A stretch of 64,000 bases of DNA from positions 62,001 to 126,000 of the forward strand of contig QKEL01000011.1 of the NCBI GenBank assembly GCA_003252395.1. The letters run 5' to 3'. A program made the position numbers and the translations under genes. Of this stretch, positions 1-64,000 are shown one piece after another (the first letter of the stretch is position 1; each line of letters starts with the position of its first letter). The notes under the pieces were generated by a model, which had not been told where the DNA came from, did no database searches, and saw nothing but the letters and a program-made list of their open reading frames with translations. This DNA is from Spirochaetales bacterium. Its GTDB lineage: Bacteria > Spirochaetota > Spirochaetia > Treponematales > Treponemataceae.

Positions 1-902
1 AAACCGGAGGTCTCGGGCGCGGGCTCGGGGCATTGCTCGACGAATCCGAACAGACCGAAAAGGACCGGACCCCAGACAACGCGCCGCGGGGAGCGGGCAC
101 GGAACTATTCATTAACCCCTCGCTTCTCAAGCCCAATCCCCACCAGCCCCGCCGCGAATTCGACGAGGAAGCCCTTCGCGAACTCGCGGACTCGATCCGG
201 GAACACGGGATAATACAGCCCATTATCGTGGAAGAGGCGGGAGACGGGTCCTATTTCATCATCGCGGGAGAGCGACGGACCAGGGCAGCCAGGCTCGCGG
301 GACTTTCTGCCGTTCCGGTGATCGTGAAGAAATTCTCCGACGAGCGAAAGCTCGAGGTCGCCCTTATCGAAAACATCCAGCGGGAAAACCTGAACCCCGT
401 GGAAGAGGCGCAGGCGTACCATAAGCTCATGACGCTCGGCAACCTCAACCAGGAAGAGGCGGCGACGCGGGTGGGAAAAAGCAGGTCAGCCGTCGCGAAC
501 GCGCTTCGCCTGCTCAAGCTTCCCGAGGACATGCAATCGTCGCTCGCCTCGGGCCAAATAACCAGCGGACACGCCCGGGCCATCCTTTCCGTGCTCAACC
601 CCGCGGACCAGCGCATTCTCTTCGGCAGGATAGTCGGCAACGGGCTTTCCGTGCGCGATACGGAACGAATGGCCGCCGAACTGAACGGCGGCAGCAGGGC
701 CGGGGCGACCCCCGCCGAAACGCCCAAGAAGAAAGAGGCCGACGCCGGGAAGGACATGGAATTGCGCGCCCTGGAACAGCGCTTCATAGACGTATTGGGC
801 ACCAAGGTAGCCGTAAAGGGCAACCTGAGCCGCGGCTCAATCGAGATTTCCTTCTTTTCCCGTGACGATCTGGACCGGATTTACGGCCTGATTAACCGCT
901 AA
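1..902 (+). CDS. parB: Chromosome partitioning protein ParB (5' end outside window)
   Basis: ParB binds centromere-like parS sites, spreads as a CTP-dependent clamp and works with ParA in chromosome segregation. The reading frame is open to the window edge (first full codon at 3) and the first residues read GGLGRGLGALL, the usual ParB N-terminal motif for ParA contact, so the gene starts a few codons upstream and the TTG at 33 is internal. Visible are the ParB/Srx domain with the GERRTRAARLAGL CTP-binding motif, a NPVEEA segment, the helix-turn-helix region (QEEAATRVGKSRSAVANALRLL) and a C-terminal dimerisation region. parA would be expected immediately upstream. The TAA stop overlaps the stop of the convergent ppk. 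Confidence 0.95.
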   Translation, partial: TGGLGRGLGALLDESEQTEKDRTPDNAPRGAGTELFINPSLLKPNPHQPRREFDEEALRELADSIREHGIIQPIIVEEAGDGSYFIIAGERRTRAARLAGLSAVPVIVKKFSDERKLEVALIENIQRENLNPVEEAQAYHKLMTLGNLNQEEAATRVGKSRSAVANALRLLKLPEDMQSSLASGQITSGHARAILSVLNPADQRILFGRIVGNGLSVRDTERMAAELNGGSRAGATPAETPKKKEADAGKDMELRALEQRFIDVLGTKVAVKGNLSRGSIEISFFSRDDLDRIYGLINR

Positions 903-3073
903 TTCCTGCGAACGCTGAACTCTCGCTGGGGTTCCTTCTCGAAGATCTCGGTGCGTTTCCGCTCGGCCTCGTACAGCACTTCCTGAATGCGCACCGCGGG
1001 CTCTCCCTCGACCCGGCGCCGGCGGGTCCAGCTTCCGTCGCTCTGCAGGTAGTGGGCCTTCACGTTGTCGGCGAAATACAGCTGCAGTACGTCGCGGACC
1101 GTCTTTCGGATGGACTCCTGCAGGACCGGGAACATGAGCTCCACCCGGCGGTCAAGGTTTCTGGACATCCAATCGGCGCTCGAAAGCCATACCTCGTTCG
1201 CCCCCGAATTCTCGAAGCAGAAAATGCGGGTATGTTCCAGATACCGGTCTATGATACTGACCACCGTGACGTTTTCGCTTAATCCCGCGACGCCGGGCAC
1301 GAGCATGCACACCCCCCGCACGTTAAGGAGCACCTTCACCCCCGCCCCGCTCGCGCGGTAGAGCGCCTCGATTATTTCCGGGTCGGCGAGGCTATTGAGC
1401 TTCGCCATGATGCGCCCGGGATTTTCGGGGGAGGATCGCTCGATTTCCCGTTCGATCAGGGAAAGGAGCTTCGGCTTGAGGTCGATGGGGGCCATGACCA
1501 GCCGTTTAGTGTTCATGATCGCCGAATAGCCGGAGATCATGTTGAAAAAAACCGTGGCGTCGTTGGCGATTTCCTCGTTCGCGGTAAAGAGCGACATATC
1601 CACGTAGAACCGGGCGGTTTTATCGTTGTAGTTCCCGGTGGAAAGGTGGACGTAGCGCCTGATTCCCTCCGTCTCGCGGCGCACCGCGAGGAGAATCTTG
1701 GCGTGGACCTTGAGCCGCGCGATTCCGTACACCACGATAATCCCTGCCTGCTCGAGCCGCTGCACCCACACGATGTTCCGCTCCTCGTCGAAACGGGCCT
1801 TGAGCTCCACGAATACCGTTACGTGCTTGCCGAGCCGCGCGGCGCGCTCGAGGGCGCGGATTATCGGCGAGTCGCCGCTGGTGCGGTAGAGCGTCATCTT
1901 GATGGCGAGCACCGCCGGGTCGTCCGCGGCGTCGTTCACGAAGCGCAGGACGGGCTCGTAGGACTGATACGGGACGTGCAGAAGCACGTCGGAGCGCTTC
2001 AGCTCGTCCCAAAACGGGCGGTCCTGGGGAAGCTCCACCGGCCAGAACGCGCGCCAATGCGGGTTCCTGAGTCGGTCGTAGCCTTCGACGTTGGCGAGCT
2101 CCACCAGCGTGGGCAGGTCGATCGGGCCGGGAACGTGATACACGTCGTCGTCGTCGAGCCCCATGCTCCGCTTCAGGGAATCCAGGATCACGGGGCTTTC
2201 GCCGGTGCACAGCAGGCGAACGGGCACGGAAGAAAGCCGCGATGCGAGCACTTCCTGTATGGCCGCGATAAAATCGTCGTCCCGCTCCTCGTCCACCGCC
2301 CGATCCGCGTCGCGGGCAACCTTAAACAGCAGGCTTTCCTCGATACTGAAACCGGGAAAGAGGCGTTGGCCGAAACTGCGCACCACGTCGTCCAGCAGGG
2401 TAAAGCAGCGGCTCTCCCCCTCGTCCGGAAGCCAGACCACCCGGGTAATGCTCGCGGGTATTTGCACGATGGCCAGGGGAGGATGCCCCTCCGCCGTTTC
2501 CAGGCTGTCGGGCACGGGAAGAACCCCCGCGGTTTCGAGAAAGTTCGCCAGGGGGCCGTCGGGCATGGAGATCGTGCTGCGAAGCAGGAACGCGGCATGC
2601 AGCCTGAGGTTTCCTATACTGGGGAATTCCTCGTTGGCGTTGGTGCGCAGGGGGGTCAACAGGGGAAACACCTCGCCCATGAAAAAGGAATCCAGGAAAC
2701 GCAGTTGCGCCGGGGTGTATTTCGAGGGGGGCACGTAAACGAGCCCTTCCCGTTCGAGGCCGGGAAGTATTTCTTCCCGAAGGCACCGGAATTGGGTATT
2801 CACGAGTTCGTGAACGCGGGCGGACAGCCGGGAAAGCCGCTCCCGGACGGGGACCCCCGCGGTATCGCAGGATTCGGGGGAACGGAGGCACTCCTCCTTG
2901 AGGGAGGCGACCCGCACCATGAAGAATTCGTCGAAATTGGAAGAGACTATCGTAAGGAAGCGCAACCGTTCCAAGAGGGGCACGTCGTCGCGGAGCGCCT
3001 CGTCGAGAACGCGGGCGTTGAACTCGATCCATGAAAGCTCGCGGTTAAAGAGCCTGATTTTTTCTTCCGGCAT
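899..3073 (-). CDS. ppk1: Polyphosphate kinase 1
   Basis: Reversibly polymerises the gamma-phosphate of ATP into polyphosphate through a phosphohistidine. About 724 residues, normal for the family. It opens with the N-terminal domain motif FNRELSWIEFN and carries the two PLD-like catalytic histidine motifs, RLKVHAKILL and LEHTRIFCF, plus STGNYNDKTARFY. I place the start at ATG 3073, because GAGGTGG lies 6-8 nt upstream; a TTG at 3088 is in frame but has no ribosome-binding site. It lies 11 nt downstream of the exopolyphosphatase gene, so synthesis and breakdown of polyphosphate are probably co-transcribed. The stop overlaps parB's stop tail to tail. Confidence 0.95.
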   Translation of the reverse strand: MPEEKIRLFNRELSWIEFNARVLDEALRDDVPLLERLRFLTIVSSNFDEFFMVRVASLKEECLRSPESCDTAGVPVRERLSRLSARVHELVNTQFRCLREEILPGLEREGLVYVPPSKYTPAQLRFLDSFFMGEVFPLLTPLRTNANEEFPSIGNLRLHAAFLLRSTISMPDGPLANFLETAGVLPVPDSLETAEGHPPLAIVQIPASITRVVWLPDEGESRCFTLLDDVVRSFGQRLFPGFSIEESLLFKVARDADRAVDEERDDDFIAAIQEVLASRLSSVPVRLLCTGESPVILDSLKRSMGLDDDDVYHVPGPIDLPTLVELANVEGYDRLRNPHWRAFWPVELPQDRPFWDELKRSDVLLHVPYQSYEPVLRFVNDAADDPAVLAIKMTLYRTSGDSPIIRALERAARLGKHVTVFVELKARFDEERNIVWVQRLEQAGIIVVYGIARLKVHAKILLAVRRETEGIRRYVHLSTGNYNDKTARFYVDMSLFTANEEIANDATVFFNMISGYSAIMNTKRLVMAPIDLKPKLLSLIEREIERSSPENPGRIMAKLNSLADPEIIEALYRASGAGVKVLLNVRGVCMLVPGVAGLSENVTVVSIIDRYLEHTRIFCFENSGANEVWLSSADWMSRNLDRRVELMFPVLQESIRKTVRDVLQLYFADNVKAHYLQSDGSWTRRRRVEGEPAVRIQEVLYEAERKRTEIFEKEPQREFSVRRN

Positions 3074-3084
3074 TGTGAGCCACC

Positions 3085-4665
3085 TCAAACCATGATGAGC
3101 CGATACCCGAACAAATCCTCGAACAGATCGGCCTTCTCCTCGAGCGCGAGCCGCTCGAGGGTAACGTCATGGGTACCCTTCGCCCGAAGGTAAAAGGTAT
3201 CCTTGGTCAATTCAAGATCGAAATCCTGTATAAGCTGCGAATGGCCGCGGTCAAGGGCGTCGGCCACGCGGAGGAGCGACGAAAGCTTCAATACCATGGT
3301 CCGATCCGCCCGGGGAAGCGCCGCGTACGCGGGATGGGAGGGATTCGGAAGCTCAGCGCGGTGGTAGCGTACCACGTTCGCCAGGATACTCATGTCTTCC
3401 TTATTCATTCCGAATATGTCCGAATGGGTCACGATGTATTGGCTGTGGATATGGTGGTCGGCGGAGCGGATGAAGGCGCCCACGTCGTGCAAGAGGGCCG
3501 CCACCTCCAGGATGAGCCGCGCGTGCCGGTCAAGGCCGAGCTCGTCCTCAAGGCAGTCGAAGAGCTTCAGGGCGACCCGCGTGACGTAGCGCGCGTGATC
3601 CTCGTCAAAGTGGAACTTTTTGCCCAAGCTCATGGCCGAGGCGACAACCTGATTGTAGAAATCCTCGCGAACCAGGCGTTCGGGCCCCGCGAGCCGGGAG
3701 ATAACGACGCCCTCGCGAATGGAGAGGGTCGGCACGATCACCGTTTCGGCGGTGGTAATTTCGAGGAAGAACTGATAGGCCAGCAGTCCCGGCCCCAAGG
3801 CCTCGGCTTCCCCGTAGCTGATGCGGTAATGCCCCACGAGCTCGTCCACGGAAGCCTCGCCGATACGGCCGACGAAGGCGATAAACTCGTCGCGGCCTAT
3901 CTCGGCGTAAAAATCGGAGACCCTCGTCCCGATGGTGCGCGCGACCAGACGCGCGTCGTTCCCGATGGCGATAAGCTGATTTATGTGGTCGAGCCGAAGC
4001 TCGTTATTGAGGTGCTCGGCGGTGGTCCTGATGTAATCGGCCAGGAAGCGGCGCATATCCTTGAGCGAACCGCGCATGGCCTTTACCTGTTCCTCGATTA
4101 TGACGGTCCCCAAGCGGAAACTGTGCGCGGCGACCATTCGCCCCTTTTGCAGAAGCATGATTTCGGTGGAGCCGCCGCCCACGTCCAGGATGATGGAATT
4201 GGCCTTCGATATCTTCGCGGGTGCGTCGCTTAGGGCGTAGTTCACCGCCAGGTACATCAGGCGGTTTTCCTCGATCCCGTCGGCGACCCGCACCCTGAAG
4301 CCGGTCTTGACCGCGACCCGGTCGAGGATCGCGTCGCGGTTTTTCGCCTCGCGGATGGCGCTCGTGGCGATTACCGTCACGTTGTCGGGATCGATTTTCC
4401 AGCTTTCCAGTATCTCCCGATAGCGGTTCAGGATGCCGAGGCACAGCAAAAGGGATTCCCGCGAAATGACGCCGTTGACGAATACGTCGCGACCCAGCGC
4501 GAGGGAACGCTCCGCCCGGTCGATCACGGTCCAGGCGCCGCGATTGGCGCGCTTTCCGCGGGCAGACGCCGCGGGCTTCGCGGATATCTCGGCTACCAGG
4601 AGCCGTATACCCGTAGCGCCGATCTCGATGACCGCCTCGAGCCGCGATTGCACGCCCTTCGCCAT
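3085..4665 (-). CDS. ppx: Exopolyphosphatase/pppGpp phosphatase (Ppx/GppA) with C-terminal HD domain
   Basis: Hydrolyses terminal phosphate from polyphosphate and possibly pppGpp. The N-terminal two-thirds is an actin-fold ASKHA phosphatase: EIGATGIRLLVAEI near residue 12 is the first phosphate loop (usually D-x-G-S-N-S, here divergent) and DVGGGSTEIMLL is the second. The last third is an HD-type helical domain with LLHDVGAF and nearby histidines (HHIHSQYI), as in long Ppx proteins. At 526 residues it matches the long GppA/Ppx form. ATG 4665 begins 4 nt after the stop of the glycosidase gene and has only a weak ribosome-binding site, so translation is probably coupled. Assignment as Ppx rather than GppA rests on the ppk neighbour. 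Confidence 0.9.
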   Translation of the reverse strand: MAKGVQSRLEAVIEIGATGIRLLVAEISAKPAASARGKRANRGAWTVIDRAERSLALGRDVFVNGVISRESLLLCLGILNRYREILESWKIDPDNVTVIATSAIREAKNRDAILDRVAVKTGFRVRVADGIEENRLMYLAVNYALSDAPAKISKANSIILDVGGGSTEIMLLQKGRMVAAHSFRLGTVIIEEQVKAMRGSLKDMRRFLADYIRTTAEHLNNELRLDHINQLIAIGNDARLVARTIGTRVSDFYAEIGRDEFIAFVGRIGEASVDELVGHYRISYGEAEALGPGLLAYQFFLEITTAETVIVPTLSIREGVVISRLAGPERLVREDFYNQVVASAMSLGKKFHFDEDHARYVTRVALKLFDCLEDELGLDRHARLILEVAALLHDVGAFIRSADHHIHSQYIVTHSDIFGMNKEDMSILANVVRYHRAELPNPSHPAYAALPRADRTMVLKLSSLLRVADALDRGHSQLIQDFDLELTKDTFYLRAKGTHDVTLERLALEEKADLFEDLFGYRLIMV

Positions 4666-4669
4666 GGTA

Positions 4670-6100
4670 TTACAGCTTGTCGATCAACATCGAGCACTTT
4701 CCCGAGGGGATCGGGAGCGTTTTCTTTTTTTGTCCAAGTATGTTGATCGTGAAATAGTAAAGCTTTTCGCTTTCCATATGGATTTCCCAACCGCGCTGGC
4801 TCTTGTTGGAAAGGATCGTAATAAGGTTCCGTTTCAGGCTTAGGTTCTCTATGCCCATCACCTCGAGATTCGGGATAATCCAGTCCACGGTCTTCCTGGG
4901 CAGGCTGATGGAAAGGCCGATGATGTTCTCGATCATTAAGGCGATGGTGGAAAGGCCGGTGTAGGGCAGATACTGCTTACGGGGAAAGCCTTCCTTCTCG
5001 GGCCATTGGGCGGGGCCCTCTTTCTGGGGCATATACGCTTCCCAAAGATGGCCCTTATTGTGTTCCCCGTTGGGAGACAGGGCGTCGAGCACGTAATACA
5101 GATGCCGAATGGTGCATTCCCGGGCGAGGTCCCATCGATTGTACTTTTCGAGCCCCTTAACCACCATAAAGGTAAAGGGCGCGAACACGCTGCCCCGGTA
5201 TCCCATGCCGCGCTCGTCAAAGTCGGGATCGTCGGCGGAAAGGGAGGGAAAGGGATGGTCCACACCGAAGGTTTTCGGGTTTTGCAGGTGGGCGATTAGC
5301 CGGTCGGCCTTGTCCTCGTTGGGAATTTCAGCGAGAAGGGGCCAAAAGCCGGCGATGGTTTTTTGGGGCAAACGTTTCTCGTCGGCGTCGATATCGTGAT
5401 AAAACCCGGTATCGTTGTCCCACATATGGGAATTGATGCGGGTTTTCAGGGAAAAGTACATGCGCTTGTACTGGAAGCTCAGGTCCTTGTCGTTCAGGAT
5501 ATCCCCGAGGGCGGACATATAGAGGGCGTTAATCGCCAGGGCGGTATTGAAATCGACGAGATAGGCCGCCTTGTCGCGGGGAGAATTGCTCATGGTAGTC
5601 GCGGTGAGCGGAACCTGGTATAGCCCGTTTTCCCGCTTGAAGGTCGCGTCGATCCAGCTCATGTAGCGCTGGAGGACGGGCATAATGTCCTTTATGCGCT
5701 TTTTGTTCGCCGATTTATGGAACAGGTTGAACTCCGCCCAGGCAAAGAGCGGCATGCCGATACCCTCGGGGTTGTCCTTGGAGAGAATGGGATCGCCCGA
5801 GAGGAGATCGTATTTCCAGCGGATTGCCCCTGATTCTTCCTGATGCTCGTAAAAAAAGTCGAGACTCTGGTTCGCGTGATAGTTACGGTTCGAGTACACG
5901 AAGAAAAAGGACGAGAATATGGTTTCAAACTGGTCAAGCACCGAAATATCCCCGTCAGGGTAGATAAAATACCCTTCGGGAGAAAGACCTTTCACGTCGG
6001 GGGTAACCCAATTGTCCTGGATCCACGCCCAACTGCGATCGTATATATCGACGAAATCTTGATCGTAGAAGTGAACTTTTGGAAAATCGCGCTTATTCAC
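4670..6100 (-). CDS. Trehalase/GH63-like (alpha/alpha)6-barrel glycosidase
   Basis: Protein of 476 residues with the pattern of MGH1-type glycosidases (GH37 trehalase, GH63 glucosidase, amylo-alpha-1,6-glucosidase): repeated aromatic-rich helices, an E-x2-G-x-I-R-W-K-Y segment, GIGMPLFAWAEF, a W-D-N-D-T-G-F-Y-H-D segment typical of the barrel, and GYRGSVFAPFTF. No signal peptide, so it acts in the cytoplasm, perhaps on storage glucans or trehalose; the exact substrate cannot be read. The start is GTG 6100: GAGGAG lies 5-6 nt upstream and comes from the edge of the adjacent tandem repeat. An alternative GTG at 6121 would lie inside the repeat and lacks a ribosome-binding site. It heads the ppx-ppk run. 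Confidence 0.65.
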   Translation of the reverse strand: MNKRDFPKVHFYDQDFVDIYDRSWAWIQDNWVTPDVKGLSPEGYFIYPDGDISVLDQFETIFSSFFFVYSNRNYHANQSLDFFYEHQEESGAIRWKYDLLSGDPILSKDNPEGIGMPLFAWAEFNLFHKSANKKRIKDIMPVLQRYMSWIDATFKRENGLYQVPLTATTMSNSPRDKAAYLVDFNTALAINALYMSALGDILNDKDLSFQYKRMYFSLKTRINSHMWDNDTGFYHDIDADEKRLPQKTIAGFWPLLAEIPNEDKADRLIAHLQNPKTFGVDHPFPSLSADDPDFDERGMGYRGSVFAPFTFMVVKGLEKYNRWDLARECTIRHLYYVLDALSPNGEHNKGHLWEAYMPQKEGPAQWPEKEGFPRKQYLPYTGLSTIALMIENIIGLSISLPRKTVDWIIPNLEVMGIENLSLKRNLITILSNKSQRGWEIHMESEKLYYFTINILGQKKKTLPIPSGKCSMLIDKL

Positions 6101-6107
6101 ATATGCT

Positions 6108-6295
6108 CCTCGAAACTGCACCGGCTCCTCAGTGAGCCGGTTTGTTGGACAATACCTCGAAACTGCACCGGCTCCTCAGTGAGCCGGTTTGTTGGACAAT
6201 ACCTCGAAACTGCACCGGCTCTTCAGTGAGCCGGTTTGTTGGACAATACCTCGAAACTGCACCGGCTCTTCAGTGAGCCGGTTTGTTGGACAATA
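6108..6295 (-). repeat. Four tandem 47-bp repeats, each with an 8-bp hairpin
   Basis: Four consecutive copies at 6108-6154, 6155-6201, 6202-6248 and 6249-6295; copies differ only at one loop base (C in copies 1-2, T in 3-4). Each holds the inverted repeat ACCGGCTC-6 nt-GAGCCGGT. Read on the minus strand each unit ends in GCAGTTTCGAGG, and the copy nearest the glycosidase gene continues as CGAGGAGC, which forms that gene's ribosome-binding site. The near identity implies recent expansion by slippage. The conserved core without the hairpin reappears upstream of the TraB-family gene at 13417. Confidence 0.95.
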
Positions 6296-6535
6296 CCGAA
6301 TAAAGACAAGGAACCCGTAACGGGTCTGTTTTACGAGCGTTACCCAAAAAAAGGAACCGCCGGCACAGCAAGCAGCCCATTGAACAATACCTCGAAACTC
6401 ATCGAGAACGTGTGGTTTTTTAGTCGCTCAGACAACCCTTTTTGTCTTTTTTCGTTGGCTGCGTCAATTTTTAAGTATACCATATTCGACATTAAAATTA
6501 TATACTTAGACAGTAAATTTCGAGATGTGGAGGGG
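6296..6535. other. AT-rich non-coding spacer with repeat remnant and inverted repeat
   Basis: No convincing gene. It is visibly richer in A and T than the flanking genes. At 6384-6399 it carries ACAATACCTCGAAACT, identical to the junction between units of the neighbouring 47-bp array and in the same orientation, so it looks like an eroded outlier copy. TAAGTATA (6472-6479) and TATACTTA (6501-6508) form an 8-bp inverted repeat with a 21-nt loop, a possible operator for the downstream fusion gene. TATAC-type -10 elements are present but no confident -35 pairing. Confidence 0.6.
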
Positions 6536-8932
6536 ATGATGTATCAATCCCACGTTTTTTTGGAGGTTCGAATACTGCTTTCCTCGAAAGAGAAGGCGTT
6601 TTGTTCGTGTTTTATCGGAAATCACGCGGGCAATTGCCCGGTTTGCCGACGGGAAACGAACGCGAATCCCGTCGTGAACCCAAAAGCCGCCCGTTTGGCC
6701 TATACGCTGGCCCACGCCCTGGACTGCACCCTGGCGGAACGCGCGCCATACGATTTGCCCAAGGGGAGTCCGTCGCTGCCCGAGAAATACAGCCTTTCGG
6801 GCGCTTCCGTGAAAATCGGGACCGAAGGCTTCATGGATATTGAATTCCACCGCCGAAAGAAACGGATCAGGATTCAGGAAGTCCGTATCGAAGAATACGC
6901 CGGAAGGCTCACCCACCACAACGGCGAGACCCAAATGGATTATTCCCAAATCGGGGCGCCGAATATCCGGCTTCGCACCATGAGCGACATAGAGCTAGGC
7001 GAGGAGGCCGAAATTTTCCTCGACGAGCTCGCGCGCCGCATCCAATACATGGGAATCCTCAAGGGCGCGACCATCGATACGGCCATCCGGTGCAACGCCT
7101 ACGTGTCCCTCGCCCGATACCCCGCCTCGCCCACCTATTTCGTGAAGCTCAGAAACCTCAATTCCTTCAACTTCGTGCGCAAGGCCATAAACGCGGAGCT
7201 GCACCGACAGGAGGATATCCTGATCGCCGGCAACGAGGTGACCTCGGAGAGCCGGCTTTGGAACGAGCGCCAGGAACGAACCGAGTTTTACCAGAGCAGG
7301 GAGTCGGTATCGGCCCTCGAAACGAGCCCCCTCGGCATATCGGGAGACTTTAAATGCCCGCCGGCGATCCTCGCGGAACTTCGCGCCTCGGCGGTGGAGC
7401 ATCCTTCCGAGCGGCAGAATCGGCTGATCGACACCTGGGGGATCGCGCGTTCCCGCGCCGAGTTTATCTGCGACGAAAAATCCCGCGCGGACTTTTTCGA
7501 GGACACCATCAACGCCGGGGCCGACCCCATGGAAACGGCCCATTGGCTCATGTCGGAGGTGACCGCCTACCTGAGAAAATCGGGGCAATCGATCCAGGAA
7601 TCCCCCCTTTCCCCGCGCCGTTTCGCGGCCATTCTCGCTCTTTTCAAGGACCGCACGATAAACAGTACCATCGCGAAGCAGCTGATCCACGCGGTGGCGG
7701 AGACGGACCGAGACCCCGCGGACCTGATGAAGGAACGCGAGTGGGCGCAGATAGGCGACGAAAAACAACTGCGGAGCGTCGTTTCCCAGACGATCGCGGA
7801 GAGTCCACACGAAACGGCCCGGTTGCGGGACGGCGACATGGCTCCCCTCGAGTTCCTGACCGGCGTGGTCATGAAAAAGACGCGCGGCCTGGCGGATCCC
7901 CAAATGGTCAAAACCCTCTTGAAAGACGAGCTCAAGATAAGCATCGTTCGGGTGTTGGCCATGGGCGGCACCATATCGGGCAATATCGTGGACGGCGAGA
8001 TTTCCGCGGGAGACGAAAAGGTCCTCAAGACGATGATTTCGCCGGAATTCGCCTCCAGCGCCATCACGATCACCAGTATCCCCACGGAACGGCTCTTAAG
8101 CGAAGAGATTCAGCCCGCGGACTGGGCCGCCTTGGTTAGCGCCGTGGCGGAAGCAATGGCGGCGGGAACGGTTAACGGGATCGTGATAACCCACGGCACG
8201 GACACACTGGCCTATACGGCGCCGCTTTTATACTGGCTTTTCGGCGACGCGCCGGTGCCCATCGTGCTTACCGCCTCCAATTCCCCGCCCGGCAACGACC
8301 CGGCCAACGGACAAGACGAGGCGCGGGGCAACTTGAACCGGGCGATCGCGCTCGCGACGGAGAAGGAACGGGGCGTCTACGTGGTTTTCGGGGACCGGGT
8401 CCTCTCCCCGCTTAACCTGAAATTCAACCGGCCCTCCGGCTCGGGTTTCACCAACTGGAATATGGGAGAGCCGGCGTTCACCGGTTCCGGGCTCATGTCC
8501 GAGTACGCGGACGCGGACCGCTACGTGATGAGACAGCTCCTTTCCGACGCCGCGGACCGCATGTTCCTCGCCCGCGCCTTTCCGGGCATGAGGGCGGACC
8601 GGCTCCTGGCGCTTACCGACGCCGGGGTTTCCTGCTTCTTCTTGGAATTATACGAGAAGGGCACCGGCAGCATGAAAGAAACGCCGTATTCCCTCAAGTC
8701 GCTGTTGATCCAGGGAAGAAAGCGCAACTGCCGGTTCTACTGCACGTCGCAGCAGGAGAGCGTCGTGGATTTTTCGGGCTATTCGACTGCCCGGCGTATG
8801 TGGCGGGAGGGGGCGGTTCCGATGGGGTCGCTTACGACGGAATCGGCCATCGCGCTCTATTTTGCCGCGAGCCTCGTGTGCGATACCCAGGAAGAGCTTG
8901 ACCAAATGATGGAATCCGCCGGCCAGATATAG
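6536..8932 (+). CDS. Fusion of GatB/GatE-like tRNA amidotransferase subunit and type I L-asparaginase
   Basis: A 798-residue two-part protein. Residues 1 to about 465 resemble GatB, the tRNA-binding kinase subunit of Glu/Asp-tRNA amidotransferase: the Zn cysteines FCSC and CPVC (about 22-37), RLTHHNGETQMDYSQIGAP, TAIRCNAYVS, KLRNLNSFNFVRKAI and a YqeY-like helical tail. Residues about 467-798 are a complete asparaginase domain with AMGGTISG (nucleophile Thr), THGTDT (about 552) and a candidate catalytic Lys in NLKFNRPSG (about 627). Archaea use separate GatE and GatD proteins in this combination. The GatB motif GLEVH reads FLEVR, so a metal-binding histidine is replaced. Start ATG 6536 or 6539, preceded by GGAGGGG. 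The frame is open back to 6236 through the repeats, but that extension has no homology. Function is inferred; it could be a paralogue with a different substrate. Confidence 0.85.
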   Translation: MMYQSHVFLEVRILLSSKEKAFCSCFIGNHAGNCPVCRRETNANPVVNPKAARLAYTLAHALDCTLAERAPYDLPKGSPSLPEKYSLSGASVKIGTEGFMDIEFHRRKKRIRIQEVRIEEYAGRLTHHNGETQMDYSQIGAPNIRLRTMSDIELGEEAEIFLDELARRIQYMGILKGATIDTAIRCNAYVSLARYPASPTYFVKLRNLNSFNFVRKAINAELHRQEDILIAGNEVTSESRLWNERQERTEFYQSRESVSALETSPLGISGDFKCPPAILAELRASAVEHPSERQNRLIDTWGIARSRAEFICDEKSRADFFEDTINAGADPMETAHWLMSEVTAYLRKSGQSIQESPLSPRRFAAILALFKDRTINSTIAKQLIHAVAETDRDPADLMKEREWAQIGDEKQLRSVVSQTIAESPHETARLRDGDMAPLEFLTGVVMKKTRGLADPQMVKTLLKDELKISIVRVLAMGGTISGNIVDGEISAGDEKVLKTMISPEFASSAITITSIPTERLLSEEIQPADWAALVSAVAEAMAAGTVNGIVITHGTDTLAYTAPLLYWLFGDAPVPIVLTASNSPPGNDPANGQDEARGNLNRAIALATEKERGVYVVFGDRVLSPLNLKFNRPSGSGFTNWNMGEPAFTGSGLMSEYADADRYVMRQLLSDAADRMFLARAFPGMRADRLLALTDAGVSCFFLELYEKGTGSMKETPYSLKSLLIQGRKRNCRFYCTSQQESVVDFSGYSTARRMWREGAVPMGSLTTESAIALYFAASLVCDTQEELDQMMESAGQI

Positions 8933-10882
8933 TTAGGGGGCGGGAACGGCCTGCGTTCCCGACGGCGTGCCCTGCGGGGCGCCTGTCGGGACGGCCGCGC
9001 CGCCGCTCGCCGGGTTCCCCTCGGCGGGAGAGGGGTTCGGCGCCTCGTCGGCCGCGTCCTGCGCCGACGGGGCGGCAGGCTCGCCGAACCAGATAACCAC
9101 CTCTTCCGCCTCGCTTTTATGCCTCATCTTCAAATACAAGGTCTCGGTCTCGGCGTTATAGCGGTAACCCGACGAATTATAGCTTTCGAATCGGGGATCG
9201 GTCCGGAAATCCATGCCGTAAATCTGTATGCGATAGAAGGGCTTTACGCCCCGAACGACCATATAGTGCACTTCGCCCTGGGGGAATCGCGTTACGAGCC
9301 GCAAGGCGCCCTCCGCGGTCCGGGATACGGAAACGGACTTCGCGCTCGTCCAGGTCCACATGCCCCGCTCTCCCATCGGGGCAAAGGAAACGGCCCGGGG
9401 CAGCCATGCGTTTCCGGTCATAACGAGGGGGTACACCTCGGAGGGAAGCAGCATGTGGTCCGATTTGGCCACGACGCCCGTCTTTTCCTGCTCCGTACCG
9501 GAGAGGGCAAAGCGTGCGGGGAATTCCGCGCGGTCCTGGGTAAAGTCGAGGAGCGTGGTGGCGAGAAGGTTTCCGGCCGCCTTCCAGTCGGACTTGCCCT
9601 GCATCACCGTACCGTACCGCGATAGCACGGCCGCGACCCGGAACGTGGAGACGGTTTCGACCGTTGCCCCGTCGCCGCTGAGGTACAGGCTATCCTGCAC
9701 GCGCCACAGCGAGGATTTTAGCCTGCGCTCGCAGGATTCGGTCAGGGCTTCCAGCGCCGGGGACAAGGCGGGAGCCGCGGACGGCGCGTCCATCGCGGCC
9801 TCGAGAATGCCCGCCGCCTGGGTCGGCGTAAGCGAATCCATATCCAGGGAAACGGTGAGTTTCGCGACGTCGTCCAGCAGGACGGAGCTGCCGCGGTCTA
9901 CCAAATAGGGGATAACCGAGGGGAAATCGAAGAACGACGGGTCTCGGTCGGAGAGAAGCCGCGCGAGCCTGGACCGCTCGTTCCGTTCCTCGTCGGAGAA
10001 CGGCGCCCAGGTTTTTTCCAAATGATTGAGGAAGGTCGAGCTTCGCCACGTTCTGGCGGCGCCGGAACCCCAGGACTCGGGGATGGCCTCCACGGCGGCG
10101 CGGTACATGCCTACCCGCCCCATTTCGGCGATATAGTCCGTGGCCAGGGCCTCGTTGAAGGAACCGGAATTGATCGCGGTCCGGAAGGACGCCAAGGCGG
10201 CGGCGGCGAAGCGCTCGGTAGAGGACTGCAGGGCCCTGTCGCTGGCCCCCGCTAGGCTCGCGAGCTCGCTAATGACGAGGCCCTTTGCAGGACGCCAGGT
10301 TTGATAGTACACTGTCGGCGCCGTTCTCGGGATGACCAGGCGTTGCAGGGCCCCGGACGCGAAGGCCTGGGGTTGGGAAAAGGAGAACCGGGTCTTTCCG
10401 GTGGCGACGAGTGTCAGGGAATCCTTCTTTTCGATCCGCGCGCTCCGCGCGATCTTGTAGGGAACGGAAACTCGCCGGTATTTTTGGGGCATGAACGCTT
10501 TTACGGTGAGCACTTCGGAATCGCCCCGCCGTTCCGCAGCGAAAAAGAGGGTTACCCCGCCGCTGAAGCTGATTTCGAAGCCCGAATCGCGCTCGCCGAA
10601 ATCGACGATCGACAGGGCCACCGACGAGTTTTCGCCGGTATAGGCGAGCAGTGAATCGTCTTGGTCGAAAAATACGTCGATCCCGTTGGCGCCGATATGA
10701 AGCGGCAGGTCGGGACTCTCGGTTCCGTCGTCGCCCACCGTTCGGGACCCGGAGACGAGCATAGAGCCAAGCGACAGGGAAAAAGCCTTGCCATTGGTAA
10801 ATTGAAGGAAGAATATGCCGAAAATAATGGAGATATATAGCGCAGAGAGGAGAAGCATCCTGCGCGCAACGTGTTTCATCAT
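8933..10882 (-). CDS. Large membrane-anchored protein of unknown function
   Basis: 649 residues. The N-terminus (LLLSALYISIIFGIFFLQF) is a membrane anchor or uncleaved signal; the rest should lie in the periplasm. No domain was recognised. The first half is rich in short beta-type stretches, the middle is helical, and the C-terminus is a low-complexity P/A/G tail. It is divergent from a TPR lipoprotein gene 54 nt away, so the two may act together. Upstream, TTGATT (10914-10919), a 17-nt spacer and TACACT (10891-10896) end 8 nt before the ATG with no Shine-Dalgarno, consistent with a leaderless message. The stop codon directly abuts that of the convergent fusion gene (TAGTTA). Confidence 0.8.
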   Translation of the reverse strand: MMKHVARRMLLLSALYISIIFGIFFLQFTNGKAFSLSLGSMLVSGSRTVGDDGTESPDLPLHIGANGIDVFFDQDDSLLAYTGENSSVALSIVDFGERDSGFEISFSGGVTLFFAAERRGDSEVLTVKAFMPQKYRRVSVPYKIARSARIEKKDSLTLVATGKTRFSFSQPQAFASGALQRLVIPRTAPTVYYQTWRPAKGLVISELASLAGASDRALQSSTERFAAAALASFRTAINSGSFNEALATDYIAEMGRVGMYRAAVEAIPESWGSGAARTWRSSTFLNHLEKTWAPFSDEERNERSRLARLLSDRDPSFFDFPSVIPYLVDRGSSVLLDDVAKLTVSLDMDSLTPTQAAGILEAAMDAPSAAPALSPALEALTESCERRLKSSLWRVQDSLYLSGDGATVETVSTFRVAAVLSRYGTVMQGKSDWKAAGNLLATTLLDFTQDRAEFPARFALSGTEQEKTGVVAKSDHMLLPSEVYPLVMTGNAWLPRAVSFAPMGERGMWTWTSAKSVSVSRTAEGALRLVTRFPQGEVHYMVVRGVKPFYRIQIYGMDFRTDPRFESYNSSGYRYNAETETLYLKMRHKSEAEEVVIWFGEPAAPSAQDAADEAPNPSPAEGNPASGGAAVPTGAPQGTPSGTQAVPAP

Positions 10883-10936
10883 CGCGAATGAGTGTAGCCA
10901 ATGCGCGAAACAAAATCAACGGTTCAAGAGGTAAGC

Positions 10937-12388
10937 ATGAAACGGAACGCCCACGGGGGAATCGGAACCCTTCTCATTATATCGGCCGTCCTGTACGGCT
11001 GCGCGACGGCGCCCAAGGCCGAAAGCGGGAGCATACCCTCCGAGGCCGCGGCCGCGACCGCGGAAAGGCCCGCCGAGAGCGAACCCCAGCCGGAGCCGGC
11101 GTGGACGTCGGTCGCGTTCGGAGAGGAACTTTCGGGCCGAATGCGCGAGCGGGACTACCAGGGCGCTCTGGGGCTATTCGATTCCATGCCCCCCGAAGAG
11201 GCGTCGAAGTGGGATATACGCCTATTGAAGGTATCCGTTCAGATTTCCGCCGGAAAGGCGGACGAGGCGCGCTCGGGACTCGCGGATCTCGAGGCGGAAC
11301 GGCCCGACGACAGGGAAGTCCTGTACGCCGGGGCCATGCTCGCCACCGCCGCGGGCGACTCGAAAAAAAGGCTCGAATACCTGAACCGCATTATCAAGGC
11401 GCATCCCGCGGATTCCGCGGCCCTTACCGACCTGGGCCTTGACCTTATGGGCCGGAAAAACTATTCCCAGGCTAAATCGTATTTTTTAAAGGCGATGGCC
11501 GCGGACCAAAACAACGTGGACGCCATGCTCGCCCTGTCGCGGGTATATTACATGACCGACGATCTCGAGAAGGCAAAGGATACCCTCAACCTCGCGATTT
11601 CCAAAGAACCCGGCTACAGTTCGCTCTGGACGGAGCGAGCGCGGGTCGAGTCCGAACTGGGCGATAACAGCGCGGCGATCAAGGATATCGAGCGGGCGAA
11701 CGAGCTCAATCCGACGGTGTACGGCCAATGGGTCGATTACGGAAACTACCTCCTTCCCACCGAAAGGCGGAACGAGGCGGTAGCGGCGTTCGGCAGGGCC
11801 ATCGAGCTTGCCCCGGACCAGTATCTCGCCTATATCTACCGCGCGGGCCTGCGCGACGAGCTCGGCGATTCCGAGGGGTCTATCTCCGATTACCGGAACG
11901 TGATCCGCGTGTATCCGCAGTATTATTACGCCGCGGAGAGCCTCGGCATACTTCTGTGGGGAAAGGGCGATTACGAGGGCTCCGCCCAGGCCTTTTCCAC
12001 GGCCCTTCAGTACAATCCCAAGAGTTCCTACTATGCCCTCATGAAGACCGTAGCCCAATACCGAGCGGGCCAGGAGGCGGAGGCGAAAGCCTTTATGGCG
12101 AAATTCCTGACCACCTTGGACAGAAACTCCACCGAGTATTTCCTGTGCAGGCTCTTCGTCGATAAATCGGGCGACGCGGACGTGATAAACCGCGTAATGA
12201 AGGAAAAAAACGCCACCATCCGCAGCCGCTACCTCTTCTACGCTGCCGTCTACTTCGACCTTTTCGCGAACAAGGCCGTCGCCCAGAAATACTACGTGGA
12301 GGTGCTTACCGCCCAAAATCCCGCGTTTTTCGAGTACCGGCTGAGCAAGTGGGCGCTGGAAAGCATTGACGGAAGCGCCGAGGGATGA
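10937..12388 (+). CDS. TPR-repeat lipoprotein
   Basis: 483 residues with an N-terminal lipoprotein signal (lipobox LYGC after a hydrophobic stretch), an Ala/Glu/Pro-rich linker, then a series of tetratricopeptide repeats (for example YSQAKSYFLKAMAADQNN, LEKAKDTLNLAISKEPG, NEAVAAFGRAIELAPDQ). Such proteins act as periplasmic scaffolds; no partner can be read except the neighbours. The start is ATG 10937 with GAGG 5 nt upstream, not the ATG at 10901, because only the former places the signal peptide correctly. The stop overlaps the next start (ATGA), so the DHH gene is translationally coupled. Confidence 0.88.
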   Translation: MKRNAHGGIGTLLIISAVLYGCATAPKAESGSIPSEAAAATAERPAESEPQPEPAWTSVAFGEELSGRMRERDYQGALGLFDSMPPEEASKWDIRLLKVSVQISAGKADEARSGLADLEAERPDDREVLYAGAMLATAAGDSKKRLEYLNRIIKAHPADSAALTDLGLDLMGRKNYSQAKSYFLKAMAADQNNVDAMLALSRVYYMTDDLEKAKDTLNLAISKEPGYSSLWTERARVESELGDNSAAIKDIERANELNPTVYGQWVDYGNYLLPTERRNEAVAAFGRAIELAPDQYLAYIYRAGLRDELGDSEGSISDYRNVIRVYPQYYYAAESLGILLWGKGDYEGSAQAFSTALQYNPKSSYYALMKTVAQYRAGQEAEAKAFMAKFLTTLDRNSTEYFLCRLFVDKSGDADVINRVMKEKNATIRSRYLFYAAVYFDLFANKAVAQKYYVEVLTAQNPAFFEYRLSKWALESIDGSAEG

Positions 12389-13368
12389 CCGGGCGATTCG
12401 GCGAACTCACCGGGTTGCTGGACCGCTCGTTGCCGGTTTTGGTGCAAACCCACGATTTTCCCGATCATGACGCCGTCGGCGCGGCCCTCGGGCTCAAAAT
12501 CCTGCTAGAACGCGCGGGGTTCCGGGCCCAGATCGGCTGGGGCGGACTCATGCAGGGGATTTCCCTTTCGAACATGATAGAGCGCCTGGGCATCGAGCCG
12601 GTGCCCTTCGAGCGCGCCTGCGCGGAAAACTGGCAAACCGTCGCCGTGGACGGCTCCCCCTTTTCGGGCACGATCCGGGAAGTGGCGGGAAGGCTGATCG
12701 GCGTGGTAGACCACCATCCGGTATGGAAGAAAATGGATTGCCCGTTTACCGACCTGCGGCTCGACGCGGGATCGTGTTCCGCGATCGTGTGGTCATATTG
12801 GAAGGAACGGGGAGAAACCCCCGACAAGACCACCGCGACCGCCCTACTCGCGGGCATTCAACTGGATACCGATTTCCTTTCCCGGCACACCGGGAAGCTC
12901 GACCTGGACGCGCACTACGATTTATTCTCCCTGGGAGACTCCGAACTCGCCCGGGACGTGGTGAGAACCTCGCTCAGCGTGGACCAACTGGCGGACATAG
13001 GCCGATCCTTCGTCAATTACCGCAGAAAGGGCGACATACTCCTCGCGGAGGTTCACGGCGATTACGCCCAGGAACTGCTTTCCGTACTGGCCGATTTTCT
13101 GCTACGCTTGCGCGAAATCGACTTCGTGACCGTGATCGAGGTTAAGGGCGACGAATACCGCCTTTCCGCCCGTTCCCGCTCGGGCTTTCCAGACGCGGGG
13201 CACGCGCTCAGGAAGGTCTTGCGGCCGATCGGGGCGGGCGGCGGGCATCCGCACATGGCGGGGGGGCTTATCCGTCCCGCGGACTATCCGGGACCCGACG
13301 CCTTTCTCGACGCCCTCGCGGCCGAGATAGATAAGCAAAAAGAGCGCAAAAAACGGCAAACCGAATGA
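12385..13368 (+). CDS. DHH-family phosphoesterase (NrnA-like)
   Basis: 327 residues with the DHH-DHHA1 architecture of oligoribonuclease/pAp phosphatases and cyclic-dinucleotide phosphodiesterases. HDFPDHDAVGAALG near residue 23 gives the first metal-binding Asp/His set, VDHHP near 110 is the DHH motif itself, and GAGGGHPHMAGG near 285 is the substrate-binding glycine motif of DHHA1. It is expected to be a cytosolic Mn2+-dependent enzyme that cleaves nanoRNA, pAp or linear dinucleotides; which one cannot be told. It overlaps the TPR lipoprotein gene by 4 nt. Confidence 0.88.
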   Translation: MTGRFGELTGLLDRSLPVLVQTHDFPDHDAVGAALGLKILLERAGFRAQIGWGGLMQGISLSNMIERLGIEPVPFERACAENWQTVAVDGSPFSGTIREVAGRLIGVVDHHPVWKKMDCPFTDLRLDAGSCSAIVWSYWKERGETPDKTTATALLAGIQLDTDFLSRHTGKLDLDAHYDLFSLGDSELARDVVRTSLSVDQLADIGRSFVNYRRKGDILLAEVHGDYAQELLSVLADFLLRLREIDFVTVIEVKGDEYRLSARSRSGFPDAGHALRKVLRPIGAGGGHPHMAGGLIRPADYPGPDAFLDALAAEIDKQKERKKRQTE

Positions 13369-13416
13369 TTCGCGCGCGCCGGGGTGCGGTATCAGGGCAA
13401 TCCGGCGGCGAGAACC

Positions 13417-13464
13417 CGAGGCATTGAACCAACGCAGTTTCGAGGCATTGAACCAACGCAGTTT
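13417..13464 (+). repeat. Two tandem 24-bp repeats forming the RBS of the TraB-family gene
   Basis: Perfect duplicates at 13417-13440 and 13441-13464, followed by CGAGGAGC. The unit contains CGAGG, CATTGAACCAAC and GCAGTTT. It is the 47-bp unit at 6108-6295 (read on the minus strand) without the 24-nt hairpin insert. In both places the partial copy CGAGG plus AGC creates GAGGAG at normal distance before a start codon. Repeat expansion lies wholly in the 5' untranslated region. Confidence 0.9.
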
Positions 13465-13476
13465 CGAGGAGCAAAA

Positions 13477-14655
13477 ATGAGACAGACAATACGACGCGTC
13501 ACCCTGGAGGGTCGGGAAATTATCCTGGTGGGCACCGCCCACGTATCGCGCGAGAGCATAGACGAGGCGGTACTCGCCATTCGGGAAGAAAAACCGGACA
13601 TGGTATGCGTGGAGCTGGACGAAGGGCGCCTGCAATCCCTGACGAACGAGAAGGGGTGGCAGGAACTCGATATCACGAAGGTCCTGCGCGAGGGAAAGGG
13701 CTTTCTCCTCCTCGCGAACTTGGTGCTCTCCACCTTCCAAAAAAGGATAGGGGACGATATGGGCGTACGGCCCGGCGACGAGATGAAGGCGTCGCTCGAG
13801 GCGGCGCGGGAAGCGGGGATAGCCACGGCGCTGGTAGACCGGCCCATTCACGTAACCCTGCAGCGGGCCTGGTCGAAAAACAACCTTTGGGGCAAGTCAA
13901 AGCTCATGGCGACGCTGATCTCCAGCGCCTTCTCGGACGAAAAAATCGAGGAAAACGAGATTGAGAACCTGAAGGACCAGGGGGCCATGGACGTCATGAT
14001 GGCCGAGCTCGCCGCCTACCTGCCCACGGTCAAGGAAGTGTTGATCGACGAGCGCGACCGTTACCTGGCGAGCAAAATATGGGAAGCCGGCGGGTCGAAG
14101 TCCGTGGCGATCCTCGGCGCGGGGCATCTGCCGGGGACGGAAGCCTACCTCAGGGAGCTCGCCGCGGGCGCGAAAAGCCCCGACACGGCGGATATCGCCG
14201 CGGTTCCGCCGAAAACCCTGGGCTCGAAAATCGCGGGACTCGCCTTCCCCGCCATAATCGTGGCCCTGCTCGCCGCCGGCTTCTTCACCGGCGGCGCGGT
14301 TACCTCGATCGACATGCTGGTCCGCTGGCTGTTATGGAACGGGAGCCTTGCGGCGCTGGGCACCATAATCGCCCTCGGGCACCCCCTGTCGGTAATCGTC
14401 GCCTTTATCGGGGCCCCGGCGGCCACCATCAACCCCTTTATCGCGGTGGGAATCCTCTCGGGCATTACGCAGGCGTGGGTCAGAAAACCCCAGGTGCGGG
14501 ACATGGAATTCCTCGCCAAAGACGTGGGCACCTTCCGCGGCTTTTACCGCAATAGAATTTCCCACGTTCTGCTCATATTCTTTCTCTCGAGCCTCGGCGG
14601 GGCGATCGGCAATTTTATCGCCGTTCCGGCCCTGGTTTCCAGTCTCATCAAATAA
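13477..14655 (+). CDS. TraB/PrgY-family membrane protein
   Basis: 392 residues. The N-terminal domain has the TraB/PrgY (pheromone-shutdown) pattern: LVGTAHVSRESIDEAVLAI, an E-L-D-E-G-R motif and GAGHLPG. The C-terminal 150 residues hold about four or five hydrophobic segments (for example FPAIIVALLAAGFFTGG, LLIFFLSSLGGAIGNFIAV). The fold is related to EreA/ChaN-like and TIKI domains, which include metalloproteases; activity here is unknown. The start ATG 13477 is chosen because GAGGAG sits 5-6 nt before it; the frame is open upstream to 13384 but that stretch is the translated repeat. A strong inverted repeat follows the gene. Confidence 0.85.
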   Translation: MRQTIRRVTLEGREIILVGTAHVSRESIDEAVLAIREEKPDMVCVELDEGRLQSLTNEKGWQELDITKVLREGKGFLLLANLVLSTFQKRIGDDMGVRPGDEMKASLEAAREAGIATALVDRPIHVTLQRAWSKNNLWGKSKLMATLISSAFSDEKIEENEIENLKDQGAMDVMMAELAAYLPTVKEVLIDERDRYLASKIWEAGGSKSVAILGAGHLPGTEAYLRELAAGAKSPDTADIAAVPPKTLGSKIAGLAFPAIIVALLAAGFFTGGAVTSIDMLVRWLLWNGSLAALGTIIALGHPLSVIVAFIGAPAATINPFIAVGILSGITQAWVRKPQVRDMEFLAKDVGTFRGFYRNRISHVLLIFFLSSLGGAIGNFIAVPALVSSLIK

Positions 14656-14662
14656 TTCCTTC

Positions 14663-14717
14663 CGGTTTCGTCCCGCGGCCCTCCGATCGGATAAGCCGTA
14701 AATCCGGGACGAAACCG
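14663..14717. terminator. 13-bp perfect inverted repeat after the TraB-family gene
   Basis: CGGTTTCGTCCCG (14663-14675) pairs perfectly with CGGGACGAAACCG (14705-14717); the loop contains its own small stem around CCGATCGG. It is followed by AAAATTTTCCCC, only a short T run, so it may be a terminator or an RNA-processing structure separating traB from the glycosidase promoter. Confidence 0.6.
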
Positions 14718-14729
14718 AAAATTTTCCCC

Positions 14730-14772
14730 TTGTGGGCCCCATACTACCTTGCTAGTATTGTTTGCGAAAACA
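14730..14772 (+). promoter_or_regulatory. Promoter and LacI-type operator of the GH30 gene
   Basis: TTGTGG (14730-14735), 17-nt spacer, TAGTAT (14753-14758). TGTTTGCGAAAACA (14759-14772) directly follows the -10 box over the expected transcription start; it is a near-perfect palindrome around a central CG, the hallmark of LacI-family operators. The regulator encoded at 16246 is the obvious candidate repressor. Confidence 0.65.
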
Positions 14773-14810
14773 TTACACTGCCAACGAAGGCGGCCCAATA
14801 AGGAGAACCC

Positions 14811-16190
14811 ATGAACGTTATTGCCCTCTACGAAACCGCCAAGGATACCGACTCCAGGCTACGAAAAAGGGAACCCGCGGACCGGCGCGTCGGGAATCCG
14901 AAGTCGGTTTCCTGTATCGTCAAACTGAATCCCGCCGAGAGGGGCCAGACCTTTTTGGGATTCGGCGGGGCCCTCACCGAATCTTCCGGGTTCGTCCTCA
15001 ACGCGCTTTCGCCGGAGCACCGGGCCGCGGTGATTGACGCGTATTTCGACGCCGAACGCGGTAACGGGTACGCCCTCGCCCGAACCCACCTGAATAGCTG
15101 CGACTTTTCCCTGGAAAACTGGGCCTGCGTCGCCGAAAGGGACGAAACCCTCGAGTCCTTCTCCATGGACCGCCCCCTGGCCTACCAGGTTCCCCTCATC
15201 CTCGACGCCATGAAATCGGCGGGGGGAAACCTCAAGCTGATGGTATCTCCCTGGAGCCCGCCGGGCTGGATGAAGGACAACGGGGAAATGAACGGCGGGG
15301 GAAAGCTCCTTCCCGGCTATTACGGCCTATGGGCGCGGTATTTCCGCCGCTTTCTGGACGAACTAAAGGCCCTCGGGATTCCCGTGTGGAGCGTGACGGT
15401 GCAAAACGAGGGCGAGGCGACCCAGGTTTGGGATTCCTGCCGCTGGACCGGGACGGAGGAGGCGGAATTCGCCGTGAACTACCTGGGACCGGAACTGGAA
15501 AAGGCCGGGTACGACGTGCCGATCCTCGTGTGGGACCACAATCGCGACCGGCTGAAAGAGCGCTTCGAGGAGAGCATGGCGGTGAGCGGGGCGGACCGGT
15601 ATATCGGGGGGGCGGCCTTCCACTGGTATTCGGGCGATCAGTACGAGAACGTGCGCTGGGTATCGGAGCACTACCCGGACAAAATACTCGCCTTTACCGA
15701 AGGATGCGTCGAGGGAGGCCCGCGCCCCGGGGCCTGGTTTACCGGGGAACGGTACGCGCACAACATCATCAACGACCTGAACGCGGGCTGTACCGCCTGG
15801 ATAGACTGGAACGTCGCCCTGGATACGGAAGGCGGTCCGAACCACGCGGGCAACTTCTGCGACGCCCCGACGCTCGTGGACGTTCATGCGGGAACCTACG
15901 AGTTTCAAAGCTCGTATTGGTACATCGGCCATTTTAGCCGTTTCATCCGCCCGGGAGCGGTCCGCATCGGCGCGCGGCTCGACTCATGGATGGTCCCGGC
16001 CTGCGCGGACGGCCGCATGGGAAACATGATGGAGGCGACGGCCTTCCGCAACGTCGACGGCACGACGGCGCTCGTCTTGTGCAACCGTACCGAGGCTGAT
16101 ATGATTTACGTCGTCGAAAGCCCCGAATCCGGGGATCAAACCCCGTACCGGTGCCCGCCCCGGGGCATACAGACCGTCCTACTACGCTGA
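14811..16190 (+). CDS. GH30-family beta-glycosidase (glucosylceramidase-like)
   Basis: 459 residues, the usual length of GH30 subfamily 1 enzymes. FGGALTESSGFVL near the start of the barrel, MVSPWSPPGWMK, the acid/base Glu200 in SVTVQNE and the nucleophile Glu297 in AFTEGC are all in place; DWNVALDTEGGPNH matches the family's substrate loop. No signal peptide, so it cleaves imported oligosaccharides, probably beta-glucosides, in the cytoplasm. AAGGAG precedes the ATG. It is followed by its likely regulator, and a GH3 lipoprotein enzyme on the opposite strand could supply its substrates. Confidence 0.92.
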   Translation: MNVIALYETAKDTDSRLRKREPADRRVGNPKSVSCIVKLNPAERGQTFLGFGGALTESSGFVLNALSPEHRAAVIDAYFDAERGNGYALARTHLNSCDFSLENWACVAERDETLESFSMDRPLAYQVPLILDAMKSAGGNLKLMVSPWSPPGWMKDNGEMNGGGKLLPGYYGLWARYFRRFLDELKALGIPVWSVTVQNEGEATQVWDSCRWTGTEEAEFAVNYLGPELEKAGYDVPILVWDHNRDRLKERFEESMAVSGADRYIGGAAFHWYSGDQYENVRWVSEHYPDKILAFTEGCVEGGPRPGAWFTGERYAHNIINDLNAGCTAWIDWNVALDTEGGPNHAGNFCDAPTLVDVHAGTYEFQSSYWYIGHFSRFIRPGAVRIGARLDSWMVPACADGRMGNMMEATAFRNVDGTTALVLCNRTEADMIYVVESPESGDQTPYRCPPRGIQTVLLR

Positions 16191-16245
16191 CGCGAACCGT
16201 TCGGGAGCCGTGCCGTTACCGATACGCTAACAAGGAGACCCCGAA

Positions 16246-17271
16246 GTGGCAACCCAAAAGGAAGTGGCCAAACTGGCCGGCGTTTCGTTTATCACCGTCT
16301 CCCGCGTGGTCAATAACGAGGGCAACGTGAAAGAGGAAACGCGACTCCGGGTTGAGGAAGCCATTAGGCGTCTCGGGTACTTTCCCAGTCACGCGGGCAA
16401 GGCCCTGAACACCGGCAAGAACGGCACCCTGGGCATAATGACGCCCGCGCGGTTCGGCGACGGCATGGAGAACGCCTACCTCATGGGGGTGTTGCGGGGA
16501 ATCGAGCTGAAGTGCCGCGAGCGCGGCCAGGATATCCTGCTTTCCCCGATGAACGAGGACGACCCGAACTTCGATTTCCTCAGGCCGTATCGCCAGCGCA
16601 AGGTGGACGGCATGATATACGTGGGGCTTCGCCAAATGCCCGAGGAAATGCGCAACGAGATCGCCCGGCGTCTCATTCCCTGCGTCGTCGTGGGGGACCG
16701 GCCCGCATATCCCTACTTTTCCTGGATCGATACGGACAACGAAACGGCCGGATACGAGACCACCCGGCGCATCTGGGAGGCGGGCCACCGCGCGATCGCC
16801 TTTCACGGACTCAATCCAGGCATTCACAACGCCAATATCGCGGACCGCGAACGCGGTTACCGGCGGGCGATCCGCGAGCTCAGCGGCAACGACGCTGACG
16901 AAAGCCTTATCTGGCGCGCGGACTTTACGAGGGAGGCCGTCCGCGAAAGCGTGGCGGCCGGCTATACGCGCGCAAAGACCAAACCCACCGCCCTCTTCTG
17001 TTCCACCGACAATCGCGCCATCGCCGCCCTGGAGGCGCTGAACGGGCTTTCTCTCCGGTGTCCCGACGATCTTTCCCTCGTGGGGTTTGACGGCTTTATC
17101 CGCGATATCGTGTTCTCCCCGGTCATGGCCACCAACGAGCAGCCCCTGACCGAAATGGGCAAGGCCGCGGCCGGGATACTCCTGGACCGCATAGACGCGC
17201 CCGACCTGCCCCGCCGGGAGGTAATCTTTCCCGTTACCTTCGTCGACGGGGAGAGCCTGGGAAGAATATAA
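16246..17271 (+). CDS. LacI-family transcriptional regulator
   Basis: 341 residues: N-terminal LacI helix-turn-helix (KEVAKLAGVSFITVSRVVNN) with hinge helix, then a periplasmic-binding-protein-like sugar domain (WIDTDNETAGYETTRRIWEAGHRAIAF; LSLVGFDGF). Start GTG 16246 with AAGGAG upstream. It likely represses the GH30 gene through the palindrome at 14759-14772 and is induced by a beta-linked saccharide; the ligand is unknown. It lies 55 nt after the GH30 gene and converges with the GH3 gene. Confidence 0.92.
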   Translation: MATQKEVAKLAGVSFITVSRVVNNEGNVKEETRLRVEEAIRRLGYFPSHAGKALNTGKNGTLGIMTPARFGDGMENAYLMGVLRGIELKCRERGQDILLSPMNEDDPNFDFLRPYRQRKVDGMIYVGLRQMPEEMRNEIARRLIPCVVVGDRPAYPYFSWIDTDNETAGYETTRRIWEAGHRAIAFHGLNPGIHNANIADRERGYRRAIRELSGNDADESLIWRADFTREAVRESVAAGYTRAKTKPTALFCSTDNRAIAALEALNGLSLRCPDDLSLVGFDGFIRDIVFSPVMATNEQPLTEMGKAAAGILLDRIDAPDLPRREVIFPVTFVDGESLGRI

Positions 17272-17298
17272 GGGGAAGCCCCGCCGTTTCCCGGTCGG

Positions 17299-19221
17299 TT
17301 ACCAGCTTAATCCGAAGCCGACGGGCCACAGGGGCGTTTCGGCGCCGGACATGAACCGGTCCTGGGGGAGCTGGTCGACCGTCTTCAGCCAATCGAACGA
17401 AAGCCTTCCCGTCGGTCTGACCTTCCCGAAAAGAACGTCCGCCACCCCGCCGGCCTCGGTGCCGGGCAGCCACGAGGCGACGATCGCGTCGCAGGCGAGG
17501 GCCTCGCTCCCGAGGACTATCGGGCGGCCGGAGAGCACGAGCAGGACGACGCGGTCAAAGGATTTGCGGGCGAGCTCGATGGTCCCGATATCCCCCGCGC
17601 TAAGCGAGAGCGCGGCGCTGTCGCCCATTCCTTCGGCATAGGGGAGCTCGCCCACCACGACGACGCAGACGGCGGATCGGTCGCGCTCGGCGAAGCGCGC
17701 CTGGGCCTCGTACGACGTATTTTCGGCGCCGACGGCCTCGCGAATCGCCTCGAGAACGGTCGTCCCCTCGGTAATGGGGCCCGAGCGTCCCTGCCATTCC
17801 ATGGTCCATCCGCCGCATTGAATGCCGATATTGTCGGCGGCGCCCCCCGCCACGTAGACCTTCGCGGTTGGGTCAAGGGGAAGGACCGCGGACGAGTCCG
17901 CGGAAGGGGCGGCGTTTTTGAGCACGACCTGGCTTTTCGCGACCGCCTCCCGGGCGAGGGCGAGGTGTTCGGCGGAACGTATGGTCGAGGCGAGGGCGCG
18001 GTTCGCCTTCGGCGCCTCAAAGAGTCCCATCTCGAATTTGACGCGCAGGATTCGGGAGACCGCATCGTCGATCCGGCCCATGGGGATATCACCCGCCGCC
18101 ACGGCCCGGCTCACGACCTGAATGAACGTTCGCCCGTCGTAGGGAACCATATTCATGTCCACGCCCGCGTTGATCCCCGTTACCATGGCCGTATAGTAAT
18201 CGCCGTCGATCTGGTCCATGCCGCCCCAGTCCGAAACCACGAAACCCGTAAACCCGAGCCTTCCCTTCAGAAGGTCGGCGATCAACCCCTTTTGCGCGTG
18301 CATCTTCACGCCGTTCCAGCTGGAAAACGAAACCATCACCGTCCTGACCCCGGCGTTCACCGCCTCGATATAGGGAGGAAGGAGCGCGGCCCGTAGGTAC
18401 GCGTCATCGCCCGTGGCGTCGCCCTGGTCTATCTTGTAGTTCCCGGTCAGGGACGTTCCCCAGCGGGCGGCGCCGTCGCCGAGGAAGTGCTTGGCCGTGG
18501 CGATCGGGGAGGGGCCGGTTCCCGGCGCGGCTCCCGCGGTGCCGTCGGCGCCCTGAAAGCCCCGGATAAAGGCCGCTCCCAGGGCGGAAACCGCGAGGGG
18601 GTCCTGGGAAAAGGATTCGTAGGTCCGGCCCCAGCGCGGGTCGCGGGCAACCGCCACGCAGGGCGCGAAGGTCCAGGGAATCCCGGTAGCCAGGGTTTCT
18701 TCCGCCGTCGCGGCGCCGATCGCGCGGGTCAGCTCCGCGTCGCCCGCGGCGCCCAGGCCGATATTGTGGGGAAAGACGGTGGCGTTTCGCAGATTGTTGT
18801 GGCCGTGAACCGAGTCCACGCCGTACAGGACGGGAATGCCAAGCCGGGTCGAGAGGGCCTCGTCCTGAAAGCCGTCGATCATGTCGGCCCAGGCGGCCGG
18901 GGTATTCGGCCGTGGAGAGCCGCCGCCGCCGGAGAGAACGCTGCCGAGCGACAGGGTTCGAACGTCGCCGCTCTTGACGCTACCCTTTTCGAGCTGGGTC
19001 ATCTGCCCGATTTTTTCTTCCAGCGTCATGCGGGAAAGGAGGTCGGCGACGCGCTCTTCCACGGGTCGCTTCGCGTCTTTATAGGGCGCGTCGGCGGGAA
19101 CCCTCTTTTCGGGCGCGGCCTTCGGGGAACCGCAGGCCGCGAGGGCGAGGACGCACAGGCAGGCGAAAACGGCTGACCGCGTCGCGGAAGGCAGGAAACG
19201 AACATCTCTCCGTTTTTTCAT
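17299..19221 (-). CDS. GH3 beta-glucosidase-type lipoprotein
   Basis: 640 residues with a lipoprotein signal (lipobox LAAC) followed by a complete GH3 N-terminal barrel and C-terminal alpha/beta sandwich. DSVHGHNNLRNATVFPHNIGLGAA and IATAKHFLGDGA are typical substrate-binding segments; the nucleophile is Asp331 in GFVVSDWGG. It should be anchored in the cell envelope and release glucose or short oligosaccharides from beta-glucans. AAGGA lies before the ATG, and a TATACT box lies at 19265-19270 on the minus strand. Its functional partners are the GH30 and LacI genes on the other strand. Confidence 0.93.
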   Translation of the reverse strand: MKKRRDVRFLPSATRSAVFACLCVLALAACGSPKAAPEKRVPADAPYKDAKRPVEERVADLLSRMTLEEKIGQMTQLEKGSVKSGDVRTLSLGSVLSGGGGSPRPNTPAAWADMIDGFQDEALSTRLGIPVLYGVDSVHGHNNLRNATVFPHNIGLGAAGDAELTRAIGAATAEETLATGIPWTFAPCVAVARDPRWGRTYESFSQDPLAVSALGAAFIRGFQGADGTAGAAPGTGPSPIATAKHFLGDGAARWGTSLTGNYKIDQGDATGDDAYLRAALLPPYIEAVNAGVRTVMVSFSSWNGVKMHAQKGLIADLLKGRLGFTGFVVSDWGGMDQIDGDYYTAMVTGINAGVDMNMVPYDGRTFIQVVSRAVAAGDIPMGRIDDAVSRILRVKFEMGLFEAPKANRALASTIRSAEHLALAREAVAKSQVVLKNAAPSADSSAVLPLDPTAKVYVAGGAADNIGIQCGGWTMEWQGRSGPITEGTTVLEAIREAVGAENTSYEAQARFAERDRSAVCVVVVGELPYAEGMGDSAALSLSAGDIGTIELARKSFDRVVLLVLSGRPIVLGSEALACDAIVASWLPGTEAGGVADVLFGKVRPTGRLSFDWLKTVDQLPQDRFMSGAETPLWPVGFGLSW

Positions 19222-19292
19222 GGACTTCCATCCTTACGTTTGGATTCGGTGCTGTACCGCCACCAGTATACCATGGCGCGCGGGAACCCGGA

Positions 19293-20699
19293 TCAGGCCC
19301 TCGCGGCGGAAGAACCGAACAGGTGCGCGATCGCCTCGCGGATATCGGACACGGCGCGGGCCCCGGCTTCCTTCTCGGGCGCCAGAACGGTGGCGAAGCC
19401 CAGGGAAGCCGCGGCCTTAATCCGCTGGCGGAGCCGGTTGACCGGGCGTATCTCCCCGGCGAGGCTCACCTCGCCGATCAGGGCGACCGATGGGGGCGAG
19501 GGAATATCGGTACGGGCGGAATAGAGGGCGGCCGCGAGGGCGAGATCTATGGCGCTTTCGCCCAGCCGCACGCCCCCGGCCACGTTAATGTAAATATCCT
19601 GGTCCGAGAAACGCAGGCCCACCCTCTTTTCCAGGACGGCGGCGACCCTGCTTACCCGGGCCGCGTCGACCCGGTCGGAAAAGACCCGGGTCATGGCCCC
19701 CTTCGCGGGTACCGTCAGGGCCTGCAGTTCCACCATAAACACCCGGCTCCCCTCGAACACCGGAACCACGGCGACGCCGGGCGGCAGGTCTCCCGACCGC
19801 CGGACGATAAACATACCCGAGGGGTCTTCTACCGCGGCGAGGCCCTTTTCCGTCATCCGGAATATGCCGATCTCGTCCACCGAGCCGAAGCGGTTCTTGA
19901 GCGCGCGCAGGAAGCGGACCTCGTCGTCGTTCCGCTCGAAGGAAATGACCGTGTCCACCAGGTGCTCCAGGGCTTTCGGGCCCGCGATTGCGCCTTCTTT
20001 GGTGACGTGGGCGACCAAAAAGAGCACCGCGTCGCGCTCCTTCACCCAGGCCACGAGCTCGTGGGCGCAGAGCTTCAGCTGGTTTACCGTGCCGGGGACC
20101 GCCCCCGCCTCCGGGGAATAGACAGTCTGGATCGAATCGACGATCACGAACACGGGGTTCACGTCCGAGAGGGCGCGCCCGATATCCTCGAGGCGGCCGG
20201 TGCACAAAAGCTCTATGCGGTCCAGGGGAAGGGCGAGGCGGTCCGCGCGCGAACGGATCTGGGCGGCCGATTCTTCGCCCGAAACGTAGAGGATGCGTCC
20301 GTTGGTCGCGGCCCCGGCGGCCGCCTGCAGGAGGAGGGTCGATTTGCCGATTCCCGGCTCGCCGCCGACCAGAATGGCGGAGCGCTTCATGGCCGCGCCG
20401 CCGAGCACCCGGTCCAACTCGGGAATGCCGGTGGGGAGCCGCGCGCCGTCCCGGGCTTCCACCGCCGAAAGGGGGATGGGCCGGGGCGCGACGCGGTGAG
20501 TGAAGGGATCGCCGGACCCCGGGCCAGCGGCCCCGGCGATCAGGCTGCCGGGCCCGACGGGGGCGGAATCCTGCAGGGAAACTTCTTCCAGCGTGTTCCA
20601 TTCGCCGCAATCGGGACAGCGCCCGAGCCAACGGGGCTGGGTATAGCCGCAGGAGGTACAGCGAAAGGCGGTCGTGCCGGTTTTCTTTTTCGCGCTCAT
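19293..20699 (-). CDS. radA: DNA repair protein RadA/Sms
   Basis: Branch-migration helicase-like ATPase acting in recombination. It has the N-terminal four-cysteine zinc finger (CTSCGYTQPRWLGRCPDCGEW), a RecA-like core with Walker A GEPGIGKSTLL, the RadA-specific KNRFGS motif, and a C-terminal Lon-protease-like domain. Length 468 is normal. Two in-frame ATGs exist (20708 and 20699); I prefer 20699 because TACAAT ends 7 nt before it and no Shine-Dalgarno is seen at either, as in other apparently leaderless genes here. It follows the metallo-hydrolase gene by 25 nt. Confidence 0.95.
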   Translation of the reverse strand: MSAKKKTGTTAFRCTSCGYTQPRWLGRCPDCGEWNTLEEVSLQDSAPVGPGSLIAGAAGPGSGDPFTHRVAPRPIPLSAVEARDGARLPTGIPELDRVLGGAAMKRSAILVGGEPGIGKSTLLLQAAAGAATNGRILYVSGEESAAQIRSRADRLALPLDRIELLCTGRLEDIGRALSDVNPVFVIVDSIQTVYSPEAGAVPGTVNQLKLCAHELVAWVKERDAVLFLVAHVTKEGAIAGPKALEHLVDTVISFERNDDEVRFLRALKNRFGSVDEIGIFRMTEKGLAAVEDPSGMFIVRRSGDLPPGVAVVPVFEGSRVFMVELQALTVPAKGAMTRVFSDRVDAARVSRVAAVLEKRVGLRFSDQDIYINVAGGVRLGESAIDLALAAALYSARTDIPSPPSVALIGEVSLAGEIRPVNRLRQRIKAAASLGFATVLAPEKEAGARAVSDIREAIAHLFGSSAARA

Positions 20700-20724
20700 G
20701 ACCGCCATTGTAGCAGAAAAACGG

Positions 20725-21690
20725 TCAGCGTGCCCGGCTCCAGCTCAGCCGATTGTCGGCGAACTCGGCGGCGAGCGATCCCGTCTCGCGCAGATAGGAC
20801 AGCACGGAGCGCACCGTCGAGCCGACGAGGGCGTATTGGCCCGCGTCCAAGGCGATGCCGAAGGCCGAGGCCGTATCCGCGAGCGCGTCCTCGAACGAGG
20901 CGGCCCCCCGCAGGTCGATCGAGGACAGCACGCGGGAACACAGTTCCTCGAACCGCTCCAGGTTTTTCGCCGTCAGCGCCGCGAGCTCGCCGCGGCCGCG
21001 GAGCACGGGCCCGTGGCTCGGCACGAACGCGTCGGCGTCCAGGTTCGGAAGCCGCCTGAGGGTTTCGGCGAAGGAAGCGGCGTCGTAAATGAAGGGAACG
21101 CGGTATTTCGACAGGACGGCCTCGCCGAAAAGGGAGTCCCCGAGAAAGGCGACCCGGTCCGCCGTGAGCACGCCGAGCATGCCAAAAAAATGACCGGGAA
21201 GGGGAAAGGCCGAAAGCCCGGCGGGCAACGGCGAAAACGGAAAGGGAGCCTTCCCGTCGGGCGGGGGAAACGCGATGCGGTCCGTCACGCGGGAAGGCTT
21301 GGCCTCGAAGAACTTATTCCGCAATTCCCGCGGGGCGAAGCCTCCCCACAAAAAGGCGGCCTCGATCTCCGGGGCCTCCACGAACGCCGCCTCCGTAACG
21401 GACGCCAAAATCCTGCAGCCCGTCTTGGCCTGCAGGAACGCGTTGCCCCCCGCGTGGTCGGCGTTGGAATGGGTATTGACCACCCCGACTATCCGCCAGC
21501 CGCGTTCGGTCGCGATCTTATTGAGCCGCCGGCCCGCTTCTTTATCGTTTCCGCTATCCACGAGCCAGGCCTGGCCGTCGCGGGCATACATCCCGATATT
21601 GGTCGGACCGGGCACGACGTACGTGTCGCCCGCGAGATTGATTACCGGCTCCGACTCGCCGGAAGGCGTATGGGGGGTTGTCGCATTCAT
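20725..21690 (-). CDS. Metallo-beta-lactamase-fold hydrolase with altered metal motif
   Basis: 321 residues with the MBL fold: LVDSGNDKEAG, then NTHSNADHAGGNAFL, a downstream FLGDSLFG and a late SHGP. The signature HxHxDH reads H-S-N-A-D-H, so the second metal-1 histidine is an asparagine. Similar variants occur in family members of unknown substrate, so activity may be retained or altered. TTGACC (21720-21725), 17-nt spacer and TACCCT (21697-21702) end 6 nt before the ATG with no Shine-Dalgarno, suggesting a leaderless message that may continue into radA. Confidence 0.8.
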   Translation of the reverse strand: MNATTPHTPSGESEPVINLAGDTYVVPGPTNIGMYARDGQAWLVDSGNDKEAGRRLNKIATERGWRIVGVVNTHSNADHAGGNAFLQAKTGCRILASVTEAAFVEAPEIEAAFLWGGFAPRELRNKFFEAKPSRVTDRIAFPPPDGKAPFPFSPLPAGLSAFPLPGHFFGMLGVLTADRVAFLGDSLFGEAVLSKYRVPFIYDAASFAETLRRLPNLDADAFVPSHGPVLRGRGELAALTAKNLERFEELCSRVLSSIDLRGAASFEDALADTASAFGIALDAGQYALVGSTVRSVLSYLRETGSLAAEFADNRLSWSRAR

Positions 21691-21812
21691 GGGGCAAGGG
21701 TAGCCGCGTCACGGCGCGCGGTCAAGCGGGTTTTTTATTTAAGATTGCGGGACCGAGGCGCCGAGCGCGTCGGACGGGGCCAGGGCGGGCCATGACGGGC
21801 GGCGGGGAAGGC

Positions 21813-22232
21813 TCAAAGGAGCTCGTCCATCCTCCGCAGGCGTCGGGCCAAGTCCCGGGCGAGGTTCATCATGAAAAGGGAAAAGAGCTTGGCGTCCACG
21901 TGAAAGAGCATGTGTACCGCCTTATGGTCCAGGCAGGCCGCGGCGCATTTCGAGAGCGCGACGACGGAGGCGGCCGCGGGCTTGGTATCGAGCATCTCGA
22001 TCTCGCCGAAGCAGTCGCCGGCCTTGAAATCGATCAGGTCGCGGCCTCCCCGCGTCACCCGTACCTCGCCCTCCGTCAGGAAAAACATGGAATCGTTCGG
22101 GTCTCCCTCGCGGATGAGAAAGTCCCCCGCGGCGTACGATCGGATCGCGAAAAGGTGGCTTATCCGATCGATATCTTGGGGCAGGAAGCCGCCGAAAAGG
22201 GAATGCTTCGAGAATTCGCTTAAGGCGATCAT
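21813..22232 (-). CDS. Single-domain cyclic-nucleotide-binding-fold protein
   Basis: 139 residues, essentially one Crp-type beta-barrel domain (FLIREGDPNDSMFFLTEGEVRV; CFGEIEMLD) plus C-terminal helices and no DNA-binding domain. In the phosphate-binding cassette the usual Arg that grips the cyclic phosphate is replaced by Ala (FGEIEMLDTKPAAAS), so ligand binding is doubtful. I choose ATG 22232: TTGACA (22263-22268), 17-nt spacer and GAAAGT (22240-22245) end 7 nt before it. Upstream ATGs at 22247 and an in-frame start at 22268 would lie within or ahead of this promoter. Role unknown; perhaps a protein-interaction sensor. Confidence 0.75.
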   Translation of the reverse strand: MIALSEFSKHSLFGGFLPQDIDRISHLFAIRSYAAGDFLIREGDPNDSMFFLTEGEVRVTRGGRDLIDFKAGDCFGEIEMLDTKPAAASVVALSKCAAACLDHKAVHMLFHVDAKLFSLFMMNLARDLARRLRRMDELL

Positions 22233-22311
22233 ACTCAAAACTTTCATGCATGGCCGGGCGCTTGTCAAGAACGGCCGACGTAAAGCGCGGGAAAGAGGGC
22301 CCGTCCCCCGG

Positions 22312-24597
22312 TCAGAAAACCGTGTAAAAAACGCGGTTCAGGAAACTCGCATCCGAAGGGTCCACGCTGGGAACCCAACCGTCGCACGCCTTCACGAAAT
22401 CGCCCGTATCGACGCCGCTCCCCCGCACGTACGAGGGGCCGTGCGACGCGAGGGGAACCTTGTCGCCGTTAACACCGATCACGAAAACGCCGAGTTGCTT
22501 CCGCCCGCCGCCGTATTCCGCCGACCAGCATCGCGTGACCGCGGCGCCGAGCGACGCCAGCAAGGCCGACGAGCGGGAGTTCAATGCCGCCGCCTCCGGC
22601 CCCGCGAGGGTACCAGCCCCCGTAAGGGCGAGCGCCATGGAGACGAGGCTCGCGACGTCGGCGTAGTAATCGCTGGCCGTGTCGGCGAGATAGAACGCGT
22701 CGATGGACGAGGAATCGAAGAGGGCGGCGCGGACAGCCGCCTGCTCGGGGGCGGTGCTGATTATCGCGGCGAGGCTCGACGACCACGCGTTAAAGGCCGA
22801 CAGCAGGGGCGCGACCGCGGAAAGGTCGACTGCGGAAATCGTGGCGTTCCCGACGGAGCCATAGGAAGCGCCGAACTGGTCTACCATGGCGGCGGTCAGC
22901 GCGCCGGCGGCGGACCCGCCGTCCACGGCCGAATACAGGGAAGCGTAATCCCAGCCGGTTTCCCGAACCGGCCCCTCCGAGGCGACCAGGGCGGAACCGC
23001 AGTCCCGCAGTTCGTAGGCTACCTCGAGAAGGGCGCCAAAACAGGTATCGAAACCGATAACCGAAAGGTTCTCGCCGGAAAGCGCGTCGCCGAGCCCGGC
23101 GACGGTCATATACGTACCGGAGGTCGCGTCCACCGCGACCGCCTTCATCGGCGCGACGGCGTCGCCTGCCAGGTACGACCCGCCCCGCCAACCCGTTCCG
23201 TGCCCCCAAATCGTCAGGGAATACTCCTCGGCCGCGTACGCCCGCCGCGCGAACGAGAGAAAGCGTCGGAGGTTCACCGGGTCGGACAGGTTCAGCTCGC
23301 CGGCGCCGTCGGCGGACAGCCCCAATTCCGTGGAGCCCAGCCGCCGCGACGTCAAGAGGGCGGAATTGCCGGAGGGATCCTGGACTATCTCGTACAGCCG
23401 CGTATCGGACCAGTCGCCGTTTCCCGCCGCGCGATCGACCAGGGCGAGGATGGACATCGCCTTGCCCTCGGTCAGGGCCGCTTCCATTTCGTTGAGGTCG
23501 TTGAGGGCCTGCGAGTCCAGGTTATTGTCCGCCGCCATATAGACCAGATGGGTCCAGCCCCGCCTCACGAAGGAGGCGGATACCGATTTGTCCCCGTCCA
23601 TCGCGAGATCGAAACTTTCCGCGGCGCCGGGATCGGCGTTCCCCGACCAGGAGCCCAACATATATCCCGGATCGGGAATGGCCGTCAGCCGCACGATCTC
23701 ATTTTCGTAATAGGTAGCCTTATCGGGATTCGCGACAATCGATCCGTGCGCTGGGGCATCGATGGTAAGCGCGTACGCGGTCTCCGTGGGAATCGCGGAA
23801 AACGAGGCCCGAACCTGGTAGTCCCTGGTAAGGCTCAGGAATAGGTTTGCCTCGGTTCCCGTAAAGTCGCCGCTCCAGCCGTCAAAGCGGTACCCCCGGC
23901 CCGGAACGGCCGTTAGGGTGCACAATTCGCCGTATCGGTACCCCTCAGTCCTGTCGGGATTGAGCAGTACCGTGCCGCCGACGGGGTTCCGGTCCGTCAC
24001 GATGCCGAAGGTTTCTTCCGCCCGGAACGTCGGGATAAGCCAAACGCTTTCCGTTACCCTGATGACGAGGGGGTTTTGTCCCGAGGCGACGGTTCCCGTC
24101 CAGCCGTCGAAGAGATACCCCGGCCCGGGCAGGGCGGTAACCTTTACGTACTCGCCCGAGGCGTACCGCTCCCGTACCGGGTCTATCGCCACCGAGCCGT
24201 TCGGCGCGGAATCCACCCGAAGGGTATAGGTTTCTTCCGTTTCGGGCGCGTCGTCGCGGGCGAAGGAGGGAATGATCCATTCATCGCCGGTGACGGAAAA
24301 AACCAACGGATTCGCCGAGGCGGTTTTCGTTCCCTGCCAGCCGGCGAAATGCCACCCCGCTTCGGGTACGGCGGAAACGCGGACCAAGGTGCCCGCCGCG
24401 TAGGTTTCCGCCCTGGGCGAAACGGAGACGGCGCCGCCCTCGGCCGCGTCAACGTTGAGGGTAAAGGCCGGGATCTCCTCCGGCGTATCGACGATGCGGA
24501 CCAGCCGCGCGTCTTCCATCCCCTGGTAGCACGAAACCGACATCAGGCACGCCGCCACGAGCGCCCATACCGAAAACGAGCCGACTCGACGATACAT
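22312..24597 (-). CDS. Clostripain-family (C11) cysteine peptidase lipoprotein with four InlB-type repeats
   Basis: 761 residues. After a lipoprotein signal (lipobox VSC) come four divergent InlB/Listeria-type beta repeats of about 70-75 residues, each with the pattern G-x-V-x-x-P ... Y-x-x-G-x-x-V-x-x-A-x-P-x-x-G-Y-x-F-x-G-W. The C-terminal half is a C11 peptidase: HLVYMAADNNLD at its start, catalytic His in WGHGTGW and catalytic Cys in GFDTCFG. It would be displayed on the surface or exported. The start ATG 24597 overlaps the stop of the preceding lipoprotein gene (TAATG) with GGGGAG upstream; the frame is open further upstream but without a signal peptide. It is the last gene of the secretion operon and a plausible cargo. 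Confidence 0.85.
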   Translation of the reverse strand: MYRRVGSFSVWALVAACLMSVSCYQGMEDARLVRIVDTPEEIPAFTLNVDAAEGGAVSVSPRAETYAAGTLVRVSAVPEAGWHFAGWQGTKTASANPLVFSVTGDEWIIPSFARDDAPETEETYTLRVDSAPNGSVAIDPVRERYASGEYVKVTALPGPGYLFDGWTGTVASGQNPLVIRVTESVWLIPTFRAEETFGIVTDRNPVGGTVLLNPDRTEGYRYGELCTLTAVPGRGYRFDGWSGDFTGTEANLFLSLTRDYQVRASFSAIPTETAYALTIDAPAHGSIVANPDKATYYENEIVRLTAIPDPGYMLGSWSGNADPGAAESFDLAMDGDKSVSASFVRRGWTHLVYMAADNNLDSQALNDLNEMEAALTEGKAMSILALVDRAAGNGDWSDTRLYEIVQDPSGNSALLTSRRLGSTELGLSADGAGELNLSDPVNLRRFLSFARRAYAAEEYSLTIWGHGTGWRGGSYLAGDAVAPMKAVAVDATSGTYMTVAGLGDALSGENLSVIGFDTCFGALLEVAYELRDCGSALVASEGPVRETGWDYASLYSAVDGGSAAGALTAAMVDQFGASYGSVGNATISAVDLSAVAPLLSAFNAWSSSLAAIISTAPEQAAVRAALFDSSSIDAFYLADTASDYYADVASLVSMALALTGAGTLAGPEAAALNSRSSALLASLGAAVTRCWSAEYGGGRKQLGVFVIGVNGDKVPLASHGPSYVRGSGVDTGDFVKACDGWVPSVDPSDASFLNRVFYTVF

Positions 24598-25091
24598 TAT
24601 TCGCTCCCCGCGTGATAAAGACCGAAAGGATCGGTCCAGCTCGTACCGTCCGCGTATTCCACCCTCGTCACCGTGAAAAAATCGACGATGTACGGAGCGG
24701 CGGGAATTTCGCACAGGTACGGGTCCAGGGCTATCGCCAACGCGGCTTTTGACCCGCCGGGAAGGGAATCCGTAAGGGTCGCCGCTATCCGGTTCGAACC
24801 GATGAGGGGGTTATCGCGGGTTTCCCGGTCGTAGACCAGGGCGGCGACGGAGAGGGAACGCAGCTCCCGGTCGTCGGTATTGTAAAAATCGAATTCGATT
24901 CCGGCGACGAGATAGCAGCCGCTTTTCTCCCCGATGACGCAGCGCGGCTTGCCGACGATATAGGGAGGGCTTTCGCGGCACTCGAGGGAACACGAACCGA
25001 ATAGCGCAAGGGCAGGCAAGGCCGCGACGGCGGCCAAGAGGGAGAGCGCGCGCCGAACCGGAGCGCGGGCGCGGCGGTTAACGCGGCTCAT
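24597..25091 (-). CDS. Small lipoprotein of unknown function in the secretion operon
   Basis: 164 residues. Arg-rich N-terminus, hydrophobic stretch and lipobox FGSC give a lipoprotein signal; the mature part has several cysteines (CSLEC, KPRC, KSGC, LCE) and beta-rich sequence (VAGIEFDFYNTDDRELRSLSV). No family recognised. The start ATG 25091 overlaps the end of the upstream lipoprotein gene by 14 nt, and the stop overlaps the protease start, so it sits tightly inside the operon. Confidence 0.7.
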   Translation of the reverse strand: MSRVNRRARAPVRRALSLLAAVAALPALALFGSCSLECRESPPYIVGKPRCVIGEKSGCYLVAGIEFDFYNTDDRELRSLSVAALVYDRETRDNPLIGSNRIAATLTDSLPGGSKAALAIALDPYLCEIPAAPYIVDFFTVTRVEYADGTSWTDPFGLYHAGSE

Positions 25092-25668
25092 CGGCGACGC
25101 CTCCCGTCAGGCGAAGCATGTCCCGCTTCATGCGACTCACGGCAGAATCGCGAACGCCGCCGGATTCCAGGGCGGAAAGGAGGGAGAGGGCCTCGCCGGG
25201 GCGTCCGGAACGAAACGCGATTACCGCCGCGTAATAGGGCACGAGGAAGGAAAGGCTTCCCGTCTTCTCCGCCCGAGCCGCGTACGCCGCCGCGGATTCG
25301 AGGTCTCCCGCGCCGATGGCCGCGTCGGCGAGGCTCAGGAGTTCCTCGGCGGAGGCGACCCGCAGGTACTGGATATCGGTCCGGGAATCGACGGACACGG
25401 TATGCTCGTACCGTTCGTAGCCCTCCCTGGTCCCGGTCAAGCGATATTCCCCCGGGGGAACGGCCGGGAACTCATACCGTCCCGTCACGTCCGAGACCGC
25501 GGACCCCCTTCCGTCGAGCGACACGGTATAGCCGCCGACGGGGCGGTTTTCGAAATCGTACACCATTCCGTGAACGTCCACCTTTCCGCGGCGAAACTCC
25601 GCCGTCGCGCAGGAGCACAACGCGAAACACGACGCGAGCGCAATCGCCGCGCTAATCCGCAAAACCAT
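25078..25668 (-). CDS. Lipoprotein with carboxypeptidase-regulatory-like (PEGA/CarboxypepD) domain
   Basis: 196 residues. Lipobox LCSC follows a hydrophobic signal; then a seven-strand regulatory-like domain (VHGMVYDFENRPVGGYTVSLDG ... GRYEFPAVPPGEYRL) and a helical, TPR-like C-terminus (AIGAGDLESAAAYAARAEK). Start ATG 25668 with AGGA 5 nt before it; the longer frame starting at 26253 is the shadow of the upstream gene. It overlaps that gene by 17 nt. Likely a cell-surface or periplasmic scaffold of the secretion machine. Confidence 0.75.
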   Translation of the reverse strand: MVLRISAAIALASCFALCSCATAEFRRGKVDVHGMVYDFENRPVGGYTVSLDGRGSAVSDVTGRYEFPAVPPGEYRLTGTREGYERYEHTVSVDSRTDIQYLRVASAEELLSLADAAIGAGDLESAAAYAARAEKTGSLSFLVPYYAAVIAFRSGRPGEALSLLSALESGGVRDSAVSRMKRDMLRLTGGVADEPR

Positions 25669-26962
25669 GTATCCTACCCTCCTTGTCACGCCAGTAAACG
25701 ACGGTACCGGCCGAGTCCGACGCGATGGACCCGAGCCGTTCCCATTCCTTTCCGGGAACCGCCGCGCGTTCCGCGCGGGCCGATTCCTCTCGCGGCCCGA
25801 CGATCCGCGTAAAGCCGAAGGCCCGGGGAAGGTCCGTAAATTCGCTTTTCGAAGCCGCAGGGCCTTCCCCCTTTTTACGAAGCGAGAGAACCATCCGTAA
25901 CCGGTCCCGTTCCCGGTTCGCCGCGAGGCGGGCCGAGACGGCGACGAGGCCGGATTCACCGAGACCGTCCGCGAGTTCCCGAAGAAAGGCGGGGCTCCGC
26001 GCCGAGGGGACCGATACGTCGATGGAAAGGCACCCTTCCTCCCCGCGCGGCGCGAGCCCGTATCCGTCCATGCCGCCCCGCGCGGCGAGGACCAATGAAC
26101 GCGCGACCGGGAAAAAGCCCGCGGCGTCGGCGGTCGTCGGATCGGCCGTTTCCGGCGCGGCAAGCGACTCCTCGAACCGGTACGAAAGCGTGAACCGCGC
26201 CTCGGTATCCGTAAGGGAGAACGCCCCCAACGAGCCGGACGCCAGAACGCCATCCCGTTCCAGCGAGGCCATCGCCGCGGCGGGATCTACCCCGCCCACA
26301 CCGAGTTCGGCCGCGCGGCCATCGCCGGGGAAAAGGTCGAGGGTCGAAAGCGTTCCGCCCGTTTCCGATACCGAGCCGACGATCCAATCGATCAGGCCGA
26401 GCGTATCGGGAAGGAATCGCGGTTCCGCCTCGCCGTCGCCCCCAGCCGGGTAAGCGCCCGGCCCCGGCGGTTCCGAAGGCGGGAAAGGCGGGGGTCCGCC
26501 CCCCGTACCGAAGGAGCCGGTAAGGCCGAGGACCGCGGCGAACGCGGCTACCGCGACGGCAGCAATGGCGGGCAGGGGAGCGCCCCGGCGGAAAACGTAC
26601 CGCGCAGATCCCCGAAGGAATACCTTTTGCCCGGCCGGCCCCTCGACGGAGGGATTCCCCTCCCCGTCCATAAAATAGCCGTCGATTCCCGCGAGCTTCG
26701 CGTTTCCCGCCAGCGCGCGGTGCTCCGCCAAAAGCTCGGCGGTCATGACCGTTACGAGCAGCCAGGGCTTGCCCAAAACGGTACAGCCCTTGGCGTCTAC
26801 CGCGTGCGAGGGCCCAAAGCCGGGATGCAGGCGCTCCAAGGCCCGCCGGGCCCTCGACTCACGCTCCCGTTTCATGCTAAAGCCACGGGGAAACGCGCCC
26901 CGTACGCCCGGGATCAAATAGGCCTCAAATTCCCCGGCGGGAATCCGGTATACCCCGCTCAC
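25652..26962 (-). CDS. Bitopic inner-membrane protein, possible GspL/PilN-type assembly factor
   Basis: 436 residues: a cytoplasmic N-terminal domain of about 125 residues, a single membrane helix (LPAIAAVAVAAFAAVLGLTG), a Gly/Pro-rich linker and a periplasmic domain with two ferredoxin-like-looking halves. This layout and the position after the pseudopilin genes fit GspL or a PilM-N-O-type protein, but sequence identity to those families is not evident by eye. The start is GTG 26962, which overlaps the upstream stop (GTGA); the frame open to 27025 is not needed. Confidence 0.6.
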   Translation of the reverse strand: MSGVYRIPAGEFEAYLIPGVRGAFPRGFSMKRERESRARRALERLHPGFGPSHAVDAKGCTVLGKPWLLVTVMTAELLAEHRALAGNAKLAGIDGYFMDGEGNPSVEGPAGQKVFLRGSARYVFRRGAPLPAIAAVAVAAFAAVLGLTGSFGTGGGPPPFPPSEPPGPGAYPAGGDGEAEPRFLPDTLGLIDWIVGSVSETGGTLSTLDLFPGDGRAAELGVGGVDPAAAMASLERDGVLASGSLGAFSLTDTEARFTLSYRFEESLAAPETADPTTADAAGFFPVARSLVLAARGGMDGYGLAPRGEEGCLSIDVSVPSARSPAFLRELADGLGESGLVAVSARLAANRERDRLRMVLSLRKKGEGPAASKSEFTDLPRAFGFTRIVGPREESARAERAAVPGKEWERLGSIASDSAGTVVYWRDKEGRIHGFAD

Positions 26963-27309
26963 GGGAGGGGGCCCTCGGCGTATACGGTTATCGTCTCGCC
27001 GCCGACGGAAACGCTTAGGAGCCACACCCCCATTCCCGCCTTCTCAGCGGCCGGAGAGGGGCATTGGCGAAGGGTAATTTCCCCAAGGTCGCGCACCGCC
27101 GCGACCGCCCGCTTCCATTCCGGGAACGCGGCGGAACCCGACAGACAGGCGGCGCGAAAGCTGTCGATGACGAAGCCCGTCTCGAACGCCCGCTCGCGAA
27201 GCCGTTCCGCGCGCGCGTCCGCCTCGAGCGCCGGCAGGGCCGCGGAAGCCAAGCCGGAAAGGAAAAGCGCCGAAAGGGCCAGCGCGGCGAAAAGCTCAGT
27301 AAAGGTCAT
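26959..27309 (-). CDS. Pseudopilin-like protein lacking a prepilin leader
   Basis: 116 residues. The N-terminus MTFTELFAALALSALFLSGLA resembles a mature type IV pilin (hydrophobic helix with Glu at position 5), but there is no leader peptide and no Gly before the helix. A TGA lies in frame 12 nt upstream of the ATG, so no longer form is possible; GAGGAG precedes the ATG at good distance. Met1 therefore takes the place of the processed first residue. It would be a minor pseudopilin (GspI/J-like position) that bypasses prepilin peptidase. It overlaps both neighbours by 4-14 nt. Confidence 0.65.
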   Translation of the reverse strand: MTFTELFAALALSALFLSGLASAALPALEADARAERLRERAFETGFVIDSFRAACLSGSAAFPEWKRAVAAVRDLGEITLRQCPSPAAEKAGMGVWLLSVSVGGETITVYAEGPLP

Positions 27310-27499
27310 AGGCTCTCCTCAGTCTCCGGTTCGCCGCCTCGTTGCCCGCAAGAACGGACTCGTACGCCGCTTCCGCCAAACGCGCCTTGGCGAGCACGCG
27401 CGGTACGGCGGAAACGCACAGGAGCGAAAGTACAAAAACGGCGGTCAACGCCAACGCGAGGGCGCCGCCCTCATCTCTTCCACGAAACGATGTCCGCAT
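27296..27499 (-). CDS. Very small pseudopilin-like or membrane protein
   Basis: 67 residues: short polar leader ending in DEGG, then a 20-residue hydrophobic helix (ALALALTAVFVLSLLC) and a charged helical tail. The G-A-L-A-L-A-L start recalls GspK-type pseudopilins, but it lacks the large globular domain. Start ATG 27499 lies inside the end of the gspG gene (29-nt overlap) with GGAGGGG upstream. Real because of its tight placement and ribosome-binding site; function inferred from context only. Confidence 0.6.
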   Translation of the reverse strand: MRTSFRGRDEGGALALALTAVFVLSLLCVSAVPRVLAKARLAEAAYESVLAGNEAANRRLRRAYDLY

Positions 27500-27902
27500 C
27501 GTACCCCTCCCCGCCGTCGGCGCCGTCCGCGCCGTACGATTGGATCGTGAAGGGCAAGCCCTTCTTGCCCGGGGCCTCGTAGCGGAACGGACGGCCCCAG
27601 GGATCGGCCGCGATTTCGCCGTCAACGTACGGGCCCGCCCAGCCCGCGGGAACCGGACTCAGCGCGGGCTTTTCCCACAGCGCCGCAAGGCCCTGTTCCC
27701 GGGAGGGATACGACCCGCATTCCAGGTAGTACGATTCCAGGGCCAGCTTATAGGCCGCGATTTGATTCCTCGCGGAGGCGACCCTCGCGGCCTCCACGTA
27801 TTTCGTAGCGGAAAAGCCGACCCCCGCCGATAGAATGAGGATGATCGCGATGACCATAATCGTTTCGATGAAGGTGAATCCCTCGTCGTTTGCCTCTTTC
27901 AA
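27471..27902 (-). CDS. gspG: Type II secretion major pseudopilin GspG
   Basis: 143 residues. Short leader ending in Gly followed by FTFIETIMVIAIILILSAGVG (Phe+1, Glu+5), then the GspG C-terminal pattern Y-x-L-x-C-G-x-Y-P-S-x-E-Q-G-L-x-A-L and DPWGRPF. It forms the periplasmic piston of the secretion system after cleavage by a prepilin peptidase, which is not encoded nearby. Start is TTG 27902: GGGAGG lies 6 nt before it and TTGA overlaps the gspF stop. The C-terminal SYGADGADGG is the family's calcium-site region. Confidence 0.88.
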   Translation of the reverse strand: MKEANDEGFTFIETIMVIAIILILSAGVGFSATKYVEAARVASARNQIAAYKLALESYYLECGSYPSREQGLAALWEKPALSPVPAGWAGPYVDGEIAADPWGRPFRYEAPGKKGLPFTIQSYGADGADGGEGYDADIVSWKR

Positions 27903-28867
27903 AACATGCCTCCCATTCCCGTCAGTATCGGGATGACGGTCGCTTCGAGCGTGAGCGCGAGATAGACGCCGGCAATCCCGATAATTACCGGCTCGCTGGC
28001 CCTCGTCACGAGGGCCCTTCGCCTTTTGTCCCGGGCGGCGTAATGCGCGCGGGCGCGTTCGAATACGGCGACGAGGTTGCCCGTCGAGCCGCAAACCAGC
28101 ATCGTGTCGGTCACGAAGGCCGGGAATAAGCCCGTGTCCCTGAACGCACGCGGGAGCGGCTTGCCGCCGGCCAGGTCCCGCCTCAGGCGGATCAGGCCCG
28201 CGGCGAAGCGCCGGCTCCCGACGAAGGGAAGGCAGGGCCCGAGGGCCTCGGTCACGGGAAGCCCCGCACGGGCGAACTCCGCCAGCCGCGAAAAGACCAG
28301 GGTCTCGTCGGAAACCCGGCCGACCAGGCGGTAGGCGACCAGGGAGAAGGCCGCTGAGAGGGAAAGGAGCACCGCGAACGCCGCGATGCACCCCGTTACC
28401 GCCGTGGCCAGCAGGGACGGGTCGTTCGCGAATCCGGCGCCCGTCGCCGACAGCGCCTTGCGGAGGAGTACCGGCGTGCCCGCGAGCGAAAGGAAAACGA
28501 CGGCGACGGGATACGCCAAGACCGCGCGGAAATTTTCCCGAATCTCGCGCGCCTCGGTCAGCCGTTCGTCCTGAGCCCTGAAGGCAGCGGCCAGGTTTCC
28601 GGTTTTCTCGGCGCCGGAAAACCAGGCCAAATACCGGTCCGGGAAGAAGGCCTTGCCGCCGGCCTTCCTTACGGCTCCCAGGGCGGCGGTAAACCCCCTG
28701 CCGCCCCGGATTTCCCCGGCGACCTGCGACGCGATGGCCGCGACGAGGGGAGAAATATCGTTTCGCGCGATGAGGGCGATCGCCTCGTTCAGGCCGTAGC
28801 CCGCGTCGAGAAGCTCCCGCATCATCCCCGTGAATCCCGCGATAGCGGCCCTTTCCCGGCTTCTCAT
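27899..28867 (-). CDS. gspF: Type II secretion inner-membrane platform protein GspF
   Basis: 322 residues with two T2SSF helical domains and about three membrane helices (AVLAYPVAVVFLSLAG; LATAVTGCIAAFAVLLSLSAAF; IIGIAGVYLALTLEATVIPI). It is somewhat shorter than typical GspF (about 400), lacking the extra N-terminal segment. Start ATG 28867 overlaps the gspE stop (ATGA). It anchors the ATPase to the membrane and the growing pseudopilus. Confidence 0.88.
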   Translation of the reverse strand: MRSRERAAIAGFTGMMRELLDAGYGLNEAIALIARNDISPLVAAIASQVAGEIRGGRGFTAALGAVRKAGGKAFFPDRYLAWFSGAEKTGNLAAAFRAQDERLTEAREIRENFRAVLAYPVAVVFLSLAGTPVLLRKALSATGAGFANDPSLLATAVTGCIAAFAVLLSLSAAFSLVAYRLVGRVSDETLVFSRLAEFARAGLPVTEALGPCLPFVGSRRFAAGLIRLRRDLAGGKPLPRAFRDTGLFPAFVTDTMLVCGSTGNLVAVFERARAHYAARDKRRRALVTRASEPVIIGIAGVYLALTLEATVIPILTGMGGMF

Positions 28868-30243
28868 CGGCCCAGCTCCCGAAGCAGTTCGTCGCGCGCC
28901 GTTATTCCCCGGGAAACCTTTTCCATGCCGTCCGCCAGCATGGGCTTGAACCCGCCCCGCTTCGCGAGGGCGGAGAAAGCGGTGCCGGAATAGCCCGACT
29001 CGAGGTGGGCGCGAAGCGGGGGATTCATGATGACCGATTCCGATACGGCCGTTCTCCCCGAGTAGCCCGTTTGGCAGCAGCGATCGCAACCGGAACCGCG
29101 GCAGCGCGGGCAGGTTTTCCTGACCAGTCGCTGCGCCAGGGAGAGCCGCAGCACTCCGGCGAGCACGTAGGGTTCCACGCCGAGGTTAAGGATACGGGGC
29201 ACCGCCTCCAGGGCCCCCGTGGCGTGAAGGGTGGCGAACACGAGGTGCCCGGTCAGGGCGGCCCGCGCCGCGAGCCGCGCGGTTTCCGCGTCGCGGATTT
29301 CCCCGACCATCAGAATGTCGGGGTCTTGCCTGAAAATACGCCGTAGAAGGGTATCGAAGGAGAGGGAGAGGGCATCGTCGGTCTGGATCTGCGTTACGCC
29401 CTCCAGCCGATATTCCACGGGATCCTCGATGGAGACTATCTTCAGCTCGACGCTGCTGAGTTCCCGTAAAATGGCGGAAAGCGTGGTGGTTTTCCCGGAG
29501 CCGGTGGGACCGGTCACCAAAATGAGGCCTGAGCGAGAGCCGATCGCCCCCGTGAGCCGAGCGAGCTCCCGGTCAGAAAAGCCGAGCGCGTCCAGATCGG
29601 GCGGCGAATCGGTTCCGTCCAGGAGGCGGAGCGCCACGGATTCCCCGTAGACCGTGGGGACGATGGAAACGCGCGCGTCCAGCGGGCGGCCAAGGCCCCC
29701 GACGGCCATTCGCCCGTCCTGGGGGCGGCGGGTTTCTATGATGTTCAGGTTTGCCAAATGCTTGATCCGCGCGGAAAGGGAGGCGGCCCGTTCGGCGGAA
29801 AGGGACGGGCCAGAGCGAAGCTTACCGTCCACGCGGAACCGCACCGCCGCGCCCCCGCGCGACGATTCCAGGTGAACGTCCGAGGCCCCGAGGGAACGCG
29901 CTTCCAGCAATATCGCGTTGAGAAGGTTCACGATGGGCGCGTCTTCTTCGGCCTGGTCCAGGGGTAGCTCCCCCGTCCGATTCGCCTCAGGCGCCTCGCA
30001 CTCCCCTTCCCCGCCGGCATAGAGCCTGCTGAGCGCCAGGGCGAAAAAATCCCGATCCACCGCCTGGAACCGGAAGCGAAGGCCGGGCCAGGAGCGCTCG
30101 ATCCGCCCCCGTAAAAGCGCATCGGAGGGGTCGGTCATGCCAAGGCATACCTCGCCCCCGACTTCCGACAACGCGATTACCCCGTTATGGGCGCAAAAGG
30201 CGGGGTTCAGGGAAAAGGGATTCCCCTGTATCGGGCCGGTCAT
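28864..30243 (-). CDS. gspE: Type II secretion/type IV pilus ATPase GspE
   Basis: 459 residues. N-terminal T2SSE_N region, then the hexameric ATPase core: Walker A GPTGSGKTTT, Asp box, Walker B DILMVGEIRDAETA, His box TGHLVFATLHAT, and the tetracysteine zinc motif CPRCRGSGCDRCC. Drives pseudopilus assembly at the inner membrane. Overlaps the gspD stop by 4 nt (ATGA). Confidence 0.94.
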   Translation of the reverse strand: MTGPIQGNPFSLNPAFCAHNGVIALSEVGGEVCLGMTDPSDALLRGRIERSWPGLRFRFQAVDRDFFALALSRLYAGGEGECEAPEANRTGELPLDQAEEDAPIVNLLNAILLEARSLGASDVHLESSRGGAAVRFRVDGKLRSGPSLSAERAASLSARIKHLANLNIIETRRPQDGRMAVGGLGRPLDARVSIVPTVYGESVALRLLDGTDSPPDLDALGFSDRELARLTGAIGSRSGLILVTGPTGSGKTTTLSAILRELSSVELKIVSIEDPVEYRLEGVTQIQTDDALSLSFDTLLRRIFRQDPDILMVGEIRDAETARLAARAALTGHLVFATLHATGALEAVPRILNLGVEPYVLAGVLRLSLAQRLVRKTCPRCRGSGCDRCCQTGYSGRTAVSESVIMNPPLRAHLESGYSGTAFSALAKRGGFKPMLADGMEKVSRGITARDELLRELGR

Positions 30244-32261
30244 CGCGCTTCCCCCACGTAGGGGAGCACGTAGCGCTCGTATACCGACGCGGTTTTCGGC
30301 CCCTCCTGATCGAAGGCGTCCGTTCCCAAATCCACGTGGGGAATAAGGTATATGACCATCTGGTTCCTTTCCGCCGAACTTTGACGGTGCTTAAAGAGCC
30401 AGCCCACGAGCGGAATCCTCGATAGGAAGGGGACCCGCTCCTCGACGAACGACGAATCGTCCTGCCTGAGCCCGCTCAAGACCACGCTTTCGCCCGACCG
30501 CGAGCGAACCTGGGTGGTGATCGTCTTTTCCGAAGTGGGCGGGGGGTTTCCCACGGAGGACGATACGTCCGCGCCCCGTTTCGAGACCGAGGCGTTCACC
30601 GTGGTAGTGATCATCCCGTCCCCCGAAACCCAGCCGTCGATATTCAGCACCAGGCCCGAGGTAATTTCGCGGGTAACGCCGGTGTACACCGTTTCCTTGG
30701 TTTGCGAATCGACGTAGTAGTCCCGGTATCGGTACGTGTTGGTATTCTGGAATTTGATTTCCTGCCCTGAGAGGCCGTACAGCGTGGTATCGGCGAATAC
30801 GTTGGCCTGGTTTTCCGAGATCGCCGTGTCGAGCCGGGCCGCGAACCGGTAGCCCAGCACGGTGATCACGTCGAAGTTCAGTTTCAGGATATTGCCCAGG
30901 CTGCCCGTGACGAGGGTTTGGTCCCCCGGGGCCAGACTGCGGGCGTCCACGTTAAAGCCCCACTTCAGGTCGGAGGAATCCTGATATTGCATGATCAAGA
31001 GGTCGTACCGGATTCTCGTTCGGGGCCGGTCGATGAGTTCCAGGTCCTTGAGGAACTCCCCGTATCGGTCCTGGCTCCCGACGAAAAAGAGGGTGCTCCC
31101 GTTCCCGGCGTCCACGAGGTTTTCCTTCGTGACCGAGGGGGGGACGTTCTGGAGCAAATCGGCGCTCTTGACGTACTTGAGCCTGACCGTGCCCTTGAAG
31201 CCGGCGCTATCCACGGAGCCGAGAAAGCCGTCGAGCGCCTCTTCCTCCGCCGGCGTTACCCTCGCGAAAAAACCGTTCCCGCCCCCCAGGGGCACCGGCG
31301 CGAGCGAAGGAAAGCGCGCGGCGAGGAGTTCGCGAATCGGCTCATAGGCGGTAAAGCGCAAGGGAAAGCGAACCCACGCCCTGCCCTCGTTTTTCAACCG
31401 CGCCACGATGTCGGACCGCTGGCCCGGCAAGACGTACCACAGGCCGTCGGCGCGGCTCGCCTCGGCCCCGGCCTGATCGAGGAGCAGGCCCAGGGCCTCG
31501 CCGAACGGGCGCCCGGAAAAGTCGAGCCGCTCGATGACGGTATCGGCGCGGACGAAGGAGGAATACTCAAGGCCGGCTGTTCCGAAAAGGGCGGAAAGCG
31601 CCTCCGCGAGGGAAAAACGCTCGCCGCTCAGGGAGAAAAGGCCGGCCGCCTCGCGCACGGCAACGCTTCCGGAATCGGGCGAAACCGCGGGAGAAGCCCC
31701 GGCCGCCGCCTTTCGTACCTGGACGTATCCCTCGCCGACGACTACCTCGTACTCGGCAAAGGGCTTCATTACCAGGGCGATCGCCGCTGCGGGGCTCACC
31801 CCGGAAAGGCGGATCGAGATTTTCGCCGCAGGAAGGATATCCCGGAGGACGGTAACGCCCGTCGACTCGGACAGGTGGTCAAAGATTTGCTGGGCGCCGA
31901 GGTCGAACGCGTCGACGTCCAAAAGCCCGTCGGCCCCGTGCGCTATCCTGATTTTGGAGACGGTCCAGCGATCCCCTGACTTGTCGGCGAACAGCCGGTT
32001 CGCGGAAAGAAAGGCGTCGAAGGCGGCGTCGAAATCGGAACCGGAATACTGCAGGCTCGCGGAGCCCGACACCGTATCGTCGCCCACGATGGGAACCCTT
32101 CGGTACACCGAAAGCGCGTACAGGATATCCCGAACGTTTTGGTTGACGAACTCAAAATTGACGGGAGCCGCGGCGACCGCGCGCTGGGCGCAGAGGGGCC
32201 GAGGGGAGTGCGCGGCGCACAAAACGAGAATCGCGAAAATAAAATGCCGGGTACGAGCCAT
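30240..32261 (-). CDS. gspD: Secretin GspD
   Basis: 673 residues with a signal peptide (cleavage near PLCAQ), an N0-like domain (VNFEFVNQNVRDILYALS), further N domains and a C-terminal secretin ring with VPFLSRIPLVGWLFKH and a terminal S-domain-like stretch. Forms the outer-membrane channel of the operon's secretion machine. It follows the DnaJ-like gene by about 95 nt; no clear promoter was found in that gap. Confidence 0.93.
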   Translation of the reverse strand: MARTRHFIFAILVLCAAHSPRPLCAQRAVAAAPVNFEFVNQNVRDILYALSVYRRVPIVGDDTVSGSASLQYSGSDFDAAFDAFLSANRLFADKSGDRWTVSKIRIAHGADGLLDVDAFDLGAQQIFDHLSESTGVTVLRDILPAAKISIRLSGVSPAAAIALVMKPFAEYEVVVGEGYVQVRKAAAGASPAVSPDSGSVAVREAAGLFSLSGERFSLAEALSALFGTAGLEYSSFVRADTVIERLDFSGRPFGEALGLLLDQAGAEASRADGLWYVLPGQRSDIVARLKNEGRAWVRFPLRFTAYEPIRELLAARFPSLAPVPLGGGNGFFARVTPAEEEALDGFLGSVDSAGFKGTVRLKYVKSADLLQNVPPSVTKENLVDAGNGSTLFFVGSQDRYGEFLKDLELIDRPRTRIRYDLLIMQYQDSSDLKWGFNVDARSLAPGDQTLVTGSLGNILKLNFDVITVLGYRFAARLDTAISENQANVFADTTLYGLSGQEIKFQNTNTYRYRDYYVDSQTKETVYTGVTREITSGLVLNIDGWVSGDGMITTTVNASVSKRGADVSSSVGNPPPTSEKTITTQVRSRSGESVVLSGLRQDDSSFVEERVPFLSRIPLVGWLFKHRQSSAERNQMVIYLIPHVDLGTDAFDQEGPKTASVYERYVLPYVGEAR

Positions 32262-32356
32262 CCGAACCGTCCGTGTGACCTGCCGTCAGTCGTAACCCCT
32301 ATGCGCGTCTCGCGCCGGAGTCCGGCCTCCTTGTCGCCCGGAACGGGGCGCTTTGG

Positions 32357-33103
32357 CTAATTTTTATCCCAGCGCCTTCGCTCGTCCGCGGGAAACGCCT
32401 CGTACCGACTTTTGTTCTCCCGCATCATTTCTTCGTATCCTTCCCGCTCCCGGTCGGAATGGCCCCCCCAACTCGCGAACGACTCGATAATCTTCCTATA
32501 CCGTTTTACGCGGTCTTCGATGAGCCTCATTTTCTCCCGGGAATCCTCAACCCAGGGCGAATCGGGGTACTCGTTGGCGACGGTACTGAAATAGAGGTAG
32601 GCCTTCGGGAAAAGGCTGACGAGATTCCGAACGCGGTTTGCCGTTTCCCGCTGGGCCTCAAGGTCGCCGGGCGTTTTCGCGTCGGTCTCTATGAGCCAGG
32701 TGGGGTTCCAGGCCGAAGGGTGTATACGGGAAAAATACTCGCAGCCCTTACGGTAGTAGGCCCAGGCCGGATCGGCGTGGGGCGTGAGGGAACCGCCAGC
32801 CGCGCCAACCGCGCTCGCCGGACCGTTCCCCCCGTGCGGCCCGTTCGCCCCCGCCGCGGCAACCGAAGCCCCAACGCCAGCCGAGGCAGACCGCGGGGCA
32901 AGGGAAGCCATTAATCGCCGGTAGGCGGCGCATACCCCCGCGAAGAGAAAATGGTTCTTGAGGATCGTCTCCGGCGAATCGCCCTCGCCGGTATCGGGGT
33001 GGAGCTGCTTCACGCGGCGGCGGTAGGCCTTCTTTATCTCGGCGGCATCGGCCGTCTCCTCTATCCCGAGAAGGCGGAAGTCGGCGCGGGTGGGCGCATT
33101 CAC
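32357..33103 (-). CDS. DnaJ-domain protein heading the secretion operon
   Basis: 248 residues. N-terminal J domain (DFRLLGIEETADAAEIKKAYRRRVKQLHPD) with the HPD motif that stimulates DnaK; then an Ala/Gly-rich linker and a helical C-terminal domain rich in W and Y (DPAWAYYRKGCEYFSRIHPSAWNP). It lacks the zinc and substrate domains of true DnaJ. The start is GTG 33103, with GGGAGG 8 nt upstream; a GTG at 33160 is possible but has no ribosome-binding site. May recruit DnaK to secreted substrates; that is inference from position. Confidence 0.75.
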   Translation of the reverse strand: MNAPTRADFRLLGIEETADAAEIKKAYRRRVKQLHPDTGEGDSPETILKNHFLFAGVCAAYRRLMASLAPRSASAGVGASVAAAGANGPHGGNGPASAVGAAGGSLTPHADPAWAYYRKGCEYFSRIHPSAWNPTWLIETDAKTPGDLEAQRETANRVRNLVSLFPKAYLYFSTVANEYPDSPWVEDSREKMRLIEDRVKRYRKIIESFASWGGHSDREREGYEEMMRENKSRYEAFPADERRRWDKN

Positions 33104-33295
33104 GCGGGGAGCCTCCCGTTCGGCGGCGAGTCCGCGCCGAAAAGCCGCGGTAAGGCGCACGGCGAACGGGTCGCCCTGATTACAAAACCGAGGTTTCGTT
33201 CATTCATCAGTCAACCCTACCCCCCGTCACCCGCGCGGTCAAGGTTTTTTTCCCTTTTCGGAAACGAAACCCGTTCGCCGAATCGAAATCAAGGC

Positions 33296-33325
33296 TTGTC
33301 TTTTAGTTTGATATCAAACTATAAT
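33296..33325 (+). promoter_or_regulatory. marR promoter with 18-bp palindromic operator
   Basis: TTGTCT (33296-33301), 18-nt spacer, TATAAT (33320-33325). The perfect palindrome TAGTTTGATATCAAACTA (33304-33321) fills the spacer and touches the -10 box. A 14-bp copy stands before the next gene. The -10 box ends 7 nt before the marR ATG. Confidence 0.85.
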
Positions 33326-33332
33326 CGGATGC

Positions 33333-33767
33333 ATGGGGAACCAAGACCCTTCCGACAGAATCCTGAGCCTCATGAGCGGCAAGCTGCAGGCCTCCTACGG
33401 CTTTATCCGGCGCCGCATGGCGGAAAGCGGCCTTGAAGGCCTGGACGTGAGCCACGGCGATATCCTCTGGCAGCTCTATGCCCACGGAAGGAGAACCATG
33501 TCCGAGCTCGCCCATTCCATCGGGCGCGATAAATCGACGGTTACGGCCCTGGTAAGCAAGATGGAAGCGCGCGGCCTGGTGCGGCGCGAACGCGGCGTCG
33601 CCGATTCCCGCGTTGCCGTCGTCGCCCTGACCGAACTCGGCGCCTCGTACCGGGAAGCCTTTCTCGGCATATCCGCCGAGATTCGCGAGCGCCTTTGGGC
33701 GGGCTTTTCGGAAAGCGACCGCGCTACCCTCGCCCGGCTCCTTGAGCGCCTGGGCGAGAGCGATTAG
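33333..33767 (+). CDS. MarR-family transcriptional regulator
   Basis: 144 residues with the winged-helix MarR domain (TMSELAHSIGRDKSTVTALVSKMEARGLVRRERGVADSR). Probably autorepresses and controls the adjacent hydrolase gene through the two TTTGATATCAAA palindromes. The ATG at 33333 stands 7 nt after a consensus TATAAT with no Shine-Dalgarno, suggesting a leaderless message. Inducer unknown; the hydrolase next door hints at an ester or aromatic compound. Confidence 0.92.
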   Translation: MGNQDPSDRILSLMSGKLQASYGFIRRRMAESGLEGLDVSHGDILWQLYAHGRRTMSELAHSIGRDKSTVTALVSKMEARGLVRRERGVADSRVAVVALTELGASYREAFLGISAEIRERLWAGFSESDRATLARLLERLGESD

Positions 33768-33797
33768 ACCCTTCGCGCCTTTTTGCCGGGCGCTATA

Positions 33798-33811
33798 GTT
33801 TGATATCAAAC
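33798..33811 (+). promoter_or_regulatory. Second MarR-type operator before the hydrolase gene
   Basis: GTTTGATATCAAAC is a perfect 14-bp palindrome identical to the core of the operator at 33304-33321. It overlaps TATAGT (33794-33799), a plausible -10 box for the hydrolase gene, so repressor binding would block transcription. Confidence 0.8.
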
Positions 33812-33829
33812 ATTAAAAGGAGTAAGAAC

Positions 33830-34705
33830 ATGACCTATGACATCGACGGAACGGCGGTATATTGCGAGACTATCGGGGAGGGCATGCCCCTTATCGCCCT
33901 CCACGGCTGGGGCGTGGACCATCGGCTTATGTCCGGCTGCCTAGAACCGGCCTTCGCTTCCGAAGGGGCGCGGTTCCCGTGCCGCCGCCTGTATCCCGAC
34001 CTGCCCGGCATGGGGCGCAGCCCGGCCGACCCGCGGATAAACGGCTCCGACGCCATGCTCGACCTGGTCGCCTCTTTCGCCGATACCGTCGCGCCGGACG
34101 GCCCCTTCCTGCTCGCCGGAGAATCGTACGGGGGCTATCTCGCGCGGGCGCTCGTCAGGCGCATGCCGGAACGGGTCGCCGGCCTCCTCCTGATAGCCCC
34201 TGCGGTAAGCGCGCGGCCCGCCCCAGGGCAAAAACGGGAAGACGTTCCGAACCATGCGACGGTTTTCGAGGATGGGGAATTCCTTGCGGGGATGGAAAAA
34301 GACGCGCGGAAGGCCTTCGGCGAGCTCGGGGTGCGCCTCACGAAAGACGCCTGGCTCCGGTACGAGCGGGACGTGCTCCCGGGAATCAAGGCCGCGGACC
34401 GGTATTACCTCGGGACCGTACTTGGGCGAAAATCGGCCCTGAGCGCCGATCCCGACCTCGACGCGCCCGTTTTCGGGAAACCCTCCCTCTTCGTCGCGGG
34501 CAGGCAAGATTCGCGCGTGGGCTACCGGCCCCTGTGGGCCCTCCTCGAAACCTATCCCCGGGCGACCTACGCGGTTTTGGACGGCGCGGGCCACAATCTC
34601 CAAACCGAGCGGGTCGGTGCCTTCGAGGCCCTCGTCGCCGATTGGCTCGAGCGGGTCGAGGAAGAAAGAACCGCCGAAAAAAGGCGTCTCGAAGGGTTGG
34701 CTTAA
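33830..34705 (+). CDS. Alpha/beta hydrolase
   Basis: 291 residues, alpha/beta-hydrolase fold: oxyanion segment LHGWGVDH, nucleophile Ser in AGESYGG, a late Asp (GRQDSRV) and catalytic His in GAGHNLQTE. No signal peptide. Substrate unknown. Start ATG 33830 with AAGGAG 7 nt upstream; the frame open from 33800 is the operator. Regulated with marR. Its TAA overlaps the stop of the convergent small membrane gene. Confidence 0.87.
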   Translation: MTYDIDGTAVYCETIGEGMPLIALHGWGVDHRLMSGCLEPAFASEGARFPCRRLYPDLPGMGRSPADPRINGSDAMLDLVASFADTVAPDGPFLLAGESYGGYLARALVRRMPERVAGLLLIAPAVSARPAPGQKREDVPNHATVFEDGEFLAGMEKDARKAFGELGVRLTKDAWLRYERDVLPGIKAADRYYLGTVLGRKSALSADPDLDAPVFGKPSLFVAGRQDSRVGYRPLWALLETYPRATYAVLDGAGHNLQTERVGAFEALVADWLERVEEERTAEKRRLEGLA

Positions 34706-34971
34706 ACCGCCCGGCCGACCCGCCGCTTGGCGGCGAACAGGAAGATCGCGACGAAAAGCAGCGCGGAAACTATCGCGGAAATGACGAAGCTTAGGTTACC
34801 CACGGCGATTCGCGGGAAGAATAGGTCCAGGTCCAGGATATCGAACAGGTTGAAGAGCCTGAAATTGCCGATGCGGATCGAGTGGACCAAGATAAGGGTC
34901 AGGTGAATGCTCGCCGCGGAAAGCAGGAATATGCCGAGGGCGCGAACGAGCCGCGCGGTGGTTTGTTTCAA
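34702..34971 (-). CDS. Small two-helix membrane protein, unknown function
   Basis: 89 residues with two hydrophobic segments (ALGIFLLSAASIHLTLILV and FVISAIVSALLFVAIFLF). No family recognised. The start is TTG 34971 because GGAGGAGG lies 6 nt upstream; ATG 34992 lies ahead of that ribosome-binding site. It is 78 nt downstream of ridA and may be the last gene of that transcript. Confidence 0.6.
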   Translation of the reverse strand: MKQTTARLVRALGIFLLSAASIHLTLILVHSIRIGNFRLFNLFDILDLDLFFPRIAVGNLSFVISAIVSALLFVAIFLFAAKRRVGRAV

Positions 34972-35049
34972 TGAAAGCCTCCTCCGGCTCATGGGCCGGT
35001 ACGTAAGATGGACACGGTTCGGCGGAAAAGGTTTCACGCCGGGCGAGGA

Positions 35050-35427
35050 TCAGCGCTTCGCGATCATTTCGATTTCGATCATCGCGCCGAGCGGCAGTTC
35101 CTTCACGCCCACGGTGGAGCGCGCGGGATAGGGCGCGTTGAACTTCGTCTTGTAAATGTCGTTCATCGCGGCGAAGTTTCCCATGTCCGTGAGGAATACG
35201 TTCACCTTGATCACGTCGTCGGGGGTAAGGCCCGCGGCCTTCAGCACGTTAAAGAGGTTCTTGAAGGACTGCTCGGTCTGCGCCTTGATATCGCCCGGTA
35301 CCAGCGTGCCGGTGGCGGAATCCATCGGCGTTTGGCCCGACAGGTACACGAACCCGTCTATTTCGGCCGCGTGAGAATACGGCCCGACCGCTACGGCGCC
35401 TTCCGCCGTGATGCCCTTCCTTTTCAT
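35050..35427 (-). CDS. ridA: RidA-family enamine/imine deaminase
   Basis: 125 residues, normal RidA/YjgF length. Contains GPYSHAAEIDGFVYLSGQ, FKNLFNVLKAAGL and the family signature P-x-R-S-T-x-x-V-x-x-L-P-x-x-A-x-I-E-I-E-x-I-A. It hydrolyses reactive 2-aminoacrylate and related intermediates in the cytoplasm. Start ATG 35427 with AAGGAG upstream. Downstream of a metallo-hydrolase gene in the same direction. Confidence 0.92.
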   Translation of the reverse strand: MKRKGITAEGAVAVGPYSHAAEIDGFVYLSGQTPMDSATGTLVPGDIKAQTEQSFKNLFNVLKAAGLTPDDVIKVNVFLTDMGNFAAMNDIYKTKFNAPYPARSTVGVKELPLGAMIEIEMIAKR

Positions 35428-35531
35428 TTTTTCTCCTTTCTGCGGAGTCATCCCGATCGCCGCTTTCTTTGACGAACCGGACGCCCCCGACCTTCCTTAG
35501 TTTCGGTACGGTTGCATCATCCGACGTTTGG

Positions 35532-36197
35532 CTACCGCGCGGCAAGCCCCGTCCAGGCGAAGGGCTTTCCGTGCCCCGGATAGACCGTTTTCGGGTTCAT
35601 CCCGGCAAGGCCGCCGATACTGCGCCGAAGTTCCGCCCGGTCCATGATGATCGTCGCCGGTTTGTCGTTCTGCAGGGTGTCTCCGCAGAGCAAGTCGCCG
35701 GAATCGAGCAGGAGGCCGATCGAGCCGTCGGTATGGCCGGGTATGTGGCGAACCCCGCAGGGCAAGCCGTATTCGTCCAGCCTTTGCCCGTCTTCAAGGA
35801 ACAGATCCGGCGTGAACCGCTCGAAATCCCGCGCCATCTTCGCGACGCCCCCCGTTAAGCCCATTAGGAACTGCAGGAACCGCATCAAGGCGGAGGTCAC
35901 CGTCCTATCGGGGTTCAATTCCCCGTCCCGGACCATCGCCAAGTCGGCCCGGTGCATCGCGACCGGCGCGCCGTATTTTTCCCGAAGGAATTTGCAATTG
36001 CCCGTATGGTCGATATCGCCGTGGGTGGCGATTATCAGCTTCAGGTTGCCGCCGTCGCAGCCGGCGGCGTCAAGCTTCCGCAAGAGGGCATCGCGCAAGG
36101 CCGGCACCCCGGTATCCACCAAAAAAAAGCCGGCATCGGTCTTGATTACGTAACAGTTGACGAACCCAAGATTGATCCATTGAACTTCTGCGTTCAT
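35532..36197 (-). CDS. Metallo-beta-lactamase-fold hydrolase (glyoxalase II-like)
   Basis: 221 residues. MBL signature ATHGDIDHTGN, where the second His of HxHxDH is Asp as in many bacterial members of this subgroup; other ligands are in PGHTDGS and GDTLQND, and the C-terminal PGHGKP. Probably a thioester or lactone hydrolase; substrate not readable. AAAAGGAGG precedes the ATG. It begins 11 nt after the stop of the AbrB-FliG-like gene, so both are co-transcribed. Confidence 0.88.
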   Translation of the reverse strand: MNAEVQWINLGFVNCYVIKTDAGFFLVDTGVPALRDALLRKLDAAGCDGGNLKLIIATHGDIDHTGNCKFLREKYGAPVAMHRADLAMVRDGELNPDRTVTSALMRFLQFLMGLTGGVAKMARDFERFTPDLFLEDGQRLDEYGLPCGVRHIPGHTDGSIGLLLDSGDLLCGDTLQNDKPATIIMDRAELRRSIGGLAGMNPKTVYPGHGKPFAWTGLAAR

Positions 36198-36208
36198 ACG
36201 CCCTCCTT

Positions 36209-36622
36209 TTACCCCTTTACGACTTCCATGAGCGCCTCGCTTATAGCGTTGCGGCTCCGCTCGATGATCAGGTCTTTCGCGTCGCCTTTTTCCAGCCGCT
36301 CGACCGTCGGGACGAGGTAGCCCTTCACCCGCTCGGAGAGGTTACGGTACACCGCGTCCTTGATATGCGCGGGGGCCCCGACGAGGGCGGTCATGAGATC
36401 GGCCCCGGAAAGCTTACGCAATACCTGCTGGATAGTCGGGTCGTCGAGCTTCGCGATTTCCTCGAAATGGGGTACGAAGGTCATGGCTATCGCCTTTTTG
36501 AGAACGATCTTTCCCTCGGATACCTCGAGCTCGATTTCGTCGCCGAATACGGCCTGCTTCAATACCGCCTGGGGAATGCGAATCCCCTTGGAATTGCCAA
36601 TGTCGATAATCGGTATTCTCAT
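36209..36622 (-). CDS. AbrB/MazE-type DNA-binding domain fused to a FliG-like armadillo segment
   Basis: 137 residues. Residues 1 to about 46 form a SpoVT/AbrB swapped-hairpin domain (IIDIGNSKGIRIPQAVLKQ; EIELEVSEGKIVLKK). Residues about 58-135 match the armadillo segment of the flagellar switch protein FliG: DDPTIQQVLRKLSGADLMTALVGA, then N-L-S-E-R-V and a late I-x-x-A-L-x-E-V. No toxin gene is next to it, so it is probably not an antitoxin but a regulator coupled to protein-protein contacts. GAGGAGG precedes the ATG, with a promoter at 36653-36681. Confidence 0.75.
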   Translation of the reverse strand: MRIPIIDIGNSKGIRIPQAVLKQAVFGDEIELEVSEGKIVLKKAIAMTFVPHFEEIAKLDDPTIQQVLRKLSGADLMTALVGAPAHIKDAVYRNLSERVKGYLVPTVERLEKGDAKDLIIERSRNAISEALMEVVKG

Positions 36623-36652
36623 TGTTTTCCTCCTCTAAAAGGATCTACAATA

Positions 36653-36681
36653 AGCATACATTGTGACTACGTGAATTGCAA
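36653..36681 (-). promoter_or_regulatory. Promoter of the AbrB-FliG-like gene
   Basis: On the minus strand TTGCAA (36676-36681), 17-nt spacer, TATGCT (36653-36658), about 30 nt before the ATG, leaving room for the GAGGAGG ribosome-binding site. Confidence 0.55.
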
Positions 36682-36788
36682 ACTTTTACGCTTTTTTTGA
36701 TCTCGCGCTCCGTACCTCTCGCTTCGAGGGGGCTCCGAGCGTGCCCGCGCGAATTGCCGCGCCCCGCTGTGCCTCTCCCCGAAATTCT

Positions 36789-36825
36789 TCAGTTCCCTGA
36801 GCCGGCGTCTCAGTTTCCTGAGCCG
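36789..36825 (-). repeat. 21-bp-period direct duplication across an ABC permease stop codon
   Basis: TCAGTTYCCTGAGCCG occurs at 36789-36804 and 36810-36825. The second copy encodes the last residues and stop codon of the permease gene; the first lies just downstream, a small duplication of the gene end. Upstream of it (36623-36788) no gene is seen. Confidence 0.7.
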
Positions 36826-37640
36826 TCGTAGCAGGTGAGGGAGCGATAGAACACGATCCGGGCGATAATCACGCACCAGATCGCGACGAGCGGGACAGCC
36901 CACGCCAGGGGGGCCCAGAAGAACTGGCCGGGGGCGGCCTTGCCGAAGAGCCAGACCGCCGGCACGTAGCTGATGAAGGCGTAGGGGATCACGAAGAAGA
37001 CGAGGGCCTCGACCGCCCGGCCGAATATGAACGACGGATACTTCGCGAAGTCGGCGAGCTGGTAAATCATGAGCGGGAAGGCGTTAAAATAGGCCTTGAG
37101 CCAAAAGGCGGAACAGTTCGCGGCGAAGGAGACGGCGGTGCGGATGGCGCAGGCCGAAACGACGAAGACGGGGACGAAAAGGATTTTCGCGAGCGTCCAT
37201 TCCACGTGGACACGGGCGGTGGAGAGGGCGAGAAGGACGGCGCCGAGGACGATATTGCCGATCCCGTGAACGCCCATGGTATAGGTGAGGATCTGCAGGA
37301 TGGGGGATACGGGGCGGAGCAGCATGCGGTCCAGGTCGCCGGTGTTGACGAGGAAGGCCATTTGCCACAGGCCCTCGAACGCGAAGGAGACCACCCCCTC
37401 GGTGATGAAGACCATGGCGAGCATCCAGGTGATTTCCCAGCGGGTCCAGCCCTGAATGGAGGGTATGCGCGAGAAGAGCACGGTGAGGAACATGAAGCCC
37501 AGGGCCTGCAATGCCGCGCCGGAAACGAACATGATGAGGGAATCGACCTTGTACTCGAGCTTGATTTTGGTGTTTTGGGCGAGAAAACGGAAAAAAAGGC
37601 CGATCGCGCGGCCGGGATTCAGGGACCGAAGGGATTTCAT
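36810..37640 (-). CDS. ABC-2 exporter permease (second subunit)
   Basis: 276 residues with about six membrane helices, of the ABC-2 family that pairs two dissimilar permeases with one ATPase (COG3694/COG4587-type). Starts near NPGRAIGLFFRFLAQNTKIKLEYK, an amphipathic segment typical of the family. It begins 3 nt after the first permease gene. Substrate unknown; related systems export drugs or lipids. Confidence 0.82.
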   Translation of the reverse strand: MKSLRSLNPGRAIGLFFRFLAQNTKIKLEYKVDSLIMFVSGAALQALGFMFLTVLFSRIPSIQGWTRWEITWMLAMVFITEGVVSFAFEGLWQMAFLVNTGDLDRMLLRPVSPILQILTYTMGVHGIGNIVLGAVLLALSTARVHVEWTLAKILFVPVFVVSACAIRTAVSFAANCSAFWLKAYFNAFPLMIYQLADFAKYPSFIFGRAVEALVFFVIPYAFISYVPAVWLFGKAAPGQFFWAPLAWAVPLVAIWCVIIARIVFYRSLTCYDGSGN

Positions 37641-37643
37641 CGC

Positions 37644-38435
37644 TCAGCCCCCCTGCACCGTGACGCGGCGCATGGCGAGGGCCCAAATGGCCCGGCCCAA
37701 AAGCCAAAGGGCGACGACCCAGGCAAGGCCCACGGCGAGGGCGCGCGCGAGCTCGATCCCGGCGAGTCGGCCCGTGAAGGCGCTCGCGGGCACCCACACG
37801 ACGCTCTTGAAGGGGAGCCAGTCCGCGGCGGAGCGGAGCCAGAGGGGAAAAAAGCTTAAAGGCACGAGGGCGCCGGAAAAGAAGTCCGTGAGTCCCTTCC
37901 TGAGCCAGGAGATGCCCATGAGGGTTTGGGTCCAAAAGCAGGCGAGGCCGAACACGTATACCAAGAGGAATTTCATGGCAAAGCCGATGAGGACCGCGCA
38001 GGAAAAGCCGAGCCACTGGAGGCTTCCCGCGGGTAGCACGGTGAGACCGAAGGCGAAGGCGAAGCCCATGCAGGCGGCGCTCACGAGCACGCCCTCGCTG
38101 AAGCTGTTGCCCAGGGTAATCGCGAGGCTCGCCTTTTGGTAGTCCACGGGCCGCATGAGTTCCACGGCGATGTTCCCCGAGCGGATCGCGCGGGAAATGC
38201 GGTATTCGCTGGAGCCGGAAACCAGGGCGCTCATGAACAGGGACACCACGAGGTAGCTTTTCATCTCGGCCCAGTCGAAGCCGCCCACGCTCCCCCGGCC
38301 CGTGTACACCGCCACCCAGATGAGGAAGATGACGAGGTAGGTCACGACGTTGCTGACCATGTTGACGACGTAGGCGATGCGGTACGCGAGGGTTTCCTGC
38401 ACCGCGAGGGCCGCGTGGCGGAAGTACTTTCTCAT
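37644..38435 (-). CDS. ABC-2 exporter permease (first subunit)
   Basis: 263 residues, about six membrane helices, opening MRKYFRHAALAVQETLAYRIAYVVN as in the same ABC-2 group. The start ATG 38435 overlaps the ATPase stop (ATGA); the longer frame running to 39107 is the ATPase shadow. Forms a heterodimer with the following permease. Confidence 0.85.
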   Translation of the reverse strand: MRKYFRHAALAVQETLAYRIAYVVNMVSNVVTYLVIFLIWVAVYTGRGSVGGFDWAEMKSYLVVSLFMSALVSGSSEYRISRAIRSGNIAVELMRPVDYQKASLAITLGNSFSEGVLVSAACMGFAFAFGLTVLPAGSLQWLGFSCAVLIGFAMKFLLVYVFGLACFWTQTLMGISWLRKGLTDFFSGALVPLSFFPLWLRSAADWLPFKSVVWVPASAFTGRLAGIELARALAVGLAWVVALWLLGRAIWALAMRRVTVQGG

Positions 38436-39433
38436 AGAGTGAGCTTTCCCTCGTACACGTTCTTGATTACCCGCTCGATCTCCGGCTCGTCGATTCGGAA
38501 GTCGGTCACGTCGCCGGACCCGATCGCCAGCGTCACCACGTCGCGCGCCGAGAGGGCGAAGCGGTCGAACTCCACCGAGAGCCCGGAATCGTCGGCGGCG
38601 ATCACGGATAGGCGCGGGTTGCCCGAAAGCTTTTCCGCGAGGGCTTGGCCGCCCGAGGAAACGCGCAGGTGCATGGTGCGGGTCTTCACGCAGAGGTCCA
38701 GGAGCCGGTCCAGGGCGCCGTCGTAGATGATCGTGCCCTTGTCGATAATGACCAGGCGCTTGCACACGTCGCGGATATCGTCCAGGTCGTGGGAGGTGAG
38801 CATGACCGTGACGCCCCGGTCGCGGTTTACCTGGGTGAGAAAGGCGCGGATGCGCTCGCGCACGGCGATGTCCAGGCCGATGGTCGGCTCGTCCAGGAAG
38901 ACGACGGGCGGGTCGTGCAGGAAGGAGGCGGCGAGGTCGGCCCGCATGCGCTGGCCGAGCGAGAGCTTCCGGGCGGACATGTCCACGAATTCGGCGAGGC
39001 CGAGCACCTCGGTAAGGTAGGCGAGATTGTCGCGGTAGCGCGCTTCGGTCATGTCGTAAATGTCGCGGATGAGCGTGAAGGACTCGCGCACGGGAATGTC
39101 CCACCACAGCTGGGTGCGCTGGCCGAATACCACGCCGATCTTTTTCGCGTTCTCGACGCGCTGCCGGTATGGGTCGAAGCCGTTCACCGAGACCGCGCCG
39201 CCGCTCGGCATGAGGATTCCCGTGAGCATCTTGATGGTCGTGGATTTTCCGGCCCCGTTCGGCCCCACGTACGCCACGAGCTCCCCCGGCTCCACCGAAA
39301 GGTTCACGTCGCGCACGGCGCGGATCTCCCGGTATTCCGGCTTGAAGAGGTGCTTCACCGCGCCCGCAAGGCCCGGCTCCTTTACCGCGCTCGAAAATGA
39401 TTTCGTGAGGCCCGTGGCCTGGATGATCGCCAT
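38432..39433 (-). CDS. ABC-2 exporter ATP-binding protein
   Basis: 333 residues. Walker A GPNGAGKST, Q-loop, signature LSLGQRMRADLAASFLHDPPVVFLDEPTIGLD, H-loop TSHDLDD, and an extra C-terminal domain of about 90 residues as in COG4586-type ATPases. The start ATG 39433 has no Shine-Dalgarno: TTTACA (39464-39469), 17-nt spacer and CATACT (39441-39446) end 7 nt before it, so the message may be leaderless. The start codon also sits in the stem of GCCATAC-6-GTATGGC (39429-39448). Confidence 0.92.
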   Translation of the reverse strand: MAIIQATGLTKSFSSAVKEPGLAGAVKHLFKPEYREIRAVRDVNLSVEPGELVAYVGPNGAGKSTTIKMLTGILMPSGGAVSVNGFDPYRQRVENAKKIGVVFGQRTQLWWDIPVRESFTLIRDIYDMTEARYRDNLAYLTEVLGLAEFVDMSARKLSLGQRMRADLAASFLHDPPVVFLDEPTIGLDIAVRERIRAFLTQVNRDRGVTVMLTSHDLDDIRDVCKRLVIIDKGTIIYDGALDRLLDLCVKTRTMHLRVSSGGQALAEKLSGNPRLSVIAADDSGLSVEFDRFALSARDVVTLAIGSGDVTDFRIDEPEIERVIKNVYEGKLTL

Positions 39434-39469
39434 ACGGGAAAGTATGGCGAGCCGCGCGAATCGTGTAAA
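39429..39469 (-). promoter_or_regulatory. Promoter with inverted repeat over the ABC ATPase start codon
   Basis: Promoter boxes TTTACA and CATACT as given for the ATPase gene; the 7-bp inverted repeat GCCATAC/GTATGGC (39429-39435, 39442-39448) covers both the -10 box and the ATG. It could be an operator or an RNA hairpin limiting initiation. Confidence 0.5.
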
Positions 39470-39540
39470 GCGCTTTTTTCCGCGCGCTTTTACTTCCCGC
39501 GCGCGTTGCGCCGTCGCGGGCGGCATGGTACCCTTACGGC

Positions 39541-40086
39541 ATGAACCGAAAAGACAGCGCTTTGATCGTGGTGGATACCCAGCGGGGCGTGGTGGGAAAC
39601 GGGGCAGAGGCCGAACGGGTCGTCGGGAAAATAATGGCGGCCGTTACCAAGGCGCGCGCGGCGGGAGTGGCCGTCGCGTGGGTGCAGCACGAGGACGATA
39701 ACCTCGTTCGGGGAAGCGACGCGTGGCGCCTCGCCGAGGGCCTCGCGGCGGAGGAAGGCGATTTGTTCGTCGCGAAGCGGTACAATTCTTCCTTTGAGGA
39801 AACGGGCCTCGACGAAACGCTTCGGGAGCGGGGAATCCGGACGGTAATCCTCGCCGGGGCGGCCACGAACTGGTGCATACGCGCCACGGCGTACGGGGCC
39901 CTGGACCGGGGGTACGATCTCGTTCTCCTGTCCGACGCCCACACCACCGGCGACCTGGAAATAGCGGGCGGGCCCACGATCCCGGCGTCCGTTTTAATCG
40001 CGGAGCTGAACGTCGCTCTCGACAACCTCGAGTATCCCGATCGGACGAGCCGCTCGATACCGTCGGGCGAACTCGCCTTCGGCTGA
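39541..40086 (+). CDS. Isochorismatase-family cysteine hydrolase
   Basis: 181 residues, isochorismatase/nicotinamidase fold. Catalytic Asp12 in IVVDTQRG, Lys in VAKRYNSSF and Cys in GAATNWCIRATAYGA form the usual D-K-C triad; the cis-peptide region precedes the Cys. Substrate may be nicotinamide, isochorismate or another amide. No Shine-Dalgarno: TTGCGC (39506-39511), 17-nt spacer and TACCCT (39529-39534) end 6 nt before the ATG. Confidence 0.87.
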   Translation: MNRKDSALIVVDTQRGVVGNGAEAERVVGKIMAAVTKARAAGVAVAWVQHEDDNLVRGSDAWRLAEGLAAEEGDLFVAKRYNSSFEETGLDETLRERGIRTVILAGAATNWCIRATAYGALDRGYDLVLLSDAHTTGDLEIAGGPTIPASVLIAELNVALDNLEYPDRTSRSIPSGELAFG

Positions 40087-40095
40087 GGAGCGACG

Positions 40096-40701
40096 ATGCT
40101 GGTATACCGGTACGACCGAAACGGGGGATGCCCCGAAACGCCGCCGCCCCTCGACTCGCGCTCGCGAATCATGGTGGTGGGCACGAGCGGCTCGGGCAAG
40201 AGCACGCTCGCGGCCCTCCTCTCGCGCCGTCTCGGCATTCGCGACATCGAGCTCGACGCCCTGTATTGGGAGCCAGATTGGCGGGGCTGCGAGCTCCCGG
40301 AGTTCCGGCGCCGCATTGAGGAAGCGATCGCCGCCTGCGGCGACGGGGGCTACGTGATCCACGGGAACTACAACAAGGTACGCGACCTGACCTGGGGCCG
40401 CTGCGACGCCGTCGTGTGGCTCGATTACCCGAAAATCACGGTCATGCGCCGGGTCGTAACCCGAACCTTCGGCCGGGTGTTCGGCCGCACGGTTCTCTGG
40501 CGGGGCAACCGCGAAACCTTCAGGAAATCCTTCCTTTCGAAAGACTCGATCATCCTCTGGGCCTGGAACACGCACGAGAACCGGCGGGCCCAGTACCTGG
40601 AGGCCATGGCGAATAACGAGTACGGGATAGAGCGCTTCATCGTGATCCGCGATCCGGCCTTCGTGAGGGGCTTCCTCGCGACGATCGGCGGCGGGCCATA
40701 G
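40096..40701 (+). CDS. P-loop nucleotide kinase-like protein (FlaR/topology-modulation type)
   Basis: 201 residues with Walker A VGTSGSGKSTLAALLSRRLG, a DALYWEPDWR segment and a lid-like Arg-rich helix (RRVVTRTFGRVFGR) as in the adenylate-kinase-related proteins often annotated as DNA topology modulation protein FlaR. Substrate unknown. GAGGAG lies before the ATG and the gene is 9 nt after the isochorismatase-like gene, so co-transcribed. Confidence 0.8.
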   Translation: MLVYRYDRNGGCPETPPPLDSRSRIMVVGTSGSGKSTLAALLSRRLGIRDIELDALYWEPDWRGCELPEFRRRIEEAIAACGDGGYVIHGNYNKVRDLTWGRCDAVVWLDYPKITVMRRVVTRTFGRVFGRTVLWRGNRETFRKSFLSKDSIILWAWNTHENRRAQYLEAMANNEYGIERFIVIRDPAFVRGFLATIGGGP

Positions 40702-40758
40702 GCCCGGGCTTAGCCCCCGCGGCCTTCCCGCGCGTGCCTCCGGTAACGCGCCGTCCGC

Positions 40759-41298
40759 TTAGTAATTCGCCGCCGCGTACGCCACCCAGCCGCCGGCCTT
40801 CACGAGGGCGTCCTCGAATTCGCCGAGCCTGAAGGCGTAGGCCTTTTCGACCTTCCTGCCGTCCGCGCCGGTCGCGGAAAAGGCAAGCTTCCCCGCGGCG
40901 AGATCCACGGAAACAGACGTATCCAGCCCGGCGAAGGTCTTGAAAACCTCGTCGATTTCCGCGGCCTTAAGCTCGGTGGCGATCAGGCCGCAGTTATACA
41001 TGTTCTGCCGGAAAATGCGCGCGAAGTTTTCGGCGATCACGATATTGATGCCGTTCACCTCGAGCGCCCAGGGCGCGTGCTCGCGGCTCGAGCCGCAGCC
41101 GAAGTTCGCCCGGGTCACGATGGCGGTCTTGCCGGCGATGTCCTTTTTCGGGTCAAAGCCCGGAACCTTCAGGTCCTCCAGGCAATACGGCTTCAGCGCG
41201 GCCTTCGAAATTTCCGTCAGGTATTTCGCGGGTATGATTTCGTCGGTATTTATGTCGCTCCGGTCCAGGAAAAGGACCTTTCCGTCGAATTTGGTCAT
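40759..41298 (-). CDS. leuD: 3-isopropylmalate dehydratase small subunit
   Basis: 179 residues, short archaeal/bacterial LeuD type. SDINTDEIIPAKYL, ANFGCGSSREHAPWAL and AENFARIFRQN are the small-subunit swivel-domain motifs (GSSREHA). Works with LeuC in leucine biosynthesis, isomerising 2- and 3-isopropylmalate. Separated from leuC by a methyltransferase gene and a strong hairpin. AAGGAG-like site precedes the ATG. A homoaconitase-type role cannot be excluded. Confidence 0.9.
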   Translation of the reverse strand: MTKFDGKVLFLDRSDINTDEIIPAKYLTEISKAALKPYCLEDLKVPGFDPKKDIAGKTAIVTRANFGCGSSREHAPWALEVNGINIVIAENFARIFRQNMYNCGLIATELKAAEIDEVFKTFAGLDTSVSVDLAAGKLAFSATGADGRKVEKAYAFRLGEFEDALVKAGGWVAYAAANY

Positions 41299-41350
41299 GG
41301 TAAACTCCTTGTCTTACAAAAATTACGTACGTTCGCTTTCGTTTGGGCGC

Positions 41351-41386
41351 GTTGCCCGGTTCCGCGTAAAACGCGAAACCGGCAAC
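41351..41386 (-). promoter_or_regulatory. Strong intercistronic hairpin between tam and leuD
   Basis: GTTGCCCGGTTCCGCG (41351-41366) and CGCGAAACCGGCAAC (41372-41386) form a 15-bp stem with one bulge and one wobble around TAAAA. No T run follows on the minus strand, so mRNA stabilisation or attenuation is more likely than simple termination. Confidence 0.6.
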
Positions 41387-41401
41387 CGGGCCCGCTCCGG
41401 G

Positions 41402-42190
41402 CTATTTTTTAACGCCGGTAAAAAATATCCGGCGAAACGGGAAAAACACCGAGCCGTCGTCCAGCTCCGGGTATTCCGGCGCCGCGCCCCCAAGAACCCG
41501 TTTCTTGAAAAGGTCCCGCTCTCCCTCGCCTTCCAGCCGGTCGAGCCAGGGCCGCATGCCGGTGCCGGAATACCACTCTATCAGCGCGTCGCGGTTCGGC
41601 AGGCGGTGCCAGTAGGCGGTTTCCCAGAGGTCGCCCTCAAGGCCGGCCGCCTCGAGCGCCGCGAGGAAATAGTCGGGCTCGTGGTAGCGTATCGCGTTCT
41701 CGAGGCCGGTAAACCGTTCGCTTCCCGCGAAGGAAGCGGCCGTTTCCAGGAGCGAGCGATGAAGCGGCGATCCGCCGTTTCCCGGCACCTGAACCGCGAT
41801 CACGCCGCCGCTCTCGAGCCAACCCGCCATCCTTTCGATCAGGCCGGCCTGGTCGGGAATCCATTGAAGCGCGGCGTTCGAGAAAACGAGGCCGAATTTC
41901 CGGTCCGGTTCCCATTCGGCCGCGTCGGCCACCAGCCACTCGGCCTTCGTGCCGCTGCTCCGGGCCTTCTCGACCATCTCGGGCGAGCTGTCCACGCCGG
42001 TCAACGAGGCCCCCGGAAAGCGCTCGGCGAGTACCGCGGTGGAGTTCCCCGGCCCGCAGCCGATGTCGACCGCGCTGCAGGGCCCCTCGCGGCCCGCGAA
42101 AAGGGCGGCCGCCCGAACGGCAATGTCCCGAGCCGGCCGGGTTCTCTGTTCGTTGAATTTCAGGTAGAGCTCCGGGTTCCAGCTCGGCAT
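41402..42190 (-). CDS. tam: Trans-aconitate 2-methyltransferase-like SAM methyltransferase
   Basis: 262 residues matching Tam: opens MPSWNPELYLKFNEQRTRPA, SAM motif I AVDIGCGPGNST, SPEMVEKAR, and FSNAALQWIPD. Tam methylates trans-aconitate, a by-product that inhibits aconitase-fold enzymes; the yeast counterpart also methylates 3-isopropylmalate. Its position between leuC and leuD fits a role in protecting or bypassing the isopropylmalate dehydratase. GCGGAGG precedes the ATG, 18 nt after leuC. Confidence 0.87.
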   Translation of the reverse strand: MPSWNPELYLKFNEQRTRPARDIAVRAAALFAGREGPCSAVDIGCGPGNSTAVLAERFPGASLTGVDSSPEMVEKARSSGTKAEWLVADAAEWEPDRKFGLVFSNAALQWIPDQAGLIERMAGWLESGGVIAVQVPGNGGSPLHRSLLETAASFAGSERFTGLENAIRYHEPDYFLAALEAAGLEGDLWETAYWHRLPNRDALIEWYSGTGMRPWLDRLEGEGERDLFKKRVLGGAAPEYPELDDGSVFFPFRRIFFTGVKK

Positions 42191-42208
42191 CGCTTCCTCC
42201 GCGGGACG

Positions 42209-43492
42209 TCAGGCCTCGGTTATGGTTCCGGCGATCGCGGTCGCCGCCGCGCTCGCGGGGCTCATCAAATGCACGGTGCCGCCCTTCCCCATCCGGCCGA
42301 AGAAATTCCGGTTCGTGGTGGAGGCGCATACCTCGCCGTCGGCGAGGACGCCGTTCGACATGCCCAGGCAGGCGCCGCAGGTCGGGTTGGTCACGCAGAA
42401 GCCCGCGTCCATAAACACCTGGATAATCCCTTCCTTGAGGGCCTGCTGGTAAATCGCGGGGGTTGCCGGGCTCACGATGCCCCGCACCCCGTGAGCGACG
42501 GTTTTGCCTTTCAGAACGGCGGCAGCCTGCCTCAAGTCCTCGATGCGGCCATTGGTACAGCTTCCGATGTACACCTGATCGACCTTGGTGCCCGCCATTT
42601 CCTTGACGGTCTTTACCTGATCGGGCTTAAAGCCGAAGGTGGTTACCGGGACGAGGCTTGCGGCGTTGATCCTGTGGACCTCGTCGTATTCCGCGTCGGG
42701 GTCGGAATGCCATTTGAGGAAATCGACCAGGGCCTCTTCCTTGTTTGCGTAGCTCTTGTCGCCGTCGGGACCGATGAAGGGCCACAGGTAATCGACGGTG
42801 ACGGAATCGGGCATACAGACGCCGCTCGTGCCGCCCGCCTCGATCGCCATATTGCACAGCGTCATGCGGCCTTCCATCGACATCGCGTCGACGGCCGAAC
42901 CGGCGAACTCCATCACCTTGTTCGTCGCGCCGTTCACGCCGACCTTCTTGATTATGGAGAGAATCACGTCCTTGGGAGTGACGCCCGCGGGAAGCTTGCC
43001 GTCAATCTCGAAGCGGATCGTGCCGGGATACTGGAAGGCGCACACGCCCTTGAGAATCCCGACCTCTAAGTCGGTAGTGCCCACGCCGGCCGCGAAGGCC
43101 CCGAAGGCGCCGTGCGTGCAGGTATGGCTGTCGCCCATGATCACGGTAAAACCGGGGCGCACGAAGCCCTTCTCGGGGAAGAGCGCGTGGCACACGCCGT
43201 TCTTGCCGATATCGAAAAAGTCCTTAATTCCCTGTCGCTCCGCCCATTGCCGCAAGACCCGTCCCTGCTCGGCGGTTTTCGAGTCCTTCGCGGGAGTCAC
43301 GTGATCGATTACCGCCTTAATCTTGGAAGGGTCATAGACGGTATCCATGCCTCGGGCAGCCAAATCGTTGATGGCGACGGGCGTGGTAATCTCGTGGCAG
43401 AATACCCGGTCGAGCCGGAGTACCCAAGCCTCACCGAAGGGCTTATCCACCACGTGAGATTCGAATACTTTCTGCGCTAACGTCTTTCCCAT
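42209..43492 (-). CDS. leuC: 3-isopropylmalate dehydratase large subunit
   Basis: 427 residues, the shorter archaeal-type LeuC/HacA form. [4Fe-4S] ligands in YIGSCTNGR and TNPTCGACLG; MGDSHTCTHGAFGAFAAGVGTTD and FCHEITTPVAI are substrate-site motifs. Forms the isopropylmalate isomerase with LeuD at 40759. AAGGAG precedes the ATG and a strong promoter stands at 43517-43545. Homoaconitase activity is possible in this subgroup. Confidence 0.92.
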   Translation of the reverse strand: MGKTLAQKVFESHVVDKPFGEAWVLRLDRVFCHEITTPVAINDLAARGMDTVYDPSKIKAVIDHVTPAKDSKTAEQGRVLRQWAERQGIKDFFDIGKNGVCHALFPEKGFVRPGFTVIMGDSHTCTHGAFGAFAAGVGTTDLEVGILKGVCAFQYPGTIRFEIDGKLPAGVTPKDVILSIIKKVGVNGATNKVMEFAGSAVDAMSMEGRMTLCNMAIEAGGTSGVCMPDSVTVDYLWPFIGPDGDKSYANKEEALVDFLKWHSDPDAEYDEVHRINAASLVPVTTFGFKPDQVKTVKEMAGTKVDQVYIGSCTNGRIEDLRQAAAVLKGKTVAHGVRGIVSPATPAIYQQALKEGIIQVFMDAGFCVTNPTCGACLGMSNGVLADGEVCASTTNRNFFGRMGKGGTVHLMSPASAAATAIAGTITEA

Positions 43493-43516
43493 AAGTCAAA
43501 CTCCTTGTATATATAC

Positions 43517-43545
43517 TGTATAACCTTTAGTATTTATTAAGTCAA
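43517..43545 (-). promoter_or_regulatory. Promoter of leuC-tam-leuD
   Basis: On the minus strand TTGACT (43540-43545), 17-nt spacer, TATACA (43517-43522) in an AT-rich stretch, about 25 nt before the leuC ATG. Confidence 0.75.
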
Positions 43546-43602
43546 GCAATTTTATCGCGTATAAAGCCATTTCCAATCGGAAATATGGTTATATTACCAG
43601 GT

Positions 43603-44955
43603 ATGAACAAAGTAACCAATCGAAAGAAGCTATTCGCCTTCCTGTTCGGGGCTTTATTCCTTATGCAGCTCCTCCCCGCCCAGGAACCCGGCGTTGACGG
43701 AACGGGCAACGGGGCCTTTTCGATCCGAAGCGAAACCTACGATATTAAGGGGCGTACCCGCGAAGGCGCGCTGAAAGCCCTACTCGGGCCGGCGGAAGGC
43801 GCGTCGTTTCCGAACGCCGAAAGCCTGGAAGGCTTCGCGAGGGACCGCGAACGGAAACTGGAAAAACTCAGGCTGTTTAAAAGCTCCTCGGTGACCGTGG
43901 AATGGGAAGACGAGCGCACGGCCAACCTCGTCGTGAGCGTTACCGACGGGGCGGCGGTCGTGCCCATTCCCTACGCCTTCTATAACAGCAACGACGGCTT
44001 GCAGGCGGGCACCATCGTGAACGTGCCCAATCTCGCGGGAACCCTGCAAAACCTCTTCCTCATGGGCCTGTATACCGCCCCGCCCGACGAGAACGACGCG
44101 CTGCAATGGACAAAGCCCAACTTCCTTTTCATCAGCTCGCTCTCGGGCATTAACGCGGGCCCCGTCACGCTCCAGTTCGCCGGAACCGCCATGCGCATGA
44201 ACCGGAACGTCGAGTACCGGGGCGTGACCGGCGTGGTCACGAAGGTTACCGCCCTTTCCGGTTCGGTGGGCGTTACCCGCGCGATTACCGATTCGCTTTC
44301 GGACACGGTCTCGGTCCGCGTCGCCGGATCCCCGGCCAGCGAGCTGGTCTCGGTCGACGACCCGGAGCTTCTCGTGTATGGCCCGATTGACCTGAGCGTA
44401 ACGGTAAAAAACGAGGCGACCGTCGATTCCTACGACTGGATCGGCAATTTTAGGGACGGATGGAAGCTGACCGCCGCCGCGGGTTGGGAGCGGTCGTATC
44501 CCCGTTACGAAGGAGTACAGGACTCGCTCACCGCGGAAGCGGAGGCGGCGGCGTACAGGGCCGCGGGAATTTTCAATCCCGGGCTCAGCGTGTACGGTTT
44601 CGCGAAATGGGGGAATCCCGAACTGAATTTGGGAATGCGGACCCGGGGCGTTCGAAACGGTGAACTGACGGGAAACTACGGACTGTTCGCGCGCTCGGGA
44701 GTGCAAACCCGCGTCGCTCGCTTCACCTCGACGGAGATAAACGTGGCTCCCGCCCTAGACCTGTTTTGGCTGAGGGAACGGGATAGCGACCGAAACTACG
44801 TCGGCGCGGCAGTGGGGGGCGAATTGCTCTTCCTTATCGATTCGATCAAGTCGCTGCCCATTAAGCTCGGTTTTTCTTGGGACTGCAGGCCGGAAAGCCA
44901 GGTAATCGGGGGAAAGAGACTCGAGGTGGATTTCAACTTTAGCCTCTCGTATTGA
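43603..44955 (+). CDS. Outer-membrane beta-barrel protein with one POTRA-like domain
   Basis: 450 residues. Signal peptide (KKLFAFLFGALFLMQLLPAQ), then one POTRA-like module (YDIKGRTREGALKALLGP ... VTVEWEDERTANLVVSV) and a C-terminal region of alternating strands ending in Phe/Tyr residues (FNFSLSY), typical of Omp85-related surface antigen barrels. BamA has five POTRAs, so this is a reduced relative, possibly for lipoprotein or surface assembly. I choose ATG 43603: TATATT (43590-43595) ends 7 nt before it and no ribosome-binding site is seen; ATG 43585 would precede that box. A bidirectional terminator follows. Confidence 0.75.
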   Translation: MNKVTNRKKLFAFLFGALFLMQLLPAQEPGVDGTGNGAFSIRSETYDIKGRTREGALKALLGPAEGASFPNAESLEGFARDRERKLEKLRLFKSSSVTVEWEDERTANLVVSVTDGAAVVPIPYAFYNSNDGLQAGTIVNVPNLAGTLQNLFLMGLYTAPPDENDALQWTKPNFLFISSLSGINAGPVTLQFAGTAMRMNRNVEYRGVTGVVTKVTALSGSVGVTRAITDSLSDTVSVRVAGSPASELVSVDDPELLVYGPIDLSVTVKNEATVDSYDWIGNFRDGWKLTAAAGWERSYPRYEGVQDSLTAEAEAAAYRAAGIFNPGLSVYGFAKWGNPELNLGMRTRGVRNGELTGNYGLFARSGVQTRVARFTSTEINVAPALDLFWLRERDSDRNYVGAAVGGELLFLIDSIKSLPIKLGFSWDCRPESQVIGGKRLEVDFNFSLSY

Positions 44956-44985
44956 ACCGAGGCCCGTGCTTTAAAACAAAAAAAG

Positions 44986-45037
44986 CCCGGAAAAGCGCTA
45001 TCTCTGCACTATTGCGCTTTTCCGGGTTCTTTTTTTA
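44986..45037. terminator. Bidirectional Rho-independent terminator
   Basis: CCCGGAAAAGCGC (44986-44998) pairs perfectly with GCGCTTTTCCGGG (45014-45026), flanked by an A-rich run on the left and TTCTTTTTTT on the right. It ends the barrel-protein gene. The following 100 nt up to 45146 hold no gene. Confidence 0.92.
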
Positions 45038-45146
45038 CTTTCATATACGCAAAGCCTACACCCAAACCGCTTCCGGCGCAATACAACTCGGGTTAATTTT
45101 ATCGGAATCGCGGCGGTCCCCGGGGTAAAAAAAGCCCGGGCGAGCC

Positions 45147-45174
45147 TTGAAGACGGTAATGAATGGAATATAAT
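45147..45174 (+). promoter_or_regulatory. Promoter of the membrane HTH regulator
   Basis: TTGAAG (45147-45152), 16-nt spacer, TATAAT (45169-45174); the ATG at 45185 follows within 10 nt, so the 5' leader is almost absent. Confidence 0.6.
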
Positions 45175-45184
45175 CGACCGTATA

Positions 45185-45940
45185 ATGGTCATGAACGAAA
45201 AACTGATATGGAAGCTTATTCCCCTCTCGGGCATCGCCGTTACCGCGGTTTTCCTGGTCGCCGACATAATGCTCAACGCCAAAAGCGGCTTTTCGGCGCG
45301 GGCACCGCTAACCTTCGAGTCCGTCATCGCGGTCGATTCCGTCACGATATTCGCCTTCATCCTGCTTGCCTTTCTTTCGCCGAACTACCGCTTCTACGCC
45401 GGAATCTGCGTCGCGCACGGCGTGCTTAACGTTATCAGCGGGTCAGAAATACTCGGCTTTTCGCTCTACGTCCTCGGGGCCGCCTTTCTCTTCCGCGCCG
45501 GCTGGTTTCGGCAGGGGTCGAAGGCGAAGCTCGCGATCCTGTCGACCGTCCTTGTCGGCTCCCTGCTCGCGGGGCTTTTCAAAGACCCGGTGGCCTTTCT
45601 CAAGACCGTCGTTTCCATCGGGACCTTGTCTTTGGTATTCGCCATATTGCTCTTCCTTTTTTACCCGTACCTCACCGCTCTCTTGCCGGAAGCCGGGCAA
45701 AAGCCCGTTTTGCTGCTTTCCGACCTGGGCTTCAAGGAGCGGGATCGCGATTTTCTGCGAAGGGTTTCGTTAAACGAAAAATACGACGCCATAGCGGCGG
45801 CCTACCATATCAGCGAGAGCACGGTCAAGCAGCGAATGCTGGTATTGTACCGAAAGCTGGAGGTGGAAAACCGGAGCGAGTTTATGGTATTGGCCTCGAA
45901 CCGCGATATCCGCTACGGGCCCCGCGAGGGCGAGGATTAA
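45185..45940 (+). CDS. Membrane-integrated LuxR-type HTH regulator
   Basis: 251 residues. The first 165 form about five or six membrane helices (for example LIPLSGIAVTAVFLVADIML, VDSVTIFAFILLAFLS, SIGTLSLVFAILLFLFYPYL). The C-terminal 70 residues are a LuxR/sigma-4-type helix-turn-helix (NEKYDAIAAAYHISESTVKQRMLVLYRKLEV). It is probably a one-component membrane sensor that binds DNA from the membrane. ATG 45185 or 45191; no Shine-Dalgarno at either. Targets unknown. Confidence 0.75.
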   Translation: MVMNEKLIWKLIPLSGIAVTAVFLVADIMLNAKSGFSARAPLTFESVIAVDSVTIFAFILLAFLSPNYRFYAGICVAHGVLNVISGSEILGFSLYVLGAAFLFRAGWFRQGSKAKLAILSTVLVGSLLAGLFKDPVAFLKTVVSIGTLSLVFAILLFLFYPYLTALLPEAGQKPVLLLSDLGFKERDRDFLRRVSLNEKYDAIAAAYHISESTVKQRMLVLYRKLEVENRSEFMVLASNRDIRYGPREGED

Positions 45941-45986
45941 CGGTAGGGCCCGGTGCTCGGTGCTCGGGTCTCAAGGCCCGCGCCCG

Positions 45987-47186
45987 TCACCGGGGCAGGA
46001 CGGCGTCGAAATACGCGGGATTCGCCCGATACGTCGAGTCGCGCACCGAGAGGCTCACCACGCGAACGGAAGAGACCGTTCCCTTCGCGTCGGAAACGGG
46101 AATGCACAGTTTTATGTCCCGGTTTACGGTTCCCGTCTCGTGATCGTAAAAAAGTGTCTCTATCCGAAACCGCTCGGCGCTACCCGTCAGTTTCCTGTTC
46201 CCCGGCACTTCCCACGCGTTCGCGTTCGACCGGGTAAACAAGGCGAAAAGGGCTAAGGGAAGGTCCGTCGCCTTCGCGCCCGGGGCGCATCCTAAGGCCT
46301 GGGGGCTTGCGGATGCCGCGATAAGCACGGCGTCGTTGCCCATGAAGTACGTATTGTCCGCGTACATGGTCCAATTCCCGTCCAAAACGAGCTTGAGCCC
46401 GTCCACCACGCGGGTTTCTGCCTTTCCCGCGGTTTTCGCGGGGTCCCGAACGGTTCCGCCGGAGGCCTGTCCGCCCGCGGCGGCGAGAGCGGCTCCGGCC
46501 CGGGTTTCAGCGGCCTGAAAATCGAAAAAGGCGGTATCGGAAGATGATGCCGCGCGGCCCGTGCGCTCCAGGGAAAGAACCGGCGTATCCCCGGCGCCGG
46601 CAATCCCGGCCAGGGCGAAGACCGGAACCTCCGCGGCCCAGGTTAGGGTAACCTCGCCGCCGAAATCGGGAAGGTTCCGCCGTACCGCGTACGCGGGAGG
46701 CAAGAGGGCCGAACGGAGGCCAGAATCGTCCGCGCCCGTAACGGCCGGCCCGGGCTGCCCGGGGCGTTCGGCCGCCGCGGCCTCTACCGACCATTTCCAG
46801 AACTCGGGCAAAAGGCCCATCAGGTAGTTGACCGCTTCCACGTCGGACTGCCCTATGCGGGAGATAATGTTTTGTCCCGTCAGGACGAGAACGCCCTCGG
46901 CCTCTTCGGTTCGGAACAGGATTCGCACGTCGGAGCCGGATGCCGGGGTTTTCAGGAAGGCGCCCCAGGTGGAGCCGTCGTACTGGATAAAACCCACCCA
47001 GGTCGGATCGGCCCACGTGCGGTCACGGTACACGACCCAGTCGCCGGAAACCGGGGCCCCGCCGAAAAGGGGCGCGCCGGCGGCGTACGAAGGAAGAGCC
47101 GAGAGGGCGGAGAGAATAACGCAGAAAAACAGGCCCAGGCCCGGGGCGGACGCCCGCCGGCGGGCCGCCTCGGACCCGAGGCGCAT
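45987..47186 (-). CDS. Secreted protein of unknown function
   Basis: 399 residues with a signal peptide (hydrophobic GLFFCVILSALSALPSYA, cleavage near YAAGA). Trp/Tyr-rich N-terminal part (GDWVVYRDRTWADPTWVGFIQYDGSTWGAF), an Ala/Gly-rich linker, and a beta-rich C-terminus (NWTMYADNTYFMGNDAVLI). No family recognised. Its ATG overlaps the proS stop (TAATG), so it is translated with proS although functionally unrelated. Confidence 0.75.
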   Translation of the reverse strand: MRLGSEAARRRASAPGLGLFFCVILSALSALPSYAAGAPLFGGAPVSGDWVVYRDRTWADPTWVGFIQYDGSTWGAFLKTPASGSDVRILFRTEEAEGVLVLTGQNIISRIGQSDVEAVNYLMGLLPEFWKWSVEAAAAERPGQPGPAVTGADDSGLRSALLPPAYAVRRNLPDFGGEVTLTWAAEVPVFALAGIAGAGDTPVLSLERTGRAASSSDTAFFDFQAAETRAGAALAAAGGQASGGTVRDPAKTAGKAETRVVDGLKLVLDGNWTMYADNTYFMGNDAVLIAASASPQALGCAPGAKATDLPLALFALFTRSNANAWEVPGNRKLTGSAERFRIETLFYDHETGTVNRDIKLCIPVSDAKGTVSSVRVVSLSVRDSTYRANPAYFDAVLPR

Positions 47187-49012
47187 TACGGGCGCCCCGC
47201 GGTTTCGGGAACGTCGGCCAGGGCGGCAAGCTCGCGGCGAACGGTATCCGCGACGCGCGAGGCGGCTTCGCCCAGGGCGACCAGGGCGGAATCTTTTTCC
47301 TTACGGGATTTCACCTCAACGTTGGGAAGGTTCTTATCTCCCACGACGATCCTGACGGGAATGCCGATCAGGTCCATGTCCTTGAACTTCACGCCCGGTC
47401 GCTCGTTCCGGTCGTCGAGGAGGACCTCGATCCCGGCGGCGCCGAGCTCGGCGTAGAGCCTGTCCGCTGCGTCCTTCATCGCGCCCTCGTACTTAATGGG
47501 CACCACCGCGACGTGGAAGGGCGCCACGCTCATGGGCCATATAATGCCGTCCTCGTCGTTGTGCTCCTCGATAATGGAAGCGAGGGTGCGGTCAACGCCG
47601 ATGCCGTAACAGCCCATGGTGGGGTACTGCTGCTTTCCGTTTTCGTCCAGGTAGAGCATGTTCATGCTCTTGGTGTACTTGTAGCCCAGCTTGAAAATGT
47701 GGCCGAGCTCGTTGCCCTTCTTCGCGTAGAACGCGTCGCCGCAGTTGGGGCATTTGTCCCCGGCCTTCACGGTGCGCACGTCGGCGACCTGCCAGGGAGT
47801 AAAGTCGCGGCCGGGCTCCACGTGCTCGAAGTGCAGGTCTTCCTTGAGGGCGCCGGTAACCGCGTCGTGCATGGCCATGACCGAAAGGTCCGCGATCACG
47901 GGGACGGAGGAAAGGCCGACGGGGCCGGCGAAGCCCACGGGCGCGCCGGTAATGCGCTCCACGTCGCGGTCGGAGGCGAGTTCTACCTCGCTGGCCTTGA
48001 GGGTCGCGGCAAGCTTCACCTCGTTCACGTCCAGGTCGCCCCGCACGCAGACGGCGAAGAACGACGAGGGGTAATAGGCGGGGGAGCTCGCCGGGGCCAT
48101 GCGCTCGAGCTTTTCGCAGCCGGGAGCGGCGGTGAGGTCAAGCTCGGAGTTCACCGCGCGGTAAATGAGGGTCTTGATAAAGGCCTGGGGTACGGTCTTG
48201 AGGAAGCCGGTGAGCTCCTCGATGGTGCGCACGCGGGGCGTCGCGATGGGCGCGTAAGCCTTGTCGGTCGCCGCGGAACCGGCGACGGGATCGGGCGCGC
48301 AGGCCGCCTTTTCGTCGTTCGCCGCGTAGCCGCACTTGGCGCAGAGGATCAGGTTATTGTCGCCCACCTCGCTTTCGACCATGAACTCCTCGGAGCCGGT
48401 GCCGCCCATGGCGCCCGAGTCGGCCTTAACCGGAATGACGGAAAGGCCGCAGCGGTGGAACACCCGGCGGTAGGCCCGGCCCATGGCGCGGTAGGTTTCG
48501 TCTAGGCTCTCGTCGTCGGTATGGAAGGAATACGCGTCCTTCATGGTGAACTCGCGGCCGCGCATAACGCCGTACCGGGGGCGAATCTCGTCGCGGTACT
48601 TCGTATTGATCTGGTATACGTTGATCGGCAGCTGCTTATAGGAGGAAATTTCGGAGCGCAGGAGCGCGGTAAAGGCCTCTTCGGCGGTGGGGCTAATGAC
48701 CAGTTCCTGGTCCACCCGGTTTTTCACCCGGAGCATGCCCTCGCCCATGGTTTCCCAGCGGCCGGACTCGCGCCAGATTTCCCCGGGCACGACGACGGAC
48801 GGCTTGAACTCAAGGGCGCCGGCGGCGTCCATTTCGCTTCGGATGATATTTTCGACCTTCCTGAAAGAGCGGAGGCCCAGCGGGAGGTACGTGAAAAGTC
48901 CGTTACCGAGTTTCCGGAGCATTCCGGAACGCATCATCAGGCGGTGGCTCGCTACGACCGCTTCGGCGGGAACTTCCCGCAACGTGGGCATGAACATCTG
49001 GGACATTTTCAT
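47186..49012 (-). CDS. proS: Prolyl-tRNA synthetase (bacterial type with editing domain)
   Basis: 608 residues, long bacterial ProS with an INS editing domain between motifs 2 and 3. Opens MKMSQMFMPTLREVPAEA, has class II motif 2 (NTKYRDEIRPRYGVMRGREFTMKDAYSF) and motif 3 (GCYGIGVDRTLASIIE). Charges tRNA-Pro. Start ATG 49012 with GAGAGG about 10 nt upstream; an ATG two codons later is possible. Confidence 0.95.
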   Translation of the reverse strand: MKMSQMFMPTLREVPAEAVVASHRLMMRSGMLRKLGNGLFTYLPLGLRSFRKVENIIRSEMDAAGALEFKPSVVVPGEIWRESGRWETMGEGMLRVKNRVDQELVISPTAEEAFTALLRSEISSYKQLPINVYQINTKYRDEIRPRYGVMRGREFTMKDAYSFHTDDESLDETYRAMGRAYRRVFHRCGLSVIPVKADSGAMGGTGSEEFMVESEVGDNNLILCAKCGYAANDEKAACAPDPVAGSAATDKAYAPIATPRVRTIEELTGFLKTVPQAFIKTLIYRAVNSELDLTAAPGCEKLERMAPASSPAYYPSSFFAVCVRGDLDVNEVKLAATLKASEVELASDRDVERITGAPVGFAGPVGLSSVPVIADLSVMAMHDAVTGALKEDLHFEHVEPGRDFTPWQVADVRTVKAGDKCPNCGDAFYAKKGNELGHIFKLGYKYTKSMNMLYLDENGKQQYPTMGCYGIGVDRTLASIIEEHNDEDGIIWPMSVAPFHVAVVPIKYEGAMKDAADRLYAELGAAGIEVLLDDRNERPGVKFKDMDLIGIPVRIVVGDKNLPNVEVKSRKEKDSALVALGEAASRVADTVRRELAALADVPETAGRP

Positions 49013-49039
49013 GGAATTTCTACCTCTCAAGGCGCCTAT

Positions 49040-49067
49040 TTTATACGGAAACGGGCGGGGCTTTCAA
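49040..49067 (-). promoter_or_regulatory. proS promoter
   Basis: On the minus strand TTGAAA (49062-49067), 16-nt spacer, TATAAA (49040-49045), giving a leader of about 25 nt with a ribosome-binding site. Confidence 0.65.
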
Positions 49068-49123
49068 GCAAGCGTACCGGAATCGCCTGCGCCGCGATTG
49101 CCTTCCTATTTGCGGAAAACCGC

Positions 49124-49151
49124 TTGACTCATTGCGTTCCTGGGATACAGT
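49124..49151 (+). promoter_or_regulatory. Promoter of the FAD oxidoreductase gene
   Basis: TTGACT (49124-49129), 16-nt spacer, TACAGT (49146-49151), ending 7 nt before the ATG at 49159; no Shine-Dalgarno between them. Confidence 0.65.
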
Positions 49152-49158
49152 AGTGGGT

Positions 49159-50142
49159 ATGGAAACCATCATCATTGGAAACGGACCGGCGGGATACTTC
49201 ACCGCCACGAAACTCGCCGAACTCGATCCGGCGGGAAAAATCACGATTTTAGAGCGCGAAAAAGAGCCCTTTTACGCGAAAATTCGCCTTTCTGACTACG
49301 TGGCGGGCAAGCTCGAACGGGAGAAACTCTATCTCGGCACCGCCGAGGCCCTGGAGAAGAAGGGCATTCGCCTCGTTCAGGGAAAAGACATCGATTCATT
49401 GGACACCGGGCGGAAGGCGCTGAAGGCTGACGGCGCCGAATGGACCTATGACCGATTGGTTCTCGCCACGGGGTCCAAAGCCTTTATCCCCCCCGTGAAC
49501 GGTACCGGCGCCGCCGATATCCAAACCCTGCGCCGCCTTTCCGACGCGGACAGGCTCCGGGACTGCTGCGCCTCGAAAACGAGCGCCCTCGTGATGGGCG
49601 GCGGGCTCCTCGGCCTGGAAGCCGCCTGGGCGCTGAAGGAACGCGGGGTACAGGTAACCGTGGTGGAGTTTTTCCCCCGGCTGCTGCCGCGACAGCTCAA
49701 CGAGGAGCAGGCGGCGCGCGTGCAGGTACTCCTTGAAAAAGCAGGACTCCGCTTTATCCTCGGCAGGACCGTGGCGTCGGTGGACAAGAAGGGAACGGGC
49801 TATGAGGCGGTCCTGGACAACGGTGAATGCCTTGAGGCGGGCTTCGTCCTGGCGAGCGCGGGGGTTCGCCCGGAAGTGAACCTCGCCAAGGACGCGGGAA
49901 TAGAGGTGAACAAGGGAATCGTGGTGAACGAGCGGTTCGAGACCTCCGCCCCCGGCGTATACGCGGTAGGCGATTGCGCGGAATCGGAGGGAAAGCTTTT
50001 TGGCCTCTGGATAGCCGCGACTACCCAGGCGAACGGCCTCGCCAAGATCCTGGCGGGCAAGGCCGACCGGTTCGAGAACCTGAACTACGAGCCTATTCTC
50101 AAGATTCCCGGCATAGACATGAAGGCCATCCTCGGGAATTAA
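49159..50142 (+). CDS. FAD-dependent NAD(P)H oxidoreductase (rubredoxin/nitrite reductase-like)
   Basis: 327 residues. Two Rossmann motifs: IIGNGPAGYFTA for FAD and VMGGGLLGLEAA for NAD(P)H; APGVYAVGDCAE is the second FAD motif. Matches rubredoxin-NAD reductase and the flavin module of NirB. It would pass electrons from NAD(P)H to a small redox partner, not encoded nearby. ATG 49159 appears leaderless; in-frame start at 49132 lies ahead of the -10 box and is unlikely. Confidence 0.88.
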   Translation: METIIIGNGPAGYFTATKLAELDPAGKITILEREKEPFYAKIRLSDYVAGKLEREKLYLGTAEALEKKGIRLVQGKDIDSLDTGRKALKADGAEWTYDRLVLATGSKAFIPPVNGTGAADIQTLRRLSDADRLRDCCASKTSALVMGGGLLGLEAAWALKERGVQVTVVEFFPRLLPRQLNEEQAARVQVLLEKAGLRFILGRTVASVDKKGTGYEAVLDNGECLEAGFVLASAGVRPEVNLAKDAGIEVNKGIVVNERFETSAPGVYAVGDCAESEGKLFGLWIAATTQANGLAKILAGKADRFENLNYEPILKIPGIDMKAILGN

Positions 50143-50256
50143 GCCGCTCCCGACGCGAATCGCCCTTCCCGGAAACGGCCCGTTCACGCGCTCCCGGCCG
50201 CCCCGCCGGGAGGCGTTTCGCCCCCCTCGCTCGGTCTTGCTTTTTCCCCGCCCCGT

Positions 50257-50904
50257 TCAGCGGGAGAGCTCGCGGATTCCCTCCAGGCCGTCCATGGCGT
50301 TTTTTATCATGATGAAGCGTTCGCGGATATTGAGCAGGCGGCGGCGCAAGAGGAGGGTTTTCATGTACTCCCGCTCGTCGCCGTCGAAGGTCGATAGCTT
50401 TTTCAGTACCTCGGTCTTGACCACGGTGAAGGAAACCGCCTGCAGGACGCCCTCGTAGAGGACCTTTCCGGCGTAGGAAGTTTCCTTGCCCCTTTTGCTC
50501 ACGATAAGCTCGCCTCCCCGGTTTTCCATTTTCCCCTTGGCCTTCAGGAGGCGGTAGAGGTCGCTCGCGGGGTCGATCTTTTCGGAGAAGAGGATCGAGA
50601 GCCCTATCTCGGTCTCGACCCTGCCGATTATTTTCCGGAAGGCGGGGCTCGCGACGTCGGCGGCGCCGAGTTTTTTAAAGTCCAGCGCCTCAAGGAGCTC
50701 GACGTTGCCGATGACCTCGAGGTAGTACGAGCGGAGCCAGGCTTCGGCGGAAAGCTTCCGCGCGCGAACCCGGTCAACCCGGTCGAATACGCCGTCTATG
50801 AAGCCGAAGGCGGCCCCCGCGGCGGCGGTGGCCGCGGTAACGGCGCCGGACGCGTCGGTAAGGGCCGCGAGCGGGACGGTAACGGGCGCGGTTGAGTCGG
50901 TCAT
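50257..50904 (-). CDS. Cytosolic helical protein of unknown function
   Basis: 215 residues, no signal peptide after an Ala-rich N-terminus, mostly charged helices (AWLRSYYLEVIGNVELLEAL; EYMKTLLLRRRLLNIRERFIMI). No family recognised. GGAGG precedes the ATG. It follows the DUF3795 gene by 12 nt, so they are co-transcribed. The preceding 114 nt (50143-50256) show no clear gene or terminator. Confidence 0.65.
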   Translation of the reverse strand: MTDSTAPVTVPLAALTDASGAVTAATAAAGAAFGFIDGVFDRVDRVRARKLSAEAWLRSYYLEVIGNVELLEALDFKKLGAADVASPAFRKIIGRVETEIGLSILFSEKIDPASDLYRLLKAKGKMENRGGELIVSKRGKETSYAGKVLYEGVLQAVSFTVVKTEVLKKLSTFDGDEREYMKTLLLRRRLLNIRERFIMIKNAMDGLEGIRELSR

Positions 50905-50916
50905 GGGGCCTCCGAA

Positions 50917-51342
50917 TTACTCTTTCGGCCCTTGCGGGCCGGCGCCGATCTTGAAACTGCCCTTGAAGTAGAGCTTCCGGATCGTCGGCGCCTCCGCGAG
51001 GAAGGCCTCTGGCCCGGCGGCCTTAATGCGGCCGAGGTTGTACGCCTTCATGTTATGCGGGTAGAACGACGCGCCGTCCGCTAGGGGCTGAAGCAGCCTG
51101 CAGGGGAAATCGCCGCAGTCGGAGCAAAAGTCGAGGCCCTTCGCGGTCACGCAGGCGCGGGTTTCGCACCCCGAGAAGAACACGCACCCTCCCTGTTTCC
51201 GGCAGCCGGCGCAGGCGTAATCCTCGGGCTTTCCGCCGCGGCGGGCGGCGACCCGCTCCCAGACCTCCCGGTTCCCGTTGGCCGCGAACATTTCGCAATT
51301 CACGCAATCGATGCCGCACGGCGCGATGAAATTCAAATCCAT
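50917..51342 (-). CDS. DUF3795 cysteine-rich protein
   Basis: 141 residues with the DUF3795 cysteine pattern (CGIDCVNCEMF; CAGCRKQGGC; FCSDCGDFPC), about eleven cysteines that probably bind zinc or an Fe-S cluster. Function unknown in the family. AAGGAG precedes the ATG. First gene of a two-gene unit. Confidence 0.82.
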   Translation of the reverse strand: MDLNFIAPCGIDCVNCEMFAANGNREVWERVAARRGGKPEDYACAGCRKQGGCVFFSGCETRACVTAKGLDFCSDCGDFPCRLLQPLADGASFYPHNMKAYNLGRIKAAGPEAFLAEAPTIRKLYFKGSFKIGAGPQGPKE

Positions 51343-51467
51343 GCTCTGTCTCCTTTTTATATGACTCTACGAGCGCGCGGGGCGCGGGTTTCGTGTCGGG
51401 AGAAAAGGGCGAGCCCGCGCCCATGACGGTATAACCATACCCCGGGTTCCGCGAATCCCGCAAGATG

Positions 51468-51487
51468 AAAAAAAACGCGCCAGCGCG
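51468..51487 (-). terminator. Possible terminator after the GGDEF gene
   Basis: On the minus strand a short stem CGCG-CTGG-CGCG (51476-51487) is followed by eight T residues (51468-51475). The stem is only 4 bp, so it is weak, but it stands right after the opp-GGDEF transcript. The rest of 51343-51506 holds no gene. Confidence 0.45.
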
Positions 51488-51506
51488 CCGCTTTACGGCC
51501 GCGATC

Positions 51507-52631
51507 TCAGGCCCGTCCCTTCTTTTTCGCGTAGAGCAATTCGTCGGCCAGGGCCAGCATTTCCGCCACGGTGCGGTCGCCGCTGTCCGTCACGCCCCAG
51601 CTGACGGCGAAGCCAAGATGGGCGTAAGCCTGGCTGAACAGTTTCAGGTGTATGTCCAGCTCGCGCATGCGGCTTTCGGCCTCGTCGCGGCTCGCCTCGG
51701 GGAATACCACGACGAACTCGTCCCCGCCAAAGCGGGAAACCAGGTCGTAGTTCCGGACCCCGGCCTTCAGGATTTTCGCGATTCCCGAGAGGACGCGGTC
51801 GCCTTCCAGGTGTCCCAGGGCGTCGTTTACCCGCTTAAAATTGTCCAGGTCAATGAACGAGAGGGCAAAGCCGCTCCCCTTCCGGTTCGATCGGTTTACC
51901 TCGGTCTCGAGGCAATTAATGAGGTAGCGGCGGTTGTAGAGACCGGTCAGGTCGTCGAGCACGCTTAGCTCGTACAGCCTTCGGTTAATCCGGTCGTATT
52001 CGCGCATCATGAAAATGAGGGTGGTCACCACGGCGACGAGGGCCACGGTAAAGTTGACGGTCAGGTCGTTGATGCGCACCGCATTATCGGTATAGGGCGG
52101 GTAATGGTCCGGAAAAAGCAGCTCCGAACGGAAGAGCAGGGGCATTTGGACGATCATGGCCACGGGAAAGGCGTATTCGGCGGGCTTGCGGGCGATGACC
52201 GAGAGGATAAAGGCGACCATGATGGCGAGATAGGGCATGGCGCTGGAGGAACCGGGGCTGGTAAGGTAGCCGAAGGGGAGCCATACCAGCGAGAAGACGG
52301 CGAGCATGGCGATTCGCGCCGCGCCGTAGCGGCGGTAGTCGCGGGAAAGCAGGTAGAGGGCAAGGCAAAAGAGGGCCGCGCCGAAGGCGGTCAGCACGTT
52401 CACCAGGGGGCGCCGGTTAATGAGATGGATAACGCCGAAGGCGATGCCCAGGAAAATCGAGACAACCACGTAGGCGCGGAAGACGACGTAGCGGAAGTCC
52501 CGGATAAGCGGGTCTGCGTCGGTATCGCGCGGGATTCTTGCCTGTTTGCCGGTAAATGTTACGCTCACCCTTAGAGTGTAATCCCCGGGCGGCCGATACG
52601 CCAATGGGAACCCGGAAGCCCGGGCCCCCAT
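51507..52631 (-). CDS. Membrane-bound diguanylate cyclase
   Basis: 374 residues: about six membrane helices in the first 200 residues (for example VVFRAYVVVSIFLGIAFGVIHLI), then a GGDEF domain with intact active-site motif RFGGDEFVVVFP. No RxxD inhibitory site is evident (sequence before GGDEF reads KAGVRNYDLVSRFGGDEF). Makes cyclic-di-GMP. Begins 4 nt after the oppF stop with AAGG before the ATG; a GTG at 52568 is an alternative. Its location links peptide import to c-di-GMP output, by inference. Confidence 0.85.
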   Translation of the reverse strand: MGARASGFPLAYRPPGDYTLRVSVTFTGKQARIPRDTDADPLIRDFRYVVFRAYVVVSIFLGIAFGVIHLINRRPLVNVLTAFGAALFCLALYLLSRDYRRYGAARIAMLAVFSLVWLPFGYLTSPGSSSAMPYLAIMVAFILSVIARKPAEYAFPVAMIVQMPLLFRSELLFPDHYPPYTDNAVRINDLTVNFTVALVAVVTTLIFMMREYDRINRRLYELSVLDDLTGLYNRRYLINCLETEVNRSNRKGSGFALSFIDLDNFKRVNDALGHLEGDRVLSGIAKILKAGVRNYDLVSRFGGDEFVVVFPEASRDEAESRMRELDIHLKLFSQAYAHLGFAVSWGVTDSGDRTVAEMLALADELLYAKKKGRA

Positions 52632-52635
52632 GGCC

Positions 52636-53631
52636 TTATCGCGCTATGTCGAAAAGGCAGGCGGAAAGGTGGCCGTCGCCCACGTCGCGAAGGGGCGGGC
52701 GGCGCTCGGCGCATTCGCTTTTGGCGTGGGGGCAGCGGGGGTGGAAGTGGCAGCCCGAGGGCGGGTTTATCGCGCTGGGAATCTCGCCGCGCACGACCTC
52801 CTCGGTCCGCCGCCTGTCCGGGTCAGGAACGGGCACCGCCTGCAGGAGGGCGCGCGTGTACGGGTGGTGGGGCTTGGAGAACAGCTCGTCTTTCCCGCCG
52901 ATCTCCACGATGCGCCCGAGGTACATGATCGCCACCCGGTCGCACAGGTACTTCGCCGTCGCGAGGTCGTGGGTGATGAAGAGGTAGGTCATCTTCATCT
53001 CGTCCTTGAGCTTCTTTAAGAGTTCCATCACCAGGGCCCGCACCGACACGTCCGCCATGGCGATGGGCTCGTCGGCCACGAGGAATTCCGGGTTGGTCGC
53101 CAGGGCGCGGGCTATGACCACCCGCTGGGCCTGGCCGCCCGAGATTTGGTGGGGATACTTCCGGTAGAGGAATTCGGCGGGGGAAAGGCCGACCTTTTCC
53201 ATCAGGCCGAGCACGTAGGCCTTCCGCTCCGCGGGCTCGAGAATTCCGTGAATTTCCAGGGGATGGCCGATTGCCTGGCCCACGGTCATGCGGGGGCTCA
53301 AGGAGCCGTTCGGGTCCTGGAAAACCACCTGCATGCGGGGCCGGAGCTTCCGCATGGCTTCCGCGTCTATCGTCGCGAGGTCGGTGCCGCCGAAGTCGAT
53401 TTGACCGCCCGTGGGGTCGAGGAGCCTCAAAAGGAGCCGTCCGGTGGTGGACTTTCCCGAGCCCGATTCGCCCGCGAGGCCGAGCACCTCGCCCTTTTTG
53501 ATCTCGAAGGACACGTCGTCCACCGCGTGGACCACTGCCTTTTTTCCGTCTTTCGGGCCCTTCTCGAAAAGCCCCCGGCGCACCGGGAATTCCTTCACGA
53601 GATGGTCAACCCGTATCAATGTTTCGTTCAT
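52636..53631 (-). CDS. oppF: Oligopeptide ABC transporter ATPase OppF
   Basis: 331 residues. Walker A GESGSGKSTTGR, ISGGQAQRVVIARAL, DEPIAMADVS (Walker B plus D-loop, slightly unusual where DEPVSALDVS is common), and the C-terminal oligopeptide-transporter motif with CHFHPRCPHAKSEC cysteines. Start ATG 53631 with GGAGGAAGC before it; overlaps oppD by 4 nt. Confidence 0.93.
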   Translation of the reverse strand: MNETLIRVDHLVKEFPVRRGLFEKGPKDGKKAVVHAVDDVSFEIKKGEVLGLAGESGSGKSTTGRLLLRLLDPTGGQIDFGGTDLATIDAEAMRKLRPRMQVVFQDPNGSLSPRMTVGQAIGHPLEIHGILEPAERKAYVLGLMEKVGLSPAEFLYRKYPHQISGGQAQRVVIARALATNPEFLVADEPIAMADVSVRALVMELLKKLKDEMKMTYLFITHDLATAKYLCDRVAIMYLGRIVEIGGKDELFSKPHHPYTRALLQAVPVPDPDRRRTEEVVRGEIPSAINPPSGCHFHPRCPHAKSECAERRPPLRDVGDGHLSACLFDIAR

Positions 53632-54632
53632 GCTTCCTCCGGGAAAAGCCAGCAGGCGCAGCGGCGCGCAGCGGGGCCGTCGGCCGTCTCGACCGTGAAC
53701 TCGCGCAGCGGCGGCTCTTCCTGCCTGCAAAGGTTAAAGGCCTTCGGGCAGCGCGCCGCGAAGCGGCAGCCCACGGGCGGGTTTACGAGATCGGGAGGGG
53801 CGCCGTCCATGGTAGTCAGCTTTTCCTGATCCAGGTCGATGTTCGGCACGCATTCGATCAGGCCCCGCGCGTAGGGGTGCATGGGCTTATGGAAGAGGAG
53901 CGCCGCGGGGCTATCCTCCATTACCTTGCCGCCGTACATCACCACGATTCGGTCGGCGATCTCGGCCACCAGGCCCAAATTGTGCGTGATCAGGATGATC
54001 GACAGGTCAAAGGTCTTCCGCAACCGGTTCAAAAGGTCCACGAAACCGGCCTCAACGATCACGTCGAGGCTCGTGGTGGGCTCGTCGCAGATTATCACGT
54101 CGGGCTTCATGATGAGGCCCAGCGCGATCATGATGCGCTGCCGCATGCCGCCGGACATCTGGTGGGGGTATTCACGCATGCGCTTCCGGTCTATTCCCAG
54201 GTCCTCGAGAAGGTCGCCGGTGAGCTTGAGGGCCTCGGCCTTCTTTATCTCCGGCTTGTGGTATTTGACGGTCTCGACGAAGTGGTCCTGAATCTTCATG
54301 AGCGGGTTGAGGGACGTCAGGGGATTCTGGAATACCATGGCGATGTCGCGGCCCCGCATGGCGCGGAGCTCCGACTGGCTCATGGTCACCACGTCCTTGC
54401 CGTGGTACAGGATCTGCCCGCCCACGATCTTTCCGGGGTCCCGCAGAAGGTTCATTATCGCGAGGCCCATGGTGGACTTGCCGCAGCCCGATTCGCCCAC
54501 GATGCCGAGCACCTCGCCGTCGGCCAGGGTGAAGCTCACGTCGCGAACCGCCTGGACGTTGCCGATGGCGATGGGGTAATCGATGGAAAGCCCGCGAACC
54601 TCGAGCACCGTCTTGGTTTTGCTATCTGCCAT
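53628..54632 (-). CDS. oppD: Oligopeptide ABC transporter ATPase OppD
   Basis: 334 residues. Walker A GESGCGKSTMGL, signature MSGGMRQRIMIALGLIMKPDVIICDEPTTSLDV, C-terminal VNPPVGCRFAARCPKAF motif. Partner of OppF in powering peptide uptake. ATG 54632 is 4 nt after the oppC stop. Confidence 0.94.
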   Translation of the reverse strand: MADSKTKTVLEVRGLSIDYPIAIGNVQAVRDVSFTLADGEVLGIVGESGCGKSTMGLAIMNLLRDPGKIVGGQILYHGKDVVTMSQSELRAMRGRDIAMVFQNPLTSLNPLMKIQDHFVETVKYHKPEIKKAEALKLTGDLLEDLGIDRKRMREYPHQMSGGMRQRIMIALGLIMKPDVIICDEPTTSLDVIVEAGFVDLLNRLRKTFDLSIILITHNLGLVAEIADRIVVMYGGKVMEDSPAALLFHKPMHPYARGLIECVPNIDLDQEKLTTMDGAPPDLVNPPVGCRFAARCPKAFNLCRQEEPPLREFTVETADGPAARRCACWLFPEEA

Positions 54633-54635
54633 TGG

Positions 54636-55571
54636 TCATCTCTCCAGAAGTTTCGGGTTCAGTATTTCGGCGAGGCCCTCGCCGAGCATCGTGAAACCCA
54701 GGGCAAGGAACATGATCATCACGCCCGGGAAGGTGATCATCCACCACACGCCGGAAGGAAGGAACTTCTTCCCCATGGAAAGGTCCATTCCCCAATCGGG
54801 AATGCCCCCCGCGAGGCCAAGCCCGATATAGGAAAGGGCCGCCTCGGTCATGATCGCGTCGGCGATGTTGAGGGAAAACACGACCACCACGGTGGCGATA
54901 ACGTTGGGGAAAATGTACTTGGCCAGGATGGTCCACCGCTTTGCGCCGATGGCCCCCGCCGCCTCCACGTACAGTTCTTCCTTGATCGTGAGCGTTTGCC
55001 CCCGGACCAGGCGGAAGTAGGTGGGTATGTAGATGACCGCGACCGCGACCGTTATGTTGATTACCCCGGGGCCGAGCATGGCCGCGAAGGCGATCGCGAG
55101 GATAAGGCCGGGGAAGGAGTAGAGGGAATCCATCACCAGGGAGAGGATGCGGTCAAACCAGCCGCCGATGAAGCCCGAAAGGAGCCCCAGGGGAATGCCG
55201 ACGAGGGACGAAACGAGCGCCGCGAGGATGGCGACGCCGAGGATGGTCCGGGAGCCGTATATCATGCGGGCGAACACGTCGCGGTTCAGGTTGTCCGTGC
55301 CGAAAAGGTGGGTCGCGTCGGGCGGCGCCATCTGGGGCCCGGCCGACTGGTCGGTGGGATCGAAGCTCGTGAACAGGGAAGGGAAAACCGCGCTGGTTAT
55401 GATCACCGCGATAATGACGATTCCCGCGACCATGATCCACCACTCCGCCCCGTACTTGCGGTTGTACGTGCCGATGCCGCGGACGAATCCGGAAAGGAAG
55501 CCCCGGGGCCGCTTGAAGGCGCGTCCCGCCGTGCCGGAGGCGCCGGTATTCTTGTTTTCTTTGTCGTTCAT
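54636..55571 (-). CDS. oppC: Oligopeptide ABC transporter permease OppC
   Basis: 311 residues with six membrane helices and the BPD_transp_1 loop (EAAGAIGAKRWTILAKYIFPNV; coupling EAA loop). Long cytoplasmic N-terminus, typical of DppC/OppC. GGGAGG before the ATG; 12 nt after oppB. Confidence 0.92.
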   Translation of the reverse strand: MNDKENKNTGASGTAGRAFKRPRGFLSGFVRGIGTYNRKYGAEWWIMVAGIVIIAVIITSAVFPSLFTSFDPTDQSAGPQMAPPDATHLFGTDNLNRDVFARMIYGSRTILGVAILAALVSSLVGIPLGLLSGFIGGWFDRILSLVMDSLYSFPGLILAIAFAAMLGPGVINITVAVAVIYIPTYFRLVRGQTLTIKEELYVEAAGAIGAKRWTILAKYIFPNVIATVVVVFSLNIADAIMTEAALSYIGLGLAGGIPDWGMDLSMGKKFLPSGVWWMITFPGVMIMFLALGFTMLGEGLAEILNPKLLER

Positions 55572-55583
55572 GCCATGCCTCCC

Positions 55584-56600
55584 TTAATACTTGACCCGCG
55601 GGTCAACGAACGCGTACAGGATATCCACCAGGAGCGATATCAGGCTCACGAGCAGGGCATACACGACGATGACTCCCTGGATGACGGGATAGTCGCGCAG
55701 GTAGATCCGTTCCAAAAGGAGCCGGCCGATCCCCGGCCACGAGAAGGTGGACTCGGTGAGGATGGCCCCGGCGAGCAGCGTGGCGAACTGAAGGCCGAGC
55801 ATGGTGAGCACCGGGATAAACGCGTTCTTGAGCGCGTGGAAATACACGACCCGGTCCTCGGGAATGCCCCGCGCCCGCGCGGCGAGCACGAAATCGCTTT
55901 TCAGCGTATCGAGCATGTTCGCCCTGGTCAGGCGCAGGAACACGCCGGAAAGGGTCACGCCCAGGGTGATTGCCGGAAGGAAGAGGTGCAGGGCCACGTC
56001 CGCGAACGCCGACCAGTTGCCGGCCAAAAGCGTGTCGACCAGGTAGAAATTCGTTACCGCGAAATCGGAGGCGAACACCCGCGAACCGGTACGCCCGGAT
56101 ATGGGAAGCACGCCGAGCCAAATGCCGAACACGAGCTGGAGCATGAGGCCCATCCAGTACACCGGCACGCAGTACACGATATTGCCGTACAGGCGAATGC
56201 CGAAATCGCGTTTGTGCTTGCGCCGGCTCGCCGCGTAAGCCCCGAGGGGAACGCCGATCAAGAGGGTAAAGATCATGCCGAAAAGGGTGAGCTCCACGGT
56301 GGCGGGAAGCTTTTCCCTGATCGGATCGATCACCCGCTGCTTGTATATCATGGACTCGCCCAGGTCAAAGCGGGCGATCTGTCCGAGGTAGTCGATGTAT
56401 TGGAAAAAGAGGGGCTTGTTGAGGCCGAGCTCTTCCTGTTTTTGGGCGATCACCTCCGCGGGGGCATGGTCGCCGAGCATGGCCGAAACGGGGTCGCCGG
56501 GCATAACGCGGATCACCACGAACACGAGGCTCAGCAGGATGAAGAGCATCGGTATCGTCATGAGCGTCCGGCTTACGATGTATTTAAGAAGGTTATTCAT
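55584..56600 (-). CDS. oppB: Oligopeptide ABC transporter permease OppB
   Basis: 338 residues, six membrane helices (KYIVSRTLMTIPMLFILLSLVFV start; EAA-type loop TLKSDFVLAARARGIPEDRVVYFHALKNAFIPVLT). Start ATG 56600 with AAGGAACC before it; the frame to 56672 passes through an intercistronic hairpin. Confidence 0.92.
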   Translation of the reverse strand: MNNLLKYIVSRTLMTIPMLFILLSLVFVVIRVMPGDPVSAMLGDHAPAEVIAQKQEELGLNKPLFFQYIDYLGQIARFDLGESMIYKQRVIDPIREKLPATVELTLFGMIFTLLIGVPLGAYAASRRKHKRDFGIRLYGNIVYCVPVYWMGLMLQLVFGIWLGVLPISGRTGSRVFASDFAVTNFYLVDTLLAGNWSAFADVALHLFLPAITLGVTLSGVFLRLTRANMLDTLKSDFVLAARARGIPEDRVVYFHALKNAFIPVLTMLGLQFATLLAGAILTESTFSWPGIGRLLLERIYLRDYPVIQGVIVVYALLVSLISLLVDILYAFVDPRVKY

Positions 56601-56629
56601 CGGTTCCTTGTAGCTTGCGTCGACGCGAA

Positions 56630-56662
56630 AAGGCCCCGTCCCTCGATCGGGCTCGGGGCCTT
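56630..56662 (-). promoter_or_regulatory. Hairpin between oppA and oppB
   Basis: AAGGCCCCG (56630-56638) and CGGGGCCTT (56654-56662) form a 9-bp stem followed on the minus strand by TTTTC. Such structures after binding-protein genes reduce downstream permease expression or stabilise the upstream message. Confidence 0.65.
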
Positions 56663-56742
56663 GCAGCGTCACGTATCACGGCCGTTACGGCCGAACCGGC
56701 GAGAAAACGCCCCGGAGGGCGCTTCCCATTCGCCGGATCACG

Positions 56743-58317
56743 TTAGTTCATCTTCAGCTGGTCGTAGTTGAAAATGAGGGTCGGTCCGAGCTTGACTCCG
56801 GAGATGGAGGGCTTGGTGAAAATGAAGAGGTCGCCCTGCCATATCGGCACGGTCATGACTTCGTCGGCCCACATGGCCTGGACCTTCTCGAACACCTGCT
56901 TGCGCACGGCGGGATCGGTGCTTCCCTGCTCCTTGGCGAACAGGGCGTCCCATTCGGGGTCGGAGAAATAGATGCCCATGCCGGCGGAACCGGAGGTGCC
57001 GGCGAAGGCAGCGGTATAGTTATCCGGATCGACGTAGTCGGGATACCAGCCGAGGAGGTAGGCGGGCATGAGCTTCTTGTTCCAGTTATCCTTATAGGTC
57101 GCCCATTCGGCGCTCTTGAGGGTCACCTTGACCGCGGGGCACGCGTCGAAGTTCGCCTTGAGAACCTCGGCCATGTTCACCTCGGTATCGCCGTAGTGGC
57201 TCGGGGTGTACCAGAAATCGAAGGTCAGCGGCTTGTCGGCGGTGTAGCCCTTGGAGGCGAGAAGCTTGGTCGCGAGTTCCACGTTGGCGTCGCCGAATAC
57301 GGTTTTAAAGTTTTCGGTCTGGTACATCATGCCGTTGGGCACCATGGAATACAGGGGGCTGTTCTGCCCGAGGTACACCTTCTGGATGATGTCGGGGCGA
57401 TTGACGAGGGCCGCGATCGCCTGGCGGAGCACCTTGTCCTTGAACAGGCTCTCGCTGGTCTCGAAGCAGATATAGCGGATCTGGGGACCGGAGAGGCGGT
57501 TGGTGGTGAACTCGCCCTTGGCGGAGAGGTCCTTGATGTCGGAAGGATTGAGCGACTTGTACACCAGGTCGATCTCGCCCTTCTCGAAGGCCAGGCGCAT
57601 GGTAGTGGCGTCGGCGAAGTAGCGGATCACGATCCGGCTTACGTCGGGCTTGTCGCCGTAGAAGGCGGGGTTGGCCTCGAAGATAGCCTCTTCGTCGCGC
57701 TTGAAGGAGGTGAGCTTGTAGGCGCCGAGACCGGAAAGGGTGCCGCTCTTAAGCTCGGAGATATCCTTGATGATCTTGTCCGCGGGGAAGTCGTTGGGGT
57801 TCACCGGGAAGTAAGTCGGGGTGGCCGCCAGCGAGGGGAAGAAGGCGCAGGGCTGCTTCAGGGTAAACACGACGGTCAGGTCGTCCTTGGCGGTTACTTC
57901 CTTCACGAAGTCGGAAACGAGCCAGGAGGGGTCGCCGCCCAGGGCGATGACGCGGTCGATAGACCACTTCACCACGCTCGCGGTGAGGGGGGTACCGTCG
58001 GTAAACTTCAGGTTCGGGCGAAGATGGAAGGTAAACTCGTCGCCGGCGGGGTTCACGTCATAGGTAGAGGCGAGGCCGGGAACGATATCCGTGGTACCGG
58101 GGGTATAGGCAAGGAGGCCCTTGTCGATGTTCTGGAAAACGTCCCAGGTATGAATGTCATAAGCGCTCGCGGGATCCATGTCGGACACCTTGTCGGTAGT
58201 GCCGTACACGATTGTCTTGACGGTGCTCTTGGAAGCGGTAGCGGGCTTCGAGCATCCCGCCGCAAGCACCAGCGCCGCAGCGGTCAATCCTAACAGTACT
58301 TTAACGGCTTTTTTCAT
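56743..58317 (-). CDS. oppA: Oligopeptide-binding lipoprotein OppA
   Basis: 524 residues, lipobox LAAGC after KKAVKVLLGLTAAALVLAA, then an SBP_bac_5 fold (GLASTYDVNPAGDEFTFHLRPNLKFTDGTPLTA). Captures peptides or similar ligands for OppBCDF; exact ligand unknown. AAGGAG before the ATG and a near-consensus promoter at 58347-58375. Adjacent chemoreceptor may monitor the same ligands. Confidence 0.93.
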   Translation of the reverse strand: MKKAVKVLLGLTAAALVLAAGCSKPATASKSTVKTIVYGTTDKVSDMDPASAYDIHTWDVFQNIDKGLLAYTPGTTDIVPGLASTYDVNPAGDEFTFHLRPNLKFTDGTPLTASVVKWSIDRVIALGGDPSWLVSDFVKEVTAKDDLTVVFTLKQPCAFFPSLAATPTYFPVNPNDFPADKIIKDISELKSGTLSGLGAYKLTSFKRDEEAIFEANPAFYGDKPDVSRIVIRYFADATTMRLAFEKGEIDLVYKSLNPSDIKDLSAKGEFTTNRLSGPQIRYICFETSESLFKDKVLRQAIAALVNRPDIIQKVYLGQNSPLYSMVPNGMMYQTENFKTVFGDANVELATKLLASKGYTADKPLTFDFWYTPSHYGDTEVNMAEVLKANFDACPAVKVTLKSAEWATYKDNWNKKLMPAYLLGWYPDYVDPDNYTAAFAGTSGSAGMGIYFSDPEWDALFAKEQGSTDPAVRKQVFEKVQAMWADEVMTVPIWQGDLFIFTKPSISGVKLGPTLIFNYDQLKMN

Positions 58318-58346
58318 AAAAAAGCTCCTTGTGATGATGTTCTTTG

Positions 58347-58375
58347 AGTATAGTTATGCGTTTTACCACTGTCAA
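58347..58375 (-). promoter_or_regulatory. opp operon promoter
   Basis: On the minus strand TTGACA (58370-58375), 17-nt spacer, TATACT (58347-58352), about 30 nt before the oppA ATG. Close to consensus, so expression should be high. The rest of 58376-58487 is AT-rich and non-coding. Confidence 0.88.
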
Positions 58376-58487
58376 TTGAATATTTATGCACAGAAGCGAG
58401 TTTGTAGTTTTTTAGAACTAACCTGACATGAAGCAGGAATTTGTCAGCCTAATTCAACAGTATCGTTAAAGCGATAACAGTATTACG

Positions 58488-58520
58488 AAAGAAAACGCCC
58501 CTTGGCGGGGCGTTTTCTTT
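58488..58520. terminator. Terminator between the chemoreceptor gene and opp
   Basis: AAAGAAAACGCCCC (58488-58501) pairs perfectly with GGGGCGTTTTCTTT (58507-58520) around a 5-nt loop; the stem's own T run gives a U-rich tail on either strand. It overlaps the chemoreceptor stop codon. Confidence 0.9.
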
Positions 58521-60375
58521 ATTCCGTCTCTCTATCGAGGGTAATGATACCCGAAGCGGGGTGCTGGTCCGGAAGCTTGAAGAACTGAACCGACTCCACC
58601 AGGTACTCCGCCTGGGAGGCGAGCTCTTCCGCCGTTCCGGCAAGCTCTTCGCTGGTCGCGGCGTTTTGTTGGATAATCTGGTCCATCTGCACGATTCCCT
58701 GGGAAATCTGGCTCGTTCCGTTTGCCTGTTCGGCCGAGGCGGCGGCGATTTCCTGAATAAGTTCCGCCGTTTTCTTAATGTCGGGCAGCAATTCCTTGAT
58801 ACTGGAACCCGCGTTCGCCGCGACCTGAACGCTTTCGGAGGAAAGGGTCACGATCTCGCCGGCGGCGGACTGACTGCGCTCCGCCAGCTTGCGCACCTCG
58901 CTGGCAACCACCGCGAAGCCCCTGCCGGCCTCTCCGGCCCGAGCCGCCTCTATGGCCGCGTTGAGGGCCAAGAGGTTGGTTTGCCGGGCGATCTCCTCGA
59001 CTATCCCGATCTTTTCCGCGATCTGCTTCATCATCACGACGGTCTGGGAAACCGCGGTGCCGGACACGTCCGCGGCGTTGGTGACGTTCCGGGCAAGCTC
59101 GTTCGATTTTTGCGTATTCTCGGCATTCCGGTTGACCGTCGCCGAAAGCTGCTCGGTAGAGGCGGAAATTTCCTCGGCGCTCGAAGCCTGCAGGCTGGAA
59201 CCCTCCGAGAGCGCCTGGGCCGTGGTCGAAAGCTGCTGGCTGCCGGTAGCCACCTGGCCGCTCGCGAGCTGAATGCCGCTGACGATCTCGATCAGCTTGA
59301 TCACCATGGACTCGAGCGAAAGGCCCATCGCCCCGAGCTCGTCGGTACGGGTCACGATTTTTTCCTTCTCGACCAAGTCCATGCCGGTCAGCGCGAGGTC
59401 TCCCTCGGCCAGTCGGTCTATGCCGAACCGAATGACCTCGATGGGTTTTACGATCGAGCGCGCTACCATAATGGATACGATTATGGAAAGGATGACGGCC
59501 ACGATCAGCGCGTTAAGCATGATCGTCAGTATCGAATTGGAGGTTTCCATGATTTCCGCTTGGGGAAGGGACGCGATGAGGGTCCATGCGGGGGTTCCGT
59601 CTATTTTCTTGAAAATGCTCACCATGCTGATACCGTCGTCCCGCGTGTACGTTCCGCCGCCCGACTCCCCGTTTACGATAGACGTGGCAAGTTTTCCGAT
59701 GCCCTTCCAGCCCTGCGATTCAAGGTCGAAAATCTGCATCTGCATGACTTTCGAGGAATCGGGATGCGCGATAACGAGGCCATTCTTGTCCACGATCCAG
59801 CCAAACCCGGTCTTTCCGAGCTTGATACGGTTCACGATGGAGCCGAAATTGATAAAATCGAGCTGATAGCCGATCAGGCCCCGGATCTTTCCGTCGGGAC
59901 CCCGTACGGTGTGCACGAGGTGCGAAACGAGTTTGCCCGTATCCTTGGATTGGACGGGCTCCCCAACCACGAAGTCCTGTCCGGCGAACGCGGTTTTTAA
60001 GTACTCGCGACCGGCCGCGTTCCCGCGCAATCCCTCGGAGGTAATATAGTCGCCGTTGGGCCAAAACCACACGACGATATTAACGCCCTCGGGTTTCTCC
60101 TGGCCGAGCAAGGCGACCGTCTGGGTAATCGTATCCGAATCCCCTTCCTTCAATTGCTTTTTGACCGCATGAAACACTAACTGCTGTTTTAGGGAATCCA
60201 TATAACGCCCGATTTCGTCGTTTCTCGCGCTGACGACGTCGGACATCAATTGGCCGATCGCGGTGGGAACCCGCTGGCTGATCGTCAAAAAGACGATGCC
60301 CGACAAAAAAAGGAGGACCACGGCCACGAAGGCGGTAAGCATAACGGACACCCGGGCGGTTAGGTTCATTTTCAT
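58519..60375 (-). CDS. Methyl-accepting chemotaxis protein
   Basis: 618 residues: N-terminal membrane helix ([20 protein letters not shown]), a periplasmic dCache-type sensor of about 240 residues ([38 protein letters not shown]), second membrane helix, HAMP, and a signalling domain with the conserved tip [20 protein letters not shown]. Directs motility through CheA/CheW. Ligand unknown; it lies immediately upstream of the peptide importer. GAGG lies upstream of the ATG. Confidence 0.94.
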
Positions 60376-60521
60376 ACGGCAACCTCAAACTATAAAAATG
60401 GGTCGATAGGTCAAGAAAGCGTGGACTGGCAAAACCTATAACTGTTTGAAGTATCGTGGATAGAATTTGAAAAAGCAAACGGTGCCGGTAACGAATAGGG
60501 GCCAGACCGCCGAACGCGCCC

Positions 60522-61562
60522 TTAGGCCCTGAACTTCCCGGAGAACACGAAAAACTCCTGCCGATTGTTGGCAAGTTGGGAGGGCTTGAGGTTTTCGAAC
60601 CCGAGCTGTCCAAGCCTCTTAATATAGAAGGAAATTTCGGAAGCGTACTTCCAATCGTTTAATTTTAGGGTGAGAAAGCCCCGACGAACGGCGAGTTTCT
60701 TTCCATGGAGCTCCCGAAGCAGTCCCAACACGTGCGAAAGCTCGCCCAGGGCGTCTTTCGGGGGGATGCTCATGTCCATAACGATCCAGTCGGGATTAAC
60801 GCCGTTGAGGTCTTCGCGGGTCACGTAGCGGGCAGGCTTGCGAATATGGGTAAAAAGGGGATTCCCGGCGACTGGTTCGGCCATGAACTGCGGGTCTATG
60901 CCGGTCACGCGAAAACCCCGGTCCAGGAGCGCCGTGGTCGCGCCCCCGGGCGCGCAGCCGATTTCAAGGGCCTGCCAACCGGGCTGAACCACGGGCTTAA
61001 AGCGAAGAATCGCCTCTTCCAGCTTGAGCCAAGCCCGGGAGGGGGCTGTCGGGGGCAGGGTTAATCCGGGGAAATTGCCCGGGAGGGGCAAAAGCCGGTC
61101 CGTTTGCGCATGGCGGCCCAGGAATACGTGAAAGTCGTCTATCCACAGAAGGTCGTACACCGTATCGCCCGATTCGGGCGTACGGGCCGCGCGTTGCGCG
61201 AGAAACGCCGATATTTCGGGGATAGAGCGGATTTTTTCGTCAAAGGCATAGCCCTCGTGCTCGTCGCCCGGCATAAATCGGTCGCGGTCAAAGGCGTGAA
61301 CCGGCGCGTCGGGCGGAATGCGGGATAAGAGTCCTGGGAGGGCGGCGGGGTCGCGGGTTTGGTCGACCACCTCGCCCCACAGGCGCGTAAATAACGGGGC
61401 GTTTAGGGCAAGCGGCGCGATCGAGGCGGGATCTTCCTTGAAGGTAACGAAACCGGGTCGGGAAAAGGCGAAACGAAGTTCCGGGCGTTCCGCGAGTACC
61501 TCGGCCTTTACGGCCTTTTCCGCGCCGACTTGGCAGGCGGCAAAATAAAAACGGGGAGTCAT
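60522..61562 (-). CDS. RlmM-like FtsJ-domain rRNA methyltransferase
   Basis: 346 residues. N-terminal THUMP-like region, then an FtsJ/RrmJ-type SAM fold: ALEIGCAPGGATTALLDRGFRVTGIDP, VMDMSIPP, FLTLKLNDWKY. The combined layout resembles RlmM (23S rRNA C2498 2'-O-methylation) but is divergent. Start ATG 61562: TATAGT (61569-61574) ends 6 nt before it and no Shine-Dalgarno is present. Gap 60376-60521 to the chemoreceptor gene holds no gene. Confidence 0.78.
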   Translation of the reverse strand: MTPRFYFAACQVGAEKAVKAEVLAERPELRFAFSRPGFVTFKEDPASIAPLALNAPLFTRLWGEVVDQTRDPAALPGLLSRIPPDAPVHAFDRDRFMPGDEHEGYAFDEKIRSIPEISAFLAQRAARTPESGDTVYDLLWIDDFHVFLGRHAQTDRLLPLPGNFPGLTLPPTAPSRAWLKLEEAILRFKPVVQPGWQALEIGCAPGGATTALLDRGFRVTGIDPQFMAEPVAGNPLFTHIRKPARYVTREDLNGVNPDWIVMDMSIPPKDALGELSHVLGLLRELHGKKLAVRRGFLTLKLNDWKYASEISFYIKRLGQLGFENLKPSQLANNRQEFFVFSGKFRA

Positions 61563-61660
61563 GGGCCCACTATACCGCGGGGACGGCACTTGGGTATAGC
61601 GGGATACCCTGCCTTCTTACCCCGCTGTTCGGAAGTCCCTATTGTGCTATCATTATGCGT

Positions 61661-62476
61661 ATGTCCCGTATACAAACCCTTCTCAACGCCGGAAAGCGCA
61701 CGGCCTTTCCGGCCGCGGCCCTTGAACCCTGCCTTCCCTTCGCCATTGAACCGCCCGGAGCCATGGAGGCGATACTCCTCTTGCACGGTTTCACCGGCAA
61801 TCCCTCGGAAATGAGGCCGGTGGGCGAGGCCCTTTCCTTAATGGGCTACGCCGTGCACGCGCCCCGTTACCCCGGTCACGGCTCGACCCGGGACGATTTT
61901 TACGCCACCGACTCGTCGGACTGGGTGCGCGCGGCCTTTGACGCCCGAATGAACCTCGCGGCCCGCTACGAAACGGTACACGTCGTGGGCCATTCCATGG
62001 GCGGCGTTATCGCCTCGGCGGTGGCTTCGGTCTTCCCCACCCCGCGCCTCATCCTGCTCGCGCCGGCATTCAGGCTCGCGATACCCGGCGCCTCCCTCAC
62101 GCCCTTTCTCGCGCCCTTCAAAAAGACCCTGTACACCGATAAAAAGCCCACGGCGATAGACCAGACCGATCCGGTGCGAAAGGCCCTCTACGCGGAGTAC
62201 TGGAAAGACGACCTTATACGGCCCACCGCGAGCCTGGTGAGCCTATCGCGCCGGGCGAGGCGAAACCTGCGCCGGGTAGACTCGCGGGTGCTCGTCCTTT
62301 TGGGCGGCGCGGACCCCACCGTGCCCGTCTCGGTGGAAAAGGTGCTCAGGAAAAACCTCACCCGCCCCGCTTCGCTGAAGATCGAGACCTTGCCAAACGC
62401 GGGACACCTCTTTCCCTTCGACGGTGACGCGGCGGTCGCCGCGAAAATCATAACGGACTGGATGTCCCTGGGGTAA
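61661..62476 (+). CDS. Alpha/beta hydrolase (carboxylesterase/monoacylglycerol lipase-like)
   Basis: 271 residues, Est30/monoacylglycerol lipase type: LLLHGFTGNPSEM oxyanion region, nucleophile Ser in VVGHSMGGV, Asp in GGADPTVPVS, His in NAGHLFPFD. Cytosolic esterase. ATG 61655 and 61661 are both in frame; TATCAT (61648-61653) ends 7 nt before 61661 and no Shine-Dalgarno is seen, so I take 61661. Divergent from the methyltransferase gene. Confidence 0.87.
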   Translation: MSRIQTLLNAGKRTAFPAAALEPCLPFAIEPPGAMEAILLLHGFTGNPSEMRPVGEALSLMGYAVHAPRYPGHGSTRDDFYATDSSDWVRAAFDARMNLAARYETVHVVGHSMGGVIASAVASVFPTPRLILLAPAFRLAIPGASLTPFLAPFKKTLYTDKKPTAIDQTDPVRKALYAEYWKDDLIRPTASLVSLSRRARRNLRRVDSRVLVLLGGADPTVPVSVEKVLRKNLTRPASLKIETLPNAGHLFPFDGDAAVAAKIITDWMSLG

Positions 62477-62517
62477 ACGCCCCGCGGGTGACACTTTCAC
62501 CGACATTCCGGGTTAAA

Positions 62518-62546
62518 TTGTCATGCCCAGTCTTTTGTGCTAGCGT
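62518..62546 (+). promoter_or_regulatory. Promoter of the FtsX-type permease gene
   Basis: TTGTCA (62518-62523), 17-nt spacer, TAGCGT (62541-62546), about 35 nt before the ATG at 62582; the -10 match is weak. Confidence 0.5.
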
Positions 62547-62581
62547 GTTAAAAAAGCCAGATCATCACCCAAGGAATGACG

Positions 62582-64000
62582 ATGTACGCAAAACTGATGG
62601 TTCGGGGCCTCTTGCGCCACCGAAAACGGGGACGGCGGCTTTTCGCGCTCATGGCGCTGTGCGCCGCCGCCTTGGTCTTTCTCATCTCCTTCAGCAATGA
62701 TTTCGCCCGGCAAAACCGGGACCAGTTCATCGCCCTGCAAAGCGGCCACCTGCGCGTGGTTCCGTCCGATTCCCCCATCCTCGCCGATTCATTCTCGGTC
62801 CAGGGAAAGGAGCGGGTATCGTTCCTGAAGCTGGACGACTCCTTTAACCAGTGGCTCGCGATGCAGGACGAGATAGAGGGAGTCGCGCCGATAATCGAAC
62901 GGGTCGGCGCCTCGTACAATATAGACGGCGAGTACGAGACCTGGATGCCGCTGATCGCCGTTCCCGCCGCCGCCCTGCATAGGGTTTTCCCGATGGCGAC
63001 GGTCGTCGCGGGCACCGACGATATCGCGTGGGCCCCCTTCATGCCGGAGGTTCCGGTGCTTCGCCGAAAAATCGATACCCTGTTCGGCGGGAAAAATCCC
63101 GACACGAGCCGCCTTACCCGGGATGACTTCGCCTGTTCCGACGACGATTTCGCGCGCGCGATGGTGCGTTTTGGCGACGATTTCCTCAAAGGCTATCCCC
63201 GGGTTTTTCCCGGACGGGTCTTGCCCCCGGCCGAGCGGGAACGGATATTCCTCGATACGGTGGCCGAAATGCTCGCGGACCCCGAAATGCCGTCGAAGAT
63301 CGATCCGGCGCGGTTCGAGACCTACGACTGGCGGCTCGACGACGCCATTACCGCCGCGAGGGAAAATGCGGACGAAAGCTTCGTTTCCTTCTATAACATG
63401 CGCGTTCTTGACGCCTTGTACCCCGACCTTCTTTCGATGGTCCGCGAGCCGGTGCGCCCCGGACAGCGCGTATCCATCCAAATCGCGCCCTTCGAGTCCG
63501 AGGGACCCATCACGCTTCCGATCGTGATTCCCGCCCGTTACGAAGGCCTGGTGGAATTCGTGCCCCTGTATACGGCGAATAACTTCATCGACCTCAACGC
63601 CTTCCGCCATTATATGAACCTGGGCGACGACGACGCCACGTCATTGGTAATCCGCCTTAAGGACATAGACGACACGGAAGCCATGAAGCGCCTGATTCAG
63701 GACCGGCTGCGGGAAATTGGTTCCGACGCGGCGGTGGTGGACTGGAAGTTCCTCAATAGGCTCAGCCTGACCACCGGGACGGCCATGAGCGCCGTCATCG
63801 CTATCCTGATCGCGGTGTTCGCGGCGATACTCCTGTTGTTCACGGTCAACCTGGTGATGACGTCGCTGGTCCAGCGTCGGCGCGAGATCGGCACGGGGCT
63901 CGCCATGGGCTTAAGCGCGGCCCAAACGGTGTTCATCATGACCGGGGAAGTCGCGGTAATCGTGGGGCTTTCCAGCCTGGCAGGCGCCGCGATCGGCGCG
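62582..64000 (+). CDS. ABC transporter permease, LolC/MacB (FtsX) type, 3' end outside window
   Basis: At least 473 residues, open to the window end. Membrane helix near the N-terminus (ALMALCAAALVFLISF), a long periplasmic domain (VAPIIERVGASYNIDGEY ...), then the FtsX domain with a second helix and the cytoplasmic coupling loop VQRRREIGTGLAMGLSAAQT, followed by a third helix. Such permeases move lipoproteins or lipids to the outer membrane with a LolD-like ATPase, which is expected downstream. Start ATG 62582 has AAGGA 6 nt before it; ATG 62576 is possible. Confidence 0.85.
   Translation, partial: MYAKLMVRGLLRHRKRGRRLFALMALCAAALVFLISFSNDFARQNRDQFIALQSGHLRVVPSDSPILADSFSVQGKERVSFLKLDDSFNQWLAMQDEIEGVAPIIERVGASYNIDGEYETWMPLIAVPAAALHRVFPMATVVAGTDDIAWAPFMPEVPVLRRKIDTLFGGKNPDTSRLTRDDFACSDDDFARAMVRFGDDFLKGYPRVFPGRVLPPAERERIFLDTVAEMLADPEMPSKIDPARFETYDWRLDDAITAARENADESFVSFYNMRVLDALYPDLLSMVREPVRPGQRVSIQIAPFESEGPITLPIVIPARYEGLVEFVPLYTANNFIDLNAFRHYMNLGDDDATSLVIRLKDIDDTEAMKRLIQDRLREIGSDAAVVDWKFLNRLSLTTGTAMSAVIAILIAVFAAILLLFTVNLVMTSLVQRRREIGTGLAMGLSAAQTVFIMTGEVAVIVGLSSLAGAAIGA

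Follow-up and report, generated by a model that had tools for sequence, protein, structure and literature searches.

The window, a 64,000-nucleotide stretch of DNA from a Spirochaetales bacterium, contains a gene for a protein in which a GatB-type half of ~466 residues is joined to a full asparaginase-like half. This protein is almost certainly not an amidotransferase. The gene is very probably the orphaned gatB of a gatC-gatA-gatB~asp-aspS operon, which is found complete in relatives of the same class outside the order. With the Mg/ATP site of the GatB half lost and the tail and most of the asparagine pocket kept, the product is most likely, judging from its sequence, a stand-alone, non-amidating regulator that would bind asparagine and tRNA. 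The relatives suggest a previously unreported, perhaps asparagine-sensing, version of GatCAB. A non-exhaustive search of the open-access PMC literature found no recognisable account of a GatB-asparaginase fusion. The features of the fusion and its neighbours are listed in the table.

Table. Features of the fusion gene and of the genes beside it (positions in the window)
Feature	Position	Strand	Remarks
Polyphosphate kinase (PPK1) gene	899..3088	-	upstream in 46/78 loci examined
Ppx/GppA phosphatase gene	3085..4665	-	upstream in 44/78 loci examined
Divergent MGH1/trehalase-like glycoside hydrolase gene	4670..6121	-	syntenic marker common with gatCAB~asp clusters
GatB-asparaginase-like fusion, single gene	6536..8932	+	ATG 6536 or 6539; profile matches, single frame in relatives
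GatB cradle domain (PF02934), catalytic pocket rebuilt	6560..7306	+	residues 9-257
Arg12, replaces Mg-ligand His	6569..6571	+	Arg in 78/78 of the window's clade
Arg117, replaces conserved His of HLEEDAGK motif	6884..6886	+	78/78 of the clade
Arg145, replaces Mg-ligand Glu of L-E-I-V-T motif	6968..6970	+	77/78 of the clade
Asn187, replaces Asp of GatB, and Tyr189, replaces ATP-contact Asn	7094..7102	+	
Lys204, replaces Glu of E-I-K-N motif	7145..7147	+	77/78 of the clade
GatB_Yqey tail domain (PF02637)	7490..7933	+	residues 319-466
Asparaginase-like domain, class 1 fold	7946..8932	+	
Thr479, equivalent of class 1 nucleophile Thr12	7970..7972	+	
Thr555-Asp556 (Thr89-Asp90 equivalents)	8198..8203	+	kept
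Lys629 (Lys162 equivalent by alignment)	8420..8422	+	kept

A single fusion gene under purifying selection

The open frame extends from 6236 to 8932 on the forward strand and codes for 898 amino acids when counted from a TTG. Related proteins start with MYQS..., so the start is placed at ATG 6539 or 6536, giving 797 or 798 amino acids. Pfam profiles match the window protein far above cut-off for GatB_N (residues 9-257, 125.9 bits), GatB_Yqey (residues 319-466, 131.8 bits), and Asparaginase (residues 471-628, 97.9 bits), and the single-chain fusion of a GatB fold with a full asparaginase-like domain proposed in the initial annotation is confirmed as one intact gene. Both halves agree with known profiles in Pfam; in NCBIfam the first half resembles bacterial GatB but remains below all GatB cut-offs (best 286 of 338). 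TIGR00133, the GatB model, gives 251 bits for the window protein and 253 bits in the genome search versus a cut-off of 314.8, which one member of the clade, G036, reaches (320 bits). The GatE-like identity that was first assigned did not hold, as the half is derived from GatB instead and two GatE models match the tail only with 68 and 35 bits; the former match covers model positions 442-625 of 630 with 68.2 bits versus a cut-off of 456. Two GatD models also stay below cut-off, with 83.6 of 310 and 82.2 of 324 bits. In archaeal GatDE the two subunits are separate proteins, and the GatD amidase is functional. The window protein likewise combines a GatB-type and an asparaginase fold, but differs from GatDE in its low best GatD score and in a GatE match that is confined to the tail. 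The predicted structure of the window protein has an uncertain domain arrangement (pTM 0.56).

Of the best 80 of 142 loci, 73 encode the fusion in one complete, uninterrupted frame, at 41-90% identity to the window protein; the remaining 7 are incomplete or split. A frameshift or misassembly joining two genes, against which the initial annotation had set its reading, is ruled out by this count. Purifying selection maintains the fusion gene. The dN/dS values for three parts of the gene are 0.050, 0.077, and 0.056 in one close pair, the window versus L033; most comparisons within the other four pairs have a dS at or near saturation. A decaying pseudogene would account for the patchy presence of the gene and for the broken copies that G013 and Brucepastera parasyntrophica (G028), both relatives, carry, but across the whole family it is contradicted by the low dN/dS, by the single frame in most loci, and by the uniformity of the replacement residues described below, and has a vanishingly small chance of being correct. 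Carriers make up 20 of the 80 own-family genomes listed, and this minority indicates that the gene is dispensable.

The catalytic site of the GatB half

The available portion of PMC4027206 gives H36 and E186 as the Mg ligands of yeast GatB, N230 as an ATP contact, and E34, E156, T189, and S232 as further ligands. These residues were placed on the window protein by motif and spacing. N230 and S232 correspond to the Asn and Ser of a D-A-N-x-S motif, which lies 44 residues past the Mg-ligand Glu, as 230 does from 186 in yeast. Assignment of N230 and S232 to a K-N-L-N-S motif, by which the ATP site would be kept, was rejected by the spacing, and the Asn of D-A-N-x-S is lost in 78/78. Residue counts for the clade of the window, here called Treponematales, refer to 78 non-identical fusion sequences. 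They are taken from a residue table of 98 rows reduced to 85, comprising the 78 clade rows and 7 intact-GatB rows that are included in the 37 relatives treated below (L110 and L111 are contigs of L167 and L166). The table leaves out the 7 of 80 loci that are not full length, the partial or broken L011, L013, L017, L026, and L027, L003 as a duplicate of the window's sequence, and 13 rows that share a core.

The Mg-ligand His is kept in 11/11 unfused GatB and in 37/37 intact-GatB fusions, as are the Mg ligands together with the ATP-contact Asn. The latter is replaced by Tyr, His, or Phe in 78/78 of the window's clade. The equivalents of E34, E156, T189, and S232 are present in the window protein as Glu10, Glu119/120, Thr148, and Ser191; the S232 equivalent is a Ser in only 8/78 of the clade. 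The replacement residues in the pocket are uniform and conserved across the clade and are mostly basic or aromatic. Substitutions of this kind are expected of a new function and not of decay, and they would suit a new enzyme that catalyses a different reaction, its rebuilt basic pocket accommodating some other phosphorylated or acidic ligand; polyphosphate and sugars are the predicted substrates of the neighbouring gene products. This is distinctly improbable given that no substrate or partner pathway is common to all carriers, with ppx at 44 and ppk at 46 of the 78 loci examined, some of the remaining loci being cut.

The initial annotation had raised a one-protein layout in which the asparaginase half supplies ammonia for tRNA amidation. 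Both folds do lie on one chain, and the same two folds occur in archaeal GatDE, but the Mg/ATP site is dismantled in 78/78 of the clade and the asparaginase nucleophile is missing in 63/78 of the clade and in 37/37 of the intact-GatB fusions. None of the sequences counted combines two intact active sites in a single chain: an intact GatB site always occurs with Ala at the asparaginase nucleophile (37/37), and Thr or Ser occurs only with a dismantled GatB site (15/78). The genome also contains an ordinary gatCAB elsewhere, whose presence the annotation had wanted checked, as well as GlnRS and AsnRS genes. With the pocket rebuilt and these enzymes encoded separately, a one-protein amidotransferase is hardly credible. 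gatA has one match in the genome, on contig C7 with gatC adjoining, and therefore neither gene is near the fusion, as was originally noted. At the 78 clade loci examined, no gatA or gatC was found in the flanks of the fusion. The window protein shares with the GatB of GatCAB its fold, with cradle, helical part, and YqeY tail, and its descent. It differs in that the Mg/ATP ligands are replaced in the window and in the 78 counted sequences, in its score below cut-off, in having no gatA or gatC beside its gene, and in carrying an extra asparaginase-like domain. It represents an amidotransferase subunit that turned into a conserved protein without a catalytic site, which fits the repurposed paralogue that the annotation gave as its second option.

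Fusions with an intact GatB site in gatCAB clusters

Outside the order there are 41 fusion rows. The 37 that were read are full length and come from 11 family codes; G457, G492, G536, and G568 start part-way into the profile and were excluded. In all 37 the cluster has the layout gatC-gatA-gatB~asp-aspS, so that these relatives resemble GatCAB in having the fused GatB inside a gatCAB cluster with its site intact, and the asparaginase Thr is replaced by Ala. gatA is located upstream of the fusion in 37/37 loci, and GatA can therefore supply ammonia there. A non-discriminating-type aspS is located downstream in 37/37 (control synthetases in the aspS typing reach at most 128 bits). The gatA, aspS, and glycosidase counts at 32 of the 37 loci were obtained by tblastn. 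The glycosidase is upstream at 5/5 and 25/32 of these loci, the other 7 contigs ending before it, and the same divergent gene adjoins an unfused gatCAB-aspS in two relatives. In the window's clade the glycosidase adjoins the fusion in 70/88 loci, and gatC, gatA, and aspS are absent from the clade's fusion loci. Because the glycosidase is kept beside the fusion and the other three genes are gone, the window gene is best read as an orphaned gatB. Living genomes show all three states of this locus: unfused, fused, and orphaned.

The GatB tree omits 7 of the 85 table rows, which lack a cut point. The fusions of the window's clade form one side of a branch (71 rows, SH-aLRT 100). The intact fusions do not form a single group, and unfused GatB sequences lie among them, with 3 changes; the unfused clusters may thus result from later domain loss, or the fusion may have arisen more than once. 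The GatB that the window's family has today is represented by four rows, which group with L153, from outside the class, and with L031 (f5) (SH-aLRT 100), and this group lies apart from class-typical GatB. That the present GatB is from another lineage counts against an alternative GatCAB subunit or decoy, in which the dead GatB half would pair with GatA and GatC in an inactive or retuned complex and so control the dose of amidotransferase. The GatB fold is kept and the intact relatives are encoded together with GatA and GatC, as such a subunit would have it, but we consider it quite unlikely.

The asparaginase-like pocket and a proposed asparagine sensor

The asparaginase-like half shares its fold and the equivalents of Ser58, Thr89, Asp90, and Lys162 with class 1 L-asparaginases of the archaeal type (4q0m, 5ot0, 1wls). 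It differs from them in that the fusion family mostly has Ala at the nucleophile (Thr in the window), features no conserved loop Tyr, and sits behind GatB. The nucleophile position is Ala in 62 and Val in 1 of the 78 clade sequences, and Ala in 37/37 intact-GatB fusions; Thr or Ser is found in 15/78 of the clade, the window's own subclade included. A Thr (or Ser) nucleophile, as in this subclade, is more in keeping with an enzyme than with a pure sensor. The Ser58, Thr89, and Asp90 equivalents are retained in 37/37 intact-GatB fusions. In some Treponema sequences the Asp90 equivalent (Tyr in 7, Ala in 1 of 78) and the Lys162 equivalent (His in 7, Arg in 4 of 78) are altered, so the asparagine pocket is not kept in all. 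Position 59 is an invariant Glu in the family and a Thr in the solved asparaginases 4q0m and 5ot0; in the E. coli enzyme it is Gln59. Given this invariant Glu, unlike the residue in the solved asparaginases, the ligand may not be asparagine.

Because the window's subclade has Thr again, the main rival to a sensor is a regained asparaginase, in which a scaffold descended from GatB, and perhaps able to bind tRNA, would carry an activity that hydrolyses asparagine or some other amide. Thr479, Thr555, Asp556, and Lys629 are all in place in the window protein. In the tree of the asparaginase domain, rows with Thr or Ser are scattered between those with Ala; there are at least 5 changes, a number that does not by itself distinguish gain from loss. 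The available portion of PMC8256714 lists Tyr25 among five residues crucial for asparaginase catalysis, but there is no conserved loop Tyr in the fusions (Tyr in at most 7/85 at any of the 44 columns after the nucleophile), and 63/78 of the clade are without Thr or Ser. A regained asparaginase is therefore unlikely, if still to be reckoned with.

The preferred explanation, an orphaned operon gatB acting as an asparagine-binding regulator, begins with an ancestral operon for asparagine synthesis on tRNA, whose gatB would have carried a nucleophile-less asparaginase-like domain with the other pocket residues kept. Structures of Thr-to-Ala asparaginases with Asn bound exist according to their titles, and the Ala form would be the natural counterpart of these crystallised mutants. 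The domain would bind free asparagine without hydrolysing it, and bound asparagine would signal to GatCAB and the non-discriminating AspRS whether the tRNA route is needed or charging by AsnRS suffices. The window's clade would then have lost gatC, gatA, and aspS from the locus, with another gatCAB serving the cell. The GatB half would subsequently have been stripped of its Mg/ATP site, retaining most of the asparagine pocket and the putative tRNA-binding tail, which in GatB is modelled as a tRNA D-loop binder (PMC4027206, available portion). Chances appear evenly balanced for this explanation as a whole, and a ligand-binding role of some regulatory kind, argued from conserved residues, is about equally open to being right or wrong. 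It is more tentative, and somewhat doubtful, that many uncultured spirochaetes possess an asparagine-gated transamidosome, in which a GatB-borne sensor switches between AsnRS and AspRS/GatCAB, and that the window protein is its freed asparagine/tRNA sensor.

Two tRNA-asparagine routes in one cell imply the need for a way to choose. We know of no feedback on GatCAB by free asparagine, and a conserved nucleophile-less asparaginase domain within GatB makes this question directly testable. Deinococcus, Thermus, and Bdellovibrio feature dual routes to Asn-tRNA, with AsnRS, a second or non-discriminating AspRS, and GatCAB; an asparaginase-like domain on GatB is unmentioned in the abstract that describes them (PMC4206432). 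The same enzyme set occurs in most genomes with an intact-GatB fusion, AsnRS being present in 34/37 and an AsnB-type synthetase in only 7/37.

The fusion protein and the amidation enzymes of its genome

The fusion is encoded by a single open frame in which the Pfam domains GatB_N, GatB_Yqey, and Asparaginase follow in that order, each well above cut-off, and this bears out the initial annotation of GatB and an asparaginase on one chain. The suggestion of a GatE-like GatB fold did not hold, as the first half groups with bacterial GatB, yet falls below every NCBIfam GatB cut-off, and matches to the GatE models are confined to the tail of the protein. The asparaginase half is closest to the archaeal-type L-asparaginases 4q0m, 9ufr, and 5ot0 (E ~1e-20), followed by GatD 1zq1 (E 1.7e-12). 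An AlphaFold2 model from 52 input sequences (pLDDT 85.3, pTM 0.56) was matched by Foldseek to GatB chains and L-asparaginases; because the pTM is low, the placement of the two halves is uncertain.

Ordinary, adjoining gatA and gatB genes lie on a contig other than the fusion's, with scores of 486 bits for gatB (cut-off 314.8) and 476 bits for gatA, slightly below its cut-off of 481. Directly upstream is a divergent gatC frame that matches TIGR00135 with an E of 3.4e-6 and is missed by the Pfam GatC model at E 0.001. The gatCAB set that the initial annotation proposed looking for elsewhere in the genome was therefore found. The genome also encodes GlnRS (659.7 bits, cut-off 425.8), AsnRS (626.9 bits, cut-off 342.6), a bacterial AspRS, and AsnB-type synthetase matches. 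Since gatA/gatB, the divergent gatC, GlnRS, and AsnRS are all present, the fusion protein is not needed for amidation. GlnRS looks patchy in the genus, where 5 of the 10 genomes searched carry at least two class Ic synthetase matches and 5 a single one, so close relatives may differ in direct versus indirect Gln-tRNA formation.

Coordinates of the features discussed (window positions unless a locus is named)
Feature	Coordinates	Strand	Remarks
GatB-asparaginase fusion	6536-8932	+	start ATG 6536 or 6539
47-base tandem repeat	6108-6297		4 copies, 99% match
Downstream neighbour of the fusion	8933-10882		649 aa, N-terminal hydrophobic stretch
TraB-family frame	13384-14655
24-base tandem repeat	13417-13469		2.2 copies
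Divergent gatC of the window's genome (G000)	L136:11673-12011		TIGR00135 match, below cut-off
Separate 166-aa asparaginase-like protein of G000	L164:460-957 (G000:C2:334795-335241)

The GatB site and distribution of the window's clade

An extract of PMC4027206 names H36, E156, and E186 as the Mg ligands of yeast GatB and E34, T189, N230, and S232 as its ATP contacts. These were mapped by motif and spacing, E186 and N230 being 44 residues apart both in yeast and in L124, an unfused relative. The clade is labelled Treponematales because the fusion occurs in named records of Treponema, Gracilinema, Brucepastera, and further spirochaetes, and because the coded carriers belong to the window's own order; for rows with a record title alone, the order was inferred from title and tree. 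In its 78 non-identical sequences the H36 equivalent is always Arg, the E186 equivalent is Arg in 77 and Cys in 1, and the N230 equivalent is Tyr, His, or Phe throughout; the S232 equivalent is Ala or Gly in 70 and Ser in 8, including the window. The E34 equivalent is retained (Glu 75, Asp 3), as are T189 and both candidate Glu for E156 in 78/78. Additionally, His117 is replaced by Arg (78/78), Asp187 by Asn (76/78), and Glu204 by Lys (77/78). The swapped positions keep the GatB state in 11/11 unfused GatB from relatives, among which T189 varies in one and S232 in two. The Zn-knuckle Cys residues are gone in about 30 of the 78 sequences, unlike the uniform pocket swaps. The uniformity of these swaps indicates that the site was not randomly eroded; it has been rebuilt as a conserved pocket of more basic character, and the GatB half is very probably not a working amidotransferase. 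The one-protein layout for ammonia production and tRNA amidation is thus unsupported, given the rebuilt site and the ordinary gatA/gatB elsewhere. Judged from sequence, the window protein appears to be an orphaned, catalytically rebuilt GatB fused to an asparaginase-like domain.

Matches were obtained in 46 of 59 related genomes, among them full or near-full fusions with 44-90% identity. A scan of the named collection gave 142 relatives, of which the best 80 loci all carry spirochaete titles; the fusion is one full frame in 73 of these 80, including L110 and L111, both with an intact GatB site. Among the carriers with names are Treponema vincentii, T. porcinum, and a Gracilinema caldarium MAG. 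Of 392 genomes drawn evenly from the phylum, 31 have a match of fusion length with an E of 1e-200 or better, one of them broken; within this draw, 20 of the 80 listed genomes of the window's own family have it. Against the nearest relative, L033, dN/dS is 0.050 in the cradle, 0.077 in the helical plus YqeY part, and 0.056 in the asparaginase half; the values come from this one pair, because dS was at or near saturation in most comparisons of four other pairs. Across the family as a whole the gene is dispensable, yet it is under selection where retained. The Brucepastera parasyntrophica fusion is broken into two frames and that of another genome, G013 (L027), carries in-frame stops; relatives hold intact copies of both.

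Relatives with an intact GatB site and the history of the locus

The same architecture was found outside the order in 41 of 57 fusion-length rows from a survey of 394 genomes of the class. Reading 37 of the 41 in full (a first set of 5 and a second of 32, 11 family codes) revealed an intact GatB site, ATP contacts included, in all 37. All have gatA upstream (5/5 in the first set, 32/32 by tblastn) and a non-discriminating-type AspRS downstream. The AspRS of the first set exceed the TIGR00458 cut-off (5/5), and the other 32 were found by tblastn to two first-set AspRS with 60-96% identity, some clipped by contig ends; with these seeds, the window genome's own AsnRS, LysRS, and bacterial AspRS reach no more than 128 bits. 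AsnRS is above cut-off in 34 of the 37 genomes and an AsnB-type synthetase occurs in 7 (E 1e-20), which resembles the bacteria that, according to an extract of PMC4206432, combine AsnRS with Asn formation on tRNA through GatCAB together with an AspRS that is either a second one or non-discriminating. Searches of an open-access library gave no recognisable account of this GatB-pseudo-asparaginase fusion, and the window protein is kin to this apparently unreported fusion. In one intact-GatB fusion (L198, genome G545) a long repetitive linker with repeated VPHSD precedes the asparaginase-like domain, and the fusion is cut by the contig end. The gatA of another (L123, genome G250) is called as two overlapping frames and therefore reflects a frameshift or sequencing error.

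A divergent MGH1/trehalase-like glycosidase lies upstream of the intact-GatB fusion in 30/37 loci (5/5 and 25/32), and in the remaining 7 the contig stops short of its position. In the window's clade, 70 of 88 loci have this glycosidase immediately upstream in divergent orientation, some genomes being counted twice; the other 18 comprise 2 with an intervening frame, 6 without the glycosidase, 8 cut, and 2 with no called fusion frame. The flanks of the 78 clade loci examined hold no clustered gatA, gatC, or non-discriminating-type aspS. Two relatives (L124 and L125) have an unfused gatCAB-aspS in the same setting, and the GatB-only rows of the class survey include several in family codes where fusions occur as well. 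In the simplest history, the gatB of an unfused gatCAB-aspS operon would have fused with a pseudo-asparaginase; in the window's clade gatC, gatA, and aspS would then have been lost from the locus and the GatB site rebuilt, with gatCAB supplied from elsewhere.

In a GatB tree of 105 rows (quick method, long branches included, root not known) a branch with SH-aLRT 100 separates the 71 rows of clade fusions from all others. The current GatB of the window's family, with 4 rows, groups with L153, from outside the class, and the f5 row L031 (SH-aLRT 100). The intact fusions do not form one group; because unfused GatB are interspersed (3 changes), the unfused clusters may be later domain losses or the fusion may have arisen more than once. 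The asparaginase-domain tree separates all 85 fused domains from its only two outgroup rows (100/100), which fits a single origin of the domain.

The 47-base repeat separates the glycosidase gene from the fusion, and each copy contains a short palindrome, CCGGCTC...GAGCCGG; its core is absent elsewhere in the 64-kb window at up to 3 mismatches. The fusion and its downstream neighbour are arranged tail to tail; the neighbour's product has no Pfam match, and its cluster is present in 42 loci. The 24-base repeat lies shortly after the predicted start of the TraB-family frame, a gene that may in fact begin farther downstream.

The asparaginase-like domain and its possible role

According to an extract of PMC8256714, the E. 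coli enzyme depends critically on Thr12, Tyr25, Thr89, Asp90, and Lys162; an extract of PMC12951835 gives Thr12 as the primary nucleophile. The nucleophile is Ala in 37/37 intact-GatB fusions, which all retain the Ser58, Thr89, and Asp90 equivalents; at the Lys162 equivalent, 27 have Lys and 9 have Arg, with one unread. Entries 7c8x and 5dnc are, by title, Thr-to-Ala asparaginase crystal structures with Asn bound, and came up through fold match, not through the Ala. The nucleophile-less pocket on the operon GatB would most simply be an asparagine sensor. The window protein would carry the same pocket on a GatB body that lacks a catalytic site and retains the tail domain, which suggests a free-standing asparagine/tRNA sensor.

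The main rivals to a sensor are a GatCAB decoy and a regained asparaginase activity. The latter bears on the nucleophile position, which in the 78 clade sequences is Ala in 62, Thr in 11, Ser in 4, and Val in 1. The asparaginase-domain tree, in which bootstrap is not fully settled, nests the Thr/Ser rows among Ala rows with at least 5 changes, a count that does not separate gain from loss; for the window, the nesting speaks for a Thr that was regained. The residue table shows no conserved Tyr after the nucleophile in the fused rows. The outgroup, two stand-alone asparaginases of relatives, carries Thr. The separate asparaginase-like protein of the window's genome has a single domain and is maybe of the short-chain class.
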